Source: an uncultured Bacteroidales bacterium (GTDB lineage Bacteria; Bacteroidota; Bacteroidia; Bacteroidales; Muribaculaceae). Taken from it: a stretch of DNA of 64,000 nt. Positions 1 to 64,000 of the stretch are shown one piece after another. Position 1 is the first letter of the stretch, and each line of letters opens with the position of its first letter. The stretch covers positions 1 through 64,000 of the forward strand of contig CACZAC010000026.1 in NCBI GenBank assembly GCA_902779125.1, in the 5' to 3' direction. The position numbers and the translations under genes are program-made. The notes below the pieces were generated by a model, which had not been told where the DNA came from, ran no database searches, and worked only from the letters and a program-made list of their open reading frames with translations.

Positions 1-52
1 TTAAGCCTGTCGCTAGCGTTCATCCTGAGCCAGGATCAAACTCTTCGTTGTT
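1..52 (-). rRNA. 16S ribosomal RNA, 5' end only (gene continues beyond the window)
   Basis: Read on the minus strand, this stretch contains the universal bacterial 16S start, AGAGTTTGATCCTGGCTCAG, followed by GATGAACGCTAGCGACAGGC as in Bacteroidales. Only about the first 50 nt of the gene are in the window. A consensus promoter lies roughly 245 nt upstream. The exact mature 5' end cannot be fixed from sequence alone. Confidence 0.95.
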
Positions 53-301
53 GTATTTTGTCTTTTTCTTTTGCAAGAATTAAATGAAAACGCAACACTC
101 GACCTAAGTCACCAGTATCAATCCTTGGCCTCTGTTATCAGGGTGAATCTCGTATCTTACTACCTGTCGTACATCGTTTTAAATCGACTTGGAATCGACG
201 GGAACAACTGTTACATTGTCCCTTGTTCTCTTGTACTACTTATTGCTGCAAACATGTCAAAGAGCTATCGTTTGACGCCACCCTTGTGGCGAAAAGCGGT
301 G

Positions 302-332
302 CAAAGGTACTGCCATTTTTGAAACTGGCAAA
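302..332 (-). promoter_or_regulatory. rRNA operon promoter (Bacteroidetes -33/-7 type)
   Basis: On the minus strand, TTTG (329-332) and TACCTTTG (302-309) are separated by 19 nt, an exact match to the Bacteroidetes consensus TTTG-N19-21-TAnnTTTG. Transcription would start near 295 and give a leader of about 240 nt before the 16S sequence. The DNA just upstream (333-470) is full of A- and T-tracts, as expected for an UP-like element of a strong rRNA promoter. Confidence 0.85.
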
Positions 333-518
333 TTTTTTAGCAACTTTTTTTCATCGAAGTTATTAACAATTTGTGGCAATTTTGCTATATATTTCTGATT
401 ATCAATAGATTAGATGACAAAAAATTTTTGAAAAAATTTTTCGATTTTTTCTCAAAAAATTGATTTCGGGTGTTTTTTTGCCTCAAAATCGTCTTTTCAG
501 GCTCCCTTGACAAGGGCT
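333..518. other. AT-rich intergenic DNA upstream of the rRNA promoter
   Basis: This stretch is dominated by A/T runs, especially around 405-470. I see no convincing coding frame. It probably acts as an upstream activating or curved region for the rRNA promoter. A short CCCTT/AAGGG hairpin lies at about 503-517. Confidence 0.5.
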
Positions 519-560
519 CAAAAAAAGATGAAAAAACGGCGTTTCTTCATCTTTTTTTTT
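519..560. terminator. Terminator-like hairpin, probably for the C10-type gene
   Basis: The arms AAAAAAGATGAA and TTCATCTTTTTT flank a short centre, giving a hairpin with an A-run on one side and a T-run on the other. It can therefore work in both directions. It lies about 80 nt beyond the stop codon of the minus-strand gene at 637-3267 and separates that gene from the rRNA operon. Confidence 0.7.
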
Positions 561-636
561 CAATAAAGTCAAAAAACAGGGGAAAACGGTCAATGAGACG
601 TCCTCCCCTATCCTTTTATCTCATGATTATATCATA

Positions 637-3267
637 TCATTCATACAAAATAATTCCTATCAAAGCGTTAACGTCGGCAATACCGACTTCGTTGTCTTTG
701 TTTATATCATAAGCTTCTTCATAAACATTATGCAAGATGGCATCAATCAACGTATTGACGTCTGCAAGATTGATTTCAAAATCCCAATTAACATCACCCA
801 CGTAGAGGCTGATGCCAACAATATGTTTAAACCACCACCAATCATTAGCAGATTTATAATCTTGTTTAGCAGTAACCGGCACCCTTAACAGTGCATTTTT
901 TTGGCATTCGGAATCGAATACACCCCATTCAATGGCAGGTGGACAGAGCGCCAAACACGTCACTGTGTCGAGGCCATCGCATTCACAGAACGCAGAAGCA
1001 AGGATCTTAGTTACCGAGCCAGGAATGGTGATACTGGTCAGACCACTGCAACCATAGAATGCAGCGGCTCCGATAGAGGTAACGGAATTAGGGATATTGA
1101 CGCTAGTCAGACCACTGCAGCCTCTGAATGTATGATTTCCGATAGTAGTGACCGATTGGGGGATGTCAACTGTCGTGATTTTGGAACCGTTCACTAAATA
1201 ATCTGGCAATACAACAACTTCATCACCAATTGTGACTCGTTCTATATTTGCAGTTGGCATTTCTCCATTTGAAGAGCAATTCCTAGCATTCCAAGTAAGG
1301 TTTGTAATATTGCAGCATTCGAATACCCTGTAGCGAATCTCGGTTAGAGATTTGCCAATAGTCACGCTACTCAGGTTGATGTCGTTTGCGAAAGCTTCTC
1401 CGCCAATGTAATTGACAGCGTCGGGGATGTCAATGTCAGTCAACTTTTCACAGCCTGCAAACGCATTGCCACCAATACGAGTGACAGACTCAGGAATAGT
1501 GATACTGCTCAGACCACTGCAACCATTGAATGCCCAATCTCCGATGTTAGTGACCGACTGGGGGATGTTAACTGTCGTGATTTTGGAACTATTCACAAAA
1601 TAATTTGGCAATACAACGACTTCATCACCAATCGTGACTCGTTCTATATTTCTAGTTGGCATCTCTCCATTTGAAGAGCAATTCCTGGCATTCCAAGTAA
1701 GGTTTGTAATATTGCAACCATTAAATGCATAGCGACCAATACTAGTGACAGACTCAGGGATCGTGATATCAGTAAAAGAGCCACCGTATTGGAACGCAGC
1801 TTCGCCAATGGTTGTGAGGGAATTAGGAAGATTGATGTTCTTCAATCTACAGCTGGCGAACGCCTCCTTGCCGATAGATGTGAGGGAATTGGGAAGAGTG
1901 ATGCTAGTCAAGTTAGCGCAATCATAGAACGCTTCATCTCCAATGGATTTAAGACTAGTAAAGAATTCCAACTCATCAAACGTGGTCATTTCAAAATTCC
2001 AACTAAAATCATTTGCGGGAATTTCAGTTACAGCAGCAGCCTCTTCCTTGCTAAGCGCAGCATCATCGTTAGTATCCCAACGGATTAAACAATTAAATTC
2101 TACATTGAAATCAGCAAATTGTATTTCATCTACAGGTGTTTGCGATTGATTGGTTGAAACATTAAAGACTGCGTACTGAGATATAGAATAGCTCAACATA
2201 TCATTTCCTGAATCGTTAACAGTGAGCAGGAAATAGCCATCACCTAGACCTTCCCATCCCCAGTTGATGTGATAGTAGCCATTTCCATCACAACCATCGC
2301 AGACAAAAGCATGACTTTCGCTTTTATCATTATAGCCAGAATAGAGAACAGGGCGATTGCTTTTCAATTCCGTATAAACCATTTCCTCCCATTCAGCGTC
2401 AGAATAACTTGAGCGCCACTTACCATTCACCTTTGAACTGTATTTAAAATATTTTGTCAATTGAAGATCCAGCATACTTGCAAAAGACTCATTCAAGACA
2501 TAGTCCATCTGAACTGCAGCTCCACAGTATTGCATCAGTCGAGCGACTGCCTGCTTTTGAGCTTCGGTCGATGTATCACTATACTCATCAACCATATTAT
2601 CCCAGTCAAAGGCTGAACCAGCAGGGATAGCATCAACACTGAAATGGTTAGTCCGAGTGGTGTAAGCAGGAATCTCTCGTACAGTTTGATTAACCGAACG
2701 GGCGCGGTGATAATACATCACCTGGGCCAAAGCCGTTGCCACACCTCCGGTCGAGCAATGCTCCCCATCAATTATCGGACAATATGTATTATAAGGCTCA
2801 TTTTGCCCCCACTTACAGGTCAACATCGGTGCTATGGAAGAATGATTGGATGATACTCGTGGAAATCGGGCTGCGGGAGCACCGTGGTCCTGCAAAAACT
2901 TAATCTGACGGGCATATTCATCCAACCACCATTGCACATTGATTGGAATGTCTTCAGCATCAAACTTACCCTCATCACTATATCCCAATATAGCGGGAGT
3001 GCTATCGTCGCCAGAGGCGATAACAAAGCCATTACCTTCATCGATGTTAAACACATAATAAGGTTGCAACTCAGCTATTCGGGATGTTCCTACCTGCACC
3101 CGATGCAATGATGAGGCAGTTAAACTTGCACCCCGCTGCTTCATGAATGACTGAATGTTGTTCTGAACCTGTTGCAGCGTAATGGGACTTGCATAGACCT
3201 GTGCAATAAGTCCCGACACGTTGACAACCAACACAAGTATCAATAAACGAAAGCTAAAATTTTTCAT
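637..3267 (-). CDS. Secreted C10-family (streptopain-like) protease homologue with BspA-type leucine-rich repeats and dockerin; catalytic cysteine replaced by glycine
   Basis: The predicted protein has 876 residues. I start it at the methionine followed by KNFSFRLLILVLVV, a clear signal peptide; an upstream in-frame start would put a poor leader before it. Domains in order are a Spi-type propeptide (about 25-130), a C10 peptidase domain (about 140-375), BspA/type-5 leucine-rich repeats (about 430-770) and a C-terminal two-repeat dockerin (about 820-876). C10 enzymes carry the active-site cysteine in TGCVATAMAQ. Here the motif reads TGGVATALAQ, with Gly175 encoded by GGT at 2743-2745, one base from TGT. 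The active-site histidine region (SHAFVCDG, His319) and the NWGW motif are intact. It therefore looks like a pseudo-protease, perhaps a binding protein. A sequencing error at one base cannot be excluded. The paralogue at 25126-27420 keeps the cysteine. Confidence 0.88.
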   Translation of the reverse strand: MKNFSFRLLILVLVVNVSGLIAQVYASPITLQQVQNNIQSFMKQRGASLTASSLHRVQVGTSRIAELQPYYVFNIDEGNGFVIASGDDSTPAILGYSDEGKFDAEDIPINVQWWLDEYARQIKFLQDHGAPAARFPRVSSNHSSIAPMLTCKWGQNEPYNTYCPIIDGEHCSTGGVATALAQVMYYHRARSVNQTVREIPAYTTRTNHFSVDAIPAGSAFDWDNMVDEYSDTSTEAQKQAVARLMQYCGAAVQMDYVLNESFASMLDLQLTKYFKYSSKVNGKWRSSYSDAEWEEMVYTELKSNRPVLYSGYNDKSESHAFVCDGCDGNGYYHINWGWEGLGDGYFLLTVNDSGNDMLSYSISQYAVFNVSTNQSQTPVDEIQFADFNVEFNCLIRWDTNDDAALSKEEAAAVTEIPANDFSWNFEMTTFDELEFFTSLKSIGDEAFYDCANLTSITLPNSLTSIGKEAFASCRLKNINLPNSLTTIGEAAFQYGGSFTDITIPESVTSIGRYAFNGCNITNLTWNARNCSSNGEMPTRNIERVTIGDEVVVLPNYFVNSSKITTVNIPQSVTNIGDWAFNGCSGLSSITIPESVTRIGGNAFAGCEKLTDIDIPDAVNYIGGEAFANDINLSSVTIGKSLTEIRYRVFECCNITNLTWNARNCSSNGEMPTANIERVTIGDEVVVLPDYLVNGSKITTVDIPQSVTTIGNHTFRGCSGLTSVNIPNSVTSIGAAAFYGCSGLTSITIPGSVTKILASAFCECDGLDTVTCLALCPPAIEWGVFDSECQKNALLRVPVTAKQDYKSANDWWWFKHIVGISLYVGDVNWDFEINLADVNTLIDAILHNVYEEAYDINKDNEVGIADVNALIGIILYE
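1151..1720 (-). repeat. Near-identical internal duplication in the leucine-rich-repeat region (402-bp offset)
   Basis: About 170 bp at 1151-1318 recurs at 1553-1720 with few differences. The offset is 402 bp, exactly 134 codons, so the frame is kept. The copied segment encodes NCSSNGEMPT...NIERVTIGDE and the leucine-rich strand that follows. This indicates a recent in-frame expansion of the repeat region by unequal recombination. Confidence 0.85.
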
Positions 3268-3503
3268 GACAAAATTATCTAAAGAGGTTAATTCGCTGTT
3301 TAATGTTTTTATTGAAACAAATATTTCTGCGAAAACACAAAAAAACAATCAACTCGCCCAATAACATTTAAAAAATGTGATTTATATTATATATAATGTA
3401 ATACAATCGGTAAATAACTCATGAGATACCGTCAGCAAGATTGCACAGCAATCAAAAGGGATAGCTGGGCTCGGACTGAAATAACCGAAAACAAGGAGAA
3501 CAA

Positions 3504-4388
3504 CTATGGCATCATGCGGAAGATGCGCACACCGATGTTGTTCTTGGACCGCTCGAGATACTTAAATAGCGGTTTCGACTCCAGCATGACTTTTCCTCCC
3601 GACATGGAAGCATCAAGCAGATAGGGGTCACCCTTTTCATCAACGATAACGATGCCATTATGGGAAACGTCCAGCCCATCAATCTTAGTGACCAGTGAAA
3701 TGAAATCACCTGAATGCAGAGCGGCTTTCACATCCTTGTTGTTGAGCCACGAGCGCTTGAGATAAGGGAAACGGTGCTGACGCAATTCATAACGCCTGAT
3801 TTTTTCCACCATGGCAGAGTCGTTCTTGAGTTGCCTGTACTGTCCGGGATTCTTTGTCATATAGTCAATGTTCTTGACCAAGTAGTCGGCATGGGGCAGG
3901 TCGGGCGTGACCTCGACGAGGTTACCACGCATGTGATTGTCAATGATCCACTCACTGATGTAATGAATGCGGCTAGAGTAGTCACCCATCGTACCACCAC
4001 GGTAGCGGACATTCTCGATGTTGGCGGCATAGTCACGCCATGAGTAACGCTGATTGAGCGTGGCGCGCGTCAAGGCATACAGAGTTTCGATAAAGGTGAG
4101 GCAGTCCAACTCGTGAATGTTGATGGTGAGGATTTCCTCGTCGGCCTCGAGCGTGTGGGCGACATAAGGCGTACCCAAGAGCTGACGCGCATAGAACTCG
4201 ATTAGGCCGTTGGCGTCATGGATACCACTCTTGTAGCCCTTCATCAACAGTTCATTGATTAAGGTAGTGTCACCATCACAATGGAAACGCATCTTTACCG
4301 TAGTGGCGGCCTGGGCCTCCTGCTGTGAGTCCTGCCGAGGAGCACACGCAACCAAGAGGAGGACCATTAAGAAAATCATTTTTTTCAT
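3504..4388 (-). CDS. DUF1460 lipoprotein (NlpC/P60-fold amidase-like)
   Basis: This 294-residue protein starts with a lipoprotein signal ending in LLVAC (lipidated Cys15), so it is probably anchored in the outer membrane facing the periplasm. The body matches DUF1460 (N-acetylmuramoyl-L-alanine amidase-like), a family with an NlpC/P60-type cysteine-peptidase fold. Candidate catalytic residues are Cys96 in HELDCLTF and His243 in VSHNGIVI. The family is linked to trimming or recycling of cell-wall fragments; the precise bond cut here is not known. A TAACTTTG -7 box sits upstream at 4418-4425. The gene stands alone between two large secreted-protein genes. Confidence 0.85.
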   Translation of the reverse strand: MKKMIFLMVLLLVACAPRQDSQQEAQAATTVKMRFHCDGDTTLINELLMKGYKSGIHDANGLIEFYARQLLGTPYVAHTLEADEEILTINIHELDCLTFIETLYALTRATLNQRYSWRDYAANIENVRYRGGTMGDYSSRIHYISEWIIDNHMRGNLVEVTPDLPHADYLVKNIDYMTKNPGQYRQLKNDSAMVEKIRRYELRQHRFPYLKRSWLNNKDVKAALHSGDFISLVTKIDGLDVSHNGIVIVDEKGDPYLLDASMSGGKVMLESKPLFKYLERSKNNIGVRIFRMMP

Positions 4389-4581
4389 CGTTGACTAGCT
4401 TTTTTTGTTTCAAAGCACAAAGTTACAAAAAAACTCAATCCGCGGACTACCGAGGGCCCATTTTTGCCCTCCTCTTTATCATTATATATAATATAGCCAT
4501 TCGGAACACACTCAAATCTACAACCGGCACTCCTATATAACGGTCCGCAACAAGAACCATGCCATAACAGCCAGCAACGCT

Positions 4582-4613
4582 AAGGCAGGCGGCCTGATGG
4601 GGCCGCCTGCCTT
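4582..4613. terminator. GC-rich hairpin downstream of the alpha-amylase gene
   Basis: AAGGCAGGCGGCC and GGCCGCCTGCCTT form a perfect 13-bp stem with a 6-nt loop, 27 nt past the amylase stop codon. It lacks a T-run on the minus strand, so it may end transcription inefficiently or protect the mRNA 3' end. Confidence 0.6.
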
Positions 4614-4639
4614 GATGCAAAAACCGTTAAGCGCGTGAT

Positions 4640-7600
4640 TTATTCTATTGAAAACAGCATGTCGACCAATGCTGCCACATCGCTGATGGAGATACCATTG
4701 CCGTTAATATCGGCATTTATCTCATTGATGGGAAGCGTGCCATCGGACACCAGGTAGTCAATGAGCGCGGCGACATCGGCGATATTCACCTTTGAGTCAT
4801 TGTTCACATCACCAAGCAGGACGGGAGTCATCGTCTCGGTCGCGTTGATGATGTAAACTTCCCACTTGGTGCTCACAGGCGAATGCCCACTGTCATCAGG
4901 ACTGAAGCCAGCCAAAACAGATTGACCGCCGTCAATCGCCCTGACAATGCCCTTCATCTCATAGCCATAATTCTCACGGATGGTACTTGCCGAATCGAAT
5001 GATGCCATATCCTCCCAATAGCCCTGCTTGACAATCGCCTTAAAGGCACCGGGCAGGTTCTCGCTGTTGACGTCGCCATCACTACGGGGAACCACCATCA
5101 CAAATGTCGTGTCGTTAAGCTGCTCGCGGCAGATTGCCCACTTGATGTTGACAAGTTCCTGGGGTTTGGGCTCAACCATGAAATAATCGGTCTGCTCGAC
5201 AAAATTAGCGGGAAGGAAGGTATTGGGCGTGTAAGAAGCCTCCATTGCCGGGACGGGATTGGCACTCAGTTCAATAGTAGGATTGTCACGGTCAGTAAGT
5301 TTACCGAACACGGTCTGTCCCAGCAGCAATCGACCTTGAAGGGTTTGCGCCTCATCGTCGGCTGCTAGTGGTTCTTTCAGGATGAGTTGCGCCCAATTGC
5401 TCTGATCATATTCCAAATCACCGACAACCTCGGGCACGGGCAAGAAGTGGGTATTGTAACTGGGATTGACTGCATCGCCATTCTCGTCCTTAACCCAGAG
5501 CGACTGGTTTTGGCCGTTGAGCCATACGCCAGTCAGGTCATTGGCGACAACATACTCCTTGCCCACTTCGCCCTTGCTGACGATATCGGCAAGTGTCATC
5601 ACATTACTCTTGACAACGCCCACCAGACCGTTGGCGTTGTAGTATCCGCCATTGACAAATTCAAAGTTGGCTGTCTGGGTATTCTGGTTGCCCTTGTCGC
5701 TGAAAATCACATTGGCGGGCATTTCGGTGTTGTCACCATTGTAAATCCATCGATAAACGAGGTTTCCATTAGGAGCGGTCCCGACAGGCGTACCGAGCGC
5801 TTCGCCTGGCCAACTGCTACCTGTATAGATTGTCCACTGGTTATATACCCAAGTGTAGGGATTGGCAAAGTGGCCACTGTTCTCGAAATAGCAATAGGTC
5901 ACATCGTCGCCCAGGCTGGTAGCGCATGACGGCAGCGTGATATCCACAGGCATGACAACTGTCGTGTAGCCCGAATAGCCGTCATAGGTGAAATAATGAT
6001 TACCAGGAGTCAGGCCTTCGATATTTGCCGTCTGGGCCCCATTACCGTTGTTGAAGATGATATTGAGTGACGGAGCCTCCTGAGAATAGTGATAATACCC
6101 CTCGTCGTTCTTTTCAGTCAGCCTAGTGCCAGGCCAAGCCACGGGAGCTACATTCTCGCCATTGATTACCTCCCAGGCATAAACGTAAGGCTCATTATCG
6201 GCAGCGACATAGATGTCGACGGTGTTGTTCTCGGTAACGCTATATGTCCTAGCCACCTGATTGATGACACTGCCATTCCTGAGCACACCAGCACGCAGCA
6301 TGTGGTCGCCTCCTGTCGAGAACGTCACTGAGCCTTGATATGTAACTTGATTGCCATTGGTGAACGAGGGCTCGGAGCCGTCGGTGGTGTAGACAATCAC
6401 GGCTTCGCTGTTGCTTGCCGTGAGATGGGCGGTAATTGCCCCAGTATATTTGCCACTTGCCAAATCGACCGAAACAGTCGGGTTATAGAGTGCCGGCATG
6501 TAAATCGAAGTCAAATCAGACGCCACACCATCGGCAAAACTGAAGAACGAATCACTGGTGATGCCGTTGATGTCAGCAGTCTGGGTAGCACCGCTGCCAT
6601 AACTCAAAATCATGTTGATTCTGTCAGCTTCTACCGTGGCATGCAGCCATCTCACACCACCCACAATCACGCTGTTGGCTTCATCGAGCTGCCAACCGGG
6701 GAATGGAGAAGTGATAGCGTTACCCTCATCATCAAAGGCGAACAGATAGGGCCTGTTGCCGCCATCATACTTCACATAAATCCTGATTTTGCCGTCATCG
6801 GCACCGCCGTCCACTACATAGTCACGCGTCACGATGCTGTTGGCACGCACCTCGCCGTTAGCGAGCACGCCCACCTTGAGCGTCGTTGTCTGGTCAAATG
6901 AGAAATCCATGCCTGCTGCATCGGTTATCTGTTGTCTGTAGGCATTGGGCTCCTTGCCATCGGTCGTATAGACCAGTACGGTGCCCTCGGCCGAAGGCTT
7001 CACGTTCACCTCAATCGGTGCACTATAGTTGCCACTGTTCCTGTTGATGACCGGATAGCCATAGACCAGGTCCTGCTTGACATTGCTGTCCACCTGGTCG
7101 GCCAGCGACGAAGTGATACTCAGGCGGCAAGTACCCTGGGTGTTGCACCACACCTGTGAGAATCCCTCAGGAACGCCAGAGCCAACGGCCTCATCACCCA
7201 ACTGCAGGTAGAGCTCACCCTTCTCGCCTGTCACGCGCCACGAGATGCCGTAAGCGCCCGTTTCCACGGGGTCCCATACGGTGCTCGCGTTGGTGATACC
7301 AGCCGTGCGGCGTGCTTTGACAAACCGGACGATGAGGTCATGCCACACGGGGTGCATGAAGTGAGGATAGAACAGGCACGGGGTGCCCGGCATCGCCAGA
7401 ATGAAGCAGTTAGCCTCGACAATCTGGTTGTTGACGCGATGCATATAGTTGCTGTTGCTGGCATCGGTGGGCAGGTCCTTGAACGTATCGTGGTTGTCGA
7501 TGAAAGTCACCGCATAACGCTTGAAACGGTAATCCCAGATGAGGCCGTCATTCTTGAGCAAGCGGAAACTATGTCCACTCAAGTCATTAAACGCCTGCCT

Positions 7601-8668
7601 AATCTGCTCCTGAAGGGGGAAGTCGAAGGCACCACTTTGGAATCCGCCCTCGTCATACACGCCCTTAATCCATGACTTGATATCGTCTGATGTGCCCCAG
7701 AACTCGCCGACCGAGAAAGTTGGCCTAACCGTAGTATTATAATAGGCGAAATGCTTGGGTTCGAAGCCACGCGCATAGTCATAACGGAATCCGACGTAGC
7801 CCAGTTCATCCTTGAGGTAGTTCAGATAGGTGACAATCTTCTGCTGTGTGGCGGGGTTGTGATGGTCGATGTCTCGGGCCCACGGTCCCTTGCCCGCGTC
7901 ACCGCCACAGTCGGTGTTACCGCTGCCCATGCCGCACTCGTCGTCCCAGCAGATGTCCCTGCACTTGCCGTTCTCGTCCCAGTCCCACTGGATGCTGTAG
8001 GTCTTGCCCGTCGTGGGGCCGATGACATCAATTTCATCGACGAAGTCGTAGGCATAGCGCACGCCCTCGTTCCATGTGCTTAGTCCGCCCTTGTGGTTGG
8101 CTACCACATCCTCCATGGCGCCAGTTCCGGCAGCTTTGTAGGCGCTGATGAGGTTGATGAGTTCGGCCTCGGTGCCGAAGTAGCTCTTGGGCGTCCACGT
8201 CGTTCCGTTGACGTCATAGGTCTCGCCCCGGTTATGGTCAAGATAGAACACGGGCACAAAGCCCATGCAGTCAGGGTTGTTGATAATGTCCCCGTAACGG
8301 GTACACACCCATGAGCCGTTGTGTCCGGCACGCCATGCCTCGCCCTCGGTAGTGAACACGCTCTGATCGGAGCATACCGTCGCACCGCTCTGCGGAAGCC
8401 ACAGCAGGTCGATATAGGGCGCAATATTGTCCTTCTGGTTCAACAACTCTGCCCAAGTGGTGATGGGGACATACCACTGGTCGTCCTCGCCCCAACCGGC
8501 ACCATACATAGTAGCCATCGTCATGCCTGGATGTCCATCGGCAGGACGGAAACTGTCCCAAAAGAAGCCCTGGAGTGCCACTCCTCCATAGTCAGCGGGC
8601 CATCCTTGCGACATTAAGCTAAACGGCGCCCAAAACGCCACAAACAGAAACAGTAATAGCTTTTTCAT
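4640..8668 (-). CDS. Secreted GH13 alpha-amylase with starch-binding modules and dockerin
   Basis: The 1342-residue protein has a signal peptide of about 20 residues and then a GH13 catalytic domain to about residue 500. All four GH13 motifs are visible: DVVANH (187-192), GFRYDYAR with nucleophile Asp297, VGEFWG with acid/base Glu322, and FIDNHD with Asp394. Next come alternating chitobiase-C-like segments containing VYTTDG(K/S)EP and several modules resembling CBM26 starch-binding domains (for example around VYAWEV...WPGTRL). The C-terminus is a two-repeat dockerin (GDVNNDSKVNIADVAALIDY and a second copy). The enzyme should cut internal alpha-1,4 bonds of starch outside the cell. No SusC/SusD genes are nearby, so it is not part of a visible starch locus. 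A good promoter lies at 8712-8742. Confidence 0.93.
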   Translation of the reverse strand: MKKLLLFLFVAFWAPFSLMSQGWPADYGGVALQGFFWDSFRPADGHPGMTMATMYGAGWGEDDQWYVPITTWAELLNQKDNIAPYIDLLWLPQSGATVCSDQSVFTTEGEAWRAGHNGSWVCTRYGDIINNPDCMGFVPVFYLDHNRGETYDVNGTTWTPKSYFGTEAELINLISAYKAAGTGAMEDVVANHKGGLSTWNEGVRYAYDFVDEIDVIGPTTGKTYSIQWDWDENGKCRDICWDDECGMGSGNTDCGGDAGKGPWARDIDHHNPATQQKIVTYLNYLKDELGYVGFRYDYARGFEPKHFAYYNTTVRPTFSVGEFWGTSDDIKSWIKGVYDEGGFQSGAFDFPLQEQIRQAFNDLSGHSFRLLKNDGLIWDYRFKRYAVTFIDNHDTFKDLPTDASNSNYMHRVNNQIVEANCFILAMPGTPCLFYPHFMHPVWHDLIVRFVKARRTAGITNASTVWDPVETGAYGISWRVTGEKGELYLQLGDEAVGSGVPEGFSQVWCNTQGTCRLSITSSLADQVDSNVKQDLVYGYPVINRNSGNYSAPIEVNVKPSAEGTVLVYTTDGKEPNAYRQQITDAAGMDFSFDQTTTLKVGVLANGEVRANSIVTRDYVVDGGADDGKIRIYVKYDGGNRPYLFAFDDEGNAITSPFPGWQLDEANSVIVGGVRWLHATVEADRINMILSYGSGATQTADINGITSDSFFSFADGVASDLTSIYMPALYNPTVSVDLASGKYTGAITAHLTASNSEAVIVYTTDGSEPSFTNGNQVTYQGSVTFSTGGDHMLRAGVLRNGSVINQVARTYSVTENNTVDIYVAADNEPYVYAWEVINGENVAPVAWPGTRLTEKNDEGYYHYSQEAPSLNIIFNNGNGAQTANIEGLTPGNHYFTYDGYSGYTTVVMPVDITLPSCATSLGDDVTYCYFENSGHFANPYTWVYNQWTIYTGSSWPGEALGTPVGTAPNGNLVYRWIYNGDNTEMPANVIFSDKGNQNTQTANFEFVNGGYYNANGLVGVVKSNVMTLADIVSKGEVGKEYVVANDLTGVWLNGQNQSLWVKDENGDAVNPSYNTHFLPVPEVVGDLEYDQSNWAQLILKEPLAADDEAQTLQGRLLLGQTVFGKLTDRDNPTIELSANPVPAMEASYTPNTFLPANFVEQTDYFMVEPKPQELVNIKWAICREQLNDTTFVMVVPRSDGDVNSENLPGAFKAIVKQGYWEDMASFDSASTIRENYGYEMKGIVRAIDGGQSVLAGFSPDDSGHSPVSTKWEVYIINATETMTPVLLGDVNNDSKVNIADVAALIDYLVSDGTLPINEINADINGNGISISDVAALVDMLFSIE

Positions 8669-8711
8669 AAATCCGATTTCTTTAGATGGTTAAACTATCA
8701 ATTAACTGTGG

Positions 8712-8742
8712 CAAAAATAAGAAAAAACCGATAATTAATCAA
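8712..8742 (-). promoter_or_regulatory. Promoter of the alpha-amylase gene
   Basis: On the minus strand, TTG (8740-8742) and TATTTTTG (8712-8719) are 20 nt apart, matching the Bacteroidetes consensus. The start codon is at 8668, giving a leader of about 37 nt. Confidence 0.75.
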
Positions 8743-8905
8743 TCGCAATGTGTTTTTTTTGAAATTTCTTAGTAGATTTGGCATATTAAACGAATCAACC
8801 GGCCGTTTGTCTAAGAAAGCAGATGAATCTGGAGTGTCTCCACAAAACTTTTTAATGATTTTTGTGCTCGGCATTCACTAATTTTGTAATTTAGCAGGTT
8901 GTAAG

Positions 8906-9511
8906 ATGAAACGACTATTAATCACATTGATTGCTGTTGTGCTGGTTGCCGGCAGCCTGTGGGCCAAAGATGACGAAGTCATTGTGACCCGCCAATTCAC
9001 CATGGGACAACGCAGTTCCCTGCCCGAGAAGACTATCATGGTGGAAATGAAGCGCCTAGCGTTCGACAAGAAAGCCGATGCCGACCTGGTCAGCGCAATC
9101 ACCCAGGTGATGGACACCATCGCCCAGGAAGACTATATGAACCGCACCTTCGTGCTGCTGCTGGACCCCAAGCCTAACGGCGAAGTAGCCATTGCCGCCC
9201 ACAGTGACGATATCGTGACACGAGGAAGCAGAGACGTAAGCATCTACTACGGTACGCTGCAGCAAGGTCGTTGCCACTTTGTGGTACTCACGGGTAAGGA
9301 AAACCTGGAACTGCTGGAAAAGACCTTCAAGCGCCAGGGCAAAGTGAAGTTTGTGCAGGAGTTTGAGATGGTGGAGTACAAAACACCCATCTACCCCACC
9401 AACGTCATCGGGCGGTGGTCCCCCGGCAAGGGATTGCAACTGCCCACCGTCGTCATCAACGACGACCCTGAGCATAGCCCCGACATTGATGACCATCCAG
9501 CAAAAGTGTAA
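8906..9511 (+). CDS. Secreted protein of unknown function
   Basis: This 201-residue protein has a signal peptide (KRLLITLIAVVLVAGSLWA) and a periplasmic or extracellular body that I do not recognise. It contains VIGRWSPGKG and ends in an acidic tail (NDDPEHSPDIDDHP). A TAATTTTG -7 box lies at 8879-8886, just upstream; the -33 box is not clear. The cytidylate-kinase-like gene follows after 25 nt, so the two are probably co-transcribed although their locations in the cell differ. No function is assigned. Confidence 0.75.
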   Translation: MKRLLITLIAVVLVAGSLWAKDDEVIVTRQFTMGQRSSLPEKTIMVEMKRLAFDKKADADLVSAITQVMDTIAQEDYMNRTFVLLLDPKPNGEVAIAAHSDDIVTRGSRDVSIYYGTLQQGRCHFVVLTGKENLELLEKTFKRQGKVKFVQEFEMVEYKTPIYPTNVIGRWSPGKGLQLPTVVINDDPEHSPDIDDHPAKV

Positions 9512-9536
9512 AAAACAACCTAAACACCGCATAACA

Positions 9537-10178
9537 ATGAATCAAGACCTTAAAACCGACAAGAATTATGTGATTGCCATCGGACGCCAGTTTGGCTGTG
9601 GTGGTCGTGAGGTGGGCCAGCGTGTAGCCCAACTTCTGGACATCGACTACTATGACAAGCAGTTGTTGCTCGAGGCATCTAAGGCCAGCGGCATCATGCC
9701 CGAATTGTTTGAAGCTGCCGATGAGCGCACGCCCAAGTTTTTCCCAAGCCTATGGCCGCTGAACCTTGCCATGGCGGGGTCCACCTTTACCGGTGACATC
9801 CCCATGAGTGATGACTCCATCTACAAGGCACAATGCCAGGTGATGAAAGACCTGGTGGACCGCAAGCCGTGCGTCATCGTGGGCCGCACCGCCGACTATG
9901 TGCTGCGCGACTATTGCCCCGTCATCAGCGTGTTCCTGCACGCACCCATCGAGGACCGCGTGAAGCGCATCATCGAGCGCGGCGACTGTGACACGCATGA
10001 TGCTGCCGAGAAGCGCGCCGACAAGATAGGCAAACTGCGCGCCGAGTACTACAACTTCTACACCGACAAGTTGTGGGGCCACGCCGACAGCTATGACCTG
10101 TGCCTCGACTCGAGCCTGCTGGGCATCGAGGGCACCGCACAGTTCATCGTCGACTTCGTCAAGCGCCGCCTAGAGTAA
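9537..10178 (+). CDS. Cytidylate kinase-like family protein
   Basis: The predicted protein has 213 residues and starts at the ATG at 9537; the open frame further upstream overlaps the previous gene in another register and is not credible. The N-terminus has a P-loop-like GRQFGCGGREVG (16-27), typical of the cytidylate-kinase-like family (AAA_26) common in Bacteroidetes. Later come VIVGRTADYVL and an arginine-rich lid-like segment (RVKRIIERGD). The family resembles nucleoside-monophosphate kinases, but most members have no tested substrate. It follows a secreted-protein gene by 25 nt. A true cmk is usually distinct from this family. Confidence 0.85.
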   Translation: MNQDLKTDKNYVIAIGRQFGCGGREVGQRVAQLLDIDYYDKQLLLEASKASGIMPELFEAADERTPKFFPSLWPLNLAMAGSTFTGDIPMSDDSIYKAQCQVMKDLVDRKPCVIVGRTADYVLRDYCPVISVFLHAPIEDRVKRIIERGDCDTHDAAEKRADKIGKLRAEYYNFYTDKLWGHADSYDLCLDSSLLGIEGTAQFIVDFVKRRLE

Positions 10179-10295
10179 TACGAAAACTCACTTTTTATAA
10201 TGTGAAAACAATAAATACAATAAGTACAAATTTCTGAGAACCTGCCGCATGTTCAATATACCATAAACAGGGAACACAAGAAGTACGAACAAAAT

Positions 10296-11885
10296 ATGAA
10301 AAAGACATTCTTATTTTTATTAGTCGCTGTTGTGGCTTTATTCTCGGCCCATGCACAGACAAGTGCAGACATGAGCGATGCTGCCAGAACTCGCTTGGAA
10401 AAGGCCATCACACTGATGGACACGGGCATGGCCGAAACGGCTATCGAGATTCTTAACAACCTCGACAAGGAGTACCCCAACAATTACAATGTGCTCTATG
10501 AGATGTGCTATGCCTATTGGGTATTAGGGGAAAAGATGAAGGCTCTGGAAATCCTGAAACGGCTGGAAGATCACCCTGCAGCCACCTTCATGGTGTATCA
10601 CCTAGAGGGTAACTGCCTTGACGAGATGGGCAAACCCAAAGAAGCTATCAAAGCCTATAATCGTGGTCTTGAGCGTTTCCCTGATGCCGCTCTTCTTTAT
10701 GTCGAACAAGGGAGGATTGCCCAAAAGAAAAAGGACTATAATCAGGCTGTCGAGTTGTTCGAGAAGGCTATAGAAGTAGACCCGGGACATCCATCGGCCT
10801 ATTGTTGCCTGGCTATGCTTTATGCCGACTCAGCCGAGCCTTTTTGGGGCATCATGTATGGCGAGGCAGCACGTCTGCTTTGCTTGAACTATGATACTGG
10901 TACCTATGGGAAATGGAGCGCGCAAATAAGCGATCTGATCTATCACATGTATAAAGAGCATATCAACATTACCAACGAGGGTGACTCAACTGTGATCCAC
11001 ACCACGTTTACCAAGATGGATGAGATCAGCATCTCAAAAGACACGTCGCAGGTGTTTTTCCCGTTACCTATGGCATTTGACAAGGAAATGTTGAAGGCAT
11101 CGAAACCCGAGAAGGAAATAACGCTGCAATCCCTCATCGATGTGCGCGGACGGTTCATTGACTCGTTTTATGAGCAGTTCAACGACTACTATGACGTGTC
11201 TATCCTGGATTTCCAACGACAGGTGCGTGAGAGCGGCCATTGGCAGGCCTATAATATGTATCTTTTGGCTCATGGCGATATGGATGCCTACCAGCAGTGG
11301 GAGTCCACCAGTTCCACAGCAAAGGAACAGATAGACGCTTTTGCCCGATGGTATAACGATCACCTGTTCACCCCATCGAACGAACATCCCACACTGAGAC
11401 CCAAGGTGTACCGCCTCATCAATCTTGCCATCCCCGCACGTGAAAACGTCATGAATGCCAAAGACTGCCGCAAGCATAGCGCCGACGCCCTGCGCCTGTC
11501 TCGCTGGTGGCTCGACCAACCGCTTGACACGAATAGTTACATACAACACCAAGTGCAAAATTTCCTTATCATATGGTGTGAGAACTCCGACGAAATAACT
11601 ATAGAAATACGCGACTGCAGCGTTATCGAAAGCCGAGAAGGGATGATGGCCATGGTGTTTGCCATGATTGAATATGGCTTGGAGCACAAGGTGGAGAAAC
11701 TGGGAGAAGAGGGATTTGCCTATGCCTTCAAGAGGACCCTTACCTATCTCGACAAGAACCGTGCAGTGGTTGACGTTCCTGAGCGTGCCGAGGAGTGCCT
11801 GAAGATGACTCCCGAACAACTCGACCAGCGCATCCACGAGGAATACAACATCCCCGAAGTGAGCCGCGAGATGGTCAAACCGTGA
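10296..11885 (+). CDS. Secreted tetratricopeptide-repeat protein
   Basis: This 529-residue protein has a signal peptide ending in FSAHAQ and at least four TPR units between residues 30 and 170 (for example EAIKAYNRGLERFPD and QAVELFEKAIEVDPGHPSAY). The remaining 350 residues are helical and not recognised. Such proteins in Bacteroidetes often act as scaffolds in the periplasm or at the outer membrane. It has its own leader of about 115 nt after the preceding gene. No -7 box of the usual form is visible. It is followed by a gap of about 215 nt. Confidence 0.8.
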   Translation: MKKTFLFLLVAVVALFSAHAQTSADMSDAARTRLEKAITLMDTGMAETAIEILNNLDKEYPNNYNVLYEMCYAYWVLGEKMKALEILKRLEDHPAATFMVYHLEGNCLDEMGKPKEAIKAYNRGLERFPDAALLYVEQGRIAQKKKDYNQAVELFEKAIEVDPGHPSAYCCLAMLYADSAEPFWGIMYGEAARLLCLNYDTGTYGKWSAQISDLIYHMYKEHINITNEGDSTVIHTTFTKMDEISISKDTSQVFFPLPMAFDKEMLKASKPEKEITLQSLIDVRGRFIDSFYEQFNDYYDVSILDFQRQVRESGHWQAYNMYLLAHGDMDAYQQWESTSSTAKEQIDAFARWYNDHLFTPSNEHPTLRPKVYRLINLAIPARENVMNAKDCRKHSADALRLSRWWLDQPLDTNSYIQHQVQNFLIIWCENSDEITIEIRDCSVIESREGMMAMVFAMIEYGLEHKVEKLGEEGFAYAFKRTLTYLDKNRAVVDVPERAEECLKMTPEQLDQRIHEEYNIPEVSREMVKP

Positions 11886-12034
11886 CAATGCACCATCCGC
11901 AATCATGACACTCTATATGGACGATATGTCCGTCACTGTTAATGAACGGGAACTCCATTAAGAGAAAATTACATCAAAAGAGCCGTCCCCTTTTTACCCT
12001 TTTTGCGTTTTCACATCTTTTAGGATGGAAAGGT

Positions 12035-12065
12035 TGTGGGAATGCGGGATTATGTGTAAATTTGG
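12035..12065 (+). promoter_or_regulatory. Promoter of the AAA-CYTH gene
   Basis: TTG (12035-12037) and TAAATTTG (12058-12065) are 20 nt apart, a full match to the Bacteroidetes consensus. Transcription should start near 12072, about 30 nt before the ATG. Confidence 0.75.
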
Positions 12066-12102
12066 CGTTCTTTTTTGTGAAACCCGCATTATCAATTAGA
12101 AG

Positions 12103-13200
12103 ATGACTGATAAGATCACCAATAAAATCACTAAGATTGTGTTGACCGGCGGCCCTTGCGCCGGCAAGACGACGGCAATGGCACAGATTATCGAGCACTT
12201 CAGCAGCCTTGGTTTCCAGGTGTTTGCCATTCCCGAGGTGCCCACGATGTTCAGCAGCGCCGGTATCAACTACCTGACTCATAACAAGGCCCTATTCTTC
12301 GAGGCCGAGAAATCGACATTGAACATCCAGTTGGCGCTTGAGGACCACTTCGCCAAGATGGCTGCCCAGTGCAGCAAGCCCGTTCTCATCGTGTGCGACC
12401 GCGGCACGATGGACATCAGCGCATACGTGTCGCCCGAAATCTGGGAGGCACTGACCGAGGAGATGGGCACCAACACCGTGAAGCTGCGCGATGCCCGCTA
12501 CGAGGCCATCCTGCACATGGTGACCGCTGCCGCTGGCGCCGAGCAGTTCTACACCAACGAGAACAACAAGTTCCGCAGCGAGGACGTTGAGATGGCACGT
12601 GAACTCGACCGCAAGGTGTTGAGCGCCTGGACGGGACACCCCCACCTGCGCGTCATCGGCAACCACATGGACTTTGACGACAAGCTGCGCCAGGTGCTCA
12701 ACGAGATTTCGACCGTGCTGGGCGTTCCCAGTCCCATCGAGAAGGAGCACAAATACATCGTCGAGGTCACGGGCGATATTCCCGACTATACCGAGAGCGA
12801 AATCACCCAGACCTATCTGCTGAGCGAGCCCGGCACCGAGATGCGCGTGCGCAAACGCGGTTGGCAGGGCAGTTACGTCTATTTCCAGACCATCAAGAAG
12901 ACCGTGAGCAGCGACAAGCAGATTGAGACCGAACGTCGCATCACCGCCCAGCAATATGTGGACCTGCTGCAGCTTGCCGACCCCAACCGCAAGCCCATCA
13001 GCAAGATGCGCAAGTGCTTCGTGTGGAAGAACCGCTACTTCGAGCTGGACACCTACATCGAGCCCAAGCTGGGCATGCAGATTCTGGAACTCGAGGGCGT
13101 CAAAGAAGGTGACAAAGTGGAATTCCCGCCGTTCATCAAGGTCATCGAGGACATCACCGGCAACGAGAAGTACTATAACTACCAACTGTCGCTGAGGTAA
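12103..13200 (+). CDS. AAA-type ATPase fused to a CYTH (triphosphate tunnel) domain
   Basis: The 365-residue protein has a P-loop NTPase domain (AAA_28 type) with Walker A GGPCAGKTT (16-24) and a Walker-B-like segment VLIVCDRG (94-101). The C-terminal half (about 210-365) starts with EKEHK (213-217), which fits the ExExK signature of CYTH enzymes. The tract of alternating charged strands that follows (MRVRKRG, ETERRI, ELDTYIEP, LELEG) fits a triphosphate tunnel. The same two-domain arrangement is known in the animal protein TTD14, which binds GTP and phosphoinositides. The bacterial function is not established; hydrolysis or sensing of a nucleotide or polyphosphate is plausible. It is monocistronic, between its own promoter and a strong terminator. 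Confidence 0.88.
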   Translation: MTDKITNKITKIVLTGGPCAGKTTAMAQIIEHFSSLGFQVFAIPEVPTMFSSAGINYLTHNKALFFEAEKSTLNIQLALEDHFAKMAAQCSKPVLIVCDRGTMDISAYVSPEIWEALTEEMGTNTVKLRDARYEAILHMVTAAAGAEQFYTNENNKFRSEDVEMARELDRKVLSAWTGHPHLRVIGNHMDFDDKLRQVLNEISTVLGVPSPIEKEHKYIVEVTGDIPDYTESEITQTYLLSEPGTEMRVRKRGWQGSYVYFQTIKKTVSSDKQIETERRITAQQYVDLLQLADPNRKPISKMRKCFVWKNRYFELDTYIEPKLGMQILELEGVKEGDKVEFPPFIKVIEDITGNEKYYNYQLSLR

Positions 13201-13240
13201 CCTATCTGATGACAGCGGCAGAGCCACGGCATACAAAACC

Positions 13241-13282
13241 AACAAAAAATCCCCTGGGCGTTGCTCAGGGGATTTTTTGTTA
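13241..13282. terminator. Strong bidirectional terminator between convergent genes
   Basis: AACAAAAAATCCCCTG and CAGGGGATTTTTTGTT form a perfect 16-bp stem with a 9-nt loop, with an A-run before and a T-run after. It ends the plus-strand AAA-CYTH gene and the minus-strand FKBP gene. Confidence 0.92.
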
Positions 13283-13299
13283 ACTGGTCTGATGATTTG

Positions 13300-13836
13300 T
13301 TAGTTGGCCTTGTATTTGTAGATGTCGACAAGTTTCATGTGAAAGACGAGGTTGCTGTAAGGCAACAACTCGTCGGACATCTTAGTAGAGCCGTAACCCT
13401 GGGGATAGGGCACGATGACCGTGCAACTGTCTCCCACATGCATGCGTGTGAGGGCAATCATCCATCCTTCGACATTACCGTTAACAACCGTGCGGTAGAT
13501 GCTGTCTGCCGGGTATGTATTGTCATAAGACGAGTCCACCAGCGTGTCGTTATACAGGTTGAGCTGATATTTCACATCAACCGTCGACGTAATTAGCGGC
13601 TTGAGGTTGTTGCGGGTCTTCATCGTGTCGTTGTGCCAGCGCATGAGCACCTGGGCCGAAGGATCCCAAGCAGCCTTCACTACCGTGTATTGTCCCGATG
13701 CCGCCTGCTTCTGATACCACTCTTCGTTTTTCTCGCGCCAGCTCTTATACTGGTCCTCGACGGTTTTGCCCAGACAGGAGTCAAGCATCGTGATGGCGAC
13801 AACAGCCATGATGACGGTATACAAAAACTTCTTCAT
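13300..13836 (-). CDS. FKBP-type peptidyl-prolyl isomerase lipoprotein
   Basis: The 178-residue protein has a lipoprotein signal ending in MLDSC (Cys21). The C-terminal half has the FKBP fold signature EGWMIALTRMHVGDSCTVIV followed by PYPQGYG, the conserved pocket region of FKBP isomerases. It should assist folding of proteins in the periplasm or at the outer membrane. The segment between 30 and 80 is charged and probably a linker. It shares a terminator with the convergent gene and lies 55 nt after the glycyl-tRNA synthetase start-side gene order, separated by a short 7-bp repeat array. Confidence 0.87.
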   Translation of the reverse strand: MKKFLYTVIMAVVAITMLDSCLGKTVEDQYKSWREKNEEWYQKQAASGQYTVVKAAWDPSAQVLMRWHNDTMKTRNNLKPLITSTVDVKYQLNLYNDTLVDSSYDNTYPADSIYRTVVNGNVEGWMIALTRMHVGDSCTVIVPYPQGYGSTKMSDELLPYSNLVFHMKLVDIYKYKAN

Positions 13837-13853
13837 AATCTTCTATAAAGCTG

Positions 13854-13881
13854 TTAGCCTTTAGCATTTAGCTATTAGCCC
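13854..13881. repeat. 7-bp tandem repeat, four units
   Basis: The units TTAGCCT, TTAGCAT, TTAGCTA and TTAGCCC follow one another without gaps. It lies between the FKBP and glycyl-tRNA synthetase genes and resembles the 7-bp arrays at 19293-19334 and 49925-49945. Confidence 0.75.
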
Positions 13882-13891
13882 AGATGAATAA

Positions 13892-15436
13892 TTACATGAG
13901 CTTGCGCAGGACGTTGTTCAGGCTGCACTCGCGGGCGAGGATGGCGGGCAGGTCGGCGATGGCGACGCGCTCCTGCTGCATAGTGTCACGGTCACGCAGG
14001 GTGACGGTGTTGTCCTCCAGAGTCTGGCCGTCGACGGTGATGCAATAGGGGGTTCCGATGGCATCCTGGCGGCGGTAGCGCTTGCCCACGGTGTCCTTGT
14101 CCTCGTAGTGGCAGGCGAAGTCGAACTTGAGCATATTCATAATCTCGTGAGCCTTCTCGGGCATGCCGTCCTTGCGGACGAGCGGCAGGATGGCGCACTT
14201 GATGGGGGCCAGGGCCTTGGGCAGATGGAGCACCACGCGGGTGTCACCGCCCTCAAGTTGCTGCTCCTCGTAGCTGGAGCACATCACCGAGAGGAACATG
14301 CGGTCCACACCAATCGAGGTCTCGATGACGTAAGGGGTGTAGCTCTCGTTCAGCTCAGCGTCGAAGTACTGAATCTTCTTGCCCGAGAACTTGGCGTGCT
14401 GGCTCAGGTCAAAGTCGGTGCGGCTGTGGATACCCTCCACCTCCTTGAAGCCGAACGGCATCTTGAACTCGATGTCGGTGGCGGCGTTGGCATAATGAGC
14501 CAGTTTCTCGTGGTCATGGAAGCGGTACTTCTCGTCACCCAGCCCAAGGGCCTTGTGCCAGCGCAGACGCGTTTCACGCCAGAAGTCGAACCACTTCAAC
14601 TCCTCACCGGGACGTACAAAGAATTGCATCTCCATCTGCTCAAACTCGCGCATACGGAAGATGAACTGACGAGCAACAATCTCGTTGCGGAAGGCCTTTC
14701 CAATCTGTGCGATGCCGAAGGGGATGCGCATGCGGCCGGTCTTCTGGACATTCAGGAAGTTCACAAAGATGCCCTGTGCGGTCTCGGGACGCAGATACAC
14801 GTCCATCGTCGAGTCGGCGCTGCTGCCCATCTGGGTCTTGAACATGAGGTTGAACTGACGCACGTCGGTCCAGTTCTTGGTACCGCTCACGGGGTCAACA
14901 ATTTCATAATCAACGATAATCTGCTTCAACTCGGCGAGGTCGTTATCGTTCATCGCCTTCTCGTAGCGGGCGTGCAACTCGTCACGCTTCTTTTGGTTCT
15001 CAAGGACACGGGGATTGGTGGCGCGGAACATCGCCTCGTCGAACTTGTCGCCGAAGCGCTTGGCGGCCTTCTCACACTCCTTGTTCATCTTCTCCTCAAT
15101 CTTGGCAATCTCATCCTCGATGAGCACATCGGCGCGGTAGCGCTTCTTGCTGTCGCGGTTGTCAATCAAGGGGTCGTTGAACGCGTCAACGTGGCCCGAA
15201 GCCTTCCAGATGGTGGGGTGCATGAAGATGGCGCTGTCGATGCCCACGATGTTCTCGTGCAGCAGGGTCATTGCCTCCCACCAGTAACGCTTGATATTGT
15301 TTTTCAGCTCTACGCCGTTCTGTGCATAGTCATACACCGCGCCCAAGCCGTCATAGATTTCACTCGAAGGGAACACAAAGCCATATTCCTTGGCGTGCGA
15401 CACGATTTTCTTGAAAACGTCTTCCTGTTTTGCCAT
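13892..15436 (-). CDS. glyS: Glycine--tRNA ligase (alpha2, single-chain type)
   Basis: The protein has 514 residues from the ATG at 15436 (AKQEDVFKKIVSHAKEYGFV); upstream in-frame codons lie in the AT-rich leader and are rejected. It is a class II synthetase of the dimeric, eukaryote-like type. The class II core is visible: motif 1 region before RPETAQGIFVNF, motif 2 FRNEIVARQFIFRMREFEQM and motif 3-like GVDRMFLSV. The anticodon-binding domain (about residues 400-514) contains LAPIKCAILPL. It charges tRNA-Gly in the cytoplasm. The length is usual for the family. Its promoter at 15479-15509 overlaps a 10-bp inverted repeat. Confidence 0.95.
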   Translation of the reverse strand: MAKQEDVFKKIVSHAKEYGFVFPSSEIYDGLGAVYDYAQNGVELKNNIKRYWWEAMTLLHENIVGIDSAIFMHPTIWKASGHVDAFNDPLIDNRDSKKRYRADVLIEDEIAKIEEKMNKECEKAAKRFGDKFDEAMFRATNPRVLENQKKRDELHARYEKAMNDNDLAELKQIIVDYEIVDPVSGTKNWTDVRQFNLMFKTQMGSSADSTMDVYLRPETAQGIFVNFLNVQKTGRMRIPFGIAQIGKAFRNEIVARQFIFRMREFEQMEMQFFVRPGEELKWFDFWRETRLRWHKALGLGDEKYRFHDHEKLAHYANAATDIEFKMPFGFKEVEGIHSRTDFDLSQHAKFSGKKIQYFDAELNESYTPYVIETSIGVDRMFLSVMCSSYEEQQLEGGDTRVVLHLPKALAPIKCAILPLVRKDGMPEKAHEIMNMLKFDFACHYEDKDTVGKRYRRQDAIGTPYCITVDGQTLEDNTVTLRDRDTMQQERVAIADLPAILARECSLNNVLRKLM

Positions 15437-15478
15437 TTTTTTATTGTATTGTTTTGTTATTGTTTTTATTACAAGCTG

Positions 15479-15520
15479 CAAAGGTACAATTTTTCTAGCA
15501 AAGCGACAATGCTTTGCTAG
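15479..15520 (-). promoter_or_regulatory. glyS promoter overlapped by an inverted repeat
   Basis: On the minus strand, TTG (15507-15509) and TACCTTTG (15479-15486) are 20 nt apart. A perfect 10-bp inverted repeat, CTAGCAAAGC and GCTTTGCTAG (15495-15504 and 15511-15520), spans the -33 box. It could be an operator or a cruciform. The -33/-7 match is strong; the role of the palindrome is inferred. Confidence 0.7.
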
Positions 15521-15532
15521 ATATTAGGGATA

Positions 15533-15658
15533 TTTAACGGAGAAAACGGAAAGGACGGATAGCACGGAGGGGACGGATAGCACGGGCAGGACGGTGTAAC
15601 GGGCGGGAGAGTCCCGTTATATCCGTTATATCCGTTAAGTCCGTTATTTCCGTTATTA
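15533..15658. repeat. Facing arrays of 9-bp phased repeats
   Basis: Seven 9-bp units ending in ACGGA or a close variant (15533-15595) are followed by five 9-bp units beginning with CCGTT (15614-15658). The second array is the reverse complement pattern of the first, so the two face each other. The last units run up to the stop codon of the MBOAT gene. Related 9-bp units (CCGTTTTAT) occur at 49949-49966. Confidence 0.8.
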
Positions 15659-17131
15659 GAACTGCGAGTAGAGGAAGGGCTGGACGGTGGCGCTGGCGAA
15701 CTGGAGGACGAGCTGGATGAGGACGATGAAGGAAACGAGCTTGACCCACCAGGGGGCAGCGATAAAGCGGTTGCGCAGGTCATCCCAGGTGTGACGGGGC
15801 ACGAAGTGCAGCCCAAAGATGATGGCCAGCATGATGCACCAGGTGCTGCGGCGCGCCAGGAAAACGGGCAGATAAGCCCACTCAAAGTCGGTGAGAATGC
15901 CCCTGATGACCTGATCGGCAGCATGGAACGAATTGGCTCGGAAGAATATCCACAGGAAGGATACAAAACTGAAGGTCAACAGCCACGAAACAAAGCGCGT
16001 GAAACGCGTGCTGGCGATGGTGTCGAGCCAGGGCTTGCACAACTTGTGAACGCACAGGGCAATGCCGTGACCTGCGCCCCAAACGACGAAGGTCCATGCC
16101 GCTCCGTGCCACAAGCCGCCCAGTAGCATCGTAATCATGAGGTTGATGTGCTGACGCACCTTGCCCTTGCGGTTGCCTCCCAAGGGGATATAGACGTAGT
16201 CACGCAGCCATGTGGAAAGCGTAATGTGCCAGCGGTGCCAGAACTCAGTGACGTTCAATGCACGGTAGGGATAGTTGAAGTTGATGCCCAAATCAAAGCC
16301 CATGATGCTGCCCAAACCTATCGCCATGTCGCTATAACCTGAGAAATCACAATAAATCTGCATCGTGAAGCCCAAGACCGCCATCAACAATTCAAAACCC
16401 GTGTAACCACCGGGATTGCCAAAGGCGATATTGTTGTACTGGGCGATGTAGTCGGCAAAGAGCGCTTTCTTCATGATACCCAGCATGACGAGGAAAAGTC
16501 CGCCATAAATCATCTCGCGGGTAGCAGGCTTATTCTGCTGCAACTGCGGCATGAAGTCGCGCGCCCGCACGATGGGACCCGCTACCAGGCAGGGGAAGAA
16601 CGAAAGGAAGAAAAGGTACTCAATATAATCATCGACCGGCTGAATCTTTCCCTTATACACATCCACTACATAGCTGATGGTGCGGAACGTGTAGAACGAG
16701 ATGCCCACAGGCAGAATCAGGTCAAGAGGCTGGAAATTGCCTCCGATAATCGCCTCAAGGTTAGCCATGACGAAGTTGCTGTACTTGAAGAACAGCAGAA
16801 TGCTGAGCGAGAGCACCAACGATACGGTGAGCGCCACACGCCGCTCGGTGCGGTTCTTGCTCGACTCAATGAACTGTGCCAGCCACCAGTCGATATAGGA
16901 GGTCACCACCAGCAGCAGGAAAAACCATCCACTGGACTTGTAGAAGAAGAAAAGACTGAATGCAACGACAAACAGCATCATCTTGACGCGACGCTGCTTG
17001 ATGAGGGCATATATCGGCAGGAACACCATGAACAGCAGCCAGAACAGGCCGCTGGTGAACAGCATGGGCTCGTCACGGCTGAAGGTGAGCAGTGACAGCA
17101 GATGGGTGATATCTATGGAACAAAGCGGCAT
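15656..17131 (-). CDS. MBOAT-family membrane O-acyltransferase (AlgI-like)
   Basis: The 491-residue protein has about ten membrane segments and the AlgI/DltB-type MBOAT pattern, including FGYSDMAIGL-like CDFSGYSDMAIGLG, ALNVTEFWHRWHITLSTWLRDY and the catalytic-histidine region GGLWHGAAWTF. Such proteins move acyl (usually acetyl) groups across the inner membrane to a sugar polymer. The start is 5 nt after the stop of the upstream SGNH hydrolase gene, so the pair is translated together; the SGNH protein probably completes acyl transfer in the periplasm. The substrate is unknown, since no polysaccharide synthesis genes are nearby. A second, unrelated-looking pair lies at 45068-47443. Confidence 0.9.
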   Translation of the reverse strand: MPLCSIDITHLLSLLTFSRDEPMLFTSGLFWLLFMVFLPIYALIKQRRVKMMLFVVAFSLFFFYKSSGWFFLLLVVTSYIDWWLAQFIESSKNRTERRVALTVSLVLSLSILLFFKYSNFVMANLEAIIGGNFQPLDLILPVGISFYTFRTISYVVDVYKGKIQPVDDYIEYLFFLSFFPCLVAGPIVRARDFMPQLQQNKPATREMIYGGLFLVMLGIMKKALFADYIAQYNNIAFGNPGGYTGFELLMAVLGFTMQIYCDFSGYSDMAIGLGSIMGFDLGINFNYPYRALNVTEFWHRWHITLSTWLRDYVYIPLGGNRKGKVRQHINLMITMLLGGLWHGAAWTFVVWGAGHGIALCVHKLCKPWLDTIASTRFTRFVSWLLTFSFVSFLWIFFRANSFHAADQVIRGILTDFEWAYLPVFLARRSTWCIMLAIIFGLHFVPRHTWDDLRNRFIAAPWWVKLVSFIVLIQLVLQFASATVQPFLYSQF

Positions 17132-17136
17132 AACTG

Positions 17137-17943
17137 TTATACTGGTGGCTGATAAATGACAATGTGCGATGCGCGGGTGGTCGTCTCGCTAGGATAGTTC
17201 AGACGGATGGGATGGGCAGCATTGGTACCCATCCACTTAATGACACGGTCCATCCATTGATGGGCCGACGCACGTGTGGGATGTGCGCCATCGCGGCTGC
17301 GCTCGAAATGATCCTTGGCGCTCAGGTAGAAACAGCCCTTGCCCAGATTCTCGGCCAACAGGTCGTTGATGCCGGTATCCTGGTCCCAGTTGGGCGGGCC
17401 AATCCACAGATAAGGCAAGTTCCCTATCTCGGCAAGCAACTTCTTGACGTAGGCTTTGCGGGCGTTTTTGATGTCGGGGACATACAATTCGTTGGCACCC
17501 AGGCACACCATGACATAGTTGGGGTGATACTTGTTGATAAGTTCGGTGAGACGTCCCGACTGCGCCCAGCACAGCGTTGAACTGCTGTACCAGATGACCT
17601 CGATGAGTTTGTGTCCACTCTTGTCACAATAGGCGGCAAGTCGTGGTGCCAAGCCCTCCAGCATCGAGTCGCCGAAGAAGAGGATGGTCTTAGCCGTGGT
17701 GTCCACCGGGGCGCGCCACGCCTTGGGGTCTTGCTCTCCATCAGTTGAGGATTCTTCGGTCTTGGTGCTGTCAACTGCAGTGGTATCGTTGATTGCAAGG
17801 AGTGTTTTCATGCTTCGGGCAAAGGAACCCGTCTTGATGTCCACACCAGCGACACTGAAGCCGTCCGGCCAAAAAGACAAGACGGCAAAAAACGCAAAAG
17901 CAGCCAGCAAAAGGGCCAACAAGCCCCAGTAAGGTTTATTCAT
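17137..17943 (-). CDS. SGNH/GDSL-family hydrolase or acyl-transfer partner, membrane anchored
   Basis: The 268-residue protein has one N-terminal membrane segment (5-24), a Ser/Thr-rich linker to about 80, and an SGNH domain. Key residues are visible: Ser93 in FGDSMLEG, Asn151 in LGANEL, and Asp218/His221 in DGAHPT, which form the usual triad and oxyanion hole. It should act in the periplasm as an O-acyl esterase or transferase with the MBOAT protein encoded 5 nt downstream. It is preceded by the terminator of the muropeptide operon, so the pair is a separate transcription unit. Confidence 0.85.
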   Translation of the reverse strand: MNKPYWGLLALLLAAFAFFAVLSFWPDGFSVAGVDIKTGSFARSMKTLLAINDTTAVDSTKTEESSTDGEQDPKAWRAPVDTTAKTILFFGDSMLEGLAPRLAAYCDKSGHKLIEVIWYSSSTLCWAQSGRLTELINKYHPNYVMVCLGANELYVPDIKNARKAYVKKLLAEIGNLPYLWIGPPNWDQDTGINDLLAENLGKGCFYLSAKDHFERSRDGAHPTRASAHQWMDRVIKWMGTNAAHPIRLNYPSETTTRASHIVIYQPPV

Positions 17944-17972
17944 TGATAGTTAATGTAATCGTGTGCTAAATT

Positions 17973-18024
17973 CCAGGGGAACGGTTCCCTCGCACGGTTA
18001 TCGAATAGAAAACCGTCCCCCAGG
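17973..18024 (-). terminator. Terminator-like hairpin after the muropeptide operon
   Basis: CCAGGGGAACGGTT and AACCGTCCCCCAGG pair over 14 positions with two mismatches. The hairpin lies 10 nt beyond the dipeptide epimerase stop. No long T-run follows. Confidence 0.65.
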
Positions 18025-18033
18025 ATGAAAGTG

Positions 18034-19197
18034 TTACTTAAGAAGCTCGATACCCAGACCGGGACGGTCGTGAAGGGTAATCTTGCCGTTCTCGACGGTC
18101 ATGCCGGTGAAACGGTCGTTGGCAATCAGCAGGTTACCGTCCAGGTCGGCATAGTCCACGACGGGTGACAAGTTGGCGGCAGCAGTCACAGCACAAGAAG
18201 TCTCGGTCATGCAGCCAATCATCACCTTCATGTCGAGGGCACGAGCCAGGGTCACCATCTTGTGGGCCTCGTACAGGCCGGTGCTCTTCATCAGCTTGAT
18301 GTTGATGCCGTCATACACGCCCTTGAACTTGACAATGTCGGGCAGGCGCTGGAAAGCCTCGTCGGCGATGATGGGCAGCGGCGAGCGTTCGCGCAGCCAT
18401 GCCGTTTCGTCAAGCCACGTCTTGTCGAAAGGCTGCTCGACAAAGATACAGTTGCGCTCCTTGAGCCAGTGGCACATCTCCAGGGCATATTCCTTGTCGT
18501 TCCACCCCTGGTTGCAGTCCACGCAGATGGGCACGTCGGGCATCATTTCGTTGATGATGTTGATGGTAGCCTGGTCCTGATCCAAACCCATCTTTGCCTT
18601 GATGAGCTTGTAGGGGCGAGCTTCCTCGACTTTCTGGCGAACCACCTCGGGGGTGTCGATGCCGATGGTGAAGCTGGTCACGGGTGTCTTCTCGGGGTTG
18701 TAGCCCCAAATCTTGTACCAGGGCTGTCCCATAATCTTGCCCAGCAGGTCATGCAGGGCGATGTCGATACTTGCCTTGGCGGCGCGGTTGTTCTCTTCGA
18801 CACTGTCCACATAGGTCAAGATATCCTCGATGCAGAAGGGGTCCTTGAACTGCTCCAAGTCGAGCTTGTTGAGGAACTTGGTCACGCTCTCAACGCTCTC
18901 TCCCAGATAGGGCGGCATCGAAGCCTCGCCGTAGCCCTTGATGCCCTCATACTCGAGCGTCACCTGCACATCGGGGGTGGTGGTGCGGCTATAGCGTGCC
19001 AAATTGAAAGCGTGGCGCAATTTCAACTCGTAAGGGAAGAACGACAATTTCAGCTTGCCGGTCTTTGCTATCTGATTTACACGGGGCACACGGCGGCGAC
19101 CCTTCTTGGCTACTCGTTCAACGGCGTCAATCGACACGGGCGATGCGGCGGCAAGTGCCGTCAGACCCATTCCTGCAATAAATTTTCTACGATCCAT
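18034..19197 (-). CDS. L-Ala-D/L-Glu (dipeptide) epimerase, enolase superfamily, exported
   Basis: The 387-residue protein has an N-terminal twin-arginine-like leader (DRRKFIAGMGLTALAAASP), which suggests export in folded form. The enolase-superfamily catalytic set is complete: Lys200 and Lys202 in IKAKMG, metal ligands Asp227 (CVDCNQ), Glu254 (FVEQPF) and Asp279 (IADEAF), and Lys301 (INIKLMK). This is the dipeptide epimerase subgroup, which interconverts L-Ala-D-Glu and L-Ala-L-Glu from peptidoglycan. It is the last gene of an operon with a transglutaminase-like protein and an NlpC/P60 peptidase, which would release such dipeptides. The gene is separated from the peptidase by a repeat-rich spacer of 140 nt. 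Confidence 0.92.
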   Translation of the reverse strand: MDRRKFIAGMGLTALAAASPVSIDAVERVAKKGRRRVPRVNQIAKTGKLKLSFFPYELKLRHAFNLARYSRTTTPDVQVTLEYEGIKGYGEASMPPYLGESVESVTKFLNKLDLEQFKDPFCIEDILTYVDSVEENNRAAKASIDIALHDLLGKIMGQPWYKIWGYNPEKTPVTSFTIGIDTPEVVRQKVEEARPYKLIKAKMGLDQDQATINIINEMMPDVPICVDCNQGWNDKEYALEMCHWLKERNCIFVEQPFDKTWLDETAWLRERSPLPIIADEAFQRLPDIVKFKGVYDGINIKLMKSTGLYEAHKMVTLARALDMKVMIGCMTETSCAVTAAANLSPVVDYADLDGNLLIANDRFTGMTVENGKITLHDRPGLGIELLK

Positions 19198-19244
19198 ATT
19201 ATATTGAATTTTAAGTTACTAGCTGATTGGATTAACCGGAGAGG

Positions 19245-19334
19245 CTGGACGAACTGGATGAACTGGACGAGCTGGATGGATTCTCACTCCTCATTCCTAA
19301 TTCCTAACTCCTAACTCCTAATTCCTAATTCCTA
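19245..19334. repeat. 9-bp and 7-bp tandem repeats in an operon spacer
   Basis: Four 9-bp units (CTGGACGAA, CTGGATGAA, CTGGACGAG, CTGGATGGA; 19245-19280) are followed by six 7-bp units of the form A(T/C)TCCTA (19293-19334). They fill the spacer between the NlpC/P60 and epimerase genes and end 3 nt before the peptidase stop codon. Confidence 0.85.
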
Positions 19335-19337
19335 ACT

Positions 19338-20492
19338 TTAAAAGTACCAGGGGTGGTTCTTGAGGGCGGTGATGCCCTTGGTTCCCACCATGCCCTTGAT
19401 GCGGCTGGCGCTCAACGGGGAATAGAGATAGGGATAGTCACTTGCCGTGGGAATCAGGCTGTTGATTTTGACCTGTCCCGAGCAGTGGATGTACTTGCCG
19501 TCGCGCAGGTAGATGCCCACATGCGTCACGCGGCCCGTCTTCTCGTTGCCGAAGAACAGCAGGTCACCGGTCTCGTACTGGCGCCAATCGGTGCCCTTCT
19601 TCATAATCTTGCCCGTGAGAGCCTGCTGTGAAGCATCGCGCTGCAAGATGATGCCGTTGCTCAGGTAGCTCACCTTGGTCAGTCCCGAGCAGTCGGTCAC
19701 CTTGGTCGTAGTGCCGCCCCACAGGTAGCCGGAGCCCAACATGCGGCGTGCCGTCTTCTCGATTTGGGCAGCGTTGAAGCCCTGGCGGCTCCACTGCGCG
19801 AGTTCGTCAACATCGGCGGCATCGACCCAGCCTACCCTACCGTCGGGCGTGGCGAGTTTTATCCATTTTCCCTGTGTTGCCTTGAATTCCAAGATGTTAC
19901 CCATCACCAGGTCGCTAACGGTCTCATCACCGCCAGGCATGGACACCAGACGCGAGTCATAACAGGTAACGATGTAGCGCTTGGCCTTGCGCCAGGCCTT
20001 CATCTGCGCCTCGGTCTTGAACGACAGCGAACTCTCGGGGACATAGGCGATGTAGTCATCGGCCATCTGGACGCGGTACCAGTCGTCGCACTTCTGCAAC
20101 ACCTTGACCGGGGAGCCCATGATGCCCTGTGTGGCCATTTCGGCACTGTGCTTGGGCTCGGTGCGCAGGGTAGCGATGCTCAGTTTAATCAAAGCCCACT
20201 TGCGGGAAGCGGGAATGCCGTCCTCGAGGACGGTGATTTTGTCAATATAGTTGCGGTTGGCGCTCTTGAGCATGGCGGCCAGGATGGCCTGCTTCTGTGC
20301 CTTGGTGCCGACCGTTCCGGCAAGCACCCATCTGCCGTTCTGTTGCTTTGCTGTCACATCCCAGATTGCGGTACGCTTGTCGGGAGCAATGCGCTGCTTG
20401 AGGTCGTTCAGCGCTTCGACAGGTGTCACTGCCATGGCAACCAGTCCCGTCATGGCCAATGCCACTGCCAATAAGATAGATTTAACGTTCAT
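19338..20492 (-). CDS. NlpC/P60 peptidase with SH3-type domains (gamma-D-Glu-diamino acid endopeptidase-like)
   Basis: The protein has 384 residues from the ATG at 20492, which is followed by a signal peptide (NVKSILLAVALAMTGLVAMA). This ATG overlaps the upstream stop codon as ATGA, a sign of coupled translation. Two bacterial SH3-like domains (about 95-160 and 170-230) precede the NlpC/P60 domain. The catalytic residues are Cys268 (TDCSG), His324 (VTHVG) and His336 (YIHCSG). The family cuts the bond between D-Glu and the diamino acid in muropeptides, releasing L-Ala-D-Glu. That product is the substrate of the epimerase encoded next, so the pair makes a pathway. Confidence 0.92.
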   Translation of the reverse strand: MNVKSILLAVALAMTGLVAMAVTPVEALNDLKQRIAPDKRTAIWDVTAKQQNGRWVLAGTVGTKAQKQAILAAMLKSANRNYIDKITVLEDGIPASRKWALIKLSIATLRTEPKHSAEMATQGIMGSPVKVLQKCDDWYRVQMADDYIAYVPESSLSFKTEAQMKAWRKAKRYIVTCYDSRLVSMPGGDETVSDLVMGNILEFKATQGKWIKLATPDGRVGWVDAADVDELAQWSRQGFNAAQIEKTARRMLGSGYLWGGTTTKVTDCSGLTKVSYLSNGIILQRDASQQALTGKIMKKGTDWRQYETGDLLFFGNEKTGRVTHVGIYLRDGKYIHCSGQVKINSLIPTASDYPYLYSPLSASRIKGMVGTKGITALKNHPWYF

Positions 20493-21913
20493 TTCTTTAT
20501 CGGTGTTATTGAATTTACTTTCAGATGGCTGTCCCACTTGTCATAGAACAGGTTACCCTTGCGCCACTCGACTTCACCAGGCTGGAAATCGACGGTCTCG
20601 CTGCGGATGAAGGTCTTGGGCGGGCTCAACTTGTCGCCCACGCCCTCGTTGGTCGCCATGCGGTACACGTCGATGCCCGTGGCATAGTAGTCATTGAGCG
20701 CGGTACCCACGGCGCTGCGGCCGAATGACGGGTCGGTGGGAATCCAGCCGATGCCCTCAAAGTAGGTCTCGCACCAGTCATGCCAGTTGATTTCGTCGGG
20801 ATGCAACATCCAACCGCTTTCCCAGCGTGCGGGAATGCCCAGCGAGCGCACCAGCGTGATGTAGAGCAGTCCCACCTGACCGCAGTCGCCGTGATTGTTC
20901 TCGATGACATACTGCGGAATGTTGGCGAGGGTGCTGTACTCACGTGCGCCAGCCCACGGCAGGTTGTAGCCTATCCATTCATAGATTTTGGCAGCCTGCT
21001 TGACGGGATTGGTCTCATTGCCCACAATCCTGCGTGCCATCGCCCTGATTTCGTCGGTGATGATGACGTGGCGAGGCTCGTTGCCCGTATACCTGATGTA
21101 TTCAGGGCTCTTGGTGTTATAGGGCTCCAGCATGGCGATGAGGTCCTGCTGGCTATAGTGGCGCTCTCCCACATCGTAGGAGAAGGTGTATTCAAAGTGG
21201 GTGGGTTTGCCTTTCTCGGCCACGGCCTCCATATAGACGGTGTGGTGCTGGCTTCCCTGGCTGAAGGTCACCGGGCGGTTGCTGCTCTCGAGGCGGATAT
21301 TCTTCTGCCGCAAGTTCTCGTAGGGGAACGGCATCCACACGCGCAGCGTCTCGCCGGCGGGGACGGCATCGGCATCCACGTCGAGGGTGAAGGTGATGTT
21401 CATGCGGCGCCAGTCGCGCACGTTGTTTGCATCGGCAGGGGTGCGCATGGCCTCCAGGTAATACTTGCGTCGCGTGAGGAAACTCTCGTGGTTGTCGGCG
21501 GCATTCTGGGCAGCAAATTCCTTGCCCAGCAGCCACAGGTTGCCCACGCTCTTGCGGAACCACATCTCCTTGCCGTCGATGTTCATCACCTCGAGGGCGC
21601 GGGTGCGTTTCCAGTTCTCGATTTGGGCATCGGTAGCCTCGGGCATCTTTTCGCGAATCATTTTCACGCCCTCCTCGGGGGTGATGCGGAAGTCGGTGCG
21701 TATGCGTTGCATGATGGTGCGCAGCGAGTCGATGCGCACGGCATCGGCTTGACGGACTTTCTTGGGCAATGCCTTCATCACTTTCTCGGCACGGGCAAAT
21801 TCGCCCTGGGCAATCAACTGGTCAACCTGGGGTTGCCAGTCAGGTGTACCTGCGGCTCCCGACAGTGCCAAAGCACTCATAGCCAACGCCAACAAATGTT
21901 TCTTTATCTTCAT
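20489..21913 (-). CDS. Secreted transglutaminase-like (papain-fold) protein
   Basis: The 474-residue protein has a signal peptide ending near SGAAG. The N-terminal half is helical then beta-rich and unrecognised; the C-terminal half is a transglutaminase-like domain with the triad Cys344 (HGDCGQ), His378 (WHDWCE) and Asp394 (PTDPSF). Bacterial proteins of this type are usually peptidases or peptide-modifying enzymes. Its stop overlaps the start of the NlpC/P60 gene, and the epimerase follows, so a role in breaking down cell-wall peptides is likely. A TAAATTTG -7 box lies at 21940-21947 on the minus strand. Confidence 0.88.
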   Translation of the reverse strand: MKIKKHLLALAMSALALSGAAGTPDWQPQVDQLIAQGEFARAEKVMKALPKKVRQADAVRIDSLRTIMQRIRTDFRITPEEGVKMIREKMPEATDAQIENWKRTRALEVMNIDGKEMWFRKSVGNLWLLGKEFAAQNAADNHESFLTRRKYYLEAMRTPADANNVRDWRRMNITFTLDVDADAVPAGETLRVWMPFPYENLRQKNIRLESSNRPVTFSQGSQHHTVYMEAVAEKGKPTHFEYTFSYDVGERHYSQQDLIAMLEPYNTKSPEYIRYTGNEPRHVIITDEIRAMARRIVGNETNPVKQAAKIYEWIGYNLPWAGAREYSTLANIPQYVIENNHGDCGQVGLLYITLVRSLGIPARWESGWMLHPDEINWHDWCETYFEGIGWIPTDPSFGRSAVGTALNDYYATGIDVYRMATNEGVGDKLSPPKTFIRSETVDFQPGEVEWRKGNLFYDKWDSHLKVNSITPIKK

Positions 21914-21997
21914 TTCTCTTTTGCTTTAGTTTTAACGGACAAATTTACATCAATTATTCGAAATGGTGCTCAGCACCACAGTAAAAAAACCTGTTCG

Positions 21998-22864
21998 TCA
22001 CTTGGGGAACTCCAGCAGGAAGGTGGTGCGAAAACCATAGCGCGGCTCATCCAGCAGCGACATCATGCCGCCCTGGATGGTGAGCAGACGCCGGCTCAGC
22101 GACAAGCCGATGCCGTTACCCTTGCGCTTGGTGGTGAAGAATGGGATGAAGATTGAGGCGCGTGCCTCGGCGGGAATCAGCTCGCCATCATTGCTGATGT
22201 AGAGCAGCACCCTACCCTCCGGTCCCATTTCGCACTCAACGCCCAGGGTCTTGGCGCCAGCCTCAATCGCGTTCTTGATGAGGTTGATGAGAATCTGCCT
22301 CAACAGGTTGGGGTCTGTCTTGATGATGACCTCGTCGGGCAACTGGTTCTGCCATTCCACATCAGGGAACAACTGCTCCACGTCATTGACAGCTGCTATC
22401 AGGTCAACAGCTTTGGGAACGGGTTTCTGCAACTGTGAATACTTGCGATAACCGTCAACAAAGGAGTTGAGATGCACCACCGTGTTGTGAATGGCATTGA
22501 TACCCTCTTCCAGGTCCGAGTCCTTGACCGCAGGGTGATGCAGCATCGACTGGCTGATGCTCGCAATCGGGGCGGTGGCGTTCATAATCTCGTGGGTGAG
22601 CACTCGGGTGAGTTTCTCCCACGACTCCACTTCGCCCAGGTTGACCTGTTCACGGATGTGTTCGCCCAGCTGATTGAGTGACTCCTGCAATGCGCGTTCT
22701 CCCCTGAACATGTGGCGCGTGGGCAGCCTGAACGTCAAGTCATGATTGCGGATGGCCTCCTGCATCAGACGGGCACGTTCTTCAAGCATCCTCTGGTGAC
22801 TCCAGAACCACAAGAGGAACAGCACCACCAGCACGCCAATCACTATCCACGCAGTGATTGTCAT
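21998..22864 (-). CDS. Sensor histidine kinase
   Basis: The 288-residue protein has one membrane segment at the N-terminus (about 5-22) and almost no periplasmic part, so its signal probably comes from inside the cell or membrane. The kinase core is complete: H-box VLTHEIMN with His91, N-box LINLIKNAIEA, G1 ISNDG, F-box IFIPFFTT and G2 GNGIGLSLS. It resembles NtrB-type kinases. The gene overlaps its response regulator by 4 nt (ATGA at 22861-22864), with the regulator upstream. The DNA targets are unknown. Confidence 0.92.
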   Translation of the reverse strand: MTITAWIVIGVLVVLFLLWFWSHQRMLEERARLMQEAIRNHDLTFRLPTRHMFRGERALQESLNQLGEHIREQVNLGEVESWEKLTRVLTHEIMNATAPIASISQSMLHHPAVKDSDLEEGINAIHNTVVHLNSFVDGYRKYSQLQKPVPKAVDLIAAVNDVEQLFPDVEWQNQLPDEVIIKTDPNLLRQILINLIKNAIEAGAKTLGVECEMGPEGRVLLYISNDGELIPAEARASIFIPFFTTKRKGNGIGLSLSRRLLTIQGGMMSLLDEPRYGFRTTFLLEFPK

Positions 22865-23388
22865 TGCAGTCTTTTCATTTTGTTATACAACGTCTGTCGG
22901 GAGATGCCCAACAGATCGGCGGCCTGAGAGAGGTTACCGTGGCAACGGTCGAGGGCACGCCTGATGTGGTCGGCTTCCACTTCGTCGAGTGTCGCCACCT
23001 CATTACTTCTGTCCAGCACGTCCTTCAACTTGCGCACCAGTTCGTCGTTGTCCCAGGGCTTGGTGATAAAATCTGCGGCACCGCGTTTGAGGCCGCGCAC
23101 TGCCAATTGCACGTCGGCATAGGCCGTGATGAGCACGACCGGCAGTTCGGGATGATGCTTGCGTATGGCCTGCAGCCACACCAGTCCGTCCTGACCGCTG
23201 TTCACGCCTAACGTGAAATTCATATCCAGCAGCACAATGTTCACTTCCTCCTGCTCCAGCAAGGTGAGCACCGAGTCGGGTGAAACAAGCGTGAGCACTC
23301 TATCAAACGTTCCTGCCAGGCAATATTTCAACGCTGTGAGAATTGCCTCGTTGTCATCAATGACCAATATTGTTCCGTAGTTCTGCAT
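22861..23388 (-). CDS. Response regulator with receiver and Fis-type helix-turn-helix, no AAA+ domain
   Basis: The protein has 175 residues from the ATG at 23388 (QNYGTILVIDDNEAIL). The receiver domain has Asp11/Asp12, phospho-acceptor Asp55 (VLLDMN), Thr88 and Lys110 (FITKPW). The C-terminal 40 residues form a Fis-type helix-turn-helix (LSQAADLLGISRQTLYNKM). The sigma-54-activating ATPase of NtrC-type regulators is absent, so this is a RegA/ActR-like short form that binds DNA directly. It is co-transcribed with the kinase. An upstream in-frame start at 23430 is possible but lies in less protein-like sequence. Confidence 0.92.
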   Translation of the reverse strand: MQNYGTILVIDDNEAILTALKYCLAGTFDRVLTLVSPDSVLTLLEQEEVNIVLLDMNFTLGVNSGQDGLVWLQAIRKHHPELPVVLITAYADVQLAVRGLKRGAADFITKPWDNDELVRKLKDVLDRSNEVATLDEVEADHIRRALDRCHGNLSQAADLLGISRQTLYNKMKRLQ

Positions 23389-23470
23389 AATGGCAGCGAA
23401 GATACAAAAAATTGCCGAATCAACAGGCACTTTGCCCGAAAAAAATCACGACTATATCATTTAAAAACAT

Positions 23471-23503
23471 TGAGGGTGCGCGGACGGTTGCCGTGCACCC
23501 TCA
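23471..23503 (-). terminator. Terminator of the small dockerin-protein gene
   Basis: TGAGGGTGC and GCACCCTCA form a 9-bp stem around an imperfect inner stem. On the minus strand it is followed by a T-rich tract. It separates the dockerin gene from the two-component genes. Confidence 0.8.
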
Positions 23504-23545
23504 TTATTCCTTGAACCAAAATCTATTGCTTTACAGCTCTTGTTG

Positions 23546-24295
23546 TCATTCACCCAGCAGTTGGTCAATCATACCAGTGACATCACCGATGCCGTTGCCC
23601 GCACCATGGTTCTGATTGCTCAGCAGGTTGTCCACCATGGTAGTCACATCGTCAAGGTTCAGCACGCCGTCACTATTGATATCACCAGCAGGCTTACTGC
23701 CATGACCGGTCGAGAGCTGAGGCAAAGGACTTTTTCCACGATAAGTTATGGGTTTTAACAGGTCTTCAAGACTTAAGGTACCACCGCCACTACCAGATCC
23801 AGGCTTAATTGGGCGCTTCACATAACCGCCACTAGAAGTTTCTAGAATTATGTCAATAAACGCGAAATGGTACGCTTTTGCATAGGAAGTATGTCCACCG
23901 CCACTACCGTTTAACAGGTTGTTGACCAAGTCACTCAGAGTAGAGGACACACCTGTACCATCACTTTTGGGAGGTCGAATGGGTTTACCCACATAATTTA
24001 ACGGCTCCTGCAAAAAACTAACGATATTCACATTTTCAAGAGCCCTAAGCCCCAAAGAATCTTTGCTTGTCCAATCTCCAGTGCGAGAAGAGGAGAAAGT
24101 ATTATTAGAAGTTTGCAAACCGGACATTCCGTCATTCGTTCCATTCATTTCTTCGGCAGACGTGCAGATTTTGCCCTTTGCCTGTCCAATCTGCTCCCTA
24201 TTCAACTCATCTGCTGGAGCAACACCCTGCTCCCCTGCCATAGCCGACAGGGTTGCACAAACACAAAACACGGAAATCAATAGTTGCTTTTTCAT
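23546..24295 (-). CDS. Small secreted protein with C-terminal dockerin
   Basis: The 249-residue protein has a signal peptide (KKQLLISVFCVCATLSAMAG), a Ser/Thr/Gly-rich central part with Pro-Arg-Lys motifs (VGKPIRPPK, YVKRPIKPG), and a C-terminal dockerin-like pair (AGDINSDGVLNLDDVTTMVD, then a shorter second copy). No catalytic domain is recognised, so it may be a structural or adaptor protein. Similar Pro-Arg-Lys segments occur in the protein encoded at 27806-29701. The terminator at 23471-23503 ends it. Confidence 0.78.
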   Translation of the reverse strand: MKKQLLISVFCVCATLSAMAGEQGVAPADELNREQIGQAKGKICTSAEEMNGTNDGMSGLQTSNNTFSSSRTGDWTSKDSLGLRALENVNIVSFLQEPLNYVGKPIRPPKSDGTGVSSTLSDLVNNLLNGSGGGHTSYAKAYHFAFIDIILETSSGGYVKRPIKPGSGSGGGTLSLEDLLKPITYRGKSPLPQLSTGHGSKPAGDINSDGVLNLDDVTTMVDNLLSNQNHGAGNGIGDVTGMIDQLLGE

Positions 24296-24669
24296 TATAG
24301 TGTAATTTTAGAGTTAATAATTATCATTTAAACATCTTGTAATCAACCGTTCATGATGCAAAACCTCCAAGTCTATTTCTGATGTGAGAGATAACTCTTT
24401 GATTTATTTAGATTGCACGATTGAAACATAGATTCATCATTTCTTAAGTCATCATTTTCTCATTTGGGATTCATTAATATCACATGACAGTGATTGGGTT
24501 AATAAAAAACACAATATGTTAGTACAGGAACAACAATCAAGCTAAAGCTTTGTTTTTTTCACATCTGGAATCAATAAAGTCGAGGATCTACTCCATGTCG
24601 AGCACACCCTCGACAACGAAAAGCACTATTGAATAAATATCTACGCTATTTGAGTATTAATTTTGTTGT
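24296..24669. other. Intergenic region without recognised genes
   Basis: This AT-rich stretch of 374 bp lies between the small dockerin gene and the collapsed protease gene. I see no convincing coding frame, RNA or -7 box of the TAnnTTTG form. A GTCGAG/CTCGAC pair near 24577-24615 could form a weak hairpin. Confidence 0.5.
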
Positions 24670-24895
24670 CTATTCTTTGATTCTCACGATATAAACGCCA
24701 CTTGCATTGACGGGAATCTCGTTGCGGCCCGCCTGGAGGTTAACACGCTGGGTGCGACCTGAGATATTATTTTTCAAAGCACTGGACAGGGCCTCTATCA
24801 CAGGGCGCAAAATTCATCAATGAATCCAGGGGCATCGCAAAGCCCTGGGTCATTGCAAGGACAAAAGCAAAGAGTAATGTCAGTTTCTGTTTCAT
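24670..24895 (-). pseudogene. Collapsed C10-protease gene: signal peptide joined to the C-terminal sorting tail
   Basis: On the minus strand this starts with ATG and a signal peptide (KQKLTLLFAFVLAMTQGFA) closely resembling that of the intact protease at 25126-27420. About 40 codons later it stops. In another frame it then gives ISGRTQRVNLQAGRNEIPVN and continues to VRIKE and a stop, which matches the C-terminal tail of the intact neighbour almost exactly. The whole catalytic and repeat region is missing. The promoter and tandem operator upstream are preserved, so a short transcript with a 42-residue secreted peptide may still be made. Confidence 0.85.
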
Positions 24896-24942
24896 ATTAT
24901 CTTGTATTGTTAGTGTCATTTATATTCCTGTTTTCTTTACTG

Positions 24943-24973
24943 CAAATTTATATAGGCTACAGAAATTTGTCAA
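24943..24973 (-). promoter_or_regulatory. Promoter of the collapsed protease gene
   Basis: On the minus strand, TTG (24971-24973) and TAAATTTG (24943-24950) are 20 nt apart. The layout is the same as at the intact protease promoter (27479-27509), which shows common descent. Confidence 0.75.
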
Positions 24974-24998
24974 TATAAAAAAGGCACAAAATCCAAAA

Positions 24999-25040
24999 GT
25001 GTCAAAATTTTTGACACTAAAGTGTCCAATTTTTTTACAC
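24999..25040 (-). promoter_or_regulatory. Tandem palindromic operator, copy 1
   Basis: Two 19-bp sites, GTGTCAAAATTTTTGACAC (24999-25017, a perfect palindrome) and GTGTCCAATTTTTTTACAC (25022-25040), have a 23-bp period. The nearer site ends 25 bp from the -33 box, the position of an activator site. The same arrangement occurs at 27535, 30433 and 54324. Confidence 0.75.
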
Positions 25041-25063
25041 TTTAAGGTTTTCTTAGGGAAAAA

Positions 25064-25096
25064 CCAAGGGGATACCCATGCCTGGCATCCCCCTGG
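25064..25096 (-). terminator. Terminator of the intact C10 protease gene
   Basis: CCAAGGGGATACC and GGCATCCCCCTGG pair with two mismatches around a short loop, 30 nt past the stop. On the minus strand a T-run follows at once. Confidence 0.8.
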
Positions 25097-25125
25097 AATA
25101 GTTATTGTGACTTATCTATTGTGAA

Positions 25126-27420
25126 CTATTTAATCATCAGTTTAGCGGTCTTTTCTCTAATCCTGACGATATAAACGCCACTTGCATTGACAGGAATCTC
25201 GTTACGGCCCGCTTGGAGGTTGACACGCTGGGCACGACCTGAGATATCGCTGATGATTGCTTCCTGGCCCACTGAGCTCTCGATGATGATGCTATGACCG
25301 TCGGCATAAATTCTTGAATTCATCGCCAATTCATTCACGCTAGAAGTACGATTTCCATTTGCGGACTGGATACCGCCATTAATGAGTTCTTCATTACCAT
25401 CCTCGATTCCACCCTCAGGCTCAACGGAGCTAATCATTACTGGCTGGTTTTTTGCATAACTCAGAGTGATGGTCTTTGAAGGTGCACTACCACCGCTAAT
25501 CACAACTTGAGCGGTTGCTCTCTGGAGATTATTGGGAACATTACAAAGGACAGAAACGGTAACACCACTGGCTGCTGCGGACGCAGTGATTGAAGTTTTA
25601 CTAAGAGTGAAGTAACTCTTTCCTGTACCCTTGATGATCAGCGTTAGATTACCTGTTAAGTCAGAACCCGTAACTTTGAATGATTTTGAGATATTTTTAT
25701 CGAAATTTAATGAACTGACACTGGTCGTGATAAGAGGAACTATACATTTGCCAGTTAAGTTGACTTTTTTGTCTGCGGCACTGCCACCTTTGATGGTCAA
25801 GATTGCGTTGTTTGTACCTTTAGCTGTTGCTTTATAAGTCACAGTCACAGTCTTGCCTGCTTTAGCTTCTGCTGCTGTAATGGTTGTTGGACTGACCGTA
25901 TAGTAAGAACTATTTGTTGATAGTGTCAAGCTGCCAGTTAAATTAGTTCCTGTAACCTTGATTGTCTTTGAAACAGACTTGCCTTTTATGACACTGCCAA
26001 ATGCCAACGAAGTGGGACTGGTCGTGATGGTACGGACTACTGAGGTGCCCTTGATGCTAACAGTTTTGTTTGAGGTTAAACCACCTCCGCTGATAGTAAG
26101 GGTAGCAGTCTGTGTACCAGCTGCAGTCGGTTTATAAGTCACTGTAACAGTCGTGCCACTGGTAGCTGCGCTCTTGGTGATACTTGTCTTATTGATTGAG
26201 AATACTCCAGTTGCTCCTGTCAGCTTCAAAGTCAAGTCGCCAGTCAAGTCATAGCCCTTAATACTGATTGAAGCGGTATAAGTTACTCCAACGGTTTTAT
26301 TAGTGAAAGCAACAGGATTAGGATTAATGCTGAGGATTGTCTGGGGGCGCAGATCAACAATCATGCTTTGATTTGAATTATATTTGTATCCGTTACTCGG
26401 ATTAAAAGCATCAAGAGCATAGTATCCATTATAACTACCACTCCAGCCCCAGTTAATATGGTATTTGCTCGAAGAATTATAACCGTCAAGTACAAAAGCA
26501 TGGCCACCATAACCATTGGAATCGTATGCCTGATAATATACTGGATGACCTGCATTGAGCTCGTTTTTTATTTTGGTGTTCCAAGCGCTGACGGTATAAT
26601 TTGCTTTCTTGACAAGTGTTGCACTTGAGCTATAGCTGAACTTATTAACTAAAGCATTACGGGCTGCGTTTTCGTTGGTAACGCCACTTGCATCTTTCCC
26701 GTAGTTCATTTGTACCGACTGACCGGCATAACGCATGAGCCAAGCTACGGCATCGTTAGATGTGCTCCAAGTCAATGACTTACTCGATAGTGCCGTCACG
26801 CTTATTCCAGATTTGGTAGTATAAGCACTCATGGCTGGTGCTGAACTCGGGTATTTCCAATACTGCATTACCTGTGCCATGGCCGTAGCCACACATCCCG
26901 TTAAACAATGATGAGAGCTATTACTATCATATGACGGACAATGATTGTAGTACGGGCTACCTTGGTCCCATTTTGTGGAGAGGAGGGGTGAAACGGAGGT
27001 GGCATTGAAGGATGGGTTGCCCTGGGGCACTTTCTCGACGAAGTACTTGGGGTGGGTTTGGAGGAACTCGATTTCCTCCTTATATACATTAAAGAGGTCG
27101 CGCATACCGCAGGGGATGTCATTGATGTCGAACTGACCTTCACCATAACCGAGGACTTGCTCGGCACGGTCGTCACCTGCAACGATGACATAGCTGTCAC
27201 TTGAATTGAACACATAGAAAACAGGATGCTCCTTTAATTTGCCACTCGGCTCAGCATGAGCTAACTTCAATCCATAGCCTAATGGCTGAGCGTTGAAATG
27301 ACCATTGGCACTGGCAAAACTCTGTGCGATTGCTTGAGCCTTTGATAAATCCACTGGGGCTGCCCATCCTTGAACTGCCAACAGAACAAGGGTAACTAGA
27401 AATAAAATTTTCTGTTTCAT
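25126..27420 (-). CDS. Secreted C10-family cysteine protease with Ig-like repeats and T9SS-type tail
   Basis: The 764-residue protein has a signal peptide (KQKILFLVTLVLLAVQGWA), a propeptide (about 22-135) and a C10/streptopain catalytic domain (about 140-360). The catalytic pair is Cys176 in TGCVATAMAQ and His307 in GHAFVLDG, and the NWGWSG motif is present. Three or four beta-sandwich repeats follow (about 360-650; each with TLTISGG or a similar strand ending and a V(T/S)VTY-type strand). The last 80 residues resemble a type IX secretion sorting domain (GQEAIISDISGRAQ... to KLMIK). It should be an active extracellular protease, made as an inactive precursor. A tandem operator and consensus promoter lie upstream, and a collapsed sister gene lies downstream. 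Confidence 0.93.
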   Translation of the reverse strand: MKQKILFLVTLVLLAVQGWAAPVDLSKAQAIAQSFASANGHFNAQPLGYGLKLAHAEPSGKLKEHPVFYVFNSSDSYVIVAGDDRAEQVLGYGEGQFDINDIPCGMRDLFNVYKEEIEFLQTHPKYFVEKVPQGNPSFNATSVSPLLSTKWDQGSPYYNHCPSYDSNSSHHCLTGCVATAMAQVMQYWKYPSSAPAMSAYTTKSGISVTALSSKSLTWSTSNDAVAWLMRYAGQSVQMNYGKDASGVTNENAARNALVNKFSYSSSATLVKKANYTVSAWNTKIKNELNAGHPVYYQAYDSNGYGGHAFVLDGYNSSSKYHINWGWSGSYNGYYALDAFNPSNGYKYNSNQSMIVDLRPQTILSINPNPVAFTNKTVGVTYTASISIKGYDLTGDLTLKLTGATGVFSINKTSITKSAATSGTTVTVTYKPTAAGTQTATLTISGGGLTSNKTVSIKGTSVVRTITTSPTSLAFGSVIKGKSVSKTIKVTGTNLTGSLTLSTNSSYYTVSPTTITAAEAKAGKTVTVTYKATAKGTNNAILTIKGGSAADKKVNLTGKCIVPLITTSVSSLNFDKNISKSFKVTGSDLTGNLTLIIKGTGKSYFTLSKTSITASAAASGVTVSVLCNVPNNLQRATAQVVISGGSAPSKTITLSYAKNQPVMISSVEPEGGIEDGNEELINGGIQSANGNRTSSVNELAMNSRIYADGHSIIIESSVGQEAIISDISGRAQRVNLQAGRNEIPVNASGVYIVRIREKTAKLMIK

Positions 27421-27478
27421 AATGTTTAAATTTTAATAATTAGTATAAATACGAATAACACAAATGTTTTCTTGGCTG

Positions 27479-27509
27479 CAAATTTAGACGGGTCGCTGAG
27501 AGTTGTCAA
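27479..27509 (-). promoter_or_regulatory. Promoter of the intact C10 protease gene
   Basis: On the minus strand, TTG (27507-27509) and TAAATTTG (27479-27486) are 20 nt apart. The leader to the start codon is about 50 nt. Confidence 0.8.
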
Positions 27510-27534
27510 TAAAAAAATGCCACAAAATTTAAAA

Positions 27535-27576
27535 GTGTCAAATTATTTTACACAAAAGTGTCAAATTATTTTACAC
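27535..27576 (-). promoter_or_regulatory. Tandem palindromic operator, copy 2
   Basis: GTGTCAAATTATTTTACAC occurs twice, identically, at 27535-27553 and 27558-27576, with a 23-bp period. Each unit is a palindrome with one mismatch. The nearer unit starts 25 bp upstream of the -33 box. Confidence 0.8.
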
Positions 27577-27698
27577 TTTTGCTTTCCAAGGCCTAAATCC
27601 TGTTAATTTCTTATTCGCTGACTACAATAATTCAAAAACACAAGTCTTATTATATGAGGATAGTAATCACTTGATCCATGCATTCTGCAAAAATAATG

Positions 27699-27732
27699 AA
27701 GCACCTTGTCCTAAAGTGTGGACAAGGCGCTT
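27699..27732 (-). terminator. Terminator of the 631-residue dockerin protein gene
   Basis: AAGCACCTTGTCC and GGACAAGGCGCTT pair with one mismatch, 74 nt beyond the stop codon. On the minus strand it is followed by TTATTTTT. Confidence 0.85.
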
Positions 27733-27805
27733 CGTTGTTGACTTAGAACGACTCAATGATAGAAACCACAGAGCCTTTTGGTTTATATATTCCTATATAT
27801 TCCAG

Positions 27806-29701
27806 CTACCGTTGTGAGAGAATTTGGTCAATGAGGTCGGCCACATCGGCAATACCGATGATGCCGTCGCGATTGACATCGGCTTCTTTGTGATGGAAAG
27901 CGTTGATATTCTCAGACTGCTCATCCAACAGATAGTCAATCAATACCGTGATGTCTGCGATAGAGACTGTGCGGTCTCCGTTCACGTCACCGGGCATGAA
28001 GTATGCCGGCACCTCGTATTCAAACTCTGTAAAATCGCTGTAAATCCAGTCTTCGCCATTTAAGGCCTCGGCATAGGCATAAAGATATACCGTCCGCGGC
28101 TCGGCTTCGCGTGTGACTGTATAAGTATCTGGATTATCGCCTATTATACCATACTCCACCGGGTCATACTCGATGATATAAACAGTAGCATCGCTACGAC
28201 CTGCTGTGGCCGTGAACGTCACCGTGTTGTCGGTCAACTGTGGCTCAGCAAACACTGGTGCCGAGAGAAACACAAACGAAGAGCCATCAGTAAAGTACAG
28301 TCGATTGTCCCAATAATGGTAGTTCTGCATGCCACTCTCGGTGAAGAAATATGTATCATTCCATGTAACGGCACCTGAATCATCCAGAATTCCCTCATTA
28401 TCCAACTGAATGCTGTCTTCGACCATTGAACCGTTATAGATGATTTCGTTCTTTGACGAATAGTAGCCCATCGGCTGGCTCGGTAACGATACAGAACCAT
28501 CTGGACGCGTGATGATGTAATTCCAACTGTAATCCTTGCCAAACAGGTTGTAAACGAGCAAGGTGGTATCGTCTTGTTGATAAATATATACCGGCTGAGA
28601 ATAATCCTTCACGCGTGGCACAACTGAGAAGGTCATGCCACGATCCGGTTCAGAATCCCTTCCAGGCTCAACAGCGCAATCGTTCCCACCATGAGCGACA
28701 CATAATTTGGAGTGATTAATCGGACGGGGATTGACGGGTTTGGGTTTAACGGGGCGGGGATTGATGGGGCGACGTACGACTCCGCCAGTAGTACTTTCGG
28801 TGTAGCCTATACGCCCTACTAATTCAACAAGATTCGCGACACAGCCACCAGAGCTAGAAGAAGTGCTCTGGCCTTTATATTCATGTACCGCGTTGGGCGT
28901 TAACATATAGAAATTCCTGAAGATTGGAGACAACCCCCATGAGACCTCAGTTTGACCTGGAACGCCGTTATTCACATAGGTTTCTTCACGCTCAATAAGA
29001 AAACCGAATCCGCCCTGCAACGAGATAGAGCCATCACCATAGATGGAGCCGTAGATGTCCTCAATTGCGTCATCACCTGCCAACCATGACTCGGGCATGG
29101 CATACAGGCGCCTTGTTACCCTCCAATAAGAGTCGCTAGAAGTACGATCGGAGAACCAGGTTTGACCACCAGAAATCACCTCATAGTTACCGGTTATTTC
29201 CACCAATGGCACACCCGTCCATAAACATACATAACCATTGATGGAGTCCACATCGATGGGAATACGGAAATCCTGGTAAAAGTCCACCATATAGACATCA
29301 TCAGTAACATTAGGAGACCAGGAACTGGCATAATGCGAGAGCTGAGTCATCTTGCCCTGCATGAAATAGGACGTGTCAACCACAGACGCTATACTGGCTA
29401 TAGAATCCCAGTCAAAATCATAGGTGTCAACCATGAGAATCTTTTCACCCATCACGTGGTGAGTTGTTCCACGCAGCGAGGCAGAACGGTTGAACTTGTT
29501 ATCGTCGAGCGTGAGGTTGCGTTCCTGCAAGACACGATGCAATGATACCTGGGCGTCACGGTCACTGGAGGAAACCAGCCTGCCTGTGGGCGCCGCTTCC
29601 TTTGTTGCCATTCTTAAATGTTCGCGGGTTATTACTCGGTCATTGGCAACAATCGAGAGTGCTACACTTGCACACAGAATAATAAATAGATACTTTCTCA
29701 T
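27806..29701 (-). CDS. Large secreted dockerin protein of unknown function
   Basis: The 631-residue protein has a signal peptide (RKYLFIILCASVALSIVA) and ends in a two-repeat dockerin (PGDVNGDRTVSIADITVLID and ADVNRDGIIGIADVADLID). The middle carries a proline/arginine/lysine repeat (RRPINPRPVKPKPVNPRP) and no known catalytic domain. Two segments, around IYGSIYGDGSISLQGGFGF and VYIYQQDDTTLLVYNLFG, match the protein encoded at 52792-54192 in the same order (VYGTLYNDGSITFEDGF; AYMFQADDTTRVIMNLWG). The two are distant paralogues. A TAAATTTG -7 box lies at 29842-29849, but no tandem operator is seen near it. Confidence 0.82.
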   Translation of the reverse strand: MRKYLFIILCASVALSIVANDRVITREHLRMATKEAAPTGRLVSSSDRDAQVSLHRVLQERNLTLDDNKFNRSASLRGTTHHVMGEKILMVDTYDFDWDSIASIASVVDTSYFMQGKMTQLSHYASSWSPNVTDDVYMVDFYQDFRIPIDVDSINGYVCLWTGVPLVEITGNYEVISGGQTWFSDRTSSDSYWRVTRRLYAMPESWLAGDDAIEDIYGSIYGDGSISLQGGFGFLIEREETYVNNGVPGQTEVSWGLSPIFRNFYMLTPNAVHEYKGQSTSSSSGGCVANLVELVGRIGYTESTTGGVVRRPINPRPVKPKPVNPRPINHSKLCVAHGGNDCAVEPGRDSEPDRGMTFSVVPRVKDYSQPVYIYQQDDTTLLVYNLFGKDYSWNYIITRPDGSVSLPSQPMGYYSSKNEIIYNGSMVEDSIQLDNEGILDDSGAVTWNDTYFFTESGMQNYHYWDNRLYFTDGSSFVFLSAPVFAEPQLTDNTVTFTATAGRSDATVYIIEYDPVEYGIIGDNPDTYTVTREAEPRTVYLYAYAEALNGEDWIYSDFTEFEYEVPAYFMPGDVNGDRTVSIADITVLIDYLLDEQSENINAFHHKEADVNRDGIIGIADVADLIDQILSQR

Positions 29702-29980
29702 AATAAAGTGATTGGCACGTTATCGTTAATAATATTCAAATCTAATTCAAGTCAACTCATAATCTGACGCTTACAGATAGGTCGCATCACGTCTAGACCA
29801 TAGGGATTCTTAAAGATTTCACATAGAATCATTAAAACGTACAAATTTAATATCTATGCCAGTTATTTCCGCCAGTAAAAAACTATTTAACATTAATTTA
29901 ACCATTTCGCGGCTTCTAGTGACGATGCAAGCAAGACCGCTGCAAAACCAATTCCACGAAGATAATATCGCGTTACACGC

Positions 29981-30285
29981 GAGAACCTTTAGCTCGGCGA
30001 AGCCAAATCAAAAAAACATCAACGCGTTGGCTGAATTAATTGTATAGGTAGAGTGTACGCGAAAATACCGAGGTGACTATGACAAAAACGCCCAAAGGGC
30101 GGTCATTTGAGTAACCGTGGGTAATGCTAACGCTGAGCGATGGCGAAGTGGTTTGCATCACCCACGGAAGTGCAATACTATCCTCGTCGCTGGAAGCGAC
30201 CCCATTCGATCTAGCCCATGTTGAAGGGGTCGCCTTCAGCGCTGGCAAATAAATGAGCTGAACATTGCAAGTGCCTCTTCGAGGC
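29981..30285. repeat. Cluster of REP-like palindromes and dispersed repeats in a 1-kb gene-free region
   Basis: The gap from 29702 to 30432 has no gene. It holds a 29-bp repeat (29981-30009) whose reverse complement recurs at 60078-60106, a hairpin with CCGTGGGT/ACCCACGG arms (30115-30167), a hairpin with GCTGGAAGCGACCCC pairing imperfectly to GGGGTCGCCTTCAGC (30189-30240), and a repeat ending in the GCCTC-TTC-GAGGC triloop hairpin (30253-30285). The last is shared, inverted, with 63745-63776. These look like non-coding mobile palindromes. Confidence 0.7.
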
Positions 30286-30432
30286 AAAAGCCAAGCCTTT
30301 GATATAGCAGAAATGCTTATTCGGTTCATATATTTTGAATTATGCCGATGTTGAATATCTTTACCGGGTACTCATGGCTTTTTTTCAATTTTTTCAATAT
30401 GTCGCTTCACAAACGGGTAAGACATGGGTGAA

Positions 30433-30474
30433 GTGTAAAAAAATTGGACACTTTTGTGACAAAAAACATTGAAC
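30433..30474 (+). promoter_or_regulatory. Tandem palindromic operator, copy 3, facing the ABC operon
   Basis: GTGTAAAAAAATTGGACAC (30433-30451) is the exact reverse complement of the second site at 25022-25040. A weaker second unit, GTGACAAAAAACATTGAAC (30456-30474), follows at the same 23-bp period. It ends 25 bp before the -33 box of the promoter below, now on the plus strand. Confidence 0.72.
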
Positions 30475-30499
30475 GCTCATGATTTACAGTGAAAAACGC

Positions 30500-30529
30500 T
30501 TGACAAAAGTAGAGAAACCACTAAATTTG
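30500..30529 (+). promoter_or_regulatory. Promoter reading toward the ABC operon
   Basis: TTG (30500-30502) and TAAATTTG (30522-30529) are 19 nt apart. Transcription would start near 30536 and reach the first permease gene (30720) after a leader of about 185 nt. A 13-codon frame starting at 30534 is too short to judge. Confidence 0.72.
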
Positions 30530-30570
30530 TGACATGAAAAGTGGCTATGTCATAATTCAATTGCTAGAAT

Positions 30571-30662
30571 TATAACCGCCCTGCGGGCGGGAAATTAAGC
30601 AAATTAATTATAAAATTTTTATTTTCAATTTGTTTAATTTCCCGTGCGATAGCACGGTTATA
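30571..30662 (+). other. Large imperfect palindrome in the ABC operon leader
   Basis: TATAACCG (30571-30578) pairs with CGGTTATA (30655-30662). Inside, GGGAAATTAAGCAAATT (30589-30605) pairs with AATTTGTTTAATTTCCC (30627-30643) with one mismatch. Each flank has its own small hairpin (CCGCCC-TGC-GGGCGG and CCGTGC-GATA-GCACGG). It could be a MITE-like insertion or a leader RNA structure. No T-run follows. Confidence 0.65.
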
Positions 30663-30719
30663 TTACCTTGTCGCAATAATGGCAAGCCCTCTGGTCTGAA
30701 TCAATAAATCAACGATTAG

Positions 30720-33137
30720 ATGAAAGAGATCATCAATAACATTATATATATGGCACGTCGTTTCCGACTGGCGACGACGTTCAACATGATAGGTCTGATA
30801 GCGGCGTACGCGTTGTTCTACCTGCTCATGACCCAACTCATCTATCAGGTTACCTACAATCACCGTATCGATGATTATGAGAAGATTTACCGCTTGGAAA
30901 CCGATTATGTGTACAGCGAATGGGCATACAGCGATATGGTATGCCGACCCTTTGCTGATGCGCTGAAACCGCTGCCCGAAGTGGAATCCTATTCTCTTTT
31001 CCAATATGCCGCCGTAGGAGACGACTTGTTTGACTTCAAGAAGGATAGCACCATTATAGAGCTACCATTTACCATCGGCAACAAGGCCGTGGTGAGCACC
31101 TTGACCAAAAGAAAGTTGAGCGGTAGCATCACATTTACTGATAATGACACTTACGGCATTATCATTCCCAAAAGCGTAGCCCTTCAATACTTTGATTCAA
31201 TTGATGTCGCCGGAAAGGAAATGACGCTCTGCTATGATGGTGAAGATTATCTCTACACCGTGCGAGGCGTGTATGAGGATTTCCCCGAGAACTGCGAGTT
31301 CCACAATCGCATCTATAGCTATATGGGTGACCAATTTGCCGACGACATCAACTCCCTGTTCAAGTGCTACGTCAAGTTCAATCGCGTGCCTGACGACATG
31401 GATGCTTTCTGTGAAAAGCTCAAGCAGAGCATCCTGGCAAATCTAGAAGCCAAGAAAGGTGAATATGAAGATGTTCAAGAGTTCAACGACCTCAAACAGA
31501 ATTTCAAAGAAACACGCTTTAAATTGACTCCCATCGGCAAAACTTATTTCGAACACACAACATATACCACCGACGACGGGGCCAAGGGCTATAACGGGAA
31601 TTTCCTGATTCTCGCCCTTGGGTGCCTGTTTGTCATCTTCATCGCCACCATCAATTTCCTGAACTTCACACTTGCCGAAAGCCCCATGCGTGTGCGCGGC
31701 ATCAACACCCGCATAGTGCTGGGAGCCCCGCGACGTTCACTACGCTTGAGGCTGATTGCCGAGTGCATTACTGTGTCGGTCATCGCGTGCATCATGGCGT
31801 TGTTGCTCTGCCAGTTCTTATCCCACTTGCCAGCCTTGGGCGTATTGCTGGAAGGAAACACAAGTGTGGTGAATCACAAATTGCTTGCACTGGCATTGCT
31901 GGGACTATCGGCTATTGTCGGTGTTTTTGCCGGTTTCTATCCTGCCGTTTTTGCCACTTCATTTCCTCCTGCCATTGCCTTGAAGTCCTCATTCGGACTG
32001 ACTCCTCAAGGTGTTAAACTGCGCACAATACTCGTGTGCGTGCAGTTGTTTCTCTCCTTGCTGATGTCCATCTATATTGGAATTCTGCTCCTGCAAAACT
32101 ATCACATCTTCAATTCGGAATACGGTTTTGATACGGACCATATCCTCTCGACGCCCATACCCTATGAAATAGACAACGAAGTGAAGCAGCAATTATGTCA
32201 AGAGCTCAATAAACTTGATGGCGTGGACAATGTCTCGATGGCAGATACTCCACTGGGGTCAACCGATGGCCATAACCTGTTGAGAACGGATATAAAGAAT
32301 CACCGTTTCAGGTATCGCTTCATCGTCACAGACCACAACTACTTGCGAACGATGGGCATCAACGTGACTGAGGGTCGTGACTTCCAGGAAAACGATACCG
32401 CAGCAGTCATTGTCAACCAAACGACACGCAAGCAAATACCTGAGATAAAGCTAGGCACTACCATATCTATCGGAATCGATGAGGAAGCGGGCGACAGTGC
32501 CACAGTCATTGGAGTGTGCGACAATATTCACTATGGCACCATGCGCATCAATAGCGACCAAATTTTCTTTATCATCTACAAACCCTATTACCCATTCCAC
32601 CAATACGTCTTGATGCGCATCGCAAATGATGCCGATAAAACGAGAATTTGTCAGCAAGCCAACGAATTGGTAGAGCATTATTGCGGACCGACCAATGACA
32701 AGGTGGATACCTTTGACGAGATGCTCAAGAAGACCTACCACAATGAGTTCCGCTTCTTCCGTCAGACCTACCTCATCACTATTATTTGCCTGATTCTCAC
32801 CATTATCGGTATCTTCTGTCTCACGATGTTTGAGACCGAATACCGACGCAAGGAAATCGGCATCCGCAAGGTAGCGGGCGCCACGACAGGCGAGATTGTG
32901 TGGATGCTGTGCCGCCACTACGGCATATACATCATTATATGTTTTATTGCCGCAGCACCCATTGCCTACCTCTGTGGCAAGTTAACTATCAACCATTTTG
33001 CTGACCACACTCCTATACACTGGTGGATTTACCCGCTGGCGCTGTTGCTTGTGGGCGGCATCACCATCGGCACCGTTGTGCTGCAAAGTTGGCGCGCTGC
33101 CCGCGAGAATCCCGTCAACAGCATCAAAACCGAATAA
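30720..33137 (+). CDS. ABC transporter permease (MacB/FtsX type), first copy
   Basis: The 805-residue protein has an N-terminal membrane segment (about 20-42), a large periplasmic MacB-type domain, three membrane segments around 295-415, a second such block starting near 435, and three more at the C-terminus (about 680-795). The conserved FtsX loop FETEYRRKEIGIRKVAGATT precedes the last block. These permeases do not usually carry small solutes; they transmit mechanical force to move lipoproteins, peptides or antibiotics. It forms an operon with the ATPase (30 nt downstream) and a second permease. The closely related second copy suggests a heterodimer. A regulated promoter lies at 30500-30529. 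Confidence 0.92.
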   Translation: MKEIINNIIYMARRFRLATTFNMIGLIAAYALFYLLMTQLIYQVTYNHRIDDYEKIYRLETDYVYSEWAYSDMVCRPFADALKPLPEVESYSLFQYAAVGDDLFDFKKDSTIIELPFTIGNKAVVSTLTKRKLSGSITFTDNDTYGIIIPKSVALQYFDSIDVAGKEMTLCYDGEDYLYTVRGVYEDFPENCEFHNRIYSYMGDQFADDINSLFKCYVKFNRVPDDMDAFCEKLKQSILANLEAKKGEYEDVQEFNDLKQNFKETRFKLTPIGKTYFEHTTYTTDDGAKGYNGNFLILALGCLFVIFIATINFLNFTLAESPMRVRGINTRIVLGAPRRSLRLRLIAECITVSVIACIMALLLCQFLSHLPALGVLLEGNTSVVNHKLLALALLGLSAIVGVFAGFYPAVFATSFPPAIALKSSFGLTPQGVKLRTILVCVQLFLSLLMSIYIGILLLQNYHIFNSEYGFDTDHILSTPIPYEIDNEVKQQLCQELNKLDGVDNVSMADTPLGSTDGHNLLRTDIKNHRFRYRFIVTDHNYLRTMGINVTEGRDFQENDTAAVIVNQTTRKQIPEIKLGTTISIGIDEEAGDSATVIGVCDNIHYGTMRINSDQIFFIIYKPYYPFHQYVLMRIANDADKTRICQQANELVEHYCGPTNDKVDTFDEMLKKTYHNEFRFFRQTYLITIICLILTIIGIFCLTMFETEYRRKEIGIRKVAGATTGEIVWMLCRHYGIYIIICFIAAAPIAYLCGKLTINHFADHTPIHWWIYPLALLLVGGITIGTVVLQSWRAARENPVNSIKTE

Positions 33138-33167
33138 AAACCAAACGAAATAAAAAACCAAACGACA

Positions 33168-33842
33168 ATGATACAAGTAAGCAATCTGAAGAAAGTGTTC
33201 AGCTACGGCAACGTCTATACCGTGGCATTGGGCGGAATCAACATGGAAGTTGAAGAGGGCGAGTTTGTCGCCATCATGGGTCCTTCGGGCTGCGGCAAGA
33301 CCACGCTGCTCAACATCCTGGGCTTGCTCGACAATCCCAGCGAGGGCAATTACCTGCTCAACGGTGTCGAGGTGGGGCAACTCAAGGAGAGCCAGCGCAC
33401 CACCCTGAGGAAAGGCAAAATCGGCTTTGTCTTCCAGAGCTTCAACCTCATTGACGAACTGACTGTGGAGCAAAACGTGGAATTACCCCTGAAGTACATG
33501 GGTGTACCCGTCGAGGAACGCAAAAAACGCGTGACCGAGGTGCTGCGCCGCATCAACATCTCGCACCGCGCCAACCATTATCCCAACCAGTTGTCGGGCG
33601 GCCAACAGCAACGCGTCGCCATCGCCCGCGCTGTGGTGTGCAACCCCCAGCTCATCCTCGCCGATGAGCCCACGGGCAACCTCGACAGCAAGAACGGCAA
33701 GGAGGTGATGGAACTGCTCGCGCAGCTCAACGACGACGGCACCACCATCGTCATGGTGACGCACTCGCAGCGCGACGCTTCCTATGCCCACCGCATCATC
33801 AATATGCTGGACGGCTTCCTCGTCGAAAAAACAGAATTATAG
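33168..33842 (+). CDS. ABC transporter ATP-binding protein (LolD/MacB type)
   Basis: The 224-residue protein has all the ABC ATPase motifs: Walker [10 protein letters not shown] (about 42-50), Q-loop VFQSFNL, signature [14 protein letters not shown], Walker [14 protein letters not shown] and the H-loop VTHS. The sequence fits the LolD/MacB/FtsE class that works with FtsX-type permeases. It lies between the two permease genes, so one ATPase dimer presumably drives a heterodimer of the permeases. Start and spacing are clear (30 nt after the first permease). Confidence 0.96.
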
Positions 33843-33855
33843 CCACCTTTAGCGA

Positions 33856-36267
33856 GTGACCGATGCGCTCAGCCATATCGTCCTGACGGCACGACGCTTC
33901 AAATTGCCGACTGCCCTGAACCTGCTTGGGCTCACGGCAGCCTATATGGTGTGCTACCTGCTGCTGACACAAGTCATCTTCCAGCGGACCTACAATCACG
34001 GCATCAAGGACCACGAGCGCATCTACAGGCTGGAGACCGACTTCTTCTCCAACAATGACGTCAAATGGAGTTCTTCTGTCACCCGATTCATGTGTGAGGC
34101 CATAGAACAAATCCCCCAAGTCGAGGGTGTGACTATGACCAGCTACGGATGGGGCGACCTTGATTCCTACAAATGGCAATTCAAGAAGGACAATACAGAA
34201 GTCGCCTACCACTACACACTGTACAACAACAAGGGCCTAACCAACCTTACCGACCGAGTCATCGACGGCAGCATCGAGTGGACTGACGATGACCAGGAAG
34301 GCATCATCATCCCCGCAAGTATCGCCAAACGACAATTCGGAACCGTTAAGGCCGTGGGCAAGCAGATGGTTCATCTGCTCGCCGACAGTGCCGAAACGCT
34401 CACGGTGCGCGGTGTCTTTCAGGACTTTCCCGACAACAGCTTAGCGAAAAATAACATCGCAGTGTGTGTCAAGAATCTGTATGCCAGCACGACGGGCAAT
34501 TTGTGCTTTGAATGCCTGGTCAAGCTCAAGGAGGGGACCAAGGATGTGAACAATCTCGTTCCTGAGATACGCCAACGCTTCCTGACCAGGGTCAGCCGTC
34601 TGTTGAACAATGACACAGCAGAATTGAAACACTGGGAAAGAATCTTCCATCACCTGAAAATCCAGTTAAGGCCACTCGATGACACCTACTTTTCCCAATC
34701 CAATACCAACGACACCGGCAATCGCGATATGCTGTCAATCCTAGAACTGATTGTCTTGCTGGTCATCCTGGTCGCTACCGTCAATCTGCTCATCTTTACC
34801 CTCGCCATCAGCCCAATGCGGGTGCGTGGGACCAATGTGCGGCGCATTCTCGGGGCATCCCGCAACACCTTGAGGTTAGAGTTTGTTGCCGAAACGGCCA
34901 TCACCTCGCTTGCCGCCTGTGCGATAGCTCTTATCCTGTGCCATCTGCTCTCGCTGCTGCCGGCATTCAACCGTTTGTTTGACAGTAACATTGCCTTGAA
35001 TGCCCATTGGGGCATCGTTCTGGCCATGGTAGGCATTGCCTTGGCTGTGGGCCTCGTTTCAGGCATTTACCCAGCCATCTTCACCACCTCTTATGAGCTG
35101 ACCATCGCTCTGAAAGGGTCCTTTGGGCTCACGCCCCAAGGGCACAAGTTGCGCACAGCCTTCATCGGTCTGCAACTGGTCATCACAATGTTTATGTTCG
35201 CCTTTATCTGTACTTTGTACCAGCACACGCGGTTTATCTATCACTCTGACTACGGCTATGACATCAGCCAGTTACTCCACGTGCAACTGACACCCCTGGA
35301 GTCAGATTACCGCTCAGCCTTGCGTAATGACCTGATGACACTGGAAGGGGTGGAAAATGTCTCATACTCCAGATTCATCCTCGGATCAGATGATTATTAC
35401 ATGTCCAACCGCATGGTCTTGGGGAGCGACTCGGCAACATGCGTAATGAATGTCCAGATATTCCCGACCGATGACAGGTACCTGTCCACGATGGGTATCC
35501 AACTTGTTGAGGGCCGAGGATTCAAAGCGACAGACCCTTCTGACAAGTACTGCATCATCAACGAAGCCATGCGTGACCAGTGCAAAGGGCTTAAAATAGG
35601 CGAACTGCTATCACCCAACGAGGACGTCATTGTCATCGGAGTGTGCAAGAACATCAGACATGCCACGACACGCAGGGACAACAACAGTGAACCCATTTTA
35701 TTCGTCAACTCAACTGATGTCCGTTCGTGCCGGTTTGCCAACATCCGCCTCGCGCCAGATGCCGACCACGAAGCCATCAAGTCCATGATTGCCCAGCTCG
35801 TCGAGAAGCATAGCGGGCATGTCTCGGCTCCGGTGATGGACATGGATTCCACACTGCAACAGACCTATAATAATGAATTCAGGTTCATTGACCTCTCCTT
35901 GCTGTTCTCGGTCATCTGCATTATCATCACGCTGGTGGGCGTGTTCTGCCTGACGATGTTTGAGGCCGAGTACCGCCGTAAGGAAATCGGCATCCGCAAG
36001 GTGACTGGCGCCACGACGGGCGAGATTATAGGCATGTTCTGCGCGCAATATGTCACGCTCATCCTCGTGAGCTTTGTCATTGCAGCACCACTGGCTTTCA
36101 TCATCGGCAACAAGTGGCTGAACAGTTTTGCCGAGCACCGCTCCATGGACTGGTGGGTTTTCCCGTTGAGCCTGCTTGTGGTAGGTGGGCTCACCATAGG
36201 CACCATTGTCCTGCAATGCTGGCGCACCGCCCGTGAGAACCCCACCGACAGCATCAAGACAGAATAG
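33856..36267 (+). CDS. ABC transporter permease (MacB/FtsX type), second copy, GTG start
   Basis: The 803-residue protein is a paralogue of the first permease. Its N-terminus (TDALSHIVLTARRFKLPT) aligns with that of the first copy (KEIINNIIYMARRFRLAT), which fixes the GTG at 33856 as the start codon, 13 nt after the ATPase stop. The layout of membrane segments and the loop EAEYRRKEIGIRKVTGATT are conserved. The periplasmic domains differ more than the membrane parts. The substrate is unknown. Both permeases end in ARENP(V/T)(N/D)SIKTE. Confidence 0.93.
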   Translation: MTDALSHIVLTARRFKLPTALNLLGLTAAYMVCYLLLTQVIFQRTYNHGIKDHERIYRLETDFFSNNDVKWSSSVTRFMCEAIEQIPQVEGVTMTSYGWGDLDSYKWQFKKDNTEVAYHYTLYNNKGLTNLTDRVIDGSIEWTDDDQEGIIIPASIAKRQFGTVKAVGKQMVHLLADSAETLTVRGVFQDFPDNSLAKNNIAVCVKNLYASTTGNLCFECLVKLKEGTKDVNNLVPEIRQRFLTRVSRLLNNDTAELKHWERIFHHLKIQLRPLDDTYFSQSNTNDTGNRDMLSILELIVLLVILVATVNLLIFTLAISPMRVRGTNVRRILGASRNTLRLEFVAETAITSLAACAIALILCHLLSLLPAFNRLFDSNIALNAHWGIVLAMVGIALAVGLVSGIYPAIFTTSYELTIALKGSFGLTPQGHKLRTAFIGLQLVITMFMFAFICTLYQHTRFIYHSDYGYDISQLLHVQLTPLESDYRSALRNDLMTLEGVENVSYSRFILGSDDYYMSNRMVLGSDSATCVMNVQIFPTDDRYLSTMGIQLVEGRGFKATDPSDKYCIINEAMRDQCKGLKIGELLSPNEDVIVIGVCKNIRHATTRRDNNSEPILFVNSTDVRSCRFANIRLAPDADHEAIKSMIAQLVEKHSGHVSAPVMDMDSTLQQTYNNEFRFIDLSLLFSVICIIITLVGVFCLTMFEAEYRRKEIGIRKVTGATTGEIIGMFCAQYVTLILVSFVIAAPLAFIIGNKWLNSFAEHRSMDWWVFPLSLLVVGGLTIGTIVLQCWRTARENPTDSIKTE

Positions 36268-36458
36268 TAAAAACCAGTGACTATAGCCTTTTCTCATCCA
36301 AGTGTGCTGGCAGGTAACACGATTATACTGCCATCTTCTAAAGTGACTGCAATTCAGTTTCTCATGACATCGACATCCGCCCCACCATTGATTCCAGTAA
36401 GCCGAATGGTGGTATAACGTGGTTTTTACAGGAAATACATATTTTTTTCTTTAAATAA

Positions 36459-36490
36459 TTGCTATAAAATAAAAAATGTCTGTACCTTTG
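36459..36490 (+). promoter_or_regulatory. Promoter of the 418-residue dockerin protein gene
   Basis: TTG (36459-36461) and TACCTTTG (36483-36490) are 21 nt apart. The start codon is at 36658, so the leader is about 160 nt. The rest of the gap from 36268 shows nothing recognisable. Confidence 0.7.
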
Positions 36491-36519
36491 CCACCCGGGT
36501 TGAAGTTGGTGCTGACATT

Positions 36520-36621
36520 ATGGCTGGGCTTAACCAGAATGTCCTTTACACTGATTCTCATTTTCATGTGCGGGATGCATATGAAATGGGCGGGATTTTC
36601 CCGACAATCTCAGTAACATAG
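36520..36621 (+). CDS. Possible small leader ORF (33 codons)
   Basis: In the long leader upstream of the dockerin gene, an ATG opens 33 codons beginning with AGLNQNVLYTDSHFH and ending in TISVT. The DSHFH segment recalls the N-terminus of metal-dependent hydrolases, so it may be a gene fragment. There is no clear ribosome-binding signal, as is usual here. It is weakly supported. Confidence 0.25.
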   Translation: MAGLNQNVLYTDSHFHVRDAYEMGGIFPTISVT

Positions 36622-36657
36622 GTATAATCGTGTTGACCTAATAATACTTAAAAAGTT

Positions 36658-37914
36658 ATGAGAAAGTTTTTAACTCTACTTTGCTTAATGGCAACTATTG
36701 GCGCGGCTGCGCAATATAGTGGGCCAGGTTTTTATCGTGTGCAGAATGCAAGCACTCATTCCTACATCTGCATCAAGGGAACCAAGTTCCAGAAATCGAC
36801 CTATCCAGATGCCTTCTGGTCATGTGTATTGATGCAGAAAGACTCGGCGCAGGTGACTGATCCAGGTTCTATCATCTACATTCCCGGTACTGAAGACACC
36901 AGCCTCTATGGCCAGGGTGTTGACACCTATTCATTGACCAAATTGTGGCTTAATATCGAGGATGCTCTAGTGATGGAAGAAGGCAAGCCCTCTTACATTG
37001 CGACTACGGAGTATTACGACCCCCAACTTGACAAGACAATAAGGTGCATCTTCCGCGACCGTGGTAACGGTTTCACCGCAGGTACGATTGAGAAAACCGA
37101 ATCTCGCTGGTGGATTGAGCCTGTCAACGAGGAGTCTATAGAGTTCTCCTATTTTGGCGTGAAGCCCACAAGCGAAGCCATTAAGGATGCTGACGGCTAT
37201 TACTGGACCTCATTGTGCTGCGACTTCCCCGTCATGATTCCCGTTGGTGGCGGAGTCGAGGGTGCCTATACCATCGAGGCTGTGGTGCAGCTCAACGACG
37301 GCAAACACTATGCTGCTCCCCTCAAGCTTTATGGCCAGGGTGAAACTGTTCCTGCCGCTACTCCCGTGCTGCTCAAGTGCTCGTCACCCTACGCCAGCGG
37401 TAACAAGCTTATCCCCACAGGTGACATTGCTAACAACACCACTTTCCCCGTATGCAATAAATACATGCTTGGGGGCAACTACTTCAGCACCTTCACCAAT
37501 TTTGCTAACCTGAACGACCCTTCAGTGACTACTGTTTACACTCCCGAACAAGCCACTAAGGCCGAACAAAGTTTCCTGGTGCTTAGCGTAGATGACCAGG
37601 GCAAGGTGTGCTTCAAACCGCAAGAAGACGGCAACTATATGGCAGCCAATACTGCATGGCTGAACACTGCTTCCATGGGTATGGCAGGCGAGACCGTCTA
37701 TCTGGGCATTCCACCGGAGCCCGAGCCCGAGGTAATTTCTGGCGACATTGATGGTGACGGCAGAGTTTCCATCGCTGACGTGTCAGGCCTTATTGATATC
37801 GTCCTGGATATTGCTAAGGAAGGTGCTCCAAAGAGTGCCGATGTCAATGGTGACGGCATTGTTAACATCCGAGACGTGGCTGACCTCATCGATATTCTGG
37901 TAGGATTCTTCTAA
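36658..37914 (+). CDS. Secreted protein with C-terminal dockerin
   Basis: The 418-residue protein has a signal peptide (RKFLTLLCLMATIGAAAQ). The body starts with GPGFYRVQNASTHSYICIKG, a pattern seen in many Bacteroidetes surface proteins, and contains a beta-rich region with no recognised enzyme motif. After a short Glu-Pro linker (PPEPEPEV) comes a two-repeat dockerin (GDIDGDGRVSIADVSGLIDI and ADVNGDGIVNIRDVADLID). Function is unknown; it may bind a glycan or protein outside the cell. It has its own promoter and terminator. Confidence 0.82.
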   Translation: MRKFLTLLCLMATIGAAAQYSGPGFYRVQNASTHSYICIKGTKFQKSTYPDAFWSCVLMQKDSAQVTDPGSIIYIPGTEDTSLYGQGVDTYSLTKLWLNIEDALVMEEGKPSYIATTEYYDPQLDKTIRCIFRDRGNGFTAGTIEKTESRWWIEPVNEESIEFSYFGVKPTSEAIKDADGYYWTSLCCDFPVMIPVGGGVEGAYTIEAVVQLNDGKHYAAPLKLYGQGETVPAATPVLLKCSSPYASGNKLIPTGDIANNTTFPVCNKYMLGGNYFSTFTNFANLNDPSVTTVYTPEQATKAEQSFLVLSVDDQGKVCFKPQEDGNYMAANTAWLNTASMGMAGETVYLGIPPEPEPEVISGDIDGDGRVSIADVSGLIDIVLDIAKEGAPKSADVNGDGIVNIRDVADLIDILVGFF

Positions 37915-37936
37915 CAGCAGCGAAATAACAAATCAA

Positions 37937-37965
37937 GGAGGGCATTTCCTAGCGAAATGCCCTCC
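37937..37965. terminator. Bidirectional terminator between convergent genes
   Basis: GGAGGGCATTTC and GAAATGCCCTCC form a perfect 12-bp stem with a 5-nt loop. It lies between the dockerin gene (plus) and the chromate transporter genes (minus). Confidence 0.88.
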
Positions 37966-37998
37966 TCGTATTATGATTTCACTTGTAAAGCCTGGTCA

Positions 37999-38541
37999 TC
38001 AGAACACCAGCAACCCGACAAGACCTGCCAGAATGATGACCAGAATGGGATGAATGCGGGTGAAATAAACAACGCAGAACGAAGCGACACAGATGGCAAT
38101 CGTAATCAATCGCTCGCTCATCAGATAGCCAAAATTCTCACTGTTCATCAGCAGCAATGCTGCCGATGCAATCAGTCCCACCACCACGGGCCGCAGGCCC
38201 ATGAAAGCGCCCTTGATGAACGGGCTCTGCTTGTGGCGCTGGATGTAATGGCTGGCAATGAGCGTGAGAATGAACGGCGGCAACACGACGGTGAATGTCG
38301 TAATCAGCGACCCGAGGACGCTGCCCGTGACCACATAGCCGATGTAGGTTGCGCTGTTGATGCCGATGGGACCAGGTGTCATCTGCGAAATGGCGACGAT
38401 GTCGGTGAACATCTGGCTGGTAATCCACCCCGAATCCACAACCTCACGCTGGATGAGCGACAGCATGGCATATCCTCCTCCAAAGCCGAAGAGCCCGATT
38501 TTCAGGTAGGCCCAGATGAGTTTCAGATAGGTTTCAAACAT
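37999..38541 (-). CDS. Chromate transporter, half-size subunit 2
   Basis: The 180-residue protein matches one CHR domain, with the motif FGFGGGYAMLSLIQREVVD near the start and SQMTPGPIGINSATYIGY after it, then about five membrane segments. It overlaps the preceding half-size gene by 8 nt. In CHR families with half-size proteins, two different halves insert in opposite directions to make one carrier. Known family members export chromate with sulfate as a likely natural substrate. Its place at the end of the ileS operon is probably passive. Confidence 0.9.
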   Translation of the reverse strand: MFETYLKLIWAYLKIGLFGFGGGYAMLSLIQREVVDSGWITSQMFTDIVAISQMTPGPIGINSATYIGYVVTGSVLGSLITTFTVVLPPFILTLIASHYIQRHKQSPFIKGAFMGLRPVVVGLIASAALLLMNSENFGYLMSERLITIAICVASFCVVYFTRIHPILVIILAGLVGLLVF

Positions 38542-39148
38542 GGGTGGCCTCCTTTCTCTCTAAACCGTCGGTCGAGTCATCGCCTTTGTCCCCTTTTATT
38601 AAGGTATGGAGATAATAAAGGTATCCTCCGATTGCTCCCATCACGATGAAGATGATGGGATTGGAGATATAAGGTATCTTGCTGTAGATAAGCAATGCCA
38701 CAGCAATGGGGATGATTACGGTTTTCCAGTTGATGCCGGCAGCCTTGGCCGTGGTAAGCACTGGAGCGATGATGAGCGCGACCACTGCAGGACGGATGCC
38801 CTTGAAGATGCGGCTCACGACGGGGTTGTTCTTGATGGTGTTAGGGGTGAGGAATACCGCGATAGCCAGAATCATGAGGAATGACGGCAGAATCGTGCCC
38901 ACTGCGGCACAGATGCTACCCTTGAGGCCCTTGAGACGGTCACCGATAACCACACTGATGTTCACGGCAAGAATGCCAGGCATGGACTGTGCCACGGCCA
39001 ATAAGTCCAAAAAGTCTTCAAGCTCTATCCACTTGTGTTTCTCGACTATCTCACGCTGAATGATACTGATCATCGCCCAACCGCCGCCAAAAGTGAAGGC
39101 TCCAATCTTGGCAAAAGTCAGGAACAACTGCAGGTACAGATTTCGCAT
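38534..39148 (-). CDS. Chromate transporter, half-size subunit 1
   Basis: The 204-residue protein is a single CHR domain with FTFGGGWAMISIIQREIVE and AQSMPGILAVNISVVIGD, about six membrane segments, and a charged C-terminal tail (KGDKGDDSTDGLERKE). It pairs with the gene that overlaps its 3' end by 8 nt. The gene follows DUF4296 by 28 nt and so probably belongs to the long ileS operon. Two half-size CHR proteins of this kind work together in other bacteria. Confidence 0.9.
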   Translation of the reverse strand: MRNLYLQLFLTFAKIGAFTFGGGWAMISIIQREIVEKHKWIELEDFLDLLAVAQSMPGILAVNISVVIGDRLKGLKGSICAAVGTILPSFLMILAIAVFLTPNTIKNNPVVSRIFKGIRPAVVALIIAPVLTTAKAAGINWKTVIIPIAVALLIYSKIPYISNPIIFIVMGAIGGYLYYLHTLIKGDKGDDSTDGLERKEATHV

Positions 39149-39176
39149 GGCTCAAGAAAAAGAGTTGAAATGTGTG

Positions 39177-40061
39177 TCACTTTTTGCGGCGCTCCAGCTT
39201 GCGCTGCGCATTGATAATACCATAGTTGCTGTCACTCATGCGGGTGCGTATCAGCATCAGGCTGTCCACATAGGCGACATGACCGGGCTTGATATTGTAG
39301 CTCACATAGCCGTAAACACGTCTCACCTGGCGGGCGGTGTCGCTCTGCACATCGACGGTCACCCATCCGTCACCGTAGGTAGCACGCGCATTCTGGGAAG
39401 TGGAGCCGTCAATATAGTCCACATTCAGGCTCACTTTGAACTCGTTGTCACCACGGCCAATCTTGTAGGCCAGCTGATAGCGGTCACCACGCTTGTAGTT
39501 GGCGTCAGGGGTCATATCAAAGTTGATAAAACCTCGACCAGCGCCCTGGGTGAGCATATAAGTTCGGCGGCCCTGCCACAAGTCGGCGGTGTCGCTTTCA
39601 ACATTGTTATCAGACATGTGATTGAACTTTCCTCCCAGCGGTCCGTTGATGCCAGAGCGAGGAAAGACTCCATGTGTGGGCTCACCAGGCAGGGTCCTGT
39701 CGGCTTCGTCAGGGAGTTTGTTGTTCTTGGTAATCTTGTCTATTCGTTTCTGGAGAATGCCCACCGCTTGGTCATGGGCCTTGATATAATCCTCCATATT
39801 GTGGGCATACCACACCAGCGAGGAATCGTATTCCGCACTCGTGATGCCATACTTCTTGAAGATTGATTGCTTCAACACCTGTTTGCTGGAATCGTTGGGA
39901 AACTCATCCATGTGGCTGTCTATATAGGCATCAGCTATCTGCAAGTCAGCAATCAATTCGGCCATGTCATCGGTACTGATTACACCACGCGGTGTCTTGT
40001 CACATGAAACCATTGACAAGACAATCAAGAGCAGCGATATGTAGAGCGTGACTTGGCGCAT
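39177..40061 (-). CDS. DUF4296 lipoprotein
   Basis: The 294-residue protein has a lipoprotein signal (LIVLSMVSC). The N-terminal 110 residues are typical of DUF4296 (DDMAELIADLQIADAYID... FKKYGITSAEYDSSLVWY), a Bacteroidetes family of unknown function. The C-terminal half is beta-rich and not recognised. Its stop-to-start distance from lspA is only 5 nt, so it is co-transcribed. The order ileS-dksA-lspA-DUF4296 is common in Bacteroidales and suggests a link to lipoprotein handling, but no reaction is known. Confidence 0.85.
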   Translation of the reverse strand: MRQVTLYISLLLIVLSMVSCDKTPRGVISTDDMAELIADLQIADAYIDSHMDEFPNDSSKQVLKQSIFKKYGITSAEYDSSLVWYAHNMEDYIKAHDQAVGILQKRIDKITKNNKLPDEADRTLPGEPTHGVFPRSGINGPLGGKFNHMSDNNVESDTADLWQGRRTYMLTQGAGRGFINFDMTPDANYKRGDRYQLAYKIGRGDNEFKVSLNVDYIDGSTSQNARATYGDGWVTVDVQSDTARQVRRVYGYVSYNIKPGHVAYVDSLMLIRTRMSDSNYGIINAQRKLERRKK

Positions 40062-40066
40062 AAAGC

Positions 40067-40786
40067 TTATTCTTGGGGCTCACTGGGTTGTTGGTCGTCG
40101 GTGTCAGCCAGCTGCAAGTCCTCGGTTTCGGCGGCTTGCTCGGTGTCTGATTCGACGGGAGCCTGTTCTTCACCTTCCTTACCCAGTGTTGCAAGGTAGC
40201 GGGCATAGAACAGGATGAGAACGAAGACACTCACACTGAGGGCCGCATCGGCGATGTTGAAGATGGGCTGGAAAAAGACGAAGTGATTCCCGCCAATCCA
40301 TGGCATCCAATCGGGCCAGTTCCATTCACACAACGGGAAATAGAGCATATCCACTACCCTGCCGTTGAATAAACTGGAATATCCGCCATCGGGCGGGAAC
40401 ATCTGTGCCACTTGCGGCGGTATGGGACTGTTGAAAATCAAGCCATAGGCGATACAGTCGATGACGTTACCCAAGGCACCGGCGGTAATCAGCGCAATGC
40501 AGATGACATATCCCCTGGGGATATCGGTGCGCTTATTCAGTTTCCAGAGGTAATAGATGAATGCTCCCGATGCAATGATACGGAACAAGGTCAGCAACAG
40601 TTTGCTGCCCAGTTCCATACCGAATGCCATTCCATTGTTCTCAATGAACAGGATTTTGAACCAGGATGTCACATCCACTTCTTCGCCATAGTAGAAGTGG
40701 GTCTTGACCCAAATCTTGACAGCTTGGTCGATGACAATAACCAGCGCGATGACCAGCGCTGCAAGTTTGCCGTTAGAAAGTTTCAT
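40067..40786 (-). CDS. lspA: Lipoprotein signal peptidase (signal peptidase II)
   Basis: The protein has 239 residues from the ATG at 40786; an earlier TTG at 40813 overlaps dksA and is less likely. It has four membrane segments and both catalytic aspartates, Asp110 in GALGNVIDCIAYG and Asp180 in FNIADAALS. It cuts prolipoproteins before the lipidated cysteine, which the many lipoproteins in this window need. The C-terminal 40 residues are an acidic, glutamine-rich tail (from about residue 200) that standard LspA lacks. It lies between dksA and DUF4296 in the ileS operon. Confidence 0.94.
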   Translation of the reverse strand: MKLSNGKLAALVIALVIVIDQAVKIWVKTHFYYGEEVDVTSWFKILFIENNGMAFGMELGSKLLLTLFRIIASGAFIYYLWKLNKRTDIPRGYVICIALITAGALGNVIDCIAYGLIFNSPIPPQVAQMFPPDGGYSSLFNGRVVDMLYFPLCEWNWPDWMPWIGGNHFVFFQPIFNIADAALSVSVFVLILFYARYLATLGKEGEEQAPVESDTEQAAETEDLQLADTDDQQPSEPQE

Positions 40787-40809
40787 CAAACTAGCTTTCA
40801 GTAAGCAGA

Positions 40810-41196
40810 TCAATATTTCTTCTTGTTGCGGGCCTCAATCTCCTTACCCTCGATGGACAAGGTGGTGTGAGGAACTGCAAGCAGGCGCTCCTTGGGTATG
40901 AGTTTGCCTGTGATACGGCATACGCCGTAGGTCTTGTTTTCGATGCGCACGAGGGCGGCTTCGAGTTTGCGGATGAAATCATGCTGGCGCTGGGCCTGCT
41001 GGCTGGAAATCTCCTTCTGCAGTGTTGAGGCACCCTCCTCCATCAGTTTGAAGGTGGGGTTGGACTCATCCACCATGATGGTGTCTTTAAGGCGCTCATA
41101 ATTCTCCTGAGCCTGCTCTAACTTTGCCAGGATGAGTTCTTTAAACTCTTGCAGCTCTTCATCGCTGTATCTGGTCTTTTCTTGATTCTTAGCCAT
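40810..41196 (-). CDS. TraR/DksA-family protein with degenerate zinc finger
   Basis: The 128-residue protein has a long coiled-coil N-terminal half and a C-terminal finger-like region (YGVCRITGKLIPKERLLAVP). Of the four zinc-binding cysteines of classic DksA only Cys93 remains, as is usual for Bacteroidetes members. It probably binds RNA polymerase in its secondary channel and adjusts transcription, perhaps together with ppGpp. It lies 62 nt after ileS and overlaps the region just before lspA, in a conserved gene order. Confidence 0.9.
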   Translation of the reverse strand: MAKNQEKTRYSDEELQEFKELILAKLEQAQENYERLKDTIMVDESNPTFKLMEEGASTLQKEISSQQAQRQHDFIRKLEAALVRIENKTYGVCRITGKLIPKERLLAVPHTTLSIEGKEIEARNKKKY

Positions 41197-41258
41197 TATC
41201 TGGTTATTTTAAAGTTTAAAGTTTAGGGAACTGTGTCCCTAAACTCCATTATCATTGA

Positions 41259-44200
41259 TTATACTTTCTCAACATTGACTGGCAACATCCATCCGTCCAT
41301 ATCCAACTCAACAGCGGTTGCAGAATCGACGGGAGCCACAGTGACGCTGTTGGCAAGCACCTGACGGGCAATGTAGTCACCGAATGCCTTGACAGCGTCG
41401 TCGGTGCGCTCATCGGGAGCGATGGTGACGATAATCTTGTCGGTGATGTCAAAGTCCTTGCTCTTGCGCACGTTCTGGATGCGGTTCACAAGTTCGCGGG
41501 CAATACCTTCCTGACGCAGTTCATCGGTCACAGTGATGTCGAGTGCCACGGTCAGGTTACCCTCGTTGGCAACGAGCCAGCCGGGGATGTCCTCGCTGAT
41601 GATTTCGACGTCGCCAAGTTCCACTTCGGCTTGCTGTCCGTCGAGGTCAATAGCAATCTTACCGTCCTTCTCGAACTGTGCGATTTCGGGCTGTGACAGT
41701 CCGGTAATCTTGGCGGCGAGCGCCTTCATCACCTTGCCATACTTCGGACCGAGCTTTTTGAAATCGGGTTTCACGCGTTTGATAAGGATGCCGGCATCGT
41801 TGCCCACGAGCTTGATTTCCTTGACGTTCACCTCATTGCGGATGAGGTCGGCGATGGCTTCGATATCGGCACGCTGGCTGTCGTCCATCACGGGAACCAT
41901 GATGGCCTGAAGCGGCTGGCGCACCTTGAGGTTCTGCTTGCGGCGCAGCGACAGCACCATCGAGGTGATGTCCTGAGCAGCCTGCATGCGTTTCTCGAGC
42001 TGCTTGTCGATGACGCTCTCATCACTCTTGGGGAAGTGGGCGAGATGTACCGAATCCTCGCTGTGGGTGAGGTCGCGGTACAGGCGGTCGCTGTAGAAGG
42101 GTGCCACGGGAGCCATGAGCAATGCCACGGTGGTGAGGCACTGGTAGAGGGTCTGATAGGCAGCCAGCTTGTCCTGTGTCATCTCACCGCCCCAGAAGCG
42201 CTTGCGGTTCAGGCGAACGTACCAGTTGCTCAGGTGGTCGCTGACGAAGGTGCTGATGGCACGTGTAGCGCGTGTGGGCTCGTAATCGTTCAAATCTGCC
42301 TGAACGGTAGCGATGAGGGAGTTCAACAACGAGATAATCCAGCGGTCAATCTCGGGACGCTCGGCGAGGGGCACCTGCGGAGCCTCGGGATCGAAGCCGT
42401 CCACGTTGGCATACAGAGCGAAGAACGAATAGGTGTTGTATAGGGTACCGAAGAACTTGCGGGATACTTCGATAACGCCCTCGTGGTCAAACTTGAGGTT
42501 GTCCCAAGGCGACGAGTTGCTGATCATATACCAGCGCAGGGGGTCGCTGCCGTAGGTCTCGATGGCGCCAAAGGGATCAACGCCATTACCCAGACGCTTA
42601 CTCATCTTGGCACCGACTTTGTCGAGCACAAGACCGTTTGAGATAACATTCTTGTAGGCAACACTGTCAAATACCATCGTGGCAATGGCGTGCAGGGTGA
42701 AGAACCAACCGCGGGTCTGGTCAACACCCTCGGCAATAAAGTCAGCGGGGAAGAAACCATTCTTGTCCACAGCCTCTTTGTTTTCAAACGGGTAGTGCAA
42801 CTGGGCATAGGGCATGGCGCCGCTATCAAACCACACGTCGATGAGGTCAAGCTCGCGCTTCATGGGCTTGCCGCTGTCGCTCACCAGGATGATGTCGTCG
42901 ACATAGGGGCGGTGGATGTCAATCTTATCGTAGTTCTCCTCGCTGTAGTCACCGGGAATGAAGCCCTTGTCCTTGTAGGGATTGGAGGTCATCACGCCAG
43001 CAGCTACGGCCTTCTCGATTTCGTTGTAGAGTTCCTCGATGCTGCCGATGCACTTCTCTTCGCCGTCGTCGTTGCGCCAGATGGGCAGCGGGGTGCCCCA
43101 GTAGCGACTGCGGCTCAGGTTCCAGTCATTGAGGTTCTCCAGCCATTTGCCAAAGCGGCCGCTGCCAGTGTGCTCGGGTTTCCAGTTGATGGTGTGGTTG
43201 AGTTCAATCATGCGGTCGCGGCAAGCAGTGTCACGGATAAACCAACTGTCAAGCGGGTAATAGAGCACGGGCTTGTCGGTGCGCCAGCAGTGGGGATAGT
43301 TGTGGACGTGTTTCTCCATCTTGAAGGCGGTGCCTTCCTGCTTCATACGGATGCAGATGTAGATGTTCAGATCCTCGTCCTTGTTGGCTTCGACCTCATA
43401 GAACTTGCCTCCCACAGTGTACTTGGGATCGTAGGCATTCTTGACCCAGCGGCCTGCATACTCCTTGTAAAGCTCCACGTTGACGAAGTTCTTGACGAAG
43501 TCCTCATCAAGGTCCTCGATGAGGTAGTATTTACCGGTGAGGTCCACCATGGGGCGGGTCTCCATCTTCTTGTTAATCATGTACAGGGCGGGGATGCCTG
43601 CAGCCTTGGCTACGCGGGCATCGTCTGCACCAAAGGTGGGCGCGATGTGTACGATACCTGTACCGTCCTCGGTGGTTACATAGTCACCGGGGATGACGCG
43701 GAAGCCGTTGTCGTTGCCCACGACCGTGCCGTCCACCTTGTCCACAGGCTTCACCCAGGGGAACAGTTGTGCATAGCGCAACTCAAGCAGGTCCTGCCCC
43801 TTGAACGAGGCGATAACCTTCCAGGGCACCACCTTGTCGCCGGCTTTGTACTCCAGCGGCTGGTCCTTGCCGTCGGCCTTGAAGTAGGCATCTACGCGGG
43901 CCTCAGCGAGCAGGTAGACAGCGGGCCTTCCGGTATAGGGGTTGAAACTCTCGACAGCGACATAGTCAATCTTGTTGCCCACACACAGTGCGGTGTTGCT
44001 CGGCAGGGTCCACGGGGTGGTCGTCCAAGCCAGCACATAGGTGTCGTTGAAGCCAGCATCAGCAGCCTCATTGATTTTCTTGATTACGGGATGCTCGTCA
44101 CCGCTCATGACGGTGAACTGGGCGGTCACGGTCTGGTCCTTGACGTCACGGTAGCAACCCGGCAGGTTCAGCTCGTGGGAGCTCAGTCCGGTACCAGCAG

Positions 44201-44753
44201 CGGGCGAGTAAGGCTGGATGGTGTAGCCCTTGTAGAGCAGACCCTTGTTGTAGAGCTGCTTGAGGAGCCACCACAGGCTCTCGATATAACTGTTCTTGTA
44301 CGTGATGTAAGGGTGTTTCATATCCACCCAGTAGCCCATGCGATGGGTCAAGTCTTCCCACTCGCGGGTGTATTTCATCACCTCCTTGCGGCAGGTGGCG
44401 TTGTAATCGTCAACCGAGATTTTCTTGCCGATATCCTCCTTGGTGATGCCCAGAGCCTTCTCCACGCCAAGTTCCACAGGCAGACCGTGGGTGTCCCAAC
44501 CGGCCTTGCGCGGCACCTTATAGCCCTGCATCGTCTTGTAGCGGCAGAAGATGTCCTTAATCGTGCGGGCCATCACATGGTGAATGCCAGGCATACCATT
44601 AGCGCTGGGAGGACCCTCATAGAACACATAGGCAGGCGCGCCTTCGCGCTCGCGGATACTGCGACCGAACACATCTTCATTGTCCCACAACTGCAGAACT
44701 TCCTTGTTGATATCAGACAGGTTAAACCCGTTGTACTCGTTGAATTTTTTCAT
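41259..44753 (-). CDS. ileS: Isoleucine--tRNA ligase
   Basis: The 1164-residue protein is a class Ia synthetase. The HIGH-type motif is GMPGIHH (53-59), in PPSANGMPGIHHVMA, and the KMSKS-type motif KMSKRLGNG lies near residue 718. An editing domain lies between them (AWTTTPWTLPSNTALCVG), followed by the anticodon-binding domain. The length and the GWDTHGLPVE motif fit the longer, eukaryote-like IleRS type, which is often less sensitive to mupirocin. It charges tRNA-Ile and removes misloaded valine. A TACCTTTG -7 box is at 44786-44793, and the gene heads a five- or six-gene operon. Confidence 0.97.
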   Translation of the reverse strand: MKKFNEYNGFNLSDINKEVLQLWDNEDVFGRSIREREGAPAYVFYEGPPSANGMPGIHHVMARTIKDIFCRYKTMQGYKVPRKAGWDTHGLPVELGVEKALGITKEDIGKKISVDDYNATCRKEVMKYTREWEDLTHRMGYWVDMKHPYITYKNSYIESLWWLLKQLYNKGLLYKGYTIQPYSPAAGTGLSSHELNLPGCYRDVKDQTVTAQFTVMSGDEHPVIKKINEAADAGFNDTYVLAWTTTPWTLPSNTALCVGNKIDYVAVESFNPYTGRPAVYLLAEARVDAYFKADGKDQPLEYKAGDKVVPWKVIASFKGQDLLELRYAQLFPWVKPVDKVDGTVVGNDNGFRVIPGDYVTTEDGTGIVHIAPTFGADDARVAKAAGIPALYMINKKMETRPMVDLTGKYYLIEDLDEDFVKNFVNVELYKEYAGRWVKNAYDPKYTVGGKFYEVEANKDEDLNIYICIRMKQEGTAFKMEKHVHNYPHCWRTDKPVLYYPLDSWFIRDTACRDRMIELNHTINWKPEHTGSGRFGKWLENLNDWNLSRSRYWGTPLPIWRNDDGEEKCIGSIEELYNEIEKAVAAGVMTSNPYKDKGFIPGDYSEENYDKIDIHRPYVDDIILVSDSGKPMKRELDLIDVWFDSGAMPYAQLHYPFENKEAVDKNGFFPADFIAEGVDQTRGWFFTLHAIATMVFDSVAYKNVISNGLVLDKVGAKMSKRLGNGVDPFGAIETYGSDPLRWYMISNSSPWDNLKFDHEGVIEVSRKFFGTLYNTYSFFALYANVDGFDPEAPQVPLAERPEIDRWIISLLNSLIATVQADLNDYEPTRATRAISTFVSDHLSNWYVRLNRKRFWGGEMTQDKLAAYQTLYQCLTTVALLMAPVAPFYSDRLYRDLTHSEDSVHLAHFPKSDESVIDKQLEKRMQAAQDITSMVLSLRRKQNLKVRQPLQAIMVPVMDDSQRADIEAIADLIRNEVNVKEIKLVGNDAGILIKRVKPDFKKLGPKYGKVMKALAAKITGLSQPEIAQFEKDGKIAIDLDGQQAEVELGDVEIISEDIPGWLVANEGNLTVALDITVTDELRQEGIARELVNRIQNVRKSKDFDITDKIIVTIAPDERTDDAVKAFGDYIARQVLANSVTVAPVDSATAVELDMDGWMLPVNVEKV

Positions 44754-44973
44754 TTTTTAATAATGTACATTACGAAATTTGGGTGCAAAGGTAGTGAAAT
44801 TAATTGGATTGGAAAACATTGTTAATAAAATGCTGATTGGAGCACTCATTTTTTCCCAAAATTAGGCAAAATAGGGACGGTTATTTTGATGTCATTTTTG
44901 GACTATCTGATACAGCCGTTAGCCCATGGTTTCGCTATGTAAGCCCCAGATTGATAAAGGATTCAAATTATTG

Positions 44974-45005
44974 TTGTCCGCCCTAATAATTTTTTATTAA
45001 CTTTG
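44974..45005 (+). promoter_or_regulatory. Promoter of the second MBOAT/SGNH pair
   Basis: TTG (44974-44976) and TAACTTTG (44998-45005) are 21 nt apart. The start codon is at 45068, giving a leader of about 55 nt. The rest of the gap from 44754 holds the divergent ileS -7 box and nothing else recognised. Confidence 0.72.
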
Positions 45006-45067
45006 TACCCCAAAATAAAACCAAATCACTCAGCGTAGTTGTCAGAACAAGAATACTGCAAGCAATC

Positions 45068-46492
45068 ATGTTATTCAATTCATTTGCATTTCTTATATTT
45101 TTTCCTTTGATTTGTTTCCTGTATTGGACAATCAGAGCAATTGGAAGGGAAAAGTCTCTGACTCTGAGGAACGCTCTGCTCCTGATAGGAAGTTACTATT
45201 TTTATATGTGCTGGCAACCCAAGTACGCATTATTACTTTTTCTAAGTACTGTCGTCACTTACGGAGCCGCCATAGTAATCGACCGTTGTAAATCTCAGGG
45301 AAAGAAGAAATTCTACCTTGGGTCTGCTATTGCCCTAAATTTATTAATACTGTTCTTCTACAAGTATTATGGTTTTGTAACGGATACAATCGTAAGCATC
45401 TTGTCTTTATTGGGTATTTCAATGAACATACCTGGTTTAGATTTGCTTTTACCTGTTGGTATCTCGTTTTATATATTTCAAGCTTTGGGCTATTCTATTG
45501 ATGTGTATCGAGGAGATGTTAAGCCTGAAAAGAATTTCCTTACCTATGCCTTATTTGTAAGCTTCTTTCCCCAGTTAGTTGCGGGTCCTATTGAGCGAAG
45601 CACGAATCTGTTGAAGCAGTTTAAAGAGGACCATTCGTTCAACTACGATTTTGCAATGTCGGGTTTCAAACTCATGCTTTGGGGCTATTTTTTGAAACTA
45701 TGCGTGGCAGACCAAGCTGCATTATATGTTGATCGAGTTTTCAACAGTTTGGATAGTCATGAAGGGTATAGTACGCTCATCGCCTCTTTCATGTTCACCT
45801 TACAAATTTATGGTGATTTTGTTGGCTACACATTCATCTCCATTGGCTGTGCCCGAATATTAGGTTTTTCTCTGCGTGATAATTTCAAAAGACCATACTT
45901 CGCTGTTTCTATAACTGATTTTTGGAGAAGGTGGCATATCTCTTTAAGTACATGGTTGCGAGATTACGTTTATTTTCCCTTAGGAGGTAGCAGAACGACG
46001 AAGCAAAAAACATACAGAAACCTACTTATTACATTTGGACTTAGCGGTCTATGGCATGGTGCCAATTGGACATTTATCTTATGGGGCTTTTTGCATGGCA
46101 TTATTATGTGCATTGAACGCGCATTGGGTTATAACAAGAAAGAATGGCAATCAATGAGGAAGGCTATACACATTGTTGTCACTTTGCTTCTTGCAAACCT
46201 CGCTTGGGTGCTTTTTAGAGCAGATTCTATTAGTGATGCCTATAAAGCTTTCATTCAAATGGCATCTCCATCCGGAACTACTTTGATTGATATTAAGGTA
46301 GCAGTTTCGTCTATCGGCATTGTATCATGTATTGTATTTGTCAAAGAGTTCATTGAAGAGTTTTATCCAAATGCGCTAAGAAAATATGAAAACAGCTTGG
46401 TCACAAATTACGTTTGGCCACTGTTCTTGTTACTATGTATTGGATGTTTTGGCGTGTTTGAAGGTGGTCAATTTATTTATTTTCAATTCTAA
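45068..46492 (+). CDS. MBOAT-family membrane O-acyltransferase (AlgI-like), AT-rich
   Basis: The 474-residue protein has many membrane segments and the AlgI-type motifs DFWRRWHISLSTWLRDYVYF and SGLWHGANWTFILWG, which hold the catalytic histidine. It should pass acetyl groups across the inner membrane to an unknown glycan. The codon use is clearly AT-richer than that of ileS next to it or of the first MBOAT gene (15656-17131), which suggests recent acquisition. The next gene starts 3 nt after the stop and probably encodes the periplasmic partner. Confidence 0.92.
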   Translation: MLFNSFAFLIFFPLICFLYWTIRAIGREKSLTLRNALLLIGSYYFYMCWQPKYALLLFLSTVVTYGAAIVIDRCKSQGKKKFYLGSAIALNLLILFFYKYYGFVTDTIVSILSLLGISMNIPGLDLLLPVGISFYIFQALGYSIDVYRGDVKPEKNFLTYALFVSFFPQLVAGPIERSTNLLKQFKEDHSFNYDFAMSGFKLMLWGYFLKLCVADQAALYVDRVFNSLDSHEGYSTLIASFMFTLQIYGDFVGYTFISIGCARILGFSLRDNFKRPYFAVSITDFWRRWHISLSTWLRDYVYFPLGGSRTTKQKTYRNLLITFGLSGLWHGANWTFILWGFLHGIIMCIERALGYNKKEWQSMRKAIHIVVTLLLANLAWVLFRADSISDAYKAFIQMASPSGTTLIDIKVAVSSIGIVSCIVFVKEFIEEFYPNALRKYENSLVTNYVWPLFLLLCIGCFGVFEGGQFIYFQF

Positions 46493-46495
46493 GTC

Positions 46496-47443
46496 ATGCG
46501 CAAATTCTTATTAAATATCATTATAGTTGGTTTAGTTGCGGCAACCATCTTGTGTCTATTCACATGGATGGGAGTAAGAAAAATTGATCACACAAGCTTT
46601 CGATTGCCTGACGATATTCATTTAATTGCACTTGGTCCTTCTACTACGCAGGGATCTGTGAACGATACGCTGATTGCAGGACTTCAAAATATGTCTAGGG
46701 ATGGAACAGGTTTTGAACATTTAGCTCCAATACTTTCTAAATTATTAGAAGAAAACCCACAGATTGATACGGTTTATATCAGTCATGGAAGGTATATGTA
46801 TATGCCGAGACCAAGAAATGCATCCCAAAAAATGCAATATATACGCGACAAGCTCCCATTTATATGGTACAAAAGAAATCTGAAAGATTGTGGAGACCTA
46901 TTTAAACAAGCGAACTTTTATGCAGCCATATTAAATACTGACTTGGAAGAAATCTCAAGAAATCGTCCATCAATCGTTGATTATGGATTTCATTTCCATT
47001 CTGACACAGCCCATAATCTTAAAAATTCTTCAAAAAACTGGAGTATTGCATGGTATGATAGTATCACGGAAATCCACGGCGGAAATGTATATACTAAGCA
47101 AGAAATTCTAGAAAAAAATGCAAAAAAACACAAGTATGTGCGAATGGCTATAAGTATTTGCAAAAGTCATCATGTCGTTCCTGTATTATTCTTCACTCCA
47201 CTTTATCACTATGATAGATGGTTCCCTTATGATAAGTTTTGTGAAGTCATGAGAGACTATGACCCAGAACTGTTGGTTGCCGATTATGAAAACTTTGAAT
47301 TCTCTGATGATTCGTTATGCCGTCGTGACGTACATCATTTGAACATTTGGGGTGCTAATGAATTTTCTAATCACTTAGCAAAAAATGGAATCCAAACAGT
47401 TAAACTAAAAGATTGGATACTCTCAAAGAGTCAAGAAAAATAG
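46496..47443 (+). CDS. Membrane-anchored SGNH-like partner of the MBOAT protein
   Basis: The 315-residue protein has one N-terminal membrane segment (about 5-25). The rest looks like a divergent SGNH-type domain: a possible nucleophile region ALGPSTTQGS (45-54), and a C-terminal DVHHLNIWGANEFS resembling the Asp-x-x-His block. AlgJ/AlgX-type proteins have this arrangement and transfer acyl groups to polysaccharides in the periplasm. It lies 3 nt after the MBOAT gene and shares its AT-rich composition. I cannot assign the substrate. Confidence 0.72.
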   Translation: MRKFLLNIIIVGLVAATILCLFTWMGVRKIDHTSFRLPDDIHLIALGPSTTQGSVNDTLIAGLQNMSRDGTGFEHLAPILSKLLEENPQIDTVYISHGRYMYMPRPRNASQKMQYIRDKLPFIWYKRNLKDCGDLFKQANFYAAILNTDLEEISRNRPSIVDYGFHFHSDTAHNLKNSSKNWSIAWYDSITEIHGGNVYTKQEILEKNAKKHKYVRMAISICKSHHVVPVLFFTPLYHYDRWFPYDKFCEVMRDYDPELLVADYENFEFSDDSLCRRDVHHLNIWGANEFSNHLAKNGIQTVKLKDWILSKSQEK

Positions 47444-47491
47444 AGACGGCAAGGTGTTTGCCAATGCATAACCACCTCACCCTACCCTAGA

Positions 47492-47545
47492 AAAAACGGC
47501 AACACCGGACAACTCTTTTCTTGTTGTCCGGTGCTGTTGTCGTTT
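47492..47545. terminator. Bidirectional terminator
   Basis: ACACCGGACAAC and GTTGTCCGGTG form the core of a long stem, with an A-run before and a T-rich end after (CGTTT). It separates the AT-rich pair from the convergent phosphatase gene. Confidence 0.88.
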
Positions 47546-47566
47546 GATAACGGGAAGGTATGTCAA

Positions 47567-48418
47567 TCAGTTGCGGAGGATTTTCTTTCCATCCTTGATG
47601 ATGATGCCACGGGTATCTTCGGTTGCCATAACGCCGTCAATACGATAGGCCTGGGTGGATTCAGTGGTTTCGGGAACCACTACCTCGCTGACGTTTGACA
47701 CATGGCCGGTCTTCTCGAGGTACTCGGCCTGGGCTTTTGCCATTTGCTCGCGGAATGCGGCACTGCCATGCAGGGCGCAGACAGCGATGCTGGCGGCAAC
47801 ACGGCTGGCATCGACGTCGCTCTGCCAGTGGGCGCCCACGATTACACGGCTCTCACCATACATCCAGCCACGGGCAAAGATGGTGTCGGCAGCGGCAGGA
47901 TTCACTTCGGCCAGCAGCAGGGCGGCTGTCCAGCCACGCATGGTGTGACCCGAAGGATAGGAACCCTCACCAGTCAGTTCAGCCTCCTCGTCGGTAAGCA
48001 TCTTGTCCTGGAAGCGCTCGAAGGGGCGCTGACGGTGATAATAGGCCTTGGGGGCGACGCGCATGGCGTCGGTGGTAGTCATGCTGGTAACCATCAGTTT
48101 CCAGATTTCGGGCGTGTTCTCGGGGCTCATGTGCAAACCAAAGGGAATATCAAACTCGGCCAGCAGGGCCTCGTAGGACCACACGGCGTCACGCTTGGCA
48201 ATCTCGGCGCGCTCAGGGTCCAAACGCTGCTGCTTGCCCCACGAGAAACGCATCATGTCGTTGGCAAACTCGGGGCTGTCGAAAGCGGGAGGTGCGGGCA
48301 GACACTTAATCAGGTCGGGCAATTCGTCAACAGTGAAATAAGGCTGCACTTCATTCTGTGCATGCATCGTCATAGTGGCCAGCAAGGCGACTAGAGCAAT
48401 AACATAATTCTTCTTCAT
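47567..48418 (-). CDS. Class A acid phosphatase (PAP2 superfamily), secreted
   Basis: The 283-residue protein has a signal peptide ending near MTMHAQ. The three PAP2 blocks are complete: Lys124 to Arg131-Pro132 (KAYYHRQRP), PSGH (155-158) and SRVIVGAHWQSDVD with His197 and Asp201. This fits class A non-specific acid phosphatases (PhoN-like), which remove phosphate from many organic phosphates in the periplasm. A TAATTTTG -7 box is at 48459-48466. It shares a terminator with the convergent SGNH-like gene. Confidence 0.92.
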   Translation of the reverse strand: MKKNYVIALVALLATMTMHAQNEVQPYFTVDELPDLIKCLPAPPAFDSPEFANDMMRFSWGKQQRLDPERAEIAKRDAVWSYEALLAEFDIPFGLHMSPENTPEIWKLMVTSMTTTDAMRVAPKAYYHRQRPFERFQDKMLTDEEAELTGEGSYPSGHTMRGWTAALLLAEVNPAAADTIFARGWMYGESRVIVGAHWQSDVDASRVAASIAVCALHGSAAFREQMAKAQAEYLEKTGHVSNVSEVVVPETTESTQAYRIDGVMATEDTRGIIIKDGKKILRN

Positions 48419-48732
48419 AACAAATTAAATGATTATTAGTATAATTATAAAACTGCTGCAAAATTACTATAAATAACCATAAGTAGCATATCTCTAACTT
48501 GAAAAAACGAAGTAGTAAAATGTTACCAGAATGGTGACTTAATTATCCTGTTATGAGAATCATCAATTGTCAACATTGTTGAAATCAAGTAAATTAAACT
48601 CTTGTTCTTTTTTAGAATATCCGCGCCTGGATGTCAAGAATAATCAATTCGCAGCATTGGTGGCAAGTCTTTTTATTGGCGCTGTTCACGTTATTTAGCG
48701 GGGATTTAATGTTTTTTTAGAGCGATTGGTGT

Positions 48733-48740
48733 TACCTTTG
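48733..48740 (+). promoter_or_regulatory. -7 box of the MscS gene
   Basis: TACCTTTG lies 26 nt before the start codon, the right distance for a short leader. The -33 box is not clear. The gap from 48419 to 48732 also holds the divergent -7 box of the phosphatase gene and no gene. Confidence 0.6.
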
Positions 48741-48766
48741 TGCCCTGTAACAAAAAGGTAGGATTT

Positions 48767-49921
48767 ATGCTATTAGACAAAATATTATTGCAGATTCCCG
48801 TGGCGCCCGATACCGTGGCTGCCAACAAGATACAGGAGGCGACCAATGTGGTGACCTCACGCGTGGACTCGCTGGCGCAGCAGTTGCACCCCGACTCGAT
48901 TGCGGCTATGACGCCCGGCAAACTCGTTGACCATTTCAAGTATCTGGACCTGGGTAGCCTGATGACGTCGCTGTCAAGCCAGCTGATATCGCTGGCACTG
49001 CGCATCCTTGCCGCCATAGTGATTTTCTATATCGGCAAGTTCATCATCAACAAAATCTATAGGTTGGCGCGTGCCATCATGGTGCGCAAGGGCTTTGAGC
49101 GCTCGTTGACCTCGTTCCTGCTGTCGTTCATCAAAATTACGCTGCTGTTCCTGCTCATCATCACCGTCATCGGCGTGCTGGGCATCGAGACAAGTTCGTT
49201 CATCGCCATCTTTGCCAGTGCCGGTGTCGCTATCGGTATGGCGTTGAGCGGCACGCTGCAGAACTTTGCCGGTGGTGTACTCATCCTGCTCATGAAGCCC
49301 TACAAGGTGGGTGATTACATTGAATTCGGCGACCTGAAGGGTACCGTCAAGGAAATCCAGATTTTCAATACCGTCATCAACACCTACAACAACGACCGCA
49401 TCGTCATCCCCAACGGTGGACTCGCCACCAGTTCTCTCAAGAACTTCACTGCCGAGCCCTATCACCGCGTGGAGTGGCGTGTGGGCATCAGCTATGGTGA
49501 CGACGTTGATGTCGCCCGCAAAGTGGCACTCGACATCCTTGCCGCCGACCCGCGCATCGTCCACACCGATGCCGATGTCAAGGAAACCGAAGAGCCCCTG
49601 GAAACCGCCGAGCAGCCCGAACCCGAGGAAAAAGAGCCGTGGTGGAAACGCCTGTTCCATTGGCACCGCCGCCGCGCCGAGGAACTGCGCGAGGAGCACG
49701 AGGCACGCCTAGCCGCCCTGATACCCAAGCCCAACTATATGCCCAGCGTCAACATCGAGAGCCTGGATGACAGCCAGGTGACTTTAATCGTGAGAGCCTG
49801 GACCGAGATTCCCAACTATTGGAGCGTGCTGTATGATGTCAATGAGCAGATTTACAAGCAGTTCCCGAAGCATGGCATCCGCTTCCCGTTCCCGCAGATG
49901 GACGTCCACGTTAATAGTTAA
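48767..49921 (+). CDS. Small-conductance mechanosensitive channel (MscS family) with charged insertion
   Basis: The protein has 384 residues from the ATG at 48767; an earlier in-frame codon overlaps the -7 box and cannot be the start. After an N-terminal helical part come two or three membrane segments, the pore helix (IAIFASAGVAIGMALSGTLQ) and the MscS beta domain (GGVLILLMKPYKVGDYIEFG). Between the beta domain and the C-terminal part is an unusual charged segment of about 50 residues (from about 275), rich in Glu, Lys and Arg (PEEKEPWWKRLFHWHRRRAE). It should release solutes under hypo-osmotic stress. The TPR gene follows across a repeat-rich spacer. Confidence 0.92.
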   Translation: MLLDKILLQIPVAPDTVAANKIQEATNVVTSRVDSLAQQLHPDSIAAMTPGKLVDHFKYLDLGSLMTSLSSQLISLALRILAAIVIFYIGKFIINKIYRLARAIMVRKGFERSLTSFLLSFIKITLLFLLIITVIGVLGIETSSFIAIFASAGVAIGMALSGTLQNFAGGVLILLMKPYKVGDYIEFGDLKGTVKEIQIFNTVINTYNNDRIVIPNGGLATSSLKNFTAEPYHRVEWRVGISYGDDVDVARKVALDILAADPRIVHTDADVKETEEPLETAEQPEPEEKEPWWKRLFHWHRRRAEELREEHEARLAALIPKPNYMPSVNIESLDDSQVTLIVRAWTEIPNYWSVLYDVNEQIYKQFPKHGIRFPFPQMDVHVNS

Positions 49922-49924
49922 TGA

Positions 49925-49966
49925 GTTAGGAATTAGGAATTAGGAATTCCGTTTTATCCGTTTTAT
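49925..49966. repeat. 7-bp and 9-bp tandem repeats between the MscS and TPR genes
   Basis: Three 7-bp units (GTTAGGA, ATTAGGA, ATTAGGA; 49925-49945) are followed by two 9-bp units CCGTTTTAT (49949-49966). The 7-mers are the reverse complement of those at 19293-19334, and the 9-mers match the array at 15614-15658. Confidence 0.82.
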
Positions 49967-49978
49967 CCATTGGCAAGA

Positions 49979-50911
49979 ATGAAGAATCAGTTATCACGGT
50001 TATTGCTCGTTGTGGCTGTGGCAGCGCTGATGTGGCTGCATGGCGAAGCACAGGTCATCAACTCCATCGGTGAGGAGAACATGAAGGTGGAACGGGGACT
50101 AAAGCCCCAGGAGAAAAAGGCCGAAACGCCCTATATCGTCGATATCGACACCGAGACGCCCTATTTCCAGTACATCGATTCAGCACAGACCTATATATAC
50201 AGCCATGACTGGCCCATCGCCGAGCAATGGCTGCTCAAGGCGTTCATGGCAGACCCCGAAAACCCGTCTAACTCAATGGTATTGAGCAATATTGCTACTC
50301 TACAACGCTATCAGGGCAAACTCACCGAGGCGGTAAAGAACTACTCTCTGGCTCTCGACATGACACCCCATGCCGTAACACTGCTGCTCAACCGGGCAGC
50401 TCTTTACGTCGAGCTTGACAGCATCGAGCGCGCCGTTGACGATTACGAGCGCGTGTGCGAACTCGACATGTACGACACCGAATCACGCTATTCGCTCGGC
50501 GTGCTTGCCATGGAACGCGGCGACACCAAACGTGCCGAGGACCTCTTTAACGAAATCAGGCGCATTAACCCCAATTCAGGCCTTTACCACGAGGGAATGG
50601 GCCTGCTGTACAAGCGCAACGGCAATTACTCCCGTGCCGCCGAACTCTTCTCCCAGGTCATCAAAGTGCAGCCCAGTGCCCAACTGCTGGCACACCGCGC
50701 CGACTGCTATCTAGCGACCAAACGCCTCAATGACGCCGCAGACGACATCCGCACTGCCCTCGGCATCGCCCCCGACGACCCCTACCTGTACGTCCTGCGC
50801 GCCAAACTCAACAAACTCCGTTTCCAACGCGACGACATGAACCGCGACATCGACACCGCCATCTCCCTCGGCCTGAGCCGCGACTACATCAACGCCACCC
50901 TCAACGAGTAA
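49979..50911 (+). CDS. Secreted tetratricopeptide-repeat protein
   Basis: The protein has 310 residues from the ATG at 49979 and a signal peptide (KNQLSRLLLVVAVAALMWLH) ending near GEAQ. About six TPR units fill residues 65-300 (for example AVKNYSLALDMTPHAVTLLL and AAELFSQVIKVQPSAQLLAH). Such proteins serve as binding scaffolds in the envelope. It lies 57 nt after the MscS gene, with only repeats between, and may be co-transcribed. No partner is evident. Confidence 0.85.
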   Translation: MKNQLSRLLLVVAVAALMWLHGEAQVINSIGEENMKVERGLKPQEKKAETPYIVDIDTETPYFQYIDSAQTYIYSHDWPIAEQWLLKAFMADPENPSNSMVLSNIATLQRYQGKLTEAVKNYSLALDMTPHAVTLLLNRAALYVELDSIERAVDDYERVCELDMYDTESRYSLGVLAMERGDTKRAEDLFNEIRRINPNSGLYHEGMGLLYKRNGNYSRAAELFSQVIKVQPSAQLLAHRADCYLATKRLNDAADDIRTALGIAPDDPYLYVLRAKLNKLRFQRDDMNRDIDTAISLGLSRDYINATLNE

Positions 50912-50989
50912 CGAGATCACGCCGTGAAATGTTTCTTTACCCCAAGCCGACTTTCAAGTCTGCCTTGGGGGACCCAACCACACCCCAAA

Positions 50990-51160
50990 ATGCAGAAAAA
51001 AGAGAAAAATATCAAAAAGAAGGCAAAGAATAACTATTTTTGTAGTGCGTTAAAAAGTAAGCTCTTACGCTTACTTTTGCCGAAAGAAGTTGCGGAGCTT
51101 GCTCTTAGTGAAAGTAAGTTAAATCACTTGCATTTTGTAGAAACGAGTAAAAACGCTTGA
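50990..51160 (+). CDS. Possible small basic protein upstream of the cyclase-like gene
   Basis: An ATG at 50990 opens 56 codons, very lysine-rich at first (QKKEKNIKKKAKNN), and then LLPKEVAELALSESKLNHLH. It ends 3 nt before the start of the next gene, which favours a real, coupled reading frame. However, a -7 box (51035-51042) and a hairpin (51053-51078) lie inside it. It could equally be a non-coding leader. No homologue is recognised. Confidence 0.3.
   Translation: MQKKEKNIKKKAKNNYFCSALKSKLLRLLLPKEVAELALSESKLNHLHFVETSKNA
51035..51078 (+). promoter_or_regulatory. -7 box and hairpin before the cyclase-like gene
   Basis: TATTTTTG (51035-51042) is followed by AAAAGTAAGC and GCTTACTTTT (51053-51062 and 51069-51078), a perfect 10-bp stem with a 6-nt loop near the presumed start of transcription. 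No -33 box is evident. The hairpin could be an operator or an mRNA 5' structure. Confidence 0.45.
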
Positions 51161-51163
51161 CAA

Positions 51164-51949
51164 ATGTGTGACAATAAAGTATTAGATATGAATAGAATAT
51201 ATGCTGCAATTTCAGCTGATATCGTCTCCTCGACTTCGCTATCTAAAGACGATTTTATACAGTTGACAGAGCAAATAAAAAAAATGTTAGATAGACTTGC
51301 GAAAGAATATGATGGCTTTTGGGGCAGGTTGGTTCATGGCGATAGTATCGAGTGTGTGATAGAAAACCCCAAAAATGCTTTAAGAATAGCATTGCTGTTA
51401 AAAACTTTTGTTAAATCTTTTGAACCTTATGGTGATAAAGCAGACACAATGTTTGAACAAATTGATTTACGACTGGCAATTGGCATTGGTCGTATGCGCA
51501 CTGTTGATAAGAATCTAGATGTCATGGATGGCGATGCCATTTATTTATCAGGCAGGGCGTTAGCTAGCGCCAAGAACATATTTATTGATAATTTTCAACT
51601 TAAAGTGGCTCCATATATAAGTATAATCTCTAATTATTGCATGACAATAATGGTGCAGTTTCTTGTTCGTAGGATTGAAAAAGCGACAAGACGTCAATGC
51701 AAAACGTTATTTTACCGATTGCAATGTTATAAAGATAATGATGTCGCTAAAATAATGGGTATAAGTAGAGCTGAAGTGAATAACAATTTGCAGTGTTTGG
51801 GTTGGGATTTGATAGAACATTCGATTATACTATTTGAGAATTACACATTCAAATTAAGTACAGGATTGTTCCCCCCAAAAGAAAGCCAAAACCCAACAGA
51901 AAAAATAACACTGCTGAATTGTAATACCTGTATTTTTTATTACAAATAA
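51164..51949 (+). CDS. Nucleotidyl-cyclase-like sensor protein with C-terminal helix-turn-helix (SatD- or Pycsar-cyclase-like)
   Basis: The 261-residue protein begins with a domain resembling class III nucleotidyl cyclases: Asp19 in SADIVSSTSL and Asp60 in LVHGDSIE occupy the two metal-ligand positions, and LRLAIGIGRM and IYLSGRALASAK resemble the later strands. It lacks the usual asparagine of the transition-state pair but keeps Arg131. Residues 185-215 look like a helix-turn-helix (DNDVAKIMGISRAEVNNNLQ), as in SatD-family proteins. The start could also be Met9. The gene is AT-rich. Its last 101 nt overlap the convergent membrane-protein gene, so its final 33 residues may be read from antisense DNA. 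It is either a regulator or a cyclic-nucleotide synthase. Confidence 0.6.
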   Translation: MCDNKVLDMNRIYAAISADIVSSTSLSKDDFIQLTEQIKKMLDRLAKEYDGFWGRLVHGDSIECVIENPKNALRIALLLKTFVKSFEPYGDKADTMFEQIDLRLAIGIGRMRTVDKNLDVMDGDAIYLSGRALASAKNIFIDNFQLKVAPYISIISNYCMTIMVQFLVRRIEKATRRQCKTLFYRLQCYKDNDVAKIMGISRAEVNNNLQCLGWDLIEHSIILFENYTFKLSTGLFPPKESQNPTEKITLLNCNTCIFYYK

Positions 51950-52460
51950 CTGAGTTAACATATATTTGAGAAATCAGTTCATCGATTCTATCATCTTCTG
52001 TAGCTTTTGTTTTTCTTTGGACTATAAAATCATCTAATGATTCTTTGCAGATGTCTCCGAAGTATGTTTTACAATTATTACGAGTATACATGTCTTGTGT
52101 TCTCCTTTTCGCTACAATAGATATCAACAAATAGAAGAATGAAATACAAATTAGAGAGATCGCAAAGAACAAACAAAGGTGTACCCACCAATTTTGTTCA
52201 TTACAAGAAAATGATAATAAATATGAGAGAGGCTTCATGCTATTATTTAAGTCATTAATTGATTCGCTAGAATCACTTTCCAAAAGACTTTTTACAATAA
52301 CAGTTATGAAAACACCAATGCTGGCAAGTATGATACTCGCCTTGGTGTCACATCTACCTATTAGGTAATGAACCCTTTGTAAGTCTGCTTCTAATTGCCT
52401 AATTAGCTTAAGCCTCTTAGATATTTTTATAGAATAATCCAAAGGATAGTCTAAACCCAT
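51849..52460 (-). CDS. Membrane protein resembling Pycsar effectors (PycTM/DUF5706-like)
   Basis: The 203-residue protein starts with a helical segment and then LEADLQRVHYLIGRCDTKAS with a membrane segment IILASIGVFITVIVKSLL (about 45-62). That D-x-K-A-S pattern before the first membrane helix is typical of the PycTM/DUF5706 effector family. Two more membrane segments lie at about 93-117 and 182-203. In Pycsar anti-phage systems such proteins respond to a cyclic nucleotide and damage the membrane. Here the neighbour on the opposite strand is cyclase-like, which fits a defence pair, although classic Pycsar genes are usually in one orientation. A TATCTTTG -7 box is at 52501-52508. Confidence 0.6.
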   Translation of the reverse strand: MGLDYPLDYSIKISKRLKLIRQLEADLQRVHYLIGRCDTKASIILASIGVFITVIVKSLLESDSSESINDLNNSMKPLSYLLSFSCNEQNWWVHLCLFFAISLICISFFYLLISIVAKRRTQDMYTRNNCKTYFGDICKESLDDFIVQRKTKATEDDRIDELISQIYVNSVICNKKYRYYNSAVLFFLLGFGFLLGGTILYLI

Positions 52461-52566
52461 AATCTTGTATTTAGTAGTAAGTAGCTTATTATCTAGATTG
52501 CAAAGATAATTGTTTTATTGAGAATGATGTAAGTTGAATAAAAAAATGTGGCATAGTCGTTGTTTT

Positions 52567-52670
52567 TCTGTGCCATTGCGCCCGCAATGAGAAAGAAGTA
52601 AGGTATTCTGGTTATTGAGGGGTTTGGAATTACGAGCGTAGGGGAACTAGGGAATGAGCCTGGGGCGTGA
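52567..52670 (+). pseudogene. Decayed duplicate of the start of the 23S rRNA methyltransferase gene
   Basis: The ATG at 52587 and the sequence after it align with the start of the intact gene at 54470: both begin ATGAGAAAGAAG and continue with GGTTATTGA(A/G)GG(A/G)TTTG. In the same frame it reads MRKK, stop, GILVIEGFGITSVG against MRKKKDIPVIEGFEITGV. Similarity extends about 20 nt upstream of the ATG and fades about 80 nt downstream. The fragment has an early stop and is non-functional. Confidence 0.82.
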
Positions 52671-52690
52671 GATATTGGGTGATGGATATT

Positions 52691-52724
52691 ATCGGTTAGA
52701 GAAAAATATCGGTTAGAGAAAAAT
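52691..52724. repeat. Perfect 17-bp tandem duplication
   Basis: ATCGGTTAGAGAAAAAT occurs twice, back to back, between the decayed gene fragment and the terminator of the dockerin gene. Confidence 0.85.
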
Positions 52725-52725
52725 T

Positions 52726-52770
52726 ATCGATTCCTGAGAGTCCCCGATTACAGCACTCTCAGGAATCGAT
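52726..52770 (-). terminator. Strong terminator of the 466-residue dockerin protein gene
   Basis: ATCGATTCCTGAGAGT and ACTCTCAGGAATCGAT form a perfect 16-bp stem with a 13-nt loop, followed on the minus strand by a T-run. It lies 22 nt past the stop codon. Confidence 0.92.
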
Positions 52771-52791
52771 GGTTGTGGATGGGTAATCGGT

Positions 52792-54192
52792 TTAGTTGCT
52801 GTTGAGAATGATGTCGATGAGAGTGGCGACGTCCTTGATGCTGACCCTGCCGTCATCGTCCACATCGGACCACGTGGACCACTCACACTCGTCAAGCAAT
52901 ATATCAATAATGTTAGCCACATCGCTGATAGAGGCGGTGCCATCATCGTCATCAGTCTGTTCAAAATCAGCGTAATACAGACGATTGTTGCCAAATACTC
53001 CAAACCAGAGCGCTGGATACATCACTCCATTTCCCCATCCAACGCCATTCAGCATGGCTGTGCCCCTAATAGCAGTATCGGCTACAGTGTTTACAGCCCA
53101 TGATATAACCCCATCGGTTACAGTGCCGTAAGTATCGATTGGCTGAGAATTTTCTATCCCGCTCCAGAAATTATAGAACTTGGGAGAACAAATGACGTCA
53201 TCAAAGTTATAACTGCTCACGTCAAACTCACGGATGACCTGGAACGGGAAACGCATCGAACCATCTTCATGTAGGTACATCACGTTACCAATGTGCGATC
53301 CCAATCCCCACAGGTTCATAATCACGCGAGTGGTGTCATCGGCCTGAAACATATATGCATCAGCTTGTTTATCAACATCTTCATCCGTGAATTCATGCTT
53401 GGCGTTAGGTGCAAGCAGGGTCAAGTCACGCAGAATGTATGACGAAAAGGTGAGCGTGTCGGTCGATACCCAATTTCTTTTGTAATAATGACGAATATAT
53501 GCGATATAATACATGATAAAACCGTCTTCAAATGTAATTGAGCCATCATTATACAGGGTGCCATACACGTCATGTGGTTCGGCATTTCGCGTAAAATAAT
53601 CCTCATTAATCATGTACACATTGATCAACGTATCGTTCCAAGAGCCCAGTTCGTATTTTTCGTAATACTTTACACTTCCCAACAGTGTAAATGTCGGCAT
53701 GCGCACACTGTTGTTACTGTAATCGATGTACATTTTATGATCGATACCGTCAAAAATCATATCTTCACAAAACACCACATTGTTCTGGTAACCATTTCTC
53801 TTTTTCATGTGGGTTATCCGTCCTCCACGCTGTCCATAGGGTACCGGTATAACAGTTACCTGGCCATTGTTGTCGTAAGTCCAGTCATACCAGCTGTAGA
53901 AGACGATTTTATCCTTCATCAGAGGGTTGGAGCCAGAAGGGGTCGAGCCTTGCTGGCTCAGACGCTGTCTGACATATGCCAGATTATATGGCGAGGTTAG
54001 AACAGATGTGACTGCTGCATTGCCACTAGACCCGCAGCCACTGACCTGCAGTTGGTCAAGGAAAGTGTTGCTGCGCATGAGCGTGAGTTGGTGGTCGCTC
54101 ATGTTCAACAATTCGGAGCGGTCCACATCCAGGACATCTGCCGTGACGTTAAGGCAAATACTTGCCAAAAAAAAGATGATACAATGTTTCAT
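52792..54192 (-). CDS. Secreted dockerin protein of unknown function
   Basis: The 466-residue protein has a signal peptide (KHCIIFFLASICLNVTA) and a two-repeat dockerin at the end (DDDDGTASISDVANIIDILL and SDVDDDGRVSIKDVATLID). The rest is beta-rich with no recognised enzyme motif. Segments VYGTLYNDGSITFEDGF, LLAPNAKHEF and FQADDTTRVIMNLWG match the protein at 27806-29701, so the two are distant paralogues. Its promoter region has the tandem operator (54324-54365). The gene and its controls lie between a decayed and an intact copy of the start of the methyltransferase gene, which suggests it was inserted there. Confidence 0.82.
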   Translation of the reverse strand: MKHCIIFFLASICLNVTADVLDVDRSELLNMSDHQLTLMRSNTFLDQLQVSGCGSSGNAAVTSVLTSPYNLAYVRQRLSQQGSTPSGSNPLMKDKIVFYSWYDWTYDNNGQVTVIPVPYGQRGGRITHMKKRNGYQNNVVFCEDMIFDGIDHKMYIDYSNNSVRMPTFTLLGSVKYYEKYELGSWNDTLINVYMINEDYFTRNAEPHDVYGTLYNDGSITFEDGFIMYYIAYIRHYYKRNWVSTDTLTFSSYILRDLTLLAPNAKHEFTDEDVDKQADAYMFQADDTTRVIMNLWGLGSHIGNVMYLHEDGSMRFPFQVIREFDVSSYNFDDVICSPKFYNFWSGIENSQPIDTYGTVTDGVISWAVNTVADTAIRGTAMLNGVGWGNGVMYPALWFGVFGNNRLYYADFEQTDDDDGTASISDVANIIDILLDECEWSTWSDVDDDGRVSIKDVATLIDIILNSN

Positions 54193-54267
54193 AGCGGTTG
54201 TTTAAATAAGTTATTGAATTTAATAGTTATGCGAATAGCGATAGGAGACATCTCCTGTCATTTACAG

Positions 54268-54365
54268 CAAATGTATCATTCTATAACAGATGCGGCCATA
54301 AGTCTTTTCCTCAAAATCAAAAAGTGTCAAATATTTTTACACTAAAGTGTCTAATTCCTTTACAC
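54268..54365 (-). promoter_or_regulatory. Promoter and tandem palindromic operator, copy 4
   Basis: A -7 box TACATTTG (54268-54275, minus strand) precedes the dockerin gene; the -33 box is poor. Upstream lie GTGTCAAATATTTTTACAC (54324-54342) and GTGTCTAATTCCTTTACAC (54347-54365), again with a 23-bp period and about 25 bp from the -33 position. A weak -33 box with an upstream site is typical of activated promoters. Confidence 0.72.
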
Positions 54366-54469
54366 TTTTGTCCCACAGGTAAGTTTTGTCCTCAACTCAG
54401 CTGTGGTGGGAGAATTATTACCAAATCGTGGTTCCTAATTTCCAATTCCTTTGTACCTTTGCACCCACG

Positions 54470-55876
54470 ATGAGAAAGAAGAAAGATATTCCGGTTATTG
54501 AAGGATTTGAGATTACGGGCGTGGCGGCTGAGGGTAAGAGCCTAGGACGCTGGAACGACCTGGTGGTGTTTGTGCCGTTTGGTGCTCCTGGTGATGTGAT
54601 TAACTTGAAGATTGACCGCAAGAAGCACAGCTTTGCCGAGGGGCATATCGAGCGGTTAGTCAAACCCAGTGAACTGCGCGTGGAGCCGATGTGCGAGCAC
54701 TTCGGACTGTGCGGTGGCTGCAAGTGGCAGCATCTGCCCTATGAGTACCAGTTGCAGTGCAAGCAGCAGCAGGTGGTGGACGCCATGGAACGCATTGCCA
54801 AGGTGCCTATTCCCGCCATCAATCCCATCCTGGGCTCGGCAGCGACAACGCAGTACCGCAACAAGCTGGAATTCACCTTCTCGAACAAATGTTGGCTCAC
54901 CCGCGAACAGCTGGACAGCGGCGCCGAATTCCCTGACCGCAATGCGGCGGGTTTCCACATCCCCGGCGCCTTTGACAAGGTGCTCGACATCAAGCGCTGC
55001 TGGCTGCAGGACGACATCAGCAACGAGATGCGTCTATTTATCCGCAACCACTGCGTGGAGAAGGGTTACTCTTTCTATGACATCCGTGGGCAGCAGGGCT
55101 TCATCCGCATGACCATGACCCGCACCGCCAGCACGGGCGAGGTGATGGAGGTCATCGTCTTCGGCGAGGACAATCAGGCCGCAATCGACGACGTGATGAG
55201 TGCTGTGCGTGACCGTTTCCCGCAAATCACTTCGCTGCTCTACGTCGTCAACCTCAAGGTCAACGACTCGCTTGCCGACCAGGAATTCATCACCTATAGC
55301 GGTCGTGACTATATTGAGGAGGAAATGGAAGGTCTAAAATTCCGTGTCGGTCCTAAATCCTTCTACCAGACCAATTCCCGCCAGGCCTACGAACTTTATA
55401 AGGTGGCTCGCCGCATGGCTGCCCTCACGGGCGATGAACTCGTCTATGACCTCTACACCGGCACGGGCACCATCGCCAACTTCGTTGCCCGCCAGGCACG
55501 TCAGGTCATCGGTATCGAGTATGTCCCCGAGGCCATCGAGGACGCCAAGTTGAATTCCCGCGTCAACGGCATCGAGAACACACTGTTCTATGCTGGGGAC
55601 ATGAAAGATGTGCTCACCGACGGCTTCATCGCCGAGCATGGCCGTCCCGAGGTCATGATCATCGACCCGCCCCGCGCGGGCATGCACGAGGACGTCGTCA
55701 AGGTCATCCTCAACGCCGAGCCCCAGCGCCTGGTCTATGTAAGCTGCAACCCCGCTACCCAGGCACGTGATATCGCCATGCTCGACGAGAAATACCGTGT
55801 CGTGGAAATCCAGCCTGTGGACATGTTCCCGCACACCCATCACGTCGAGAACGTCGCTCTGCTCGAGAAGAAATAA
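54470..55876 (+). CDS. 23S rRNA (uracil-5-)-methyltransferase (RumA/RlmD/TrmA family)
   Basis: The protein has 468 residues from the ATG at 54470, supported by a TACCTTTG -7 box at 54454-54461; the open frame further upstream is ignored. A TRAM domain (about 5-62) is followed by cysteines of an iron-sulfur cluster (Cys75, Cys81, Cys84 in CEHFGLCGGC). The methyltransferase part has DLYTGTGTIANF (SAM binding) and the catalytic-cysteine region YVSCNPATQARDIAML. It methylates C5 of a uracil in 23S rRNA (or tRNA for close relatives). The family in Bacteroidetes is usually annotated RlmD, but the exact target is not visible in the sequence. Confidence 0.93.
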   Translation: MRKKKDIPVIEGFEITGVAAEGKSLGRWNDLVVFVPFGAPGDVINLKIDRKKHSFAEGHIERLVKPSELRVEPMCEHFGLCGGCKWQHLPYEYQLQCKQQQVVDAMERIAKVPIPAINPILGSAATTQYRNKLEFTFSNKCWLTREQLDSGAEFPDRNAAGFHIPGAFDKVLDIKRCWLQDDISNEMRLFIRNHCVEKGYSFYDIRGQQGFIRMTMTRTASTGEVMEVIVFGEDNQAAIDDVMSAVRDRFPQITSLLYVVNLKVNDSLADQEFITYSGRDYIEEEMEGLKFRVGPKSFYQTNSRQAYELYKVARRMAALTGDELVYDLYTGTGTIANFVARQARQVIGIEYVPEAIEDAKLNSRVNGIENTLFYAGDMKDVLTDGFIAEHGRPEVMIIDPPRAGMHEDVVKVILNAEPQRLVYVSCNPATQARDIAMLDEKYRVVEIQPVDMFPHTHHVENVALLEKK

Positions 55877-55919
55877 GCTGGGCAACACAGTCGAAACAGC
55901 AAAACCACCGTCATCCGGG

Positions 55920-57059
55920 ATGCTAGAATCCGCTACCATAAAGCGCAACAACACCAATCTGTCAATCTGCAAGGCCATCGCCATCATTCTGATGTGTGCC
56001 GGTCATGCCGAGGGTCCTACCCTGCTCGTGACCTTCATCTACCTGTTCCACATGCCGGTGTTCTTCATCGCGGCAGGCTATTTCTTTGACAAAAAGTACC
56101 TCGCCGACCCGTGGACCTTCTGCGTGAAGCGCGTCAAGGGCCTTTATGTGCCCTTCGTCAAGTGGAGCCTGTTTTTCCTCGTTTTCCACAACCTGTTCTT
56201 CAAAATCGGGTTGATGAACGAGCAGTACGGCAACTGGGAGGGAGGTGTTACCCATCCTTATACCTGGCATCAGTTCTGGCAGCGACTGGTGCACATCATC
56301 TTCTCGATGGGCGGCTACGACGAGTTCCTGGCGGGCGCATTCTGGTTCTTCAGGGCGCTGCTGGTATCAAGCATCGTGTTTTTGATATTGTATCTGCTGC
56401 TCCACAACCGACGTAAGTGGCTAAACCACAACACAATACCCATAGTGATTGCCATATTGGCCATTGGATTCGCCTGGTTTAAGGTCGCCAATGGCTTGAA
56501 GATTGTCACCATCGTTCAGGGCGGCATCCGCGAGTGCTGGGGCGTGCTGTTCTTCAGCTTGGGTGTGCTTTATCGCCGCCACGAGCACCGCATCAGCGAG
56601 CACTGGGCATTAACAATGCTCTATGTCGCGTTTTTGGTGGTTGGCGCGTATCTGGGCTGGCAGGGCATGGCATTGAAGGTTGACCTTCGCACTGTTGCAA
56701 CCCTGCCCGTGACGGGTGCGATTGGCTTCCTGATGGTCCATCACATCGCCTCTTGCCTCGACCGTCACGACGGTATGGTCAAGCGTTTTATGGTCTATTG
56801 CGGCAACAACACGCTATATATCTACGTGTTCCATATCATCTCGTTCAAGCTGGTATCGGCTCTCAAGATTTGGTACTACGGCCTCGACTGGGGACAAATC
56901 GGCTGCCACATGGTCATCCACGAAAACTCCACCACCGACCTGTTTTGGGTCCTCTACACCATCGTCGGCACCGCCGTTCCTCTGCTAGGCATCACCCTCT
57001 ACCGCCGCCTGCAACAACTCAAACGGCAACCAAGCCCAAAAGTAAAACAACAAGAATAA
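55920..57059 (+). CDS. Acyltransferase-3 family membrane protein (fucose 4-O-acetylase-like)
   Basis: The protein has 379 residues from the ATG at 55920, which lies 44 nt after the methyltransferase stop; an earlier in-frame start would overlap that gene. It begins with NLSICKAIAIILMCAGHAEG, whose histidine fits the conserved His of acyltransferase-3 enzymes, and has about ten membrane segments. The later FHMPVFFIAAGYFF is a second hallmark. It should acetylate an extracellular or membrane-linked sugar with acetyl-CoA. No glycan cluster is nearby, so the substrate is unknown. Confidence 0.88.
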   Translation: MLESATIKRNNTNLSICKAIAIILMCAGHAEGPTLLVTFIYLFHMPVFFIAAGYFFDKKYLADPWTFCVKRVKGLYVPFVKWSLFFLVFHNLFFKIGLMNEQYGNWEGGVTHPYTWHQFWQRLVHIIFSMGGYDEFLAGAFWFFRALLVSSIVFLILYLLLHNRRKWLNHNTIPIVIAILAIGFAWFKVANGLKIVTIVQGGIRECWGVLFFSLGVLYRRHEHRISEHWALTMLYVAFLVVGAYLGWQGMALKVDLRTVATLPVTGAIGFLMVHHIASCLDRHDGMVKRFMVYCGNNTLYIYVFHIISFKLVSALKIWYYGLDWGQIGCHMVIHENSTTDLFWVLYTIVGTAVPLLGITLYRRLQQLKRQPSPKVKQQE

Positions 57060-57084
57060 AAGGACAACAAATACAATAAAAACA

Positions 57085-57172
57085 ATGGCATCCGCACCCC
57101 CATTGACCGGAGTGCGGATGTTTCTAAACACTAACTGCCAGCTCAGCGAGCACCATACAATGCGGATGCCAT
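57085..57172 (+). terminator. Two alternative hairpins downstream of the acyltransferase gene
   Basis: Segment ATGGCATCCGCA (57085-57096) can pair perfectly with TGCGGATGCCAT (57161-57172), or its 3' part CATCCGCAC (57089-57097) can pair with GTGCGGATG (57112-57120). The two are mutually exclusive. It may be a terminator region, or a switch upstream of the GH9 gene, although the GH9 promoter lies further down. Confidence 0.6.
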
Positions 57173-57256
57173 ATAAAATATAAATTATTGTCTTTCTTGT
57201 CTTCAATCCTAAAGCCCAGAGGCTTGGCGTGAGGTTGGGTTAGCTGTTATGAGCTG

Positions 57257-57288
57257 TTGGGTGGTAAGCGATTTTTTTTGTAACTTTG
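57257..57288 (+). promoter_or_regulatory. Promoter of the GH9-CE4 gene
   Basis: TTG (57257-57259) and TAACTTTG (57281-57288) are 21 nt apart, a match to the consensus. The leader to the start codon is about 40 nt. Confidence 0.75.
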
Positions 57289-57334
57289 TCGCGGGTGGCA
57301 ACGGTGCTACCTCCAATCCAAGAAACCTCTCATT

Positions 57335-59851
57335 ATGAACCGACGACTGACAATACTCATCATCCTCACCCTGGTCGCCATGGCGATTCACGCCGAAGGA
57401 TGGATACGCATCAACCAACTAGGTTATCTGCCCGCATCGACCAAAGTGGCAGTGCTCATGAGCAGGGACAAGGTGATAATCACCGAATTTGAACTGGTGG
57501 ACGCCTTTACCAACAAACCTGTTTACCGTTCGAGCGCGGTGCGTGAAACGGGGCAGTGGGGACAAATGGCATCCACATGGCGGCTGGACTTCAGCAACTT
57601 CCATGACGAGGGAGCCTACCGCATCGTGGCAGCGGGCATCGAGTCGCCCGTATTCCCCATCAATAACCGCGTGTGGGACGGCACAGCCGACTTTGTACTC
57701 AACTATATGCGCCAGCAGCGGTGCGGTTTCAACCCGTTCCAGCAGGACAGCTGCCACGTCAAGGATGCCTACGTGCGCTACCACCCTGAGAAAGAGGGTC
57801 AGCACATCGACGTGCGTGGCGGGTGGCATGATGCTGCCGACCTATTGCAATACACCACCACGAGCGCCAACGCCATCTACCAGATGATGCTGGCCTGGCA
57901 ACAGTGCCCATCGGCCTTTGGCGATCAATTCCAAGCCAATGGTTTGAAAGGCGCCAACGGCATCCCCGACATCATTGATGAAATCTACTGGGGCCTGACG
58001 TGGTTGGACAAGATGAACCCGAACAAAGGCGAACTTTATAACCAGATTGCCGACGACCGCGACCACATCGGCATGAAACTGCCCAAGGACGATCCTGCCG
58101 ATTACGGTTGGGGTCCCAATAACGGTCGCCCCGTCTATTTCATCGACGGCAAGCCGCAGCAGCGGGGCAAATACATGAACGCCACCATGGGCGCTGCCAG
58201 CACAGCGGGCAAGTTCGCCAGCGATTTCGCCCTAGGGGCACAGGTGCTGGAGCCCTACTACCCCGATTTTGCCGCCAAAATCCGCGCGAAGGCTGCTGAT
58301 GCCTATCAGGTGGGACTCGACAAGCCTGGCAACACCCAGACGGTGAGCGTCGTCTCGCCCTACATCTACGAGGAGGACAATTGGGTTGATGACATGGAAC
58401 TGGGCGCCATCGAACTCTACCACGCCACTGGTGACCCCAACTATCTCACCCAGGCGGTGGAATATGGCCGTCGTGAACCTGTTACTCCATGGATGGGAGC
58501 CGACAGTGCCCGCCACTACCAATGGTACCCGTTCATGAACATGGGTCACGTGCGTGTCGCACAGGAGGCTAGCGGCAATAAGCGCCTTCAAGCCGAGTTT
58601 ATCCGCAACATCAAGGCGGGTATCGAGCGTGTCAAAGCACGCGCTGAACAGACGGGCAACCCCTTCCTGTGGGGCGTGCCGGGCATCTGGTGCAGCAACA
58701 ACCTGACCACAGCGATGCTCACCCAATGCATCCTGTACCGCCAGCTGACGGGGGACCGCCAATTTGAAGAAATGGAAGGTGCCCTGCGCGACTGGCTGCT
58801 GGGCTGCAACCCATGGGGCACGAGCATGATTGTTGAACTGCCGCGTGGCGGAATCTATCCCCACGCCACGCACAGCAACTTTGTGATGGAACGCGTCGGG
58901 ATGCCCACGGGCGGGCTGGTCGACGGTCCCGTCTATGCCACGATTTTCAACAGCCTCAAGGGCGTGAACCTGTCGGATGATATGCTCAATATCGAGGGCA
59001 ACACCTACGATTTGTTCCAGCCTGGTGACGTGGTCTATCACGACAACACCCACGATTACAGCACCAACGAGCCTACCATGGACGGCACGGCATCGTTGAC
59101 CTTCCCGTTCTCGTTCTACGAGATGGAGGGCAAGGGCGATAGTGGCGACTTCCTGTGGGACGAGGGAGCCATCGTGAGAGGCGACATCTCCAAGAAGCAG
59201 ATTTGCCTCGTCTTCACTGCCGACGACCGTGCCGATGGTGCCGACCGCATCATCACCACGCTCAACAAGCAAGGCATCAAGGGGGCTTTCTTCTTCACAG
59301 GACGGTTTTTTGACCTCTACCCTGATGTAGTGCAACGGCTTGTCAACGGCGGCCATTACGTGGGCAGTCACAGCTACGGCCATCTGGTCTATTGCGCATG
59401 GGAGAAACGCGACTCACTGCTCGTGACCCGTGAGCAGTTCCGCGACGACATCATCAAGAGTTACGGGAAACTGGCAGAATATGGCATCACACCGCAACAG
59501 GCGCCATGGTTCATTCCGCCCTACGAGTGGCACAATGCCACCATAGCAGCGTGGGCTCGTGAAATGGGGCTGCAACTCATCAATTACTCGCCCGGCACCT
59601 TGAGTTGCATGGATTACACCTATCCCGGCATTACGGGCGGTAACTCCTACCGCGACAACAAGTGGCTGTGGGACCGCATCATGCGTTGTGAAAAGGAAAA
59701 GACGCTTAACGGCCACCTGCTGATGATTCACCTGGGCACCGATGAGCGTCGCACCGAGAAATTCTACGACCGCCTTCCCGCTTTGGTCAGCACCCTGAAG
59801 AAGAAAGGCTACACCTTCGTATCCCTCAACGAAATGCTAGAAAGGCAATAA
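57335..59851 (+). CDS. Secreted GH9 glycoside hydrolase fused to a NodB-type polysaccharide deacetylase
   Basis: The 838-residue protein has a signal peptide (NRRLTILIILTLVAMAIHA), an Ig-like CelD N-terminal domain (about 22-108), a GH9 (alpha/alpha)6 domain (about 112-600) and a NodB/CE4 domain (about 618-838). GH9 catalytic residues are Asp166 and Asp169 in GGWHDAADL and Glu579 in STNEPTMDGTA. In the CE4 part, the first motif TFDD reads TADD (Asp630, Asp631), the second is HSYGH (His679, His683), and the third PPYEWHN replaces R-x-P-Y. It could cut a beta-glucan or related polymer and deacetylate it. The natural substrate is unknown. It has its own promoter. Confidence 0.92.
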   Translation: MNRRLTILIILTLVAMAIHAEGWIRINQLGYLPASTKVAVLMSRDKVIITEFELVDAFTNKPVYRSSAVRETGQWGQMASTWRLDFSNFHDEGAYRIVAAGIESPVFPINNRVWDGTADFVLNYMRQQRCGFNPFQQDSCHVKDAYVRYHPEKEGQHIDVRGGWHDAADLLQYTTTSANAIYQMMLAWQQCPSAFGDQFQANGLKGANGIPDIIDEIYWGLTWLDKMNPNKGELYNQIADDRDHIGMKLPKDDPADYGWGPNNGRPVYFIDGKPQQRGKYMNATMGAASTAGKFASDFALGAQVLEPYYPDFAAKIRAKAADAYQVGLDKPGNTQTVSVVSPYIYEEDNWVDDMELGAIELYHATGDPNYLTQAVEYGRREPVTPWMGADSARHYQWYPFMNMGHVRVAQEASGNKRLQAEFIRNIKAGIERVKARAEQTGNPFLWGVPGIWCSNNLTTAMLTQCILYRQLTGDRQFEEMEGALRDWLLGCNPWGTSMIVELPRGGIYPHATHSNFVMERVGMPTGGLVDGPVYATIFNSLKGVNLSDDMLNIEGNTYDLFQPGDVVYHDNTHDYSTNEPTMDGTASLTFPFSFYEMEGKGDSGDFLWDEGAIVRGDISKKQICLVFTADDRADGADRIITTLNKQGIKGAFFFTGRFFDLYPDVVQRLVNGGHYVGSHSYGHLVYCAWEKRDSLLVTREQFRDDIIKSYGKLAEYGITPQQAPWFIPPYEWHNATIAAWAREMGLQLINYSPGTLSCMDYTYPGITGGNSYRDNKWLWDRIMRCEKEKTLNGHLLMIHLGTDERRTEKFYDRLPALVSTLKKKGYTFVSLNEMLERQ

Positions 59852-60237
59852 AATCCGGGGCATTTCTTTGTTTGTTCGTTTTCATTAGTGTCCTGTAAAA
59901 AAACGACAAGGAAGACGTAAGTTGTTTATAATCAGATTGTTATAATGATTATTCAAGCGCACGGATTTGAAATAACTATGCAATGAATAACAATTAGATT
60001 CTGTTACTTTTTAATGCTAATTGCGCTAATTATACAAATCTCACGAATAGATTAAAATACTAGCATCAAATTAGTTAGATTGGCTACGCCGAGCTAAAGG
60101 TTCGTGAAATTCGCATTAGCCCCGCAGGGTTTACAGGCACATCTTTATCATTTCCTGATTTTAATGGGACACCAGTGGGTTTTTTTTGCGCGTGCGTGAT
60201 TCTTTCTAAAAACCGCTTCCCTCTCCGTTAAAGGTTT
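59852..60237. other. Gene-free AT-rich region with a dispersed repeat
   Basis: No gene is seen in 386 bp. The stretch 60078-60106 is the reverse complement of the repeat at 29981-30009; both contain GAACCTTTAGCTCGGC or its complement. No terminator for the GH9 gene is obvious. Confidence 0.55.
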
Positions 60238-61209
60238 TTACTGTTTTTTCGTTCTGGGTTTGCTGATGAAGTAGCTGAAGCCCAGGATGACGATGAGGAA
60301 AACGAAGGCGATGGGGACATTGAGGAAAAAGCCACTGGCATCATCGGTCTCTTTCAAGCGCAGCAGGTGGAAACCGTAGTTGATGCTCAGCAAGATGGAC
60401 AGCATGATAGAGCCACACACAAAGGCTGCCACCACGCGCCACAAGGAGCCCCACACGCCATAGCCAAACAGTTGCCTGTAAGTGCGGAAAACCATTACCG
60501 CTCCCAGCAGGAACACGAGCCACCCAAGCGAAGTGATATCATAAAACATGTTCAGTATCATAAACACTGATGTGCTGAACACCTGGACAAAGAAGCCCTG
60601 AGGAAGGGTGTGATGAGTGTTGCGCGGGGCAAAACGGAAAATGAAATAATTGGGGATAATCAAGAACGAGAGCAGGACCAGGGACAACAAGTCAGGGTGG
60701 GTGTTCAGCCACAAGAACACTTTGTCCAGATAATCGCTGGGTGGCGGGAAGGCGCCATGAAGGTGGTCGTTCAGCCACGAGAAGACGTTAGTGATGTAGC
60801 CCATTCGCTCGCCTTTCTCCACATTGATCATACCGTGGATGGCACCCGTGAAAAAGTCGACAATCACACCAAGCACGGCGATGATAGCCAGCATCTTAAC
60901 GGGCGGGAAGCTCACCTGCCTCTTGCCGTTGATGTAGTCGCTGATGAAATAGCCCGGACGCAGGAACAGCTGAGCCACCGAGTAGACCAAGGAGCGGTTG
61001 TGCATGCCCCACACCTCGGCAATGCTCTTGCCCACGCTGCGCCAGGTGATGGGCCCTAGACCTTGTTTCTGTGAACAATAGGGACAAAAGTTGCCCACGA
61101 AGTCATGCCCGCAGTTATGGCAATGCTGCGTGTCATGAGAGCTGAACTCGTGATCAAAGGGAGTCCGCTGCCACTGTCTGAATCGCCGATATGCTGTTTT
61201 TAAGTTCAC
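60238..61209 (-). CDS. DUF3667 membrane protein with N-terminal zinc ribbon
   Basis: The 323-residue protein has a zinc ribbon near the start (CHNCGHDFVGNFCPYCSQ, four cysteines at about 30-46) and the family sequence ITWRSVGKSIAE. It continues with RPGYFISDYINGKRQVSFPP and about five membrane segments. DUF3667 proteins are widespread in Bacteroidetes; their function is unknown. It is read on the minus strand and lies next to the PepSY-like genes, 81 nt from the first. Co-transcription with the minus-strand pair is possible. Confidence 0.88.
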   Translation of the reverse strand: MNLKTAYRRFRQWQRTPFDHEFSSHDTQHCHNCGHDFVGNFCPYCSQKQGLGPITWRSVGKSIAEVWGMHNRSLVYSVAQLFLRPGYFISDYINGKRQVSFPPVKMLAIIAVLGVIVDFFTGAIHGMINVEKGERMGYITNVFSWLNDHLHGAFPPPSDYLDKVFLWLNTHPDLLSLVLLSFLIIPNYFIFRFAPRNTHHTLPQGFFVQVFSTSVFMILNMFYDITSLGWLVFLLGAVMVFRTYRQLFGYGVWGSLWRVVAAFVCGSIMLSILLSINYGFHLLRLKETDDASGFFLNVPIAFVFLIVILGFSYFISKPRTKKQ

Positions 61210-61290
61210 TCTTGCTTGATGAAAAGGGAGGAAATGCCACCTTTATTAGGTCAATGTCATCTCCTCCCTATGTCTGTTACCGTGACGACA

Positions 61291-61731
61291 TCAGTCGTCG
61301 TAGTCCATGTCGATGACCTGGAAATTGCGGTTGAACTCAATCTCCATGCCGTTGTTGAGCTTCACCTCATAGACACTGCGGTGGCGCTCCAGCTTGATGA
61401 CAGACTTGCCAGGGTAATTCTGGGCGAGGTAGGCGCTGATTTGTTCGGGAATAGCCTCGGTGGGCACTTTGCTGTTATAGCACTCGATGTCCTTCCAGTT
61501 GCCTGACCTGTCAAACTCCACCTTGTCGCCGCTCTCGTAGCGAATGGTGAAGTCATCCCAATCGGCGGTCACCAACAGGGGAGCCTTAGCGGCAAAATGG
61601 GCCTTGTGGAAAGCCTGTGCGGCCTGCGGCAGCTGCTCAAAGGTGATAACGCGGTCATCATCATCGGCACTCATTGTGAGGCTCATGGTCATGACCATAG
61701 CCATCAACAGGAAATACTTGATATTCTTCAT
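61291..61731 (-). CDS. PepSY-like (DUF2874) secreted protein
   Basis: The 146-residue protein has a signal peptide (KNIKYFLLMAMVMTMSLTMS) and two PepSY-like (DUF2874/BLIP-like) repeats. It contains the family pattern LPQAAQAFHKAHFAAKAPLL... DWDDFTIRYESGDKVEFDR and YEVKLNNGMEIEFNR near the end. It is closely similar to the protein at 62525-62959 and probably sits in the periplasm as a small binding or inhibitory protein. It follows a lipoprotein paralogue by 107 nt on the minus strand. The molecular function is unknown. Confidence 0.87.
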   Translation of the reverse strand: MKNIKYFLLMAMVMTMSLTMSADDDDRVITFEQLPQAAQAFHKAHFAAKAPLLVTADWDDFTIRYESGDKVEFDRSGNWKDIECYNSKVPTEAIPEQISAYLAQNYPGKSVIKLERHRSVYEVKLNNGMEIEFNRNFQVIDMDYDD

Positions 61732-61838
61732 AATAGTTCTGTTTTTAGTTTCTAGTTGTTGTTTATTAATTTTGTTGTTTGTTTTTTTAGTCGTCGTTCA
61801 CGAGGCGTCTGCTCTCTAAACTGCGAGCGCAGCGAGCA

Positions 61839-62273
61839 TTAATCGTCCATTTCCATCAGGGCGCCTTGCTCGTTGTACCTCAGTTCAAGGCCATTGGCGA
61901 GCTCAATCTCGTAGCCGTTACGCTCCTTGTCGATTTTCAAGACCATAGCGTCGGGGAAGTTGGCCTGCAGGTGAGTCACTATCGGCGCGGGAATCAACTG
62001 GGTGGGCACGGGATTCGTCATCGAGGACTGAATCTTGTCCCACATCTCGTCGGTGTCAAAGTCAATCTGGGTGCCGTCGGCGAGCACAACATCATACTGC
62101 CAACCCGTGATTTCCAGGTCCTTCTTGGCAAACGAGATGGTCTGTCCAGGGAAGTTCTGCTGGATGAACGTGGTGATGGGCACCGGCAACTCGGTGGGCA
62201 AAACGGGTTTGTCGCTACACCCACTCAGCATCATCAGAAAGGCAAAAAAGCCTAATACAAATAAATTTTTCAT
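61839..62273 (-). CDS. PepSY-like (DUF2874) lipoprotein
   Basis: The 144-residue protein starts with a lipoprotein signal (LFVLGFFAFLMMLSGC) and has two PepSY-like repeats (LPVPITTFIQQNFPGQTISF and YEIELANGLELRYNEQG). It resembles the other lipoprotein at 63024-63563. It is the first gene of the minus-strand pair; its -7 box TATTTTTG is at 62297-62304. The protein probably sits on the outer membrane. The function is unknown. Confidence 0.85.
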   Translation of the reverse strand: MKNLFVLGFFAFLMMLSGCSDKPVLPTELPVPITTFIQQNFPGQTISFAKKDLEITGWQYDVVLADGTQIDFDTDEMWDKIQSSMTNPVPTQLIPAPIVTHLQANFPDAMVLKIDKERNGYEIELANGLELRYNEQGALMEMDD

Positions 62274-62296
62274 ACAAATACTCTTTCTAGTCGCTG

Positions 62297-62304
62297 CAAA
62301 AATA
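62297..62304 (-). promoter_or_regulatory. -7 box of the minus-strand PepSY-like pair
   Basis: TATTTTTG on the minus strand, 24 nt upstream of the start codon at 62273. The -33 box is not clear. Confidence 0.55.
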
Positions 62305-62466
62305 CACTTTTTTTCAATTATATCTTATCATTCTGAATGAAAAACGCATTTTGCGCTCCCTGAATACAACCCGGGGTTTCATCCATTCATCCATTCGTCC
62401 ATGCCCACATGCCGAAAAAAAGAAGTGTCCCCTTTTCCCTGCACGATAGTTTTTTTGCTAAAACTA

Positions 62467-62495
62467 TTGGTGTTGCCAAAAATGTTGTACTTTTG
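62467..62495 (+). promoter_or_regulatory. Promoter of the plus-strand PepSY-like pair
   Basis: TTG (62467-62469) and TACTTTTG (62488-62495) are 18 nt apart, one short of the usual spacing. The start codon follows 30 nt later. It is divergent from the minus-strand pair. Confidence 0.6.
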
Positions 62496-62524
62496 CCCGG
62501 CAAATAAATCACTAATATTTAGAT

Positions 62525-62959
62525 ATGATGAAAACGATTAAAGCATTTCTTTTGATGGTAGCCTTACTGGCAACGAGCTTCAATGCCAAGGCCGACCATG
62601 ACCAAGTGATTCCCTTCAACCAGATGCCTGAAGCTGCCCAGACCTTTCTCAAGCAGCATTTTGCCGACAAGGTGCCCCTCGTTGTCACCGTGGATTGGGA
62701 TGACTACACCATCCGCTACGAGAGCGGCGAGAAGGTGGAGTTTGACAAGCAGGGTAACTGGAAAGAGATTGACTGCCGCGCCTCACGCGTTCCTGTGGAA
62801 CTGATTCCTGACGAAATCAAGTCGAACATCAGCACCACGTTCCCTGGTGCTATCATCCTCAAGCTTGACCGCAACCGTCGCGGCTACGAGGTGAAGCTTA
62901 ACAATGGTCTTGAAGTGGAGTACAGCCCCTCGTTCCAAGTCATTGACATTGACGACTAA
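62525..62959 (+). CDS. PepSY-like (DUF2874) secreted protein
   Basis: The 144-residue protein has a signal peptide (KTIKAFLLMVALLATSFNA) and two PepSY-like repeats. It shows DWDDYTIRYESGEKVEFDK and YEVKLNNGLEVEYS, almost identical to the protein at 61291-61731. It is the first gene of the plus-strand pair and is followed by a lipoprotein paralogue after 64 nt. It is probably periplasmic; its function is unknown. Confidence 0.87.
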   Translation: MMKTIKAFLLMVALLATSFNAKADHDQVIPFNQMPEAAQTFLKQHFADKVPLVVTVDWDDYTIRYESGEKVEFDKQGNWKEIDCRASRVPVELIPDEIKSNISTTFPGAIILKLDRNRRGYEVKLNNGLEVEYSPSFQVIDIDD

Positions 62960-63023
62960 TTTTTTAGGCATCAGGCTTCATGCCGTGCCGAAAAACCGAA
63001 AAACTTAAAATAGAAAACCAGAA

Positions 63024-63563
63024 ATGAACAAAATGTATTTTAAAGTATTGTCTGTCGGCGTAATCCTGTTTGCGCTTTGGTCCTGTTCCGGTAACAATGA
63101 TGCCAATCAGCAGCAAGTCGCTGTTCCCACTGTTCAAGAGCAACCCGTTCAGGCCGCTCCTGCCGATTCAACCATGGCACAGCCCCAGGCTGCTGCCCCC
63201 GCAACTACGGCACAAGCATTGCCCGAAGCCATCACCACTTTCCTGAAACAGCATTTCCCCAATGCCACGGTTGCAGGTGTTGAGCCCGATAACGAGCATG
63301 GTGGACTCGAATATGATGTATATCTCAACGACGGTACCCAAGTCGATTTTGACGCCAACAACCAATGGGAAAAGGTGGAATCGATGAAAGGCGTTCCCGC
63401 TGCCCTCGTTCCCAAGGCTATCGCCACCTATGTGAAAGGTAACTATCAGAACCTTGCTATCACTAAAATCAACAAGGAGTACGGTGGCTATGAGATAGAG
63501 CTCGCCAACGGCATGGACCTGAAGTTTGACGGTTCGGGCCGCTTCATGGGCATGGACGACTAA
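63024..63563 (+). CDS. PepSY-like (DUF2874) lipoprotein with Ala/Pro/Gln-rich linker
   Basis: The 179-residue protein has a lipoprotein signal ending in LWSC (about residue 21), then an Ala/Pro/Gln-rich linker of about 45 residues (VPTVQEQPVQAAPAD). Two PepSY-like repeats follow (LPEAITTFLKQHFPNATVAG and YEIELANGMDLKFDG). It matches the lipoprotein at 61839-62273 except for the linker. The linker would hold the domain away from the membrane. It is the second gene of the plus-strand pair and is followed by a terminator. Confidence 0.86.
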   Translation: MNKMYFKVLSVGVILFALWSCSGNNDANQQQVAVPTVQEQPVQAAPADSTMAQPQAAAPATTAQALPEAITTFLKQHFPNATVAGVEPDNEHGGLEYDVYLNDGTQVDFDANNQWEKVESMKGVPAALVPKAIATYVKGNYQNLAITKINKEYGGYEIELANGMDLKFDGSGRFMGMDD

Positions 63564-63638
63564 TCGTTCCCTAGAGGCACACGCACTCGCTGGCCTCACG
63601 ACAAGGCGCCTGTTAAAGGCGGCTTGAACAATATGACA

Positions 63639-63669
63639 ACAAGGACAAGTTTTTTAGGCTTGTCCTTGT
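63639..63669 (+). terminator. Terminator of the plus-strand PepSY-like pair
   Basis: ACAAGGACAAG and CTTGTCCTTGT form a perfect 11-bp stem with a 9-nt loop, 75 nt after the stop codon. Confidence 0.8.
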
Positions 63670-63744
63670 TTGCTGCTATATCAAGTGGTAAGTGCGTCGT
63701 ACACGAACTTCTACATCCACCGATAGCCTGTCAATCACAAAGTT

Positions 63745-63860
63745 CCTCTTCGAGGCACTTGCAATGTTCAGCTCATGGACCAAGCTGCGAACCTCTACGA
63801 GGTTCTGGCATGGTCTTTATGATTGAAATCGGTTCTTCGAACCGCTGACATCTACGATGT
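63745..63860. repeat. Array of short triloop hairpins
   Basis: Four perfect hairpins with 3-nt loops lie close together: CCTC-TTC-GAGG (63745-63755), GAACCTC-TAC-GAGGTTC (63789-63805), CGGTTC-TTC-GAACCG (63830-63844) and ACATC-TAC-GATGT (63848-63860). All loops are TTC or TAC. The first lies in a repeat shared, inverted, with 30253-30284. Confidence 0.75.
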
Positions 63861-63916
63861 TTCCACGGGCATCAATCATTTTTTTGAGGATGAGGTAAAG
63901 TTTTTCGGTGAAAAAA

Positions 63917-63949
63917 TTTGGCTGTTTGGTTGAGGCATTACTATCTTTG
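63917..63949 (+). promoter_or_regulatory. Promoter of the gene at the window end
   Basis: TTTG (63917-63920) and TATCTTTG (63942-63949) are 21 nt apart, a full consensus match. Confidence 0.72.
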
Positions 63950-63975
63950 CGGCCACAATTCAAGACAACAATTAC

Positions 63976-64000
63976 ATGAAACGGCTGTGGGAGCAGCCCA
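63976..64000 (+). CDS. Start of a gene that runs off the window
   Basis: An ATG follows the promoter at 63917-63949 by 26 nt, and the first codons read MKRLWEQP. The frame is open to the window end. Only eight codons are visible, so no product can be named. Confidence 0.4.

Follow-up and report, generated by a model that had tools for sequence, protein, structure and literature searches.

A tandem palindromic operator and its candidate two-component regulator, an AAA+-less relative of sigma54 activators in Bacteroidales

Four tandem operator boxes were located next to promoters in the window, the whole 64 000-nucleotide stretch of Bacteroidales DNA that was analysed. With a probability that we put at about 85%, these boxes are the operators of the two-component system encoded at 21998-23388, which would activate sigma-ABfr promoters in the class-I manner through an AAA+-less descendant of a sigma54 activator. 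This binder is favoured by the co-occurrence of box and regulator, the adjacency of box and regulator gene, the geometry of the sites, the occurrence of the box at two promoter classes, a single AAA+-less clade, a common recognition helix and common export operons. In rumen bacteria the regulator appears to activate secreted proteases together with an export pump.

Results

Operator boxes in the window

The boxes were found by pattern search of the sequence. Their 19-bp palindrome (GTGTnnAAnnnTTnnACAC) is repeated at 23 bp at three window promoters. Two perfect palindromes stand before the C10 protease gene (27535-27576, minus strand) and two perfect units at 24999-25040 (minus strand); the two units at 54324-54365 (minus strand) carry one mismatch relative to the strict pattern, and at 30433-30474 (plus strand) a perfect first unit is followed by a degenerate second one, GTGA-N11-GAAC, with three mismatches. 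The initial annotation had reported paired sites at these four places, correctly in both coordinates and letters, and had rightly oriented three boxes towards minus-strand genes and one towards a plus-strand operon; its description of each pair as two GTGT-N11-ACAC sites holds for three perfect pairs but not for the second unit at 30433.

With up to three mismatches, GTGT-N11-ACAC-N4-GTGT-N11-ACAC was matched four times in the window versus 0.23 expected (largest count in 100 shuffles, 2), and the single unit GTGT-N11-ACAC nine times versus 0.88 expected, seven of the nine lying within the four boxes. Across the whole genome of the window the loose paired pattern was non-specific (18 places versus 15 with the reversed control); these 18 places were judged by eye, and the nine with the common AT-rich core were retained and nine discarded. 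When the core AA..TT was added to the pattern, the reversed control fell to 0 in 41/41 genomes and in 101/101 genus genomes, and outside the genus the core-including pattern was matched in 0/16 genomes of the order.

Promoters at a fixed distance from the box

The sigma-ABfr consensus has TTG at -33 and TAnnTTTG at -7. Beyond the 27535 box, a -33 TTG (TTGAC) starts at 25 bp (27507-27509, minus strand) and the -7 element TAAATTTG at 48 bp (27479-27486, minus strand). The 24999 promoter has TTG at 24971-24973 and TAAATTTG at 24943-24950 (minus strand), and the 30433 promoter has TTG at 30500-30502 and TAAATTTG at 30522-30529 (plus strand). The 54324 promoter has its -7 element TACATTTG at the usual offset (54268-54275, minus strand) and no TTG at -33, so that the proposed spacing of some 25 bp from box to -33 stands for three promoters and fails for this one.

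Three site sets were compiled. Set A comprised 34 sites, nine from the window's genome and 25 from six other genomes, including two beyond the 3-mismatch limit of the strict pattern (the window's 30433 and L036:8512). Set B took a single site from each of 19 other genomes of the genus, and set C 31 boxes (up to 4 mismatches, two being register-shifted overlaps) from loci of 22 'Prevotella-type' genomes, a label of our own for genomes whose titles vary. The sigma-ABfr promoter form was found in all three. A -33 TTG with a -7 box started 22-27 bp from the box at 27/34 (A), 15/19 (B) and 25/31 (C) sites, in set A at 24 bp in 18 and at 25 bp in nine of the 27 matches; it was absent from 7/34, 4/19 and 6/31 sites. 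When both sides were scanned, TAnnTTTG (at least 5 of 6 positions) lay 47-50 bp from the box at 34/34, 19/19 and 29/31 sites, with all six positions matched at 31, 16 and 28, against a background of 0.3-0.6 matches per offset. The -33 element is thus less constant than the -7 element. A fixed box-to-promoter distance beyond the window had been set as a test of the claim, and set A upholds it (TTG in 27/34, -7 box in 34/34); spacing across the site sets likewise supports a regulon with fixed operator-promoter geometry, and the suggestion of an activator binding as two dimers fits the geometry of the operator.

The same geometry bears on the reading that the box is indeed this regulator's operator, with the regulator repressing, or only anti-repressing, and activation coming from elsewhere. 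Of the 13 set C boxes with a regulator start recognised nearby, 12 have a further -7-like box on the regulator side, at 8 bp from the operator. The Prevotella-type box looks as if it overlaps the apparent promoter of the regulator itself, whose -33 the operator would then cover, and autorepression is therefore predicted. That arrangement speaks for repression, but at target promoters the boxes lie wholly upstream of -33 at a fixed spacing, which is the layout of an activator, and we consider the repressor reading unlikely.

Candidate regulator and kinase

The predicted regulator is a 175-aa response regulator (22861-23388, minus strand) with a PF00072 receiver (76.6 bits) and a Fis-type HTH, PF02954 (HTH_8, 63.1 bits); no PF00158 AAA+ sigma54-interaction domain was found in it by Pfam. 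Its predicted cognate histidine kinase (21998-22864, minus strand, 288 aa) has an N-terminal hydrophobic segment and a HATPase_c domain (Pfam), and its nearest NCBIfam model is AtoS. The nearest box in the window's own genome, 24999, is 1.6 kb from the regulator gene. A transglutaminase-like protein is encoded directly 3' of the kinase (20489-21913), and in L043, L048 and L055 frames that begin similarly were also seen on the far side of the regulator genes. We propose this two-component system as the binder of the boxes with high confidence, and its regulator very probably binds the paired motif.

Co-occurrence and adjacency of box and regulator

A regulator search (E<=1e-30) matched 28 of 101 genus genomes. 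Boxes with up to 3 mismatches occurred in 26 of the 101, all among those 28, and in 0/73 regulator-free genomes at the same limit (Fisher 4e-22 over 101 genomes, a value that ignores kinship). The two genomes with the regulator and no strict box (G007 and G110) carry a weaker one just upstream of the regulator gene (5 and 4 mismatches, respectively), a looser threshold applied to these two only, the 73 regulator-free genomes having been searched at up to 3. Because the genomes are related, an rpoN tree was built from 95 of the 101 (of the six left out, three had no sigma54 match and three had broken or short ones). All 28 regulator genomes fell into a single 38-genome clade; the other 10 genomes of this clade, all without the regulator, were box-free (57 to 94 percent complete, several of them incomplete). 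At least six changes were forced; among six independent pairs on well-supported branches the box tracked the regulator in 4.9 on average, showed no difference in 1.1 and went the opposite way in 0 (sign test, p ~0.06). The co-occurrence in the genus comes largely from one clade.

For adjacency, the best 80 of 570 regulator matches were fetched as loci; these come from uncultured Bacteroidales, Prevotella, Prevotellaceae, Muribaculaceae and others, and many of their titles name ruminant samples. Of these 80 loci, 70 had a box no more than 800 bp upstream of where the regulator gene starts and 10 had none close by, and the remaining 559 kb of the 80 loci held 14 boxes; several boxes stand just upstream of a divergent response-regulator gene. 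Boxes were found in 22/22 Prevotella-type genomes (control 0), which had been picked for having the regulator. An order-wide regulator search (295 genomes, E<=1e-45) gave three matches, namely the window's genome, G311 and G393.

The box could instead be the site of another DNA-binding protein, of Crp/Fnr, LytTR or LuxR type, with the two-component system merely linked or co-inherited. The clade structure of the co-occurrence suits this explanation, as does the fact that genus-wide transcription-factor profiling covered this regulator's family alone; the adjacency of box and regulator gene in 70 of the best 80 loci tells against it, and we regard it as very improbable. NrdR, Crp/Fnr and LytTR sites had been considered and were set aside after the regulator adjacency was found. 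By Pfam, the candidate regulator has no LytTR DNA-binding domain and has HTH_8 instead.

Predicted target genes

The two-component regulator would serve the following genes in the window. Beyond the 27535 box lies a secreted Peptidase_C10 with a Spi inhibitor (I69) propeptide (25126-27420, minus strand), and beyond the 30433 box an operon of an FtsX/MacB-type permease (30720-33137), an ABC ATPase (33168-33842) and a further FtsX/MacB-type permease (33856-36267), all on the plus strand; Pfam confirmed the earlier naming of a C10 protease and an FtsX-type ABC operon as served genes. Downstream of the 24999 promoter, an open frame of 249 aa (23546-24295, minus strand), with no Pfam family above cut-off, falls in the region described earlier as a collapsed C10 sister. 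The 466-aa protein behind the 54324 box (52792-54192, minus strand), called a dockerin protein, does give a C-terminal dockerin-like match, but a weak one below the Pfam cut-off (9.7 bits versus 22.9), which leaves that assignment doubtful.

Twenty proteins downstream of boxes were scanned, each the product of the nearest frame of at least 140 aa, at 23-624 bp, a rule and a range of distances that make some target assignments loose. Among them were Peptidase_C10 (3), Peptidase_S8 (1), Peptidase_M16 (2), DUF4932 (1) and an ABC ATPase (1), with BspA-type LRR_5 in seven (one also C10) and dockerin in eight; one had Ig-like families only (L055), and five were familyless (L033, L044, L038, L047 and L051). 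Some 130 bp past the 8861 box of L035 and the 8534 box of L047, after the promoter and before larger genes, there is a very short hydrophobic frame (28-29 aa; METQVCIVTITMIAIAIITIISTLIMSC and a related sequence).

Some box-linked promoters have no long frame downstream, and an Rfam search of eight loci returned tRNAs only, with no family for frameless transcripts. A hairpin-like element (GCCAGGA...TCCTGGCAATGCT) was observed 10 times in 692 kb, each time 31-362 bp from a box, the scanned DNA being itself box-enriched; examples are L040:9279-9364, L043:8552-8612, L050:8194-8306, L053:12731-12823 and L055:11936-12037. Rfam assigned it to no family in the eight loci searched; it may represent an RNA or form the 3' terminus of the frameless transcripts from box promoters.

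Copying of the boxes together with their promoters, as part of a mobile or repetitive element, would agree with the common hairpin-like element near some boxes and with the placing of some boxes before related genes (L044 and L051; L041 and L046). The flanks and target genes mostly differ, however, while the operator-promoter spacing is kept, and the same box recurs in other families with another promoter class; we give this explanation almost no credence.

The box in other Bacteroidales families

The paired palindrome, with a period of 22 or 23, was also found in other Bacteroidales families. An order-wide search at period 22 matched 38 of 295 genomes (reversed control, 11 genomes) and a second order-wide pattern 34 of 295 (reversed control, 18 genomes). 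Since the stretches were chosen by eye from these noisy lists, the 19 and 22 sites they provided are not a random sample. Period 22 versus 23 did not separate the two types of regulator.

The extension of the TTG/TAnnTTTG promoter rule to related Bacteroidales was contradicted by these sites, at which the same box stands with sigma54-like promoters. TGG[CT]A lay 50-57 bp from the box at 17/19 boxes in 18 stretches of the period-22 list, where 0.04 per site are expected, and 51-54 bp from it at 19/22 boxes in 20 stretches of the second list; it was found at 50-57 bp in 0/34 (A), 0/19 (B) and 0/31 (C) sites, that is 0/84 for the AAA+-less group. Conversely, the -7 box lay at 47-50 bp in 82/84 sites of the AAA+-less group, a perfect TAnnTTTG at that distance in 0/19 and 0/22 sites of the other families, and an imperfect match (5 of 6) in 6/19 and 7/22 sigma54-type sites. 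When sites of both classes are aligned from the end of the box, the -7 TTTG falls at nearly the distance of the -24 TTGG.

A frame of at least 445 aa matching both receiver and HTH was present in 9/18 stretches of the period-22 list, and a matching frame in 18/20 of the second (15 of at least 450 aa, and three shorter ones matching the receiver only); such NtrC-type relatives around other-family boxes argue further against an unrelated binder. The regulators of L171 and L175, both of the relatives tested, consist of receiver, Sigma54_activat and HTH_8 (Pfam), and a sigma54 activation domain in both full-length relatives also tells against the repressor reading. Relatives of the window's FtsX/ABC operon were found by BLAST in 12/18 and 12/20 stretches. 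The L171 operon reads OEP (TolC)-HlyD-ABC (Pfam); in the Prevotella-type L340 the AAA+-less regulator gene and the OEP and HlyD genes are transcribed divergently, and in L344 there are FtsX and ABC genes as well.

Regulator lineage

In a tree of receiver and HTH, 17 AAA+-less regulators formed one clade (support 100/100), nested among AAA+ regulators and nearest L175 and L179 with moderate support. The tree was rooted on a very distant protein that we take to be RteB-like, and the presumed direction of change, loss of AAA+, rests on this very distant root. The helix G[IV][ST]RQTLYNK was found in 6 of the 7 regulators examined from a set of 12 (five AAA+ and one of two AAA+-less) and in the window regulator; in the G393 regulator it reads LYAK. 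Both forms occur in G393 (L335 and L185), where the AAA+-less regulator is accompanied by an NtrC-type one of 441 aa; this genome is a possible intermediate.

Loss of sigma54 was rejected as the cause of the AAA+ loss: its DNA-binding domain was found in 98/101 genus genomes, so that sigma54 loss does not account for the promoter switch. The window's genome retains one PF00158 protein.

Discussion

In the mechanism that we propose, a signal would lead the kinase to phosphorylate the response regulator of 175 aa. The two adjacent 19-bp palindromes, with centres ~70 and ~93 bp ahead of the predicted start, would then each be occupied by a Fis-HTH dimer, and the bound pair would bring RNA polymerase with sigma-ABfr to the -33/-7 promoter by class-I activation. 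The predicted targets are secreted peptidases (C10, S8 and M16), BspA/dockerin surface proteins, ABC/FtsX export operons and some frameless transcripts.

As to origin, the best reading of the sequences is that the regulator lost its AAA+ motor and the operator was retained, while the promoter passed from sigma54 to sigma-ABfr type. The ancestor would have been a sigma54 activator of NtrC type, from which the AAA+ domain was lost a single time; the -24 element ~53 bp from the box would have been replaced by a -7 box at 48 bp, whose TTTG would now stand about where the TTGG of -24 stood. We lean, on balance, towards a fuller course of events in the Prevotella/rumen lineage, in which the AAA+ motor was lost once and -24 (TTGGCAC) became -7 (TAnnTTTGCA) in place, at almost the same operator distance, and the regulator then spread to secreted proteases and surface proteins as a class-I activator.

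The system resembles the NtrC family in its receiver and Fis-type HTH, in tandem palindromic operators upstream of the promoter, in a kinase nearest AtoS and in an operator and recognition helix in common with Bacteroidales AAA+ relatives. It differs in a regulator without AAA+, in -33/-7 rather than -24/-12 promoters and in a nearly invariant operator-promoter spacing. RegA/PrrA/ActR of Proteobacteria, which act at sigma70-type promoters, likewise combine a receiver and a Fis HTH without AAA+ in ~175 aa (the NCBIfam model has 173 positions); the window regulator, however, scores 63.9 bits versus the NF033791 cut-off of 250, groups with Bacteroidales NtrC-type proteins in a tree that held no RegA proteins, and is paired with an AT-rich GTGT/ACAC operator.

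A shift of the NtrC lineage to housekeeping-type promoters has a precedent in the NtrC proteins without GAFTGA of Rhodobacter capsulatus and Caulobacter, which act at sigma70 promoters and keep a changed AAA+ domain (PMC10274813), whereas the domain is absent here. A 2025 paper predicted that FtsX-type ABC operons of Bacteroidia are under sigma54 control, and the target type is that of the AAA+-keeping relatives described here; those promoters are of sigma54 type, and the accessible part of the paper describes neither an operator nor an AAA+-less regulator (PMC12316311). No report of this operator or of the AAA+-less branch of Bacteroidales regulators was found among the best-matching papers of the open-licence literature. 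What appears to be new is a response regulator of NtrC lineage without the motor, whose operator would serve sigma54-like promoters in relatives and the housekeeping type here.

If the promoter switch took place as we read it, regulator and promoters went over to another sigma class jointly, with the operator unchanged. The occurrence of a common recognition helix, a common operator and similar export operons with both promoter classes would make these genomes a natural experiment, with replicates, in the departure of an activator from ATP-driven sigma54 control. For the secreted proteases of rumen Bacteroidales, the analysis provides a regulator candidate and an operator that can be searched for, and the rule that the -7 element starts 47-50 bp from the box can be used to predict more targets from sequence data.
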